Shown piece after piece: positions 1-24,600 of a stretch of 24,600 nucleotides of DNA (within the stretch, counting starts at the first letter, position 1; every line of letters begins with the position of its first letter). Origin of the DNA: a virus. The DNA lies in IMG/VR virus record IMGVR_UViG_3300030104_002362, positions 21,879 through 46,478 of that record; one strand, written 5' to 3'. Under the pieces are notes generated by a model, which saw only the letters and a list, made by a program, of their open reading frames with translations, was not told the DNA's origin and did not search any database. A program made the translations under genes and the position numbers.

Positions 1-1710
1 ATAATCAGGAGTTGTTTCTGCGTTACCTACTCCACCTATATTCGCTATACCATAGCTTTCATTAACAGTTATACCAAATGATGATCCCGGCACCCCGTAT
101 ATTCTAATTTGTTTTTCTTCTCCTTTCGATGATATAAAGTTTTCTGAATAAGACCCGCATTGTATATCTAGTATAGCTAAACTTTTGTCAACAGTAAATT
201 TTCTAATAACGTAATTTACAGTAGCTTTTAAATTGTTACTTACGTTAGAGGCTTGTTTACTTTTAAAACAAACCTCATAATAATAACATGTCGGCTTTTT
301 ATTAGTTGTTATTTCTTTTAGCAGCTTAAGATGTATTTCTTTATTTGATTCTTTTGTTATATATGGTTTTTTAGAAAAATAATATCCTTCTTCCGCCTCC
401 AGTTTTATCATTGAAGTTATTTTGCTATAGTTAATTGTAGACTCACCTTCAAGTAAAAATCTTTTAACGCTAGTATCAATACCAGAATCTATTTCTTCAT
501 TAGTATATTTTTTATCTGTAATTCTCCATTTGGGAAACGAACTCCTTGAGTTCATAGTGACAGTTGAGTTTGGCAACTCAGGTATGCTTAATGTGAAAAT
601 ATTTCTAGACGTACCGCTATTTCTACCACCACCAACACCACCTATACCATGAACGCCAGGCATCCTAAAATTACCAGAACCCTTCGTCCATTGTGGCATT
701 CCATCGAAATCAATATTAACAAGCCCGTTAAGGTTGCTTCCGCTAATCGTAGAACCCAAAGGATAATCACCTGTAGTACCAGTGTTTCCCAACAGGTTAA
801 TATATGGAAAGTTTGGAATTGTTACGTGAAGATTCGAAAAGCCTCCACCACCCCAAACTTCATCGTCTTGATCTTTAAATACTACAAAAACATCAATTTC
901 ATTTCCCGCTAAACCTCTTCCATTAGAATTAATACCTAATGTATCAAACATAACAACATGCTTGACAATAGCAGGCCATCTAGATTCAGCTGTTTGGTCT
1001 GGAGCTGTGTATATTACTCCAGTAGTGTTATGCTGCCACAGTCCTTGAGGAGACGTATCATCAGCCGTTCCATAATCACCCATCCAATAACTGTCTTCTT
1101 CACCAGATAAGGGAGATAAATCGTTTGATCCAAATTCGTTTATAAAAGCTACTAGATCTTGATGCCCATATTGTACCACGTTGTTTTCAGTTATTAACCT
1201 ATATGGCCTAACTGTTTGACCGGGTACTTGCCAGTTAGTCTGTGGTATTGGCATTGAGTGGCCACCGGGAATTACATAAGGAGTATTACTTAAGTATGTT
1301 AAGTTATTACCACCATTAGAGCTAACACTAGGTTCAAATTCAGTTTGGTATAATGGATTTATTGGTCCAACATTATATCCTGATATATATGGGTTACCAG
1401 CCGCTGTCCAAAGTGTTTCTTGTGAACCAATAGCTCCACTTATACTAATATCGTTCGTGCAAATAGATAGCCAACCAGGGCCACTTGAATTATAACTTGG
1501 TAATTCTTCCATCCAAGGTTCCGTACTGTATATAATATCAGAACCAGTTATTACTCTTATCTTTAACCTAACAGCTCTAGGTAAAAACAGTTCATTTGAT
1601 AAGCCAGTAACATTGTCAACTATATTTGTGGTATGTAAATCAGTGTACCCATCCGAAGAATGATTTTCTATTACTAAGCCTGAAAGTGTATTTCTATATA
1701 AATCTGCCAT
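1..1710 (-). CDS. Putative virion/tail structural protein, C-terminus cut by window edge
   Basis: The reading frame starts at ATG 1710-1708 and stays open to base 1, giving 570 visible residues with no stop, so the C-terminus is missing. It begins MADLYRNTLSGLVIENHSSD. The visible part is rich in Gly, Asn, Ser and Thr, with many short hydrophobic strands as in beta-rich virion proteins. A Gly-rich turn (GIGGVGGGRNSGTSR) lies near residues 354-370, followed by a more Lys/Glu-rich section from about residue 390. There is no signal peptide or membrane segment. It follows the giant tail protein after a 14-base AT-rich gap, so it is probably in the same transcript and a further tail, fibre or host-contact component. 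I do not recognise the family; the structural role is inferred from position and composition. Confidence 0.7.
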   Translation of the reverse strand, partial: MADLYRNTLSGLVIENHSSDGYTDLHTTNIVDNVTGLSNELFLPRAVRLKIRVITGSDIIYSTEPWMEELPSYNSSGPGWLSICTNDISISGAIGSQETLWTAAGNPYISGYNVGPINPLYQTEFEPSVSSNGGNNLTYLSNTPYVIPGGHSMPIPQTNWQVPGQTVRPYRLITENNVVQYGHQDLVAFINEFGSNDLSPLSGEEDSYWMGDYGTADDTSPQGLWQHNTTGVIYTAPDQTAESRWPAIVKHVVMFDTLGINSNGRGLAGNEIDVFVVFKDQDDEVWGGGGFSNLHVTIPNFPYINLLGNTGTTGDYPLGSTISGSNLNGLVNIDFDGMPQWTKGSGNFRMPGVHGIGGVGGGRNSGTSRNIFTLSIPELPNSTVTMNSRSSFPKWRITDKKYTNEEIDSGIDTSVKRFLLEGESTINYSKITSMIKLEAEEGYYFSKKPYITKESNKEIHLKLLKEITTNKKPTCYYYEVCFKSKQASNVSNNLKATVNYVIRKFTVDKSLAILDIQCGSYSENFISSKGEEKQIRIYGVPGSSFGITVNESYGIANIGGVGNAETTPDY

Positions 1711-1724
1711 TTTGTATTTTTTTA

Positions 1725-4700
1725 TTAATCATCATAAGACATATCAGCATCTGAATCACCATCATAATTTTCAACAGTTAAACTATGAGATGTTTGTTCT
1801 GCATATTCGCAAGCACAGCAGTCACTATCAATGCTATACATAGTACCACTAACAGTATTAAAGTTACTAAAGCCTGGTTGGTTAATATATTGATCTTGTA
1901 AATTAGGTATAGTAGAGAAGGCTTCTGGAAGTGGATCACTAGCTATGTTAGTGCATTGATTAAGTTCATTACACAGGTTGTTAGAAGGCGCGTAAGCTCC
2001 ACCACTACCACCAAATTGATTCAACCAAAACCACGGATAACTAGGGTTACTACCATAATTCCAGTTAAGTTGAGTGTTAGCTTCTGGATTATAATTTGTT
2101 GCTGTAGGGTCTGTGCAACCTTGGACTATGTAGTAACATGTTCCATCATAATAATGTGATTGTCCAGCGCCTATTGTTCCTGAAAAATCATTTAAACCAG
2201 CCTCACCACTTGTTGCGTATGGGTGATAATTAGCAGCAGCCTCGTCCATGCATCCGAATATTTGAGGTATACACGAACCATCATCTTCTTGAGCTGTATC
2301 ATCATAGTTTTGCGCATCTGGATCTGTACAGCCAAATAAGTATTGACAATCAGTACAAGGCCCATTATAATTCCAACCAACAGGAGCGTTCGTACAATCT
2401 TCATATTGATTAAAGCCAGCGTTAGCCATTATCATATTAGCCCATTCTTCATTATAGTTAGAAGCGGTTGGGTCAAAACAACCATAAGCCGTGTAAGTGC
2501 AAGCACCTTGTAAATATACAGTTGCAAATTCATCAAAATTATTTGCCTCAGGATCGGTACAACCCTCTATTTGCTCAGGATAAGTAGCGCAAGGACCTAA
2601 CTCAAGTGTTTGACCTGGGTTATCTGGATCCGGGTACTCTCCACAAGGGCTACCTTCAACGCAATTAGTGGTACACGGACCACTCATTCCTAAAGTTTCC
2701 CACTGTGGAACCAAGCCGTTTAACGGTTGACTACCACAATATTCTAAAGCAAGTGGGTCCATACAGCCCGGTGTTCCACAACCTCCTAACCCATCTTCTA
2801 TACCATAACAACATTGAGCATCATCACTTATGGTACATACAGGGCAGAAATTAGCAGCTGTAGGATCGGTGCAACCAACGCAAGATGAGTATTCACATGT
2901 GCCATCATCTAATATAGCTGCTGGATCGTAGTTACATGCCGCTATATCTGTGCAACCTGGTACCTGGTCATTAGGAGTTATGCAGTCCTCGGGATTACTT
3001 ACTGTAGCTAATGGGTTGTATTCGTAAAAGTTAGGATCTGTGCAACCTTCAATACATTCGACGCATTCATTATTATACAAACATAAACCGTCTGGACAAA
3101 CCTCAAGGTAGACACAAGGTGGATATAAAGCGTTTGCTGAACTTTCAATATATGAGTCTATCATACCAACTGAATTTGGTGCATTTAAGCCATCAGAAGT
3201 ATAAGCATCAGCGTTGTAACCAGGATCAGATTCATCTGTCACTAAAATTTGTGGACATGGAACCTCCCAGCCCAACCAGAAGCATCTACCTCCAGTTGTA
3301 GCACCTGGTTGATAGTTTGCGGCTAAAGGATCTGTACAACCATACTGATAAGGATAGCAATCCATACAATTAGGTTGACAGGCATTAGACCACTCAGACC
3401 CTTCTTGACCGTTGGTTGTATCTAAAGTTGTAGTAGCATATTGATCGTAATTAGGAGCCATAGGATCCATACAAGCTGTAAATGAATAAATACAACCGCC
3501 ACTATCTACAGTCGCCTCTGCGTCATAATTTTCAGCAGTCTCGTCCATGCAGCCTATTATTACTTGGTTTATATCAACGCAACAACCACCTTCAGATTCA
3601 TCACAAGGTATACATTCTTGCCATGATGGACAAGGTGGTATACAGTCGTTAGGTGGATTAACTTCTATGTAAGTTATAGAACCAGCTGGCCCTATTCCTT
3701 GAACTGTAAACTCATCTGTTTCTATTTCTGGATCATTGTAATCTCTTCTTAACCCAACAATATTGTTAAACCATTTTCCTTCCTTCTTTTTAAATGATGT
3801 TATTTGGCCACTAGATAGATCAGTCATTAGTCCAGATATAAACCAACCATCTTGATTATGTAGATTATAATGTTCATTATCTATTGCATTTACCAAATTA
3901 GTCTCACTACTAACTATATCACCACTTTCGTTTGTTACGGGATTTCCAGTATAAGCTACTACTTGAGCCCCAATAAAGCTGTCTATTTTAGCTTGAGAAC
4001 CCTCGTAGCTTATTGTTTTGAAAGATTTAACAACATCAGGCATATCATTAAATAAAAACGTTATTCTTGAATTAACAGGATCTTGACCATAAAATGTATT
4101 TCTGTCTGCTACATTATCGTAGTGTCTATATACTGAATGTCTGTAGGATGTAATGTATTGTCCGCTAACGGAAAGACCAGATGATGGAATAAATGATTTA
4201 AAACTAACCCACCCTTTATTAGCTTCATTAAATGAAACTGTTTGCTCACTTAGTTTATAGGGATCACCATAAACCATATTGCTTAAAGTTAAGTTATATT
4301 CACCTAAAACAATATCGAAAGTTCCTAATGAAGAACTAGCTTGTTTAAGTTTTGTTCTAAACCACGTTTTCATACCAACTTGAGATATTGGAGTTAACCC
4401 ATCTCGTGATAATCTTAACACTGCACCTCTTTGTTTATCTGTAAAGTACATCCTATACTGATCCCACGCTAATGATTCTGGATTTTTAGATATACCATAA
4501 TCACCAACAAAAGGTACCGCTGTACCAAGAACTCTATCTGAGGCTGTTAGCTGAGTATTTCCATCAGCATTATATAAAGCATCTTTGTTAGCTAGTATTT
4601 TTAATATTTTATCTTCAGCTAAAGCAACAACATCTGTATCTCTTGTTCTTAATCTTTGTATTGAACCATAGGCTGGGTTTAACTCCTTGGTTATTTTTTG

Positions 4701-7700
4701 AGACATGTTAAACTCATTCAGGTTATTAACCTGAGATGAAGCATTATATATACCTGAATATATTAAACCACTACCTAGAACCTCTTCACCGTATCCAGAA
4801 AATGTTGTTGATACTTTAACACCATTATCTATTTGTGGTGCATTAAAGTCATCTCTTACTCTATCTGATTCTACTCCATTACCAAAAGCATAGCAATTAA
4901 ACCAAGGTAATGTTACTTCTTGATTCCACACATCAAGATCTATACCATAGAATCCAGTAGGATATTGACTAGGACTCTGTCTAAACGCTTTGGGCCCATT
5001 TAATAAACCTTTATCGTATTGTATATACGTTGTGCTAGCGTTAAACTCTGATACGTTTAGAGTATTAAATGTATCAGGAACAAGTCCTTGATCGTTATCA
5101 TCAGGATTAATTGGCTCATAATAACAAGATATTTTAGCCTGCGTCCTAGTTCCATTACTATGCTCGAAAACAATAGTATCACCTATTTGGAAATACTTTT
5201 CCATCGATACACTAGTATCTACTGTACCATTGATATTATAAGGGCCTTTGTGTAAGTATGTATTAGTTTGATTACCTTCATCTCTGTCAGAAACTATAGT
5301 TATTATAGCGTGATCAGATTTGTCACCAGACATAAAGGCATTAGAAACTCTATGATTACCCCTTTCTTTAGCATGCGGTACAATAGACGTGGTTCCCTGT
5401 GTTGTTCTTTTTATAAACACGTTAGAATTTATAGGAGCAAAATCAAAAACATTATCTTTGTTTAATACCATTGGGATAGCACCTGAAGCCTCGTAGTATA
5501 TGTCTAAATCACTATCTTTTTTAGGTTCAGTTTCCCAACAAGCACCTAATTCATTATTAGGGCTGTCATCATTATATGATAACATTGTTTTTTCTTTAAT
5601 CATAATAGGTATAGCGTCTCTACCATCATGGTGTAACGCTCCACGCGGGTCCCAAATACTTGGGTCTAAACCTCTATTGCAGTCACCATCCCAACAGTAG
5701 TCTCCAGAAAATCTATTTACTCTCTTAAACCTTATAACAAGTGATTGTCTCTGGCAACCATTTTGATAATTGTGTGTGTATCCACCATTTACAAAACCAC
5801 CATTACCACTTATTATATTGCTTGGGTTTGGTGAGTTAGGCCAGCTACCTATACTATTACTACCAAAGGTCCATGGTTGTGGCCCATTGTCCCCAAATGT
5901 ATCACCTGGAGGTAGCATTCCAGAATAGCATGGAACACAAGATTCTGTGTAGTAATCAAGTGGCCACTCACCAACTGACAAAGAACCACCAGTAATAGTG
6001 GTAACAAAATCAGTTGTTCTAGGGTGTATAGATCCGTGACTGTGATTAGCACCGGAAACTTGTATAACCTCCACAACCTCGTAAATATCTTCAGGCGCAC
6101 CACCACCAAATTGAAAATACGTTCCCACCTCACTTAATTCACTATATAACCCATCTGCTTCGTTACCGTAATCTTCCCCAAGGTGTCTGATTTTTGATAT
6201 AACTATCTCGCCCATATGGCCACTTTGAACAAAATTACCATTTCTAAGAGACCATGGTTTATAATAATGTGGCTCATCGTCATTAGTTGGATCGTTCCAA
6301 TATCTAGCTTTAGCGCCATCAATAAAAGCATTGTTTTTTACAGTACCTCCGGTATGAGAATCCTTGTCCATGTCATTAACGTACTCTTTCCAGAATGATG
6401 CTGTTTCAAAATTTCTATACCAAGGTCCTGATCCAAATACACCTTTGTTAGCTAGTTCTGCAAACTTATTATATCCATACTCATTATTCAATGCTGTAGC
6501 GTGTTCGTTGTGCCACATGTTATTTATTGGGCCACCGTCTTGTACAGGACTTGTACTTCCAAAAGCTACCCAACCATCAAAACCAAATGAATCACTACTT
6601 GGACGTGGTCCATTACCATAAGTAGCAGGGACATTATCTCTATAAAAATTATCATTCCAATCATAATCTGGGTGTAGAGATGTCGTACCTGGAACTACGT
6701 TTGCCATTCCAGCGCCAGCCCCATAACTCAATCCATTAAATATCCAATGACCAGCTACTAAGTTACCAGTGTATGAAGCATACCACGTACCACCAGTATA
6801 ATTACTCCACCAACCAGCTCTATTGTTACCAGAGTACTCTACAACACTATTGTTCCACTCTGATATGTCAATTGTTGGAGGGTCCCAATCAGAACCGTTC
6901 CAACCAGGAGAAAGAGTCGCTCCGAAATTACCATTAAACCAATCCCCATTATCTAGTGACGTTGTTGTCATTTCTAGGTCTATACCTGTCTGTGTAACAC
7001 TACCGTCTACTTGAGCGCCGTTTCTATAATCACTATCTATATACGACAAGTCATAAGTAGCTGTGGTCGTCCATTGGTAACCAAGTGAGTATATCATAAC
7101 AGCACTTTTTAAAACTTGATCTTGCTCTACCTTAACAAAAAATTTACCATCAAATTCAGGTCTATTTTTAACTTCAGTCTTTTTAAACTCTACAGAATAA
7201 ATTAAATCGTTAATGTCAATTGGATTTCCGTTGGAATCGTCAGCCATAGCATTGTCCCAATGAGCAAAAAAATTAGCGTCTTCATATAACGGTTCTCCCC
7301 AACTTATCTCAATCATATCGTCCGTTGTATCAAAAGTGTAGTTAGTTAAAGGTATCCATTGAGTTCTTTTTATGTACACTTCGCCGTTAACAGATTCATT
7401 TACCCCATCTCCATCTATGTCATTAACCCAAGATCTACCAATTATTCTCATATATACTTGAGTGGTAACACCAGCTGTGCTATCATTAAGGCCAGCACCA
7501 AAGAACACTCCTCCGTCATTTACATCGTAGGCAGCACCACCAGTAAAATCACCCATATCAGCCTCCCAAAGTGCCCTAGCAAATCTAGCTTTAGTTCTAG
7601 CGTAAAACCCTGTAGCGACAGCACTGTTAGGCCCCGAACCTGTTTCCCATATATCCGTGTTAAATTGATTTAATGCCCAACCAGGATTACCTGAATTTCC

Positions 7701-10331
7701 ATTGTTAGCTGATGCAGCGCCTGTTCCTGTTTCAACATCTGGTGTTACAGATCCAACCGTACCAAGTATACTGTGATGCGATTTAATATAATCTGGAGCT
7801 TCATTTTCTATAGCTAGTATTTTGTATCTAGCTTTTTCTAAAACAGGATCTTGACTACCAAATCTATTTTTTAATATTAAGTAAGTTTCTTCATCAACCT
7901 TGTTTCTATCAGCAGAGTTGAATGATAACCACACGGTATTGTCACCTGAATCATACCATCTATCCATTACTAAGTTGTAATACTCGTTAGATGTTTCTTT
8001 AACGTAATATTTAACATACTTAATCCAACTATTTGGAGTGTTTTCATCTCCCCAGTTTTGAGAAACAACTAAGCTATTTTGGTTAGCGCATAGCGTTTTA
8101 GCAACTTTAATATCACCAGTAATAGCCTCATAATTTTCTTCAGTATCATTTATGGAAAATATATAACCAGAGGATATAACAGGAGTTTCTCTACCATATT
8201 TATCTCCAAACACCATACCAATCTTATAATCCCTAATTGATTTTATAGATTTCATAGCGGGTTGAGATTGTTCTGTAACTTCTATGGGTGTACTTACTAT
8301 GTTTTGAACTAAATTAATTGGTCCGTTTATATCATAACCTTGAACATAATTACCATATAATAATCTGTTACCAACAACCTCCTGTGCCATAGCAAATCTA
8401 GGTACATTATCCCATGCTCTTAATATTTGATTTTCAGGTAAAGCTCTGTGTATCATTTCTGATGTTATAGATAAGCTACCTGTTTTTATTTCTTCATCAT
8501 CAGAACCATCAGGCGTAAACAACTCCCACTCAGGACTCTTTTCTTTTTCAATAGTTTCTATAACGTAAGCATTTGGCGAATCTGTAGTTTTGTAAAGTAT
8601 ATCTATACTTGTAACATCCAATGGTATATTATATGGTATAAAATCTTTTATAACAAGTTCTCGTAAATTGTTAACCATTCCCAAATTATAACCCTTACTT
8701 ATTTTATAATCAAAATCACCTGGTAGAAAAGCTAACTCAGACCAAGGTGAAAACGAAGAATATTCACCATCAGTGTATTTATATCTATATCCAAATCTAC
8801 TTAGTTTTAACTCAAATAAAGGCTTTGATTGCTCTAATGTAATACTCCAGAAAGACTGTGAATAATCTAAAGAATCTGGAACACCTATAATACTAATTCT
8901 AATAAACTCTGTTGCTTCAAACACCTCGTTTCCATCAGAATCTTCGTAGCAAACAAATTGAGCTCTAACCTCTGTTGTTTCTTGATTATTCCAATTTCTA
9001 AATTCAAGTATATCACCAGCTCTATAATGCGTATCTGCTGAATCTATTTCAAAAGATTTAGTTTGACCTATTGAAAGTGTAGAAAATATACCAGCCTGTG
9101 TTATGAAATTACCAGACATGGTTGTTTCTGTTAATCCTTCTCTGTCATTTGGTTTCATGTGTAGAGATGGTGGGACTGTTGGAGCTTTACGTATTACTGT
9201 TATATGTTTTTCCTCTAAATAGCCTGGTAACCCAGATCCATTTGCTAAACCTCCGTTATCTAAAGGACTAGTTAAAGTACTAACGTCTTCAAATTCATTT
9301 GTGTTAGGATTGTTTATATATAATCTAGTATGAGTTCTACCATTGTTTACTACGCCATCTATATTAGTACCAGCTTTACATCTTGGTATATTTATTTTTT
9401 TAGGTTCGCTATGACCATCTGTCCACATTAAAAAATTATCAATAATATTAAGACCTGTTATATAGTCATTAACATTACCTTTAAAACTTCCATTGTTTAA
9501 ATATCTTTTTTCTTCTGACTCTCTAAATTTTAAAACTCTTTCTGCAACAAACTCTATGTAAGCTAAAGTATTTGGTTGAATAAACGTTTCTTGCTCTTCG
9601 TTTAACATAATAGTGTCACCATCTATAGCTCTAATAGTAACATCATTTGGTAGAACATTAAAACCGGAATTATTAAACATTCTAACAATCATGCCAGGTC
9701 TTAATTTTTCGCCATAGCCCTGTGTTAAGTATATTTCCTCCCAATTACCTTGATATGGATATCCAATAATTTGATCGCCTACTGCTGGGCTAAAATGATA
9801 TAATGCATTTTCAACCCTATTAACAATAGCAAAGTTGTCTATAACTACAGGTATAGTTAAATCTTGTGCGGAATCATATTCAACTATACTATCAACGTAA
9901 AATCTTTCATCACCCTCATAGTTGTCAATCCAACTCCCAGATTCAAATGGTATAGAGCTGAAAAAGAAATATGACTTATCTTTTTTTTCGTCAGCTATAC
10001 TAGCTACACATCTTTGGTGAAATGTCTCAGTAGCTGTAGCATTAACAGTGCCGTCTAAATTACTAGTAGCTCCTATACCGTATGGATTACCTTCCATCCA
10101 TTCTTGACTCCACGAGTCACCTACATTTATATTTCCTTGTATATTCTGAGCTGAACCAGCGTTACCAACAGCATCAGCAAAAGAAGTAGAGTCACTATTG
10201 TTACCACCTGAGTTATCGGTTGTCCTAACCTGAATATTAACCGCATGTCTGTATTCACCATTTTTAACAAGCCTTTCATCAAGGTCTTTGTTCATTTTTC
10301 CACCTGTGAAATTACGTTTTATTTCTGACAT
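1725..10331 (-). CDS. Giant multidomain phage tail/nozzle-like structural protein with GCTD repeats
   Basis: At 2868 residues this is over a third of the window. The N-terminus has FTGGKMNKDLDERL (residues 8-21) and GEYRHAVNIQVRTTD, a signature I know from long tail proteins of marine and crAss-like Bacteroidota phages. Further conserved blocks are WTDGHSEPKKI (about 303-313), FGYRYKYTDGEYSSFSPW (about 512-530), GDKYGRETPVISSG (about 710-725), and GISKNPES with RGAVLRLSRDGLTPIS (about 1946-1980), which look like beta-propeller blades. Between roughly 850 and 1850 is a Trp/Gly/Asn/Asp-rich region with one DIDGDGVNE calcium-loop-like motif (971-979). Residues 2260-2765 hold about twelve Cys-rich GCTD repeats, and the tail ends in acidic DGDSDADMSYDD. 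It starts 4 bases after the upstream ring-protein gene. I infer a podovirus-type nozzle (T7 gp12 or crAss muzzle analogue) extended into a host-contact surface. Tail role is likely; exact position in the virion is inference. Confidence 0.8.
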   Translation of the reverse strand: MSEIKRNFTGGKMNKDLDERLVKNGEYRHAVNIQVRTTDNSGGNNSDSTSFADAVGNAGSAQNIQGNINVGDSWSQEWMEGNPYGIGATSNLDGTVNATATETFHQRCVASIADEKKDKSYFFFSSIPFESGSWIDNYEGDERFYVDSIVEYDSAQDLTIPVVIDNFAIVNRVENALYHFSPAVGDQIIGYPYQGNWEEIYLTQGYGEKLRPGMIVRMFNNSGFNVLPNDVTIRAIDGDTIMLNEEQETFIQPNTLAYIEFVAERVLKFRESEEKRYLNNGSFKGNVNDYITGLNIIDNFLMWTDGHSEPKKINIPRCKAGTNIDGVVNNGRTHTRLYINNPNTNEFEDVSTLTSPLDNGGLANGSGLPGYLEEKHITVIRKAPTVPPSLHMKPNDREGLTETTMSGNFITQAGIFSTLSIGQTKSFEIDSADTHYRAGDILEFRNWNNQETTEVRAQFVCYEDSDGNEVFEATEFIRISIIGVPDSLDYSQSFWSITLEQSKPLFELKLSRFGYRYKYTDGEYSSFSPWSELAFLPGDFDYKISKGYNLGMVNNLRELVIKDFIPYNIPLDVTSIDILYKTTDSPNAYVIETIEKEKSPEWELFTPDGSDDEEIKTGSLSITSEMIHRALPENQILRAWDNVPRFAMAQEVVGNRLLYGNYVQGYDINGPINLVQNIVSTPIEVTEQSQPAMKSIKSIRDYKIGMVFGDKYGRETPVISSGYIFSINDTEENYEAITGDIKVAKTLCANQNSLVVSQNWGDENTPNSWIKYVKYYVKETSNEYYNLVMDRWYDSGDNTVWLSFNSADRNKVDEETYLILKNRFGSQDPVLEKARYKILAIENEAPDYIKSHHSILGTVGSVTPDVETGTGAASANNGNSGNPGWALNQFNTDIWETGSGPNSAVATGFYARTKARFARALWEADMGDFTGGAAYDVNDGGVFFGAGLNDSTAGVTTQVYMRIIGRSWVNDIDGDGVNESVNGEVYIKRTQWIPLTNYTFDTTDDMIEISWGEPLYEDANFFAHWDNAMADDSNGNPIDINDLIYSVEFKKTEVKNRPEFDGKFFVKVEQDQVLKSAVMIYSLGYQWTTTATYDLSYIDSDYRNGAQVDGSVTQTGIDLEMTTTSLDNGDWFNGNFGATLSPGWNGSDWDPPTIDISEWNNSVVEYSGNNRAGWWSNYTGGTWYASYTGNLVAGHWIFNGLSYGAGAGMANVVPGTTSLHPDYDWNDNFYRDNVPATYGNGPRPSSDSFGFDGWVAFGSTSPVQDGGPINNMWHNEHATALNNEYGYNKFAELANKGVFGSGPWYRNFETASFWKEYVNDMDKDSHTGGTVKNNAFIDGAKARYWNDPTNDDEPHYYKPWSLRNGNFVQSGHMGEIVISKIRHLGEDYGNEADGLYSELSEVGTYFQFGGGAPEDIYEVVEVIQVSGANHSHGSIHPRTTDFVTTITGGSLSVGEWPLDYYTESCVPCYSGMLPPGDTFGDNGPQPWTFGSNSIGSWPNSPNPSNIISGNGGFVNGGYTHNYQNGCQRQSLVIRFKRVNRFSGDYCWDGDCNRGLDPSIWDPRGALHHDGRDAIPIMIKEKTMLSYNDDSPNNELGACWETEPKKDSDLDIYYEASGAIPMVLNKDNVFDFAPINSNVFIKRTTQGTTSIVPHAKERGNHRVSNAFMSGDKSDHAIITIVSDRDEGNQTNTYLHKGPYNINGTVDTSVSMEKYFQIGDTIVFEHSNGTRTQAKISCYYEPINPDDNDQGLVPDTFNTLNVSEFNASTTYIQYDKGLLNGPKAFRQSPSQYPTGFYGIDLDVWNQEVTLPWFNCYAFGNGVESDRVRDDFNAPQIDNGVKVSTTFSGYGEEVLGSGLIYSGIYNASSQVNNLNEFNMSQKITKELNPAYGSIQRLRTRDTDVVALAEDKILKILANKDALYNADGNTQLTASDRVLGTAVPFVGDYGISKNPESLAWDQYRMYFTDKQRGAVLRLSRDGLTPISQVGMKTWFRTKLKQASSSLGTFDIVLGEYNLTLSNMVYGDPYKLSEQTVSFNEANKGWVSFKSFIPSSGLSVSGQYITSYRHSVYRHYDNVADRNTFYGQDPVNSRITFLFNDMPDVVKSFKTISYEGSQAKIDSFIGAQVVAYTGNPVTNESGDIVSSETNLVNAIDNEHYNLHNQDGWFISGLMTDLSSGQITSFKKKEGKWFNNIVGLRRDYNDPEIETDEFTVQGIGPAGSITYIEVNPPNDCIPPCPSWQECIPCDESEGGCCVDINQVIIGCMDETAENYDAEATVDSGGCIYSFTACMDPMAPNYDQYATTTLDTTNGQEGSEWSNACQPNCMDCYPYQYGCTDPLAANYQPGATTGGRCFWLGWEVPCPQILVTDESDPGYNADAYTSDGLNAPNSVGMIDSYIESSANALYPPCVYLEVCPDGLCLYNNECVECIEGCTDPNFYEYNPLATVSNPEDCITPNDQVPGCTDIAACNYDPAAILDDGTCEYSSCVGCTDPTAANFCPVCTISDDAQCCYGIEDGLGGCGTPGCMDPLALEYCGSQPLNGLVPQWETLGMSGPCTTNCVEGSPCGEYPDPDNPGQTLELGPCATYPEQIEGCTDPEANNFDEFATVYLQGACTYTAYGCFDPTASNYNEEWANMIMANAGFNQYEDCTNAPVGWNYNGPCTDCQYLFGCTDPDAQNYDDTAQEDDGSCIPQIFGCMDEAAANYHPYATSGEAGLNDFSGTIGAGQSHYYDGTCYYIVQGCTDPTATNYNPEANTQLNWNYGSNPSYPWFWLNQFGGSGGAYAPSNNLCNELNQCTNIASDPLPEAFSTIPNLQDQYINQPGFSNFNTVSGTMYSIDSDCCACEYAEQTSHSLTVENYDGDSDADMSYDD
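2040..3554 (-). repeat. About twelve degenerate GCTD Cys-rich protein repeats inside the giant tail gene
   Basis: Residues 2260 to about 2765 contain units opening with GCTD, GCMD, ACMD or GCFD, then roughly PxAxNYxPxA, then an acidic or Gly turn and a second Cys. Examples are GCMDETAENYDAEAT, GCTDIAACNYDPAAILDDG and GCTDPDAQNYDDTAQEDDG. Spacing varies from about 24 to over 60 residues, and the units are diverged in DNA, so this is an old protein repeat array. The paired Cys residues suggest a disulphide-closed or metal-binding module suited to an extracellular surface. The motif is familiar from secreted proteins of marine Bacteroidota. Confidence 0.85.
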
Positions 10332-10335
10332 AATA

Positions 10336-11232
10336 TTATTTTATTGGTTTGCTTAAGCCCTTAAGAACTTGAGTAAATTCTTCTATTTTAATACTAGATA
10401 ATCTAATTTTTGCTTTTCTAGTTTCAGCAAACTTTTCTTTTTTGTATCTTTGCACTATATACTCTGGCACATTTGACTTGGTAGCTAATACGCCGTAAGC
10501 TATGTGCTTATAACAAGCTTCTTCGCAAAACTTATGTACCACCATTTCATCATCAGTGCCTAATCCATCACTAATATAATGCAGCGTAACTGTTTCACCA
10601 GCTAATGAAGAACCAAATCTTATAGTTTGTTGTAAGTTATCAATATAAAACACTCCATTACCTTGTGCATATTGAGGATCTAGACCATACCTTCTACCTC
10701 TATTATCAAACTCTAAATCGTTGGGTTCATTTGTACTTACCTCAGATACCGCTTGCTCGTTAAAGTTAGATAACGTATCTGATACACTAAGCGTAGATAA
10801 ATCGTCATTAACATTTATAGTCCAGTTATTTGCTAAATTTTGAGTAATTGGAGCTGGATTAGAAGTGTTTCTTGCTGGATGCAATAATAGCTCCACGCCG
10901 TTAGCGTCTACTTTAACTACTTTCACGTAGTTAACATAATCTTGTGGTAGTGGGGCTGATAGACGGTTACTTACTTCCCACTCTAAAGCTTTAATAGATC
11001 TAAGCACATCATATGATAACTCTTGTATAGCGCGCATAGCGTGAAATTGAACATCTGTTCTACTTACTTTATTTATTATTTTATCTTCACCAACATACGC
11101 AACCATAAAAGCTGATATAATATTTTCTAAAGTAACAAACCTATATTGATCACCTGGTGTGCCAATGTAAGTATTTTGTTGCTGATATAAATCTAAGTAT
11201 TCCCCGTATGTTTGATCGTCTAATAATCCCAT
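10336..11232 (-). CDS. Ring/tail-tubular adaptor-like connector protein
   Basis: 298 residues. The central block NKVSRTDVQFHAMRAIQEL (54-72), SYDVLRSIKALEWEV (73-87) and LPQDYVNYVKVVKVDANGV (95-113) resembles the 'HAKRGLQE..YDTL...LPQDYVNYV' signature I recall from ring proteins of crAss-like and related podoviruses, functionally similar to T7 gp11 (tail tubular A). A helical N-terminal half, a beta segment at about 95-220 and a helical basic C-terminus fit an adaptor that forms a dodecameric ring under the portal. It lies 2 bases after the preceding connector gene and 4 bases before the giant tail gene, as expected for neck/tail assembly. The start is ATG in an AT-rich leader (AGTTAATTATG). 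The family likeness is from memory of motifs, so the connector role is probable and the exact ring position uncertain. Confidence 0.65.
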   Translation of the reverse strand: MGLLDDQTYGEYLDLYQQQNTYIGTPGDQYRFVTLENIISAFMVAYVGEDKIINKVSRTDVQFHAMRAIQELSYDVLRSIKALEWEVSNRLSAPLPQDYVNYVKVVKVDANGVELLLHPARNTSNPAPITQNLANNWTINVNDDLSTLSVSDTLSNFNEQAVSEVSTNEPNDLEFDNRGRRYGLDPQYAQGNGVFYIDNLQQTIRFGSSLAGETVTLHYISDGLGTDDEMVVHKFCEEACYKHIAYGVLATKSNVPEYIVQRYKKEKFAETRKAKIRLSSIKIEEFTQVLKGLSKPIK

Positions 11233-11234
11233 AA

Positions 11235-12026
11235 TTAACTATTTTGATTTTGCTTAGTTGTTTGTTGATCAACCATAACTGATTGTTGTAGTTCTGGTTT
11301 TTCTATTGTAACACCAGCTAATTTTAATATTCTCATAACTAACGGTTCTTCTTCAGAAGCGTGTAAGAAAAAATTAGTACTAGTGTTAAAATTATATAAC
11401 GCTTTTTGATTAACAACTACATATCCCCAGTTAGGTCTCGGTGGTTTCGCCCAGTACTCAATTGATAGGGTTGGGTAGAAGTCGTCAATTGCAGGATATA
11501 TTTGCAGACTGTAAACGTGTTGATTTGTGTTCTGCGTTATCATACTACCTGCTCTAATGTAAACAGGTCTAGATCTTGTTGGCGAAGTTAACGGATTAGA
11601 CATCATAGACCTTAACGTGTGATTATCAACTTCCATTATTTCAGTACCATTACCACCACCTGATATTGGCTTTCTAACAGTAGCAACCATATATAAAGTG
11701 TGATTGTCTATACTGTCTGGAGTTGTTGTACTATAATTTAACACGCTATAAAAACCCTCATCAGCAGAGGAAGCGGCAGAAAGCGGGTAAGTCCTAGCAT
11801 TCCTAATAGCATTAAGCTTTTCTCTAACCATACCTATTTCATCAGAGTTTTCTGTTTGATTTTTAGGTTTTAAGTTAGCGGTTTTTATAGTATGGAAATA
11901 ATCATTTATTAGTTCCATTTGAGCTTTGTCGGCTAGCAAATTAAATTCTTGAGGAGTTATATAACCTCTCTGCTCTTTATTAGCTAGTGCTAAAACCTTT
12001 TGATATACTCTATCTACGTTTACCAT
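11235..12026 (-). CDS. Putative head-tail connector / second ring-like structural protein
   Basis: 263 residues, no membrane segments. The N-terminus carries NKEQRGYITPQEFNLLADKA (16-35) followed by a helix, a block I associate with conserved structural proteins encoded beside the neck genes of marine Bacteroidota phages. The middle is beta-rich (about 85-200, including PVYIRAGSMITQ and LQIYPAIDDFYPTLSIEYWA). The end is a helix (EEPLVMRILKLAGVTIEKPE) and a Gln-rich tail (QQSVMVDQQTTKQNQNS). It sits between the 53-aa CGC gene and the ring/adaptor gene with gaps of 5 and 2 bases, which supports a head-completion or neck role. The specific function is inferred from place and shape only; a stopper or a tail-attachment protein are alternatives. 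Confidence 0.55.
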   Translation of the reverse strand: MVNVDRVYQKVLALANKEQRGYITPQEFNLLADKAQMELINDYFHTIKTANLKPKNQTENSDEIGMVREKLNAIRNARTYPLSAASSADEGFYSVLNYSTTTPDSIDNHTLYMVATVRKPISGGGNGTEIMEVDNHTLRSMMSNPLTSPTRSRPVYIRAGSMITQNTNQHVYSLQIYPAIDDFYPTLSIEYWAKPPRPNWGYVVVNQKALYNFNTSTNFFLHASEEEPLVMRILKLAGVTIEKPELQQSVMVDQQTTKQNQNS

Positions 12027-12031
12027 AATTA

Positions 12032-12193
12032 TTATTTGTTATACGGAAATTGTTTATTTAGCCAAGCTTTTCTTTTAGCACAACCACATCCCTTTTTACC
12101 CATAGCCCTAGCTGTCATTTGAGCAAATGATTTTATACCTGTAGCTGTTGTAAACTTTTCAACTGTATCTCCTAGTCCTTTTGATTTATTCAT
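12032..12193 (-). CDS. Small conserved CGC-motif protein (53 aa)
   Basis: A 53-residue frame runs from ATG 12193-12191 to TAA at 12032. It reads MNKSKGLGDTVEKFTTATGI, then KSFAQMTARAMGKK, then GCGCAKRKAWLNKQFPYNK. It is basic and helical, with two Cys (36 and 38) in KKGCGCAKRK and an aromatic end (FPY). I recall similar small 'GLGDT-EK-T-ATGIK ... CGC-KRK--LN--FPY' proteins in Bacteroidota phages and prophages, usually of unknown function. It lies 5 bases before the connector gene and has the leader common here (ATATTATATTATG). The Cys pair might bind metal or form a disulphide, but one CxC alone is weak evidence. The codons are intact and the family resemblance makes a chance ORF unlikely. 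It is the first gene after the terminator at 12256-12284. Confidence 0.7.
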   Translation of the reverse strand: MNKSKGLGDTVEKFTTATGIKSFAQMTARAMGKKGCGCAKRKAWLNKQFPYNK

Positions 12194-12255
12194 AATATAA
12201 TATATTTTACTATTATATAGTTACATAATAAAGCGGAAGGTTAGCCCCTAAATAA

Positions 12256-12284
12256 AAATAGCCACCCGTAATGAGTGGCTATTT
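12256..12284 (-). terminator. Intrinsic terminator after the 284-aa gene
   Basis: A perfect 10-bp inverted repeat (AAATAGCCAC / GTGGCTATTT) surrounds a 9-base loop. Read on the minus strand it is followed by TTATTTA, giving a T-rich tail continuous with the stem end. It lies 18 bases past the stop of the 284-aa gene and 63 bases before the 53-aa gene. The surrounding DNA is very AT-rich, so the GCCAC core stands out. The symmetry would also allow function on the plus strand. Confidence 0.8.
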
Positions 12285-12301
12285 AAACTAGTTAAGTTAC
12301 A

Positions 12302-13156
12302 TTAACCTAACCTTTTTTCTATATTTGAAAATATTTCCATACCTTCATCAGTCTTAAACCAAGCGGCTAAAGCTGTGTATGGATGTTCATCAAAAGGAAC
12401 TGTCATTAACTTTCTACCAGTAGAACCCCAAGTAAAATGCCTTTGGTCACTTGATAAATTAATAACACCCAACTCCTTAGCTCTTATACCAAAGTTTCTA
12501 AGCTGTATGTTATCATCATTAGCTAATTCTAAGAACAAGTTTGGATTTCTCTTAGCAAATAGCAAGCAATCTCTTTTTAATTCACTAGAACTCATTTTAG
12601 ACACCTTAGATCCAATCTCTACTCTCATTATAGCTTCCATTAAGTTTATGTCTAAACTACTAGCTAACTTTAAAGCTTCAACTTCTAGTTCTATTTTATC
12701 TAATTCATTCTCAGCTCTAACAGCTGGTTGCCACTCATAATACATAGAACCTTTGTGAGGGTGATACAGTGATAATAACTTTTGTAAAACTGTTTTATTT
12801 CTAGGGACATACAAAGCTCCGTTTCTAAAAACAATATGAGCTTGTCTCTGATCGCCTTTCATTTCATCTACAAATACTGTTCTTTGATTTTCACAATATT
12901 TAAGTTCTCTTTCGTAACCTTTTTCTTCATCAAAGTAATATATACTAGCTGATCTAATAGCGTGACTTAAAGGTTTCTTACCGCCAGTTAAATAATAGGT
13001 TCTGTCTTTTATTTCCCAGTTATCTTTAGGTTTTTCTTCTTTTTTAATTTTAGGTTTTGTTTCCACTTTTGGAACTTCAACCACCGGTTCTTCTACAGTA
13101 ACCGTTTCTTCAACTATAGGTTCTTCAACTATAGTTTCTTTCTTTTTCTTTGCCAT
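12302..13156 (-). CDS. Putative virion-associated protein of unknown function, downstream of capsid gene
   Basis: 284 residues. A charged low-complexity N-tail (1-47) begins MAKKKKETIVEEPIVEE and alternates acidic Val/Glu stretches with Lys-rich ones. After it comes a compact region with DRTYYLTGG (51-59), SIYYFDEEKGYERELKYCEN (71-90), and RNGALYVPRNKTVLQKLL (111-128). Helical segments follow (150-225), and a conserved-looking C-terminus VPFDEHPYTALAAWFKTDEG (253-272). I have an impression of this ending from hypothetical proteins beside capsid genes of Bacteroidota phages, but I know no function. It is enclosed by two terminator hairpins, so its dosage may differ from both neighbours. Head-surface decoration, head completion or an assembly factor are all possible. 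The start is ATG in the leader TTATATTATATTATG, with no Shine-Dalgarno. Confidence 0.6.
   Translation of the reverse strand: MAKKKKETIVEEPIVEETVTVEEPVVEVPKVETKPKIKKEEKPKDNWEIKDRTYYLTGGKKPLSHAIRSASIYYFDEEKGYERELKYCENQRTVFVDEMKGDQRQAHIVFRNGALYVPRNKTVLQKLLSLYHPHKGSMYYEWQPAVRAENELDKIELEVEALKLASSLDINLMEAIMRVEIGSKVSKMSSSELKRDCLLFAKRNPNLFLELANDDNIQLRNFGIRAKELGVINLSSDQRHFTWGSTGRKLMTVPFDEHPYTALAAWFKTDEGMEIFSNIEKRLG
13106..13134 (-). repeat. Short 15-bp tandem repeat in the acidic N-tail of the 284-aa protein
   Basis: On the plus strand TTCTTCAACTATAG occurs at 13106-13119 and again at 13121-13134, a period of 15 bases. It encodes two similar Val/Glu units (I-V-E-E-P and I-V-E-E-T). The period is a multiple of three, so unit gain or loss would keep the frame. 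Confidence 0.75.
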
Positions 13157-13183
13157 AATATAATATAATAAAAATTAATAATA

Positions 13184-13218
13184 AAGATAAGAGGAGTGGC
13201 AAGCACTCCCCTAATCTT
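13184..13218 (-). terminator. Intrinsic terminator after the major capsid gene
   Basis: On the minus strand AAGATTAGGGGAGTG and CACTCCTCTTATCTT form a 15-position stem with one T-T mismatch and one G-U pair around a 5-base loop (CTTGC). A T-rich run (TATTATTAATTTTTATT) follows. On the plus strand the G-U pair becomes an A-C mismatch, so the hairpin fits minus-strand transcription better. It begins 10 bases after the capsid stop codon. Capsid mRNA is often capped by such a hairpin, giving partial termination or 3' stability. Confidence 0.75.
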
Positions 13219-13227
13219 ATAGTACTA

Positions 13228-14748
13228 CTACTTCAATAAGAAGAAGTTGTTAGCACCTTGAACTACTAGACATCTTTCAGAAAGGTAGTGTACCTCCATC
13301 GCGTCTAGATCAGATGTAGTTGCTCCAACAGAACCAGTGACCCAAGTTTTTAATCTTCTGTCATCAGTTTGAGAAGCTCTATATCTAACGTGTAAGAATG
13401 GTCTTTTCATATTCTTACCCATTTGTTGGTCATAAACCGAAGAAACTCCAGCAGGAACCATAACACCTCTTATTGCTCCAGTAGCGTAAGCAGCGTTAAT
13501 AGCACCTCTAGTTTGAGAATCATTTAGATATTTCCAATCAGATTTATAGAAGTCATAAGAACCTCTTCTAAATCCTGAGAAGCCTAAGTTTAATGCCATA
13601 TCTTCTGAGTTGTCAAATACTCCGTAAGAAGTACCTCCAGCTCCGTAAGAATTCATAGAAGCTAACATGTCGTCCATAGCTAAAGCAGTTGCTCTATTTA
13701 CAAACATCATGTTTTCTTCAATAGAACCTTGTCTATCAAGTTCAGCTAACATAGCATCAAACTCTGCTAAATCAGTAGCAGCGTTGATACCATTAACACC
13801 TGTAGCGATATTACCACGAGTTTCAATAGCTGAAAATAAACCTTCAGTACCGAAAGTAGCTTGTAAGTAATCACCACCACCAGTAGCATCTAAAGTATCA
13901 GCTGTTGATTGAGCAGCATCACCCTTGACAGATTCTATTAAAGACATTTCTAAGTAATCAGAGAATCTAGCTCTAGTATCACCTTCAGCCTTTAAGTACC
14001 ACATATAACCATTTTGTCCAACTTCACCTGAAACTTCAACCCAACCAATTTGAGATGCATCAGATCCTGAAACGTGATACATGTCTTTTAATATAATTGG
14101 TTTGTTAGTTAAAGATTTGAAACCTGGTTGGTTAGCAGCAGCTCTACCATTACTTCCTTTTCTGTATTCAGATCCGTAAACAAGGATAGTGTAATCCACG
14201 TCACCATCAGAACCAGCAGCAAAACCAGTAATAGAACCTAATTGACCGTTGTTGTTAGTTGCGTCATAAGGAGCTACTGAAATGTTTTTTCCAGCAACAG
14301 CTGTTACAAAACATCTAGCCACCGCACTAGCGTTAGCTACAAGAATTGTATCACCAGCTCTAACACCGTGATCAACAACAGTAGCTGAGTCAGTAACTGT
14401 ATGTCCATCTATAGTTGTTTCTAATTCGATTGTACCACCCGCAGCACTGTTATTTCCAGTTTGTGCAGTAGCGTTTGCTATATATCCTTTATAAGCAAAG
14501 TGTAATCTACCTTGCTCAGACCAAACTACTTGGTCAGATGTCATAGCCTCTTCTGCTCCGACTTGCTCTAGAAATCCACCGATTGTTCTGTTTCCAAAAA
14601 TCTCAGCTTCTCTAGCCATTAAGTCAGGCAGGTATTGTTGAGCCCATCCGTCAGAAGCACTTAAAGTAGCGAAATCAATATAGTTAGTTGATAACGTTCT
14701 TTTAACTGTTTCTGGCAAGCCCGTTAAAGTTGCGCCTGTAATTGCCAT
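13228..14748 (-). CDS. Major capsid protein, HK97-type fold likely
   Basis: 506 residues that assemble the icosahedral shell. The N-terminal arm is helical (LPETVKRTLSTNYIDFATLS, then LPDLMAREAEIFGNRTIGGF). VDHGVRAGDTILVANASA near 126-143 looks like a beta insertion domain. The C-terminus contains RPFLHVRYRASQTDDRRLKT and DLDAMEVHYLSERCLVVQGA, which I recognise from capsid proteins of uncultured marine phages. The protein is rich in Ala, Gly and Thr with even composition and few Cys, as is usual for MCPs. Its place after TerL, portal and scaffold, at an MCP-like length, confirms the role. The gene follows the scaffold gene after 19 bases and ends in a strong terminator hairpin. The HK97 fold is expected for the family but not shown by motifs alone. 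Confidence 0.87.
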   Translation of the reverse strand: MAITGATLTGLPETVKRTLSTNYIDFATLSASDGWAQQYLPDLMAREAEIFGNRTIGGFLEQVGAEEAMTSDQVVWSEQGRLHFAYKGYIANATAQTGNNSAAGGTIELETTIDGHTVTDSATVVDHGVRAGDTILVANASAVARCFVTAVAGKNISVAPYDATNNNGQLGSITGFAAGSDGDVDYTILVYGSEYRKGSNGRAAANQPGFKSLTNKPIILKDMYHVSGSDASQIGWVEVSGEVGQNGYMWYLKAEGDTRARFSDYLEMSLIESVKGDAAQSTADTLDATGGGDYLQATFGTEGLFSAIETRGNIATGVNGINAATDLAEFDAMLAELDRQGSIEENMMFVNRATALAMDDMLASMNSYGAGGTSYGVFDNSEDMALNLGFSGFRRGSYDFYKSDWKYLNDSQTRGAINAAYATGAIRGVMVPAGVSSVYDQQMGKNMKRPFLHVRYRASQTDDRRLKTWVTGSVGATTSDLDAMEVHYLSERCLVVQGANNFFLLK

Positions 14749-14767
14749 AATTAATTTATTTTAAAGT

Positions 14768-15979
14768 TTATTTTTTCTTTCTAATTTTAAATTTGAAATC
14801 ATCAGCAGAATCACCTAAAACTTTAAACTTTAAACCACCAACTTCTGTTTCACCATGAGTCTTACGTGGTTCAAGATTAATATTTTTATCTTTAGCTACT
14901 CTTGCTTTTGTTGCATCAGCTCTACCTTGTTCGTAAAAATGATTAGCAATAGCATCAGCATTCATAGCTGTAAATAAAGATTTGTGATAACCAGCGGCAT
15001 CTTCAATATTTGAATTTTCTTTATTAGTAAACTTACTAACAAAATTATTAATGTCGCTTTGTGTTTCTTTTACTTTATTAACATCTTTAACATTAAATCT
15101 ATATCTTTTATCACCGACGTTATATTCAAAACCTTTGAATTTGTCATTAAATAAATTATTAGTTTTATTTAAAAATGTTCTTTGATTAGCTTCAGACATT
15201 TTCTTCTGCTCTTCAGATTCCTTGTTGTATCTATTAAAGAAGTCAATAGCTTTCTGTTGATCTTCAGTAAGTTTACTTCCTGCTTTAATATCTTCATAGT
15301 ATTTAGACTTTTGCCTGTCTAAGTGGGCTCGCGCCTCGGCAACTTGCTCTTTGAGGGCTATTTTCTTTAATCTAGACGATCGCTCATCATCAACGTCTTC
15401 ATCTACACCATATTTCTCTTCTAATAAAAAGCTTCTTTCTTCTATGGATAAATGAGGTTTTGTCTCTCTATAATACTCGTCTAGCACTTCAGAATCATCC
15501 ATTGATTCTATATCTCTATTTAAATTTACGTAGTCTTGTAAATCACCACCAGTCTCTTCCATGAATTCCATTAGCTTTTTAATGTTCTCAGGTAGTGGTT
15601 TTCCAGTCTCCTCTGCTTCAGCTACTGCTTCTTCAATTTTTTCTTCAACAGCTTCTACTTCTGTTTCTTTTAAATCTTCAACAGTTATTTCTTCCAACAC
15701 AGGTATTTCTTCAGTAGTATCCTCTACTACCTCTTCTTCTTCTTTAACCTCTTCAACTACATTTGTTTCTTCTACAACCGGCTCTTCTTTAACCTCTTCG
15801 GTTTCTATAGTCGGTGGTTTTGAAAAGTCAACCTTTGCAACGCTATCATCTCCAGCGCTTTCAAATTTAGATTTAAATTGACCTTTTTCATTTCTAGGTT
15901 GATCAACGTTTGGTTGTTCAACTTGTTCGGTAGTTTCGTTAGAAACTTCCTCTACGATATTTTCGTTTTCTTCTGCCAT
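14768..15979 (-). CDS. Capsid scaffold / prohead core protein
   Basis: 403 residues between portal and capsid genes, the usual scaffold position. It starts MAEENENIVEEVSNET and has RNEKGQFKSKFE at 29-40, a short basic motif common in phage scaffolds. A long Glu/Val-rich low-complexity segment (about 60-125) follows. Helical, coiled-coil-like stretches extend from about 130 to 270 (ENIKKLMEFMEETGGDLQDY; RLKKIALKEQVAEARAHLDR). The C-terminus is basic (KFKIRKKK), as expected for the capsid-binding end. No protease domain or catalytic triad is visible, so a separate prohead protease, if used, is not in this window. The start is ATG after TATAAAATTTTATT, without Shine-Dalgarno. Function is inferred from composition plus position. 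Confidence 0.77.
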   Translation of the reverse strand: MAEENENIVEEVSNETTEQVEQPNVDQPRNEKGQFKSKFESAGDDSVAKVDFSKPPTIETEEVKEEPVVEETNVVEEVKEEEEVVEDTTEEIPVLEEITVEDLKETEVEAVEEKIEEAVAEAEETGKPLPENIKKLMEFMEETGGDLQDYVNLNRDIESMDDSEVLDEYYRETKPHLSIEERSFLLEEKYGVDEDVDDERSSRLKKIALKEQVAEARAHLDRQKSKYYEDIKAGSKLTEDQQKAIDFFNRYNKESEEQKKMSEANQRTFLNKTNNLFNDKFKGFEYNVGDKRYRFNVKDVNKVKETQSDINNFVSKFTNKENSNIEDAAGYHKSLFTAMNADAIANHFYEQGRADATKARVAKDKNINLEPRKTHGETEVGGLKFKVLGDSADDFKFKIRKKK

Positions 15980-16005
15980 AATAAAATTTTATAAAATATT
16001 AAAAA

Positions 16006-18408
16006 TTAGAGACCTGGACCTTCAAATCCAGCGTTCCCCGTAAGTATATCATTACCTGATGACTCAAAATTATTAAGTGAATCACCCTGTTTTCTTTGCT
16101 CTATCATTTCTTTTTGTCTATCAGCCTGCATGTTAACTCTTTGATCTTTTCTATCTTCTCTCATTTTCTCGTCACCCATTTTAGTTTCCCTCTCCATTTG
16201 TTTTAATTGAGAGTTTAATTCAAATTCGTACTGCATTAATTCTTTTTTACCTTGAACCTCTGCTTGTAAAAACTGAGTTTGTAGTTGAGATTTAGTTTGC
16301 TCTATTTGTATATCAGACTGAGCTTTAGCATTGTTCTTTTCTATTTCAGCTTGAGCTGCTGCCTGCTGCGCTTGTTGGTTAGCTTGAGATTGAGCTTGTA
16401 TATTTTGCTGTTGCATAGCTTGATCTCTTTCCATTTTCTTTTTACGCTTAACCTTTAACAATTGATTAGCTAGTTTAACATTTCTAGTTGCTCTTAAGTC
16501 TATAGCGTCGTCTAAATCTATAGAGTCTTTTGATAAAGCAACTTGTATATTATTTTCTAACATCTGTCTTTCTTCTTCATCAGGTAGTAATTCAATAAAT
16601 ATACCAAAATCATGAAGATGTAATTCTTTAAGTTCTTCTAGTGTAGCAACATTATGCGCACCTATAGCTTGTATAAAAGCATTTTTAGTAGGGGAATACT
16701 CTACTATATCAGCTATTCTTAATGATAAACACTCTGCGACTTCAGCGGTTAAAAATAACATAGATTGTAATATATGTCTTGTGGCTGTATTTGAATTAGC
16801 AGCAGCTAACTTTTGTACACCAACCAAAGCATTAGCATCAGGCATACTACCGTCTCTAGCTTCATTAAGACCAGTTGTATCTCTTATCATTTGCATATAA
16901 TAATTATATGTAGTAATAAGACTTTGTATTTTATTTCCACCAGCTCCATTCTGTATTTGCTGTATTGGAACTTTAGCTGGGTTTATATCTCCTTCTGAAG
17001 TAAAACTTCTACCAACAACAGAACCAGTTTGAAAGAACATGTTTAAAGCTTCTTGCGGATTATAGTTTGTTCCATTACCGAGGTCAACCTCTGCTAGCCC
17101 ATCAACATCAAGATAAACACCATCTGGTACCATACGCGCCATTACTTGTTGTAGCTTTAAGTGTGTTAATTGTATCATGTCCGCAAAACCAGTTACTCTA
17201 CCAACTAATGATTCTATTTTACCTCTATACATTCTAGGCGCTACTATTTGATAGTTCATCTTAACGGTGTTGAAGTCTGAATCCGACCTCATCATGTTGT
17301 CACACATCTTCCATCTTAATAACTTATCACAACCAATTAAATATACACCTTCATATAAAGTCTCGACAACTCTTTCTAATTTACTAAAATCACCGTCCAT
17401 GTTTTCTACTGGAGGATTAAACGTATCATCTTTTTGTATTACTTTTTCAGCTCCAGTACCTAATGTCTTCAATTTGTAAACATCATTCATATGTGTTTTA
17501 TAATTAAAGTAAAGTACTTCTATTTTATTCTTATCTGGAAGTTTATTATATGTTGACCTTGTGTGGTTGGTTGTGCCAGACTTTCCAACTATTTCTTCTA
17601 TATCACTTTCAGTTAACTCAGGAAATTCAGATGCTAATTCATTTATAGGTATTTCTTTTAATTCCCCAACATAATATATATCATCAAAATAAGGAGATTC
17701 TGTATGAGAGTAAACCAAGCTAGCTGGATCAACATATTTAGCCTTTGCTCCACTAGCCCAATCAAATGTTGTTTTTGTAGCACCTATTCCTATTGTAGTT
17801 AAATCATACAAACACCTTCTTCTTATTAAGTCATAATCACTGTTTTCTAATAAAACATTTAAAGCTTGTTCTTCAGCTAACTCAACCGATTGTTTGTAGT
17901 TAAGTTGCATATGAAGTGCAAGCTCTTCTTCTGTGTCTGGTAGCATTTCAACATCATTTTCATACAAATCTATATTGAACTTTTGCTTGACCATTTCAGT
18001 ATATTCTTTAGACCTCATGTCTCTAAGTATAGATTCCATGTACTCAGTTCTTTTACTAACACCATATTGATCCTGTGAAAAAGCATTTATTTCAAAAGTT
18101 CTTTGAGCCATACCATTAACAACGATATCTACAAACTTAGGGATAATAGGTACTGGTTTCCAATCTAGATTTAAATAAGATAAATCACCATTAATAGATA
18201 ATTCATTTTTATATTTTTGAACAGATTGCTCACCTCTAGCATACAATCTTAATTCATGAAACTTATTTAAACTATTATGGTACTTGGTAACATTACCAGT
18301 AAACCACTCTTGCTTTATAGCTCTTGCAACCTTTAAACCATATTCTTGACTTAATTTTTCTAAGTCACTAACAGCTTGTGACGGAAAATTTATAACAGAC
18401 TCTGTCAT
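16006..18408 (-). CDS. Portal protein
   Basis: 800 residues expected to form the dodecameric DNA channel at one capsid vertex. The N-terminal part has LRLYARGEQSVQKYKNEL (53-70) and LDWKPVPIIPKFVDIVVNGM (81-100), a pattern typical of large portals of podoviruses and crAss-like phages. The middle has DTTGLNEARDGSMPDANALV, resembling the region before the portal clip and wing in these families. From about residue 650 the chain becomes a Lys/Gln/Ala-rich coiled coil (MQQQNIQAQSQANQQAQQ), the usual barrel-like C-terminus of long portals. The gene overlaps the terminase stop by four bases (ATGA), which suggests translational coupling, and the scaffold gene follows 26 bases downstream. Length and order fit well. 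Identification is by context and motif memory, so confidence is high but not absolute. Confidence 0.85.
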   Translation of the reverse strand: MTESVINFPSQAVSDLEKLSQEYGLKVARAIKQEWFTGNVTKYHNSLNKFHELRLYARGEQSVQKYKNELSINGDLSYLNLDWKPVPIIPKFVDIVVNGMAQRTFEINAFSQDQYGVSKRTEYMESILRDMRSKEYTEMVKQKFNIDLYENDVEMLPDTEEELALHMQLNYKQSVELAEEQALNVLLENSDYDLIRRRCLYDLTTIGIGATKTTFDWASGAKAKYVDPASLVYSHTESPYFDDIYYVGELKEIPINELASEFPELTESDIEEIVGKSGTTNHTRSTYNKLPDKNKIEVLYFNYKTHMNDVYKLKTLGTGAEKVIQKDDTFNPPVENMDGDFSKLERVVETLYEGVYLIGCDKLLRWKMCDNMMRSDSDFNTVKMNYQIVAPRMYRGKIESLVGRVTGFADMIQLTHLKLQQVMARMVPDGVYLDVDGLAEVDLGNGTNYNPQEALNMFFQTGSVVGRSFTSEGDINPAKVPIQQIQNGAGGNKIQSLITTYNYYMQMIRDTTGLNEARDGSMPDANALVGVQKLAAANSNTATRHILQSMLFLTAEVAECLSLRIADIVEYSPTKNAFIQAIGAHNVATLEELKELHLHDFGIFIELLPDEEERQMLENNIQVALSKDSIDLDDAIDLRATRNVKLANQLLKVKRKKKMERDQAMQQQNIQAQSQANQQAQQAAAQAEIEKNNAKAQSDIQIEQTKSQLQTQFLQAEVQGKKELMQYEFELNSQLKQMERETKMGDEKMREDRKDQRVNMQADRQKEMIEQRKQGDSLNNFESSGNDILTGNAGFEGPGL

Positions 18409-20639
18409 ATTTTACTTTTTATTATTGTTGATTGAAATCCTTTATTATTATACTTTGATATATTTAGGTTTACTTTGGTTTTTTCTTTAACTGGAGTAGG
18501 TCTATATAAATGTCTATTGCAAGCCATTATAGCTAAACCAGTACTAATAGAAGCATCATGCTTTGTTCTTTTAGTTATGTCAAATTTAGACCAGTCGTAT
18601 AGTGACTCGTTAAAATACATTGTTCCATACGTACCATCACTCAATAAACCAACATGGTCGTTGATATATGTTTCAATAGCGGCAGCATGTGCCTGCTTTA
18701 TATCTTCACTAGAATTAGGTATTCCACCTACTTCTTTTTCTGCAACAGATAATTTATTCCAAATTTTATCTGGTCTGTTCATACTAAAACCTCTATACCC
18801 TCTTCTTTTAAGGTAATACAAAAGTCTAGGTTTATTATTCTCTGCTAATAATGGCATTCCATAAAATACTAATGCCATCAAAACATCTTCAAAAAATATA
18901 TCAGCTGTCTGTGGTCTTGCTATATATTCTAGGAAGAATGTATTAGCTGGAGCATCTTCCATAGAAAACTTAGTTAATCCATGCAAAGCTCCTTTCGATC
19001 CAGTACCGTCAACTGTTCCAGATATATCATATGAGTCACAGCCAAATGCTCCCATATGTTCGTTACCCGGGTACTTTGTACCATTTTTTATAATAACGTT
19101 ATTTTGTAGTTTTTGTCCTGGAACCCAGCTCACTTTAAACCTTCCATTTGGATCTGGATTAAAAACAACCTGAGTATCTTTAATTCCATTTACCCATTGA
19201 AAGTTACCAGTTGTTAATACTGAAGAATTTCTGTTACCTTCATTGTAATCTATTTGCTCGTATATCTTAACTAAGTTAAATAAACTATTACCTGTTTCAT
19301 CTCTAAATGCGTGTTCTTCAGTTCTAGGAAACTGACGGTAAAATTCGTTTAAAGCATCTTGATCGTCTTTCAAACCATCAGCTTCATTATCCCAATGATC
19401 TATAACTCCGTAATCTATTTCTACTCCATGTGGATCAAATGCTTCTTCTTTAGGAGTATTAAACACGGGTTGTCCATATTGGTCAATAAATCCTTCGTAG
19501 TTCCATTCCATAGGGATAAACAAAGAATATAATCCTGACTTAGTTTGTCCATTACGGTTTCTTTTTGAGACATTTGAGTTATTGTATAAGTTTTTAAAAT
19601 TATCACCCCCTTTATCTAATGCGTTGGAAGTTGATCCCATCATACACTTACCTATTACTCTACTACCTAATCGCAAACAAGTTTTTGTAACTCTCCAGTT
19701 ATTTTTTATATTATCAGGTCTTTCCCACTTACCGCTTTCATCATGAACTAACAAAGCTAGCTTTTCACCGTCATAACTATTATCACCTGTATTCTTCCAG
19801 TCAATAGTAGTATCAAGACCTTCCATATCATCTTGCTCCTCGTGTTCTCTCATTTTTCTACGAGTAAACTTTTTTGCGGGTACCCTGTAAGCGAGCTCGG
19901 ACTTTGGTCGGTCCATACCGTCCTGTATTGGCTTGAAGAAGAATGGATAATTTAAACTAATAGGTACCACTTTGTCTGTAAACATCTTTTTCGCATCGGC
20001 ACCCGTTTTAGATAATATACCAAATCTACTATCACTAGCTAATGTTGCTAAGTTAACAGTTTCAGCTGAACTCATAAAAGAAAAACCAGAACGTCTATTT
20101 TTTAAATAACACATCCCATAACTTCTCTTATCTGCTTTACAAGCTTCCCAGAATATAAAGAATAATCTATTTGCCTCTCTAAAATCTGGAGCGCCAACAT
20201 CTATCTTGCTCCATTGCAGATACATGTAGTGTGTTCCTGTTATGTAGGTTGGTTTCCCATTATTCATAAACCAAAAACCTTCCTCTCTTCTCTTAAATTC
20301 TTCATCTATATATCCATAATGTTTTTCTTTAAAATCATCTGGATACGTTTGCCAATCGAACACCGTTTTAATTCTCTTAAAATCAGAATTAGCTGGAAAC
20401 TGCTTCCACTTTTGTTCTGACTTTATTTTGCTACAGCTATATACTTCTTTCGGTTGTTTAGGTAAAGCTATTTGTAGACCTTGTATTTCAAGTACTTCAC
20501 CAATTTGACCGCTTTTACTAATAGAAACAATATCATTTTCTTTATTATAACCGTATTTCCATTTTTTAGACTTATTAAGCCTTTTAATAGTATTTGACTT
20601 TATAGGTTCTACAACCTTATATAATGTTTGTTTATACAT
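18405..20639 (-). CDS. terL: Terminase large subunit (packaging ATPase and nuclease)
   Basis: 744 residues. It packages concatemeric DNA through the portal and cuts it. The ATPase shows a variant Walker A, NRRSGFSF (181-188), where the usual GK[ST] lysine is replaced by Phe; a Walker B LALLVHDES (294-302, D300/E301); and a coupling motif GSTSN (335-339). The nuclease half has a candidate metal-binding Asp in AFGCDSYDISG (D535 or nearby), FFLEYIARP (E571), and a late Asp in RTKHDASIS (D695), consistent with an RNase H-like fold. The gene starts by a one-base TAATG overlap with the upstream small gene and ends in an ATGA overlap with the portal gene. Residues 1-95 form a basic, structure-poor leader before the conserved FDWQTYPDDFKE. 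TerL is secure from motif order, length and neighbours; the exact catalytic residues are proposals. Confidence 0.9.
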   Translation of the reverse strand: MYKQTLYKVVEPIKSNTIKRLNKSKKWKYGYNKENDIVSISKSGQIGEVLEIQGLQIALPKQPKEVYSCSKIKSEQKWKQFPANSDFKRIKTVFDWQTYPDDFKEKHYGYIDEEFKRREEGFWFMNNGKPTYITGTHYMYLQWSKIDVGAPDFREANRLFFIFWEACKADKRSYGMCYLKNRRSGFSFMSSAETVNLATLASDSRFGILSKTGADAKKMFTDKVVPISLNYPFFFKPIQDGMDRPKSELAYRVPAKKFTRRKMREHEEQDDMEGLDTTIDWKNTGDNSYDGEKLALLVHDESGKWERPDNIKNNWRVTKTCLRLGSRVIGKCMMGSTSNALDKGGDNFKNLYNNSNVSKRNRNGQTKSGLYSLFIPMEWNYEGFIDQYGQPVFNTPKEEAFDPHGVEIDYGVIDHWDNEADGLKDDQDALNEFYRQFPRTEEHAFRDETGNSLFNLVKIYEQIDYNEGNRNSSVLTTGNFQWVNGIKDTQVVFNPDPNGRFKVSWVPGQKLQNNVIIKNGTKYPGNEHMGAFGCDSYDISGTVDGTGSKGALHGLTKFSMEDAPANTFFLEYIARPQTADIFFEDVLMALVFYGMPLLAENNKPRLLYYLKRRGYRGFSMNRPDKIWNKLSVAEKEVGGIPNSSEDIKQAHAAAIETYINDHVGLLSDGTYGTMYFNESLYDWSKFDITKRTKHDASISTGLAIMACNRHLYRPTPVKEKTKVNLNISKYNNKGFQSTIIKSKI

Positions 20640-20914
20640 TATTTAGATCTTCCTTCTGCGAATCCTTTAAATGTGCTTTTCTTTTCTTCTTCAATAGGCT
20701 TTCCTTCTAGCATATTTTCTTCTTCGTGGATTCTGTTTAATATTTCAAACGCGTCGAATATAGCTAACTTTTTTGTTGCCGCAGCATTCTTCAGCCTATC
20801 AGCTGATATATCATCGTCTGAATCTACAATAGGTTCTTTAGCTACCTTAATTAATTCTTCAACTGCTTTTCGCCCAGCTTGGATTATATTCTTTTTCGTT
20901 TCCTTTATATTCAT
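20639..20914 (-). CDS. Putative terminase small subunit
   Basis: 91 residues, all alpha. The N-terminus is basic (MNIKETKKNIIQAGRKAVEE), the middle acidic (DSDDD, 31-35), and a helix ADRLKNAAATKKLAIFDAFE (38-57) continues to RIHEEENMLEG. It lies directly before terL with a TAATG overlap, the usual place of terS, and its helical character with a basic N-terminal helix is compatible with a DNA-binding ring subunit. No clear helix-turn-helix can be proven by eye. The start is placed at 20914 because the next Met (residue 68) would leave only a fragment, which makes the first 56 bases overlap the preceding gene in another frame. Another packaging-accessory protein is possible. Confidence 0.5.
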   Translation of the reverse strand: MNIKETKKNIIQAGRKAVEELIKVAKEPIVDSDDDISADRLKNAAATKKLAIFDAFEILNRIHEEENMLEGKPIEEEKKSTFKGFAEGRSK

Positions 20915-21437
20915 ATTTAATTGTAATAAATTTATTTAAAACCCTATACAGCCTTTCGTTGTTTATAATAAATTCATATTCGCTGTTTGGCTTAAATCCA
21001 ACTAGCTCACCTTCGTTAAATTTACCATCAGAGTATTTTACAATACCTATTAATGGTTGTTCTTTTTCAAGGTTAAAGCTATTGCTAGATTCTAGTGGTT
21101 TAACAAAACTATAACCGGGTGTAGCTTTATTATTATACAAATATATTTGATCTTCTGATATTATATACTTGTTATCTTTCCAATAAGATCTGCTATTTTT
21201 TTCCCTACCTTTAATATCGTGCCATCTTCTAAAAATATTATGATGAACTATTATTTCATCACCCACTTTAATAGGTGATGAAAATAATAATGGAGTAGCG
21301 ATAACTTTTGCTAATCTGTTTACGTATTGGTGGTTAAAGATTTCAGTGTTAAGTATTAATTCTTTTTCCCCAATCTTAGTAGAATTATTGTATCTTTCGC
21401 CGATAGGTGATACAATAAAGTCTTTATAAGCTCTCAT
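20859..21437 (-). CDS. GroES-like co-chaperonin protein, possibly tandem domains
   Basis: 192 residues. The first half resembles GroES/Cpn10: a start like a 10-kDa chaperonin (MRAYKDFIVSPIGERYNNST), RLAKVIATP (41-49) where GroES has its G-x-V-x-A-V-G strand, the signature-like PIKVGDEIIVHHNIFRRW (55-72), and an end YIISEDQIYLY (91-101) matching the final GroES strand. A second copy seems to follow: GYSFVKPLES (108-117), LIGIVKYSD (129-137), EGELVGFKPNSEYEFIINN (142-160), ERLYRVL. Phage co-chaperonins such as T4 gp31 replace host GroES to fold capsid protein, and position before the head genes fits that. No hydrophobic mobile-loop triplet is obvious, so chaperonin binding is unproven. The start overlaps the upstream stop as TAATG. 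The fold is likely; the chaperone function is inferred. Confidence 0.6.
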   Translation of the reverse strand: MRAYKDFIVSPIGERYNNSTKIGEKELILNTEIFNHQYVNRLAKVIATPLLFSSPIKVGDEIIVHHNIFRRWHDIKGREKNSRSYWKDNKYIISEDQIYLYNNKATPGYSFVKPLESSNSFNLEKEQPLIGIVKYSDGKFNEGELVGFKPNSEYEFIINNERLYRVLNKFITIKYEYKGNEKEYNPSWAKSS

Positions 21438-21661
21438 TAGTATTCTAAGTTATACTCTACTGATATAGCCATATTTTTGTTAAAATCTTTCCAAGGTATT
21501 ACTACATCACCCTTTCTAATATAAATACAGTACTTATCTTCTTCCTCTATTATATCACAAATTTTATGACCTCCATACACTTCCTGGTTTACAGCATAGT
21601 GCATGGAGTCATTTTTGTAGTCTTTACCTATAGTGATTTTTCTGATGATATTATTTTTCAT
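21437..21661 (-). CDS. Conserved small phage protein of unknown function (74 aa)
   Basis: 74 residues from ATG 21661-21659, beginning MKNNIIRKITIGKDYKNDSM and ending WKDFNKNMAISVEYNLEY. A longer frame opens at 21703, but its added 14 residues (a basic KKKIKKK run) are translated entirely from the end of the preceding gene, so the internal Met is preferred; it then overlaps that gene by 11 bases. The pattern GKDYKN-SMHYAV-Q, a short beta-rich middle (ICDIIEEEDKYCIYIRKGDV) and the terminal VEYNLEY recall small proteins of unknown function upstream of packaging genes in marine phages. There are two Cys (35 and 45), and no membrane segment. Its stop overlaps the GroES-like start (TAATG), so the two are probably translated together. 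Confidence 0.6.
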   Translation of the reverse strand: MKNNIIRKITIGKDYKNDSMHYAVNQEVYGGHKICDIIEEEDKYCIYIRKGDVVIPWKDFNKNMAISVEYNLEY

Positions 21662-21980
21662 CTTCTTTTTGATCTTCTTCTTTCGGCCAGTTAATAGTAC
21701 CATCTTCTAAGTTAACATCATAAGACCCATATTCTTTTTGTAATGTGTCCTGCAATACACTAACTCTATCTTGAGTTATAGATAAGTTATGAATCATAGT
21801 GTGTTTTTGAGATTCAATTTTACCTATATTAAATTGTAATTGATTTATAGTGTTAACTATTTGTTGCATTTGCTTTAAGTGTTCTTCTGAAACTCTTTCA
21901 GCTTTTACTTTTAATTCTATTTCTTTATCTTCAACTACTTCTTTAAAGTTTTCTGATTTTGTGTTTTCTTTTTTTGCCAT
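21651..21980 (-). CDS. Coiled-coil phage protein of unknown function (109 aa)
   Basis: 109 residues. Charged ends (MAKKENTKSENFKEVVEDKE; PKEEDQKEDEK) enclose a long helix predicted as coiled coil, from about 28 to 85, with heptad-like HLKQMQQIVNTINQLQFNIG and SITQDRVSVLQDTLQKEYG. A short YDVNLEDGTINW follows. I recall similar 'L-x-I-V-N-x-I-N-x-L-Q ... LxKEYG-x-V/D-I-N-L-x-DGTI' proteins in several Bacteroidota phages, with unknown role. It starts a cluster of four overlapping genes leading to terL, so an assembly or packaging accessory role is plausible but not shown. The start is ATG after AAATTAAATACA; there is no Shine-Dalgarno. The 38-base gap before it is only AT-rich. Confidence 0.6.
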   Translation of the reverse strand: MAKKENTKSENFKEVVEDKEIELKVKAERVSEEHLKQMQQIVNTINQLQFNIGKIESQKHTMIHNLSITQDRVSVLQDTLQKEYGSYDVNLEDGTINWPKEEDQKEDEK

Positions 21981-22018
21981 TGTATTTAATTTTATTTAAG
22001 TTATTAATTGTTTATTAT

Positions 22019-22639
22019 TTATCTCCATATTTGGAAATTTAAATCTTTCATGTAGATTACGGCACCAATATTGGGTGAGTCACCCGCAGCCTCATTCTGG
22101 CCTGTAAACATCTGTACATTCCTCGTCGATGCTATATTATGCCAATTGTTAAATTTAGCTAGAGCGTGACCTGAAGTGGATCTATCTTTAGATACTTCTA
22201 CTGATACGATATAATCTTGAGGGAGGTCTGGTGGATAAACGCCATCAAATAAAGAAGACTGACTGTAATTATACATCTTGTTTCCCCACATGTTAATATT
22301 ATCCGTCCCATCCCAATCACCATCAAGATAAATTTTATACGACATTACTCCTAAATCACCTTTCTTTCCAGCATAAAGCCCCGTAACTCCTATATCCTGT
22401 ACATCGAACTGAAAACCACTGAAACCATTGGCAGTCCAATGCTCAGTGTATGTTCCAGCAAGCCAGTCATTAGTAGATTCTCCAGGAGCATTTTGGCCAT
22501 ATTGAAAAGTAATACCACCTCTACCCAATATACTTTCAATTATAACGGGTCCACTTGCGGTAAAATCAAAAGTATAATCAAATACTAATTGCCTCATTTT
22601 GACGCCGCCTAAATGTAGTCCTAATCCATTGCTTAGCAT
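22019..22639 (-). CDS. Putative beta-rich structural protein (206 aa)
   Basis: 206 residues, beta-rich, with many aromatic residues and Asp/Gly turns (FDYTFDFTASG, YLDGDWDGTDNINMWG, NFQIWR at the very end). There is no signal peptide or membrane segment; M1-V13 is mildly hydrophobic with two Gly pairs. The start at 22639 is favoured over Met15 because it overlaps the stop of the preceding YGRW gene as TAATG, as at three other junctions here. The fold might be a jelly-roll or carbohydrate-binding-like sandwich, in keeping with capsid fibres or decoration proteins, but I do not recognise the family. The neighbouring small beta-rich proteins suggest a shared role on the virion surface. Confidence 0.6.
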   Translation of the reverse strand: MLSNGLGLHLGGVKMRQLVFDYTFDFTASGPVIIESILGRGGITFQYGQNAPGESTNDWLAGTYTEHWTANGFSGFQFDVQDIGVTGLYAGKKGDLGVMSYKIYLDGDWDGTDNINMWGNKMYNYSQSSLFDGVYPPDLPQDYIVSVEVSKDRSTSGHALAKFNNWHNIASTRNVQMFTGQNEAAGDSPNIGAVIYMKDLNFQIWR

Positions 22640-23010
22640 TATCTACCAAAATAAAGTATTACTTTTCCTTGGTCAATATCAACTTTAGTCCATCTTCCAT
22701 ATATAGTAATACCAGCTGGAAAATCATCGCCTGTATTTATAGGATCTGGAAGGTTAGTTCCTCCGTTGTTAGTTGTGCCATTCATGCCCACTGCAGCTTG
22801 GGTCCCAAGGTATGCTATACCAGTAGAACCATCTGCTTTAGTATAACCAGATGTGTCAGCCACTAATTCATTAAACTCACAAGTTTCAATTACTGTTATA
22901 GCAACTACAACTAATCCACTTGGTGGAGTAAAATCTATATCAGCGGTTCTTAGGTATGCACTACCTAATTGTCCAAATCCGTATTCTACTGTATTATCTA
23001 AATATCCCAT
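22639..23010 (-). CDS. YGRW-motif virion protein, paralogue 2 (123 aa)
   Basis: 123 residues. Shared with the 130-aa protein at 23592-23984 are FGQLGSAYL (12-20), PPSGLVVVAI (29-38), FPAGITIYGRWTKV (97-110) and a final YFG. The middle, residues 45-95, is variable. Proteins with 'PxGxTIYGRWT' ends are common in marine phages, and I recall them near structural genes; they may be small surface or fibre proteins. The two copies also share DNA (for example GCACTACCTA in both FGQLGSA regions), which points to a duplication within this lineage. One Cys is present (44). A 27-base AT-rich gap precedes it and the next gene overlaps its stop by one base. Confidence 0.65.
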   Translation of the reverse strand: MGYLDNTVEYGFGQLGSAYLRTADIDFTPPSGLVVVAITVIETCEFNELVADTSGYTKADGSTGIAYLGTQAAVGMNGTTNNGGTNLPDPINTGDDFPAGITIYGRWTKVDIDQGKVILYFGR

Positions 23011-23037
23011 TATTTAAATTTTAATTTTATTTTTTAT

Positions 23038-23592
23038 TTAATTACAAGCTCCAGTAAACTTACTCATAGTGCCGTTACCTACGTTTAAAACAATATCACT
23101 AACACTTCCGCATTCTGAAAAATCTGGTGTTATTATTTGCTTAGTATTGCCTTCGTCGTCTTTTACTGTAATTGTAACATCACTTAGTAATATATATGAG
23201 TTAGCTAATGGTCTGTCACCTGAACCAGATTGGGTAAAAGTAAATATATTTGTAAATGTCCCAGTAACATAACCAGAGGTTTGCGCATCAGATGTTTGGT
23301 CAAGCGTTAAAGTGCTACCGTCAAATGGTACTTGTTTAGAACCTATAACGTCACTCGCTATCCACATAACGAAACCAATTGGATCATTTCCATCACTATC
23401 AAACGGTACTGACGCTTTAAGACTACACTGTACACGTATAGTATCGCCAACTTCTTTTGTGCCTGTAAATACATTGAGACTCAAGGCAAATGAGCTATTG
23501 CCTGTTTGAGTGTTATTCCAGACTATTTTAGCTGCATTACACCCACAATTCACTGATGAAAAAACCAACCCCGATCCTATTCCTAATGCCAT
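23038..23592 (-). CDS. Putative beta-rich structural protein (184 aa)
   Basis: 184 residues with a Thr/Ser/Val/Gly-rich beta composition. It has three Cys near the start and middle (NCGCNAAK near 15-22; VQCSLKAS near 54-61) and two near the end (FSECGSV; TGACN as the last five residues). DSDGNDPIGFVMWIA (about 65-80) includes an Asp-rich loop. No signal peptide is evident. It starts by a TAATG overlap with the preceding YGRW gene, so the YGRW/beta-rich pairing repeats here as at 22639. A small fibre, decoration or receptor-contact role is inferred from location only; no family is recognised. Confidence 0.58.
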   Translation of the reverse strand: MALGIGSGLVFSSVNCGCNAAKIVWNNTQTGNSSFALSLNVFTGTKEVGDTIRVQCSLKASVPFDSDGNDPIGFVMWIASDVIGSKQVPFDGSTLTLDQTSDAQTSGYVTGTFTNIFTFTQSGSGDRPLANSYILLSDVTITVKDDEGNTKQIITPDFSECGSVSDIVLNVGNGTMSKFTGACN

Positions 23593-23984
23593 TACGTTCC
23601 GAAATAACAGATTATACCATTTGCACTACTAGTAGCTAATGAAACCTCAGTCCATCTACCATATATAGTTATTCCTTTTGGAAATTCCGTATCAGTGTCA
23701 ATTTTTTGGCCTCTACCATTATTTTGTGGACTACCATCACTGTACACACCATCATTACCGTTTGTTATACCTACAAAACTATCAAACTTATTGTTTGGCC
23801 CAGCTGTAACAGTATAATCAAGTGGAACTGATTGTTCTACTGTCATTATGTCCATTTTTAAATTGTCTAAAAACTGTATTGCTACTACAACCATTCCATT
23901 AGGTGGTTTTATTGAAAACCCCGCGGCCTGCAGGTGAGCACTACCTAGTTGCCCAAATTGATATGATACTTCTTGTGAATTCAT
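23592..23984 (-). CDS. YGRW-motif virion protein, paralogue 1 (130 aa)
   Basis: 130 residues, paralogous to the 123-aa protein at 22639-23010. The shared pattern is FGQLGSAHL (10-18), KPPNGMVVVAI (26-36), FPKGITIYGRWTEV (101-114) and ICYFG near the end; the middle (about 45-95) differs. The short length and beta-rich character with a conserved core and variable middle suggest a virion surface or fibre-tip protein. The start is ATG in AATAAATAAATTATG, three bases after the holin stop, with no Shine-Dalgarno. Family assignment is from memory of similar marine-phage proteins; the function is not established. Confidence 0.65.
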   Translation of the reverse strand: MNSQEVSYQFGQLGSAHLQAAGFSIKPPNGMVVVAIQFLDNLKMDIMTVEQSVPLDYTVTAGPNNKFDSFVGITNGNDGVYSDGSPQNNGRGQKIDTDTEFPKGITIYGRWTEVSLATSSANGIICYFGT

Positions 23985-23987
23985 AAT

Positions 23988-24410
23988 TTATTTATTATTT
24001 TGTTGTTCATTCTTTTTTGACGATCCGCCGAAAAAGAAATCGACTACCGTATTAACCTTAGCGCTCATAGCTCCAAATATTGTAGAGATAAAACTTATCT
24101 CAAATTCACCTAGCTCAATATCCCTCATTACAAAGAATTTAAACATCATGAAACTTAATCCAAAGTACGCCGCTGTAAATAAAGTCGCAAGTATTTTCTG
24201 AATGAGTGCATCGTCTTTATACATATCACGAGCGCTCTTTCTGTCTTCGACTTCTTGTTTGAAAGCTTCGGTTTCGGCGTCGAGTAATAACCGTCTAAGA
24301 GCGAGTTTCGCTTCATCTCTCTCTTTGTCTGTTGTAATAACTTTGTCAAGTATTCCTTCCGCATTATCTACTACTTTGCCGAATAAGCCACCTATAAATT
24401 TTCCTATCAT
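23988..24410 (-). CDS. Putative 3TM-type holin
   Basis: 140 residues. The N-terminus is short and Gly/hydrophobic (MIGKFIGGLFGKVVDN), followed by a charged helix with DKERDEAKLALRRLL (28-42) and FKQEVEDRKSARDMY (50-64). Two hydrophobic segments come next, about 71-95 (ILATLFTAAYFGLSFMMFKF) and 103-127 (ISFISTIFGAMSAKV, FFFGGS), and then a basic, Asn-rich tail. This arrangement, including the FFFGGSS end, matches my memory of the 3TM holin family from gene transfer agents and marine phages (Pfam GTA_holin_3TM). Such a holin would permeabilise the inner membrane for an endolysin. No endolysin is in the window; the preceding gene overlaps it as ATGA. Confidence 0.7.
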   Translation of the reverse strand: MIGKFIGGLFGKVVDNAEGILDKVITTDKERDEAKLALRRLLLDAETEAFKQEVEDRKSARDMYKDDALIQKILATLFTAAYFGLSFMMFKFFVMRDIELGEFEISFISTIFGAMSAKVNTVVDFFFGGSSKKNEQQNNK

Positions 24411-24600
24411 CGTTCATTATCTTTTATCATATCATCGATAGACTTATTCATTACCTTATCGGTGTATGATTGATTATTAAAAAATATACTCTTCTCAGAG
24501 GTTGGTATATCCTCTTCACCTAAGAGTATTCGGTAAATCCTACTAATTAAGTGCGAACACTTAAAGGAGGTTTTGAATACAGAGTATTTGATGGTTGTTC
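24407..24600 (-). CDS. C-terminal end of a gene cut by the right edge
   Basis: A frame is open from the right edge to TGA at 24409-24407, giving 63 visible residues ending MNKSIDDMIKDNER. The frame is the only one of the three minus-strand frames that stays open through the edge region. Its stop overlaps the holin start (ATGA), which is a strong sign of a real coupled gene. The visible part is Lys/Ser/Asn/Ile-rich with no recognised motif. Position before a holin allows a lysis-related or other late protein, but no function can be assigned. Confidence 0.55.
   Translation of the reverse strand, partial: TTIKYSVFKTSFKCSHLISRIYRILLGEEDIPTSEKSIFFNNQSYTDKVMNKSIDDMIKDNER

Follow-up and report, generated by a model that had tools for sequence, protein, structure and literature searches.

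The DNA analysed here, called the window, is a stretch of 24,600 nucleotides (positions 21,879 to 46,478 of IMG/VR record IMGVR_UViG_3300030104_002362, which has 46,478 bases in all). The following genes lie in it (window positions):

18405..20639, minus strand: terminase large subunit (PHROG match and TerL comparison)
16006..18408, minus strand: portal protein (PHROG 6547)
13228..14748, minus strand: virion structural protein, by gene order probably the major capsid protein (PHROG 13704)
11235..12026, minus strand: upstream virion protein, 263 aa (PHROG 14543)
10336..11232, minus strand: upstream virion protein, 298 aa (PHROG 13977)
1725..10331, minus strand: muzzle-type tail-tip protein, 2868 aa (ORF; Pfam PF25729; PHROG 14478; homologues)

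The 2868-aa ORF thus lies downstream of the terminase, portal, structural (capsid-position) and two further virion genes; the gene order is the same in the relative ctfjg026, and the neighbours are similar in Cellulophaga phage phi38:1 and in Elemovirus. A Pfam scan matched the ORF to PF25729 (crAss_MUZ_C) at 31.4 bits, against a cut-off of 27, and PHROG 14478 (virion structural protein) matched it at 1.3e-112. In addition, its homologues, gp97 of phi38:1 and an Elemovirus protein, are annotated as structural. A reading made earlier from the letters alone (the sequence-only reading) had taken the product for a phage tail protein, which these matches bear out and place at the tail tip, as a muzzle. 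At E<=1, the Pfam scan did not report the main muzzle model, PF25731, for the window protein; a related muzzle, L088, matches this model at 37.5 bits against 27. As for the virus, its terminase shares 45-63% identity with its best matches, which come from cultured Flavobacteriia podoviruses and one environmental genome, and all 87 phage records that it matched are of Flavobacteriia phages, except one environmental genome. By terminase and muzzle, the hosts of the nearest cultured phages are Cellulophaga, Flavobacterium, Tenacibaculum and Maribacter, and the nearest named relatives are Elemovirus and Callevirus (Pervagoviridae). The muzzle is, judging by its matches, of crassvirus type, and the virus itself is not filed under Crassvirales, since the records of these named relatives do not list that name.

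Toward its C-terminus, the muzzle carries an array of short repeats, the GCTD units, bordered as follows:

3759..4106, minus strand: muzzle C-terminal domain, aa 2076-2191 (PF25729 match above the gathering score)
3555..3653, minus strand: Cys-rich preface before unit 1, aa 2227-2259, with 6 Cys (Cys pattern conserved in the related phages L003-L006; even Cys number)
2058..3554, minus strand: array of 12 GCTD units, aa 2260-2758 (unit HMM and regular expression; even Cys number per block), with units 1-6 starting at aa 2260, 2286, 2331, 2429, 2459 and 2486 and units 7-12 at aa 2522, 2590, 2617, 2667, 2693 and 2738
3048..3293, minus strand: conserved long linker of unit 3, VPCPQ...PxYN...GxIDxY...C, aa 2347-2428 (aligned in L003 and L005, partly in L004)
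1728..1784, minus strand: terminal strand motif SLTVENYDGDSDADMSYDD, aa 2850-2868 (common to array-less muzzles)

The array comes directly after the muzzle C-terminal domain and is followed by the short terminal strand motif. The about twelve GCxD...NY...C units that had been noticed at 2040-3554 were recovered at 2058-3554: exactly 12 [GA]C[TMF]D units are found by the expression [GA]C[TMF]D..A.NY, and the unit HMM scores the protein at 169.8 bits, against 5.3 bits for the best single domain in 500 composition-preserving shuffles. The GCxD tetrapeptide appears on average 0.08 times per composition-preserving shuffle, and a chance or low-complexity origin of the units is ruled out by the shuffles. 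The units follow the pattern GC(T/M)D..A.NY...A..DDGSC, and the family consensus, G-C-[TM]-[DN]-x4-N-[YF]-x6-D-D-G-S-C in tandem, is present in the array. The Cys-rich region is longer than the unit array, spanning aa 2227 (window position 3653) to about aa 2843, and the last 655 aa of the muzzle hold 54 Cys versus 12 in the first 2213 aa. Neither Pfam nor NCBIfam yielded an entry for the window repeat, and tblastn gave no match for the window array among cultured phages. When a canonical array was searched by tblastn against 50,697 phage records, the sole match was Marine virus AG-345-P14 (L249, Kyanoviridae), a single-cell virus of a cyanophage family, outside the Bacteroidota phages, in which three GCTD units are followed by Ig-like repeats.

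In all 17 complete array-bearing muzzles (17/17), the C-terminal region holds an even number of Cys, which would have a chance of 2^-17 if the arrays were independent, as related phages are not. Within the window, the preface and the 12 unit-and-linker blocks are each even (13/13; 6, 2, 4, 8, 2, 4, 6, 6, 2, 4, 2, 2 and 6), while the bodies of array-less muzzles, taken as a comparison, split into 26 even and 24 odd counts. In L003, L004 and L005, blocks are sometimes odd and totals even, so some bonds may cross block borders in these phages. Host segments were 32 even and 13 odd, and other IMG/VR segments 24 and 30, with boundaries that were drawn from HMM hits and are less exact. The natural reading of the even counts, in arrays and window blocks alike, is that the muzzle arrays would be completely disulfide-paired; disulfides have a known precedent in the tail of phiCrAss001 (PMC10172136).

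For the fold of the unit, we relied on a regular three-unit segment from L006, a related phage, not on the window array itself: modelled on an alignment of 59 rows that came from both host and viral loci, it reached a pLDDT of 94.2, and an AF2 model of the complete 658-aa array, built from 5 sequences, came to 31. A unit profile search of PDB sequences found perforin-2, which has the same 21-residue pattern (E=4e-4), and the L006 model superposes on the EGF-like module of that protein at 0.6 Å over 24 residues with 54% identity; Foldseek rates this short superposition weakly, with an E-value of 1.8. The predicted fold of the unit is thus a truncated EGF-like one of the perforin-2 type, an assignment that leans on the sequence match. 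The module, which we placed by position in perforin-2, lies between the MACPF and P2 domains at the hinge of the rearrangement and serves as a linker (PMC6989145). PDB sequence searches with the whole muzzle or the propeller profile returned nothing usable.

A first scan gave nine muzzle relatives, with the array present in four (L003-L006), absent in four and one truncated; a wider muzzle scan added 80 loci. Between the window and its relatives, reciprocal best units were collinear in 7/8 cases for L003 (p=0.001), 5/5 for L004 (p=0.01) and 5/5 for L005 (p=0.008). Unit collinearity was not significant for the pairs window-L006 and L003-L005 and for most pairs with L181. Several unit-specific linkers, the one of unit 3 among them, can be aligned between related phages, and mean identity within the clade is 37% for the array versus 60% for the propeller/MUZ_C core. 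Because reciprocal best units are collinear and unit-specific linkers conserved, the array appears to be an inherited, largely fixed 12-position architecture, in which the units mostly diverged in place. The variable spacing and linkers had been taken to mean that copies had diverged or been exchanged. Spacing and linkers do vary and the units have diverged, but exchange among the window, L003, L004 and L005 was rejected on the ground that these arrays are largely collinear; L006 and L181 fit less well.

The array also has a recognisable far border. Array-less muzzles frequently end in a short strand motif, e.g., FTLTIQENND or LTLTIQNDPND, and a similar ending stands after the array in the window (SLTVENYDGDSD...), L003, L004, L005, L181 and L228. 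Using a regular expression that is loose and was defined after the sequences had been seen, we found this motif within the last 45 aa of 6/17 complete array muzzles, against a mean of 0.23 and a maximum of 3 in shuffles, and of 8/45 array-less muzzles, against a mean of 1.58 and a maximum of 7. Flanked by the muzzle domain on one side and the terminal motif on the other, the array looks, on moderate evidence, like an insertion. The description of the array as a C-terminal extension of ~500 residues was therefore right about its position near the C-terminus but slightly off in the word extension, as a motif common to array-less muzzles follows it.

Across muzzles, the C-terminus behind the muzzle domain is hypervariable: some muzzles have a GCTD array there (2-12 recognised units), some have large domains of other kinds, and some have hardly anything. 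We mapped the array onto a muzzle tree of 68 rows, built from the propeller-to-MUZ_C part only. By parsimony the array label changes 8 times, with at least 5 changes forced by well-supported branches, and array carriers cluster beyond all 500 shuffles. The window's clade consists of six array carriers (support 96/83) inside a larger, mostly array-less clade, and several sister groups differ in the array (L040/L218, L200/L226 and L192-193/L197-195). The gain and loss for which the sequence-only reading had proposed to compare related phages is thus found: as far as such a tree, which counts changes and by itself does not distinguish gain from loss, can tell, the module is one that was gained or lost several times across muzzle lineages.

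Individual muzzles extend this picture of variation. In L195/L196, two GCTD units lie upstream of the propeller segment (aa about 1405-1455), marking a second insertion site, and in L088 the array is followed by a C-terminal domain that reads by eye like a DUF1566-type (lectin-like) module, with no Pfam hit. The L009 muzzle carries, C-terminal to its A4 propeller segment (about aa 2260-2310), a Cys-flanked insertion, DWICYANRYGDLLAAFGYDIDLLRNHYIDHGKNEGRIVACD, which is absent from the other muzzles read and looks like a different kind of short surface-protein repeat. Similar viral models are present in BFVD, including a protein of Virus NIOZ-UU157 named for the crassvirus muzzle C-terminal domain, and the combination of muzzle and GCTD units is thus already in public data, apparently undescribed.

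Turning to cellular genomes, a GTDB scan gave 78 loci with units, all of them in Bacteroidota MAGs except one CPR MAG, and the consensus GCTDPTAxNYDPxAxxDDGSC is common to 1364 host, 603 other IMG/VR and 82 muzzle units. Signal-like starts were seen in 46/64 unit proteins of hosts versus 74/367 background ORFs, and T9SS-type ends in 19/76 versus 4/367; Por_Secre_tail was found in several host unit proteins and likewise in the IMG/VR proteins L013 and L014. These loci, the shared consensus and the T9SS sorting domains uphold the statement that the repeat also occurs in secreted proteins of marine Bacteroidota. Confinement of the units to phages, which would have told against recruitment, was tested and did not hold, as the units were found in secreted, partly T9SS-sorted proteins of marine Flavobacteriales. 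Our literature search on GCTD repeats in Bacteroidetes gave no text. Four host genomes held 43, 56, at least 174 and at least 175 unit matches, of which the two highest (G002 and G003, host genomes of L099 and L136; 1.7 and 3.8 Mb) represent an extreme expansion of an unnamed repeat. The unit appears to be expanded in certain lineages and not general in Bacteroidota, because strong matches occurred in only 3 genomes, the centre included, of an even draw of 148 from the phylum. The window muzzle itself starts with MSEIKRNFTGGKMNKD, in which no signal peptide is seen by eye, and the Pfam scan gave it no sorting domain; it is a virion part bearing a GCTD module, not a member of the secreted host protein family. 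Some IMG/VR loci, including L012, L014 and L055, encode GCTD proteins of 700-1500 aa, a number of them with signal peptides and, in L013 and L014, T9SS sorting domains, and on one such contig a ribonucleotide reductase gene adjoins the GCTD protein, which is compatible with large phages. The contigs with T9SS-type GCTD proteins possibly carry phage-borne, secreted host-type surface proteins, or are host DNA.

The tail is closed by the muzzle, a presumed sensor of the cell surface whose own surface is altered by insertions (PMC10172136). We propose that a pool of GCTD modules, hugely expanded in secreted or surface proteins of some marine Flavobacteriales, the likely hosts, would have been drawn upon repeatedly by muzzle lineages, and that the window's clade would then have inherited its largely fixed 12-position array. 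Twelve tiny disulfide-closed modules inserted near the muzzle C-terminus would make a stiff, protease-resistant rod projecting from the tail tip, and this rod could engage the host surface or matrix multivalently, either ahead of the docking step that opens the muzzle or in the course of it. A muzzle that is a hexamer, like that of phiCrAss001, would bring the number of units per virion to 72. That the array is such a host-derived, disulfide-locked adhesive rod touching host surface or matrix is the reading that we rank first, at even odds, and its surface exposure, rod shape and adhesion are what we infer. Adhesion is favoured because the clade has no clear distal domain and its linkers are conserved. 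That the array changes faster than the core would be expected of a part in contact with the host, and it fits relaxed constraint as well. Against a rod count the long irregular linkers of the window's clade, versus the 26-aa period of the modelled segment, and against adhesion counts the fact that the sole structural match, the perforin-2 module, is a hinge or linker, not a binder. In any case, infection as such does not depend on the array, since that of the window is unmatched among cultured phages.

Alternatively, the array may be a spacer or stalk that only distances other parts or stiffens the tip, with binding located elsewhere, in other domains or in fibres. The role of the perforin-2 module between its two domains suits such a part, as do the variable number and spacing of units, the L088 array that precedes another domain, and the muzzles L214, L222 and L209, in which units alternate with FN3-like or other domains. 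In the window's clade, however, hardly more than a Cys-rich end and a 19-24-aa tail motif follows the array, leaving no clear distal domain to hold at a distance, and the conserved order of unit-specific linkers would be unexpected of a pure spacer. We therefore consider a mere stalk rather unlikely, yet the most serious competitor of the adhesive rod.

The host origin of the module can be questioned too. The sequence-only reading had proposed recruitment of a host module for adhesion, or mimicry, and recruitment fits the repeated gain or loss on the muzzle tree, but the direction is not given by unit phylogeny: units of 21 residues do not separate hosts from phages and are too short to root a tree. 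We infer transfer from host to phage from abundance and patchiness. Flow from phage to host, or multiple losses instead of gains of a feature that is ancient in muzzles, would agree with a tree that is blind to gain versus loss and with the finding that equal-sized host and phage unit samples are about equally similar. Yet copy number is far higher in hosts, the muzzles of phi38:1, Elemovirus and ctfjg026 end in unrelated array-less sequence, and the arrays of other muzzle clades are roughly as close to host-type proteins as to one another, all of which makes this course of events improbable. Slightly more doubtful still is homotypic docking or mimicry, in which GCTD-repeat proteins on the surface of the host are bound by the phage array or shield it: host genomes encode secreted proteins with matching units, from dozens to hundreds per genome, and the consensus is shared, but GCTD self-association is without evidence and the unit also occurs in the Kyanoviridae single-cell virus and mammalian perforin-2, where such a receptor is not obvious. 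As a long shot, GCTD might be a shared adhesion currency, with host proteins and muzzle arrays binding the same partner or each other, phages docking via host repeats, and the host expansion being partly an answer.

An unnamed repeat of many marine Flavobacteriales secreted proteins gains a confidently predicted truncated EGF-like fold and, from Cys parity, an argument that its disulfides are fully paired; its function can be tested on a short segment of a phage protein. The results also show the C-terminal end of crassvirus-type muzzles to be a place where modules can be swapped, a point of relevance to how these phages change host contact.

Among known systems, the closest is the BACON domain, a Bacteroidota-type domain that occurs in tandem on tail proteins of crAss-like phages and for which recruitment has also been considered (PMC6949934). 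Both are Bacteroidota-type surface domains arrayed in tail-associated proteins, with proposed host-surface binding and recurrent evolution. BACON is an Ig-like domain, in contrast to the ~21-aa disulfide unit described here, and its array in gut phages lies in a separate tail-associated ORF, whereas the GCTD array lies inside the muzzle of marine Flavobacteriia phages; the Pfam scan gave no BACON match in the window muzzle at E<=1. The phiCrAss001 muzzle, gp44, shares the PF25729 domain and is likewise a tail-tip protein that varies in length by insertions; there the variation involves crass and IG2 domains (PMC10172136), and in the window a GCTD array after the C-terminal domain. Phi38:1 gp97 and the Elemovirus structural protein are homologous tail proteins in a similar gene neighbourhood, but they measure 1324 and 1493 aa versus 2868, lack an array and have another C-terminal end. 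The secreted GCTD proteins of Flavobacteriales have the same unit and consensus and, in regular stretches, the same 24-27-aa period; they carry a signal peptide and often a T9SS C-terminal domain, of which the muzzle has neither, and the window units are more diverged than theirs, with longer linkers. The perforin-2/MPEG1 EGF-like module (PDB 6u23, 6u2k; PMC6989145) shares the 21-residue pattern and superposes on the predicted unit at 0.6 Å over 24 residues, but it is a single copy in an animal immune protein, where it links MACPF to P2. That crAss-like phages bear repeats of host type on their tails was already known from BACON, and the gain lies in the module, its place and its testability. 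As far as the literature was searched, what is new is the module itself, the site in the muzzle at which it is inserted, the record of gain or loss, the finding on Cys parity and the connection with the perforin-2 EGF-like fold.
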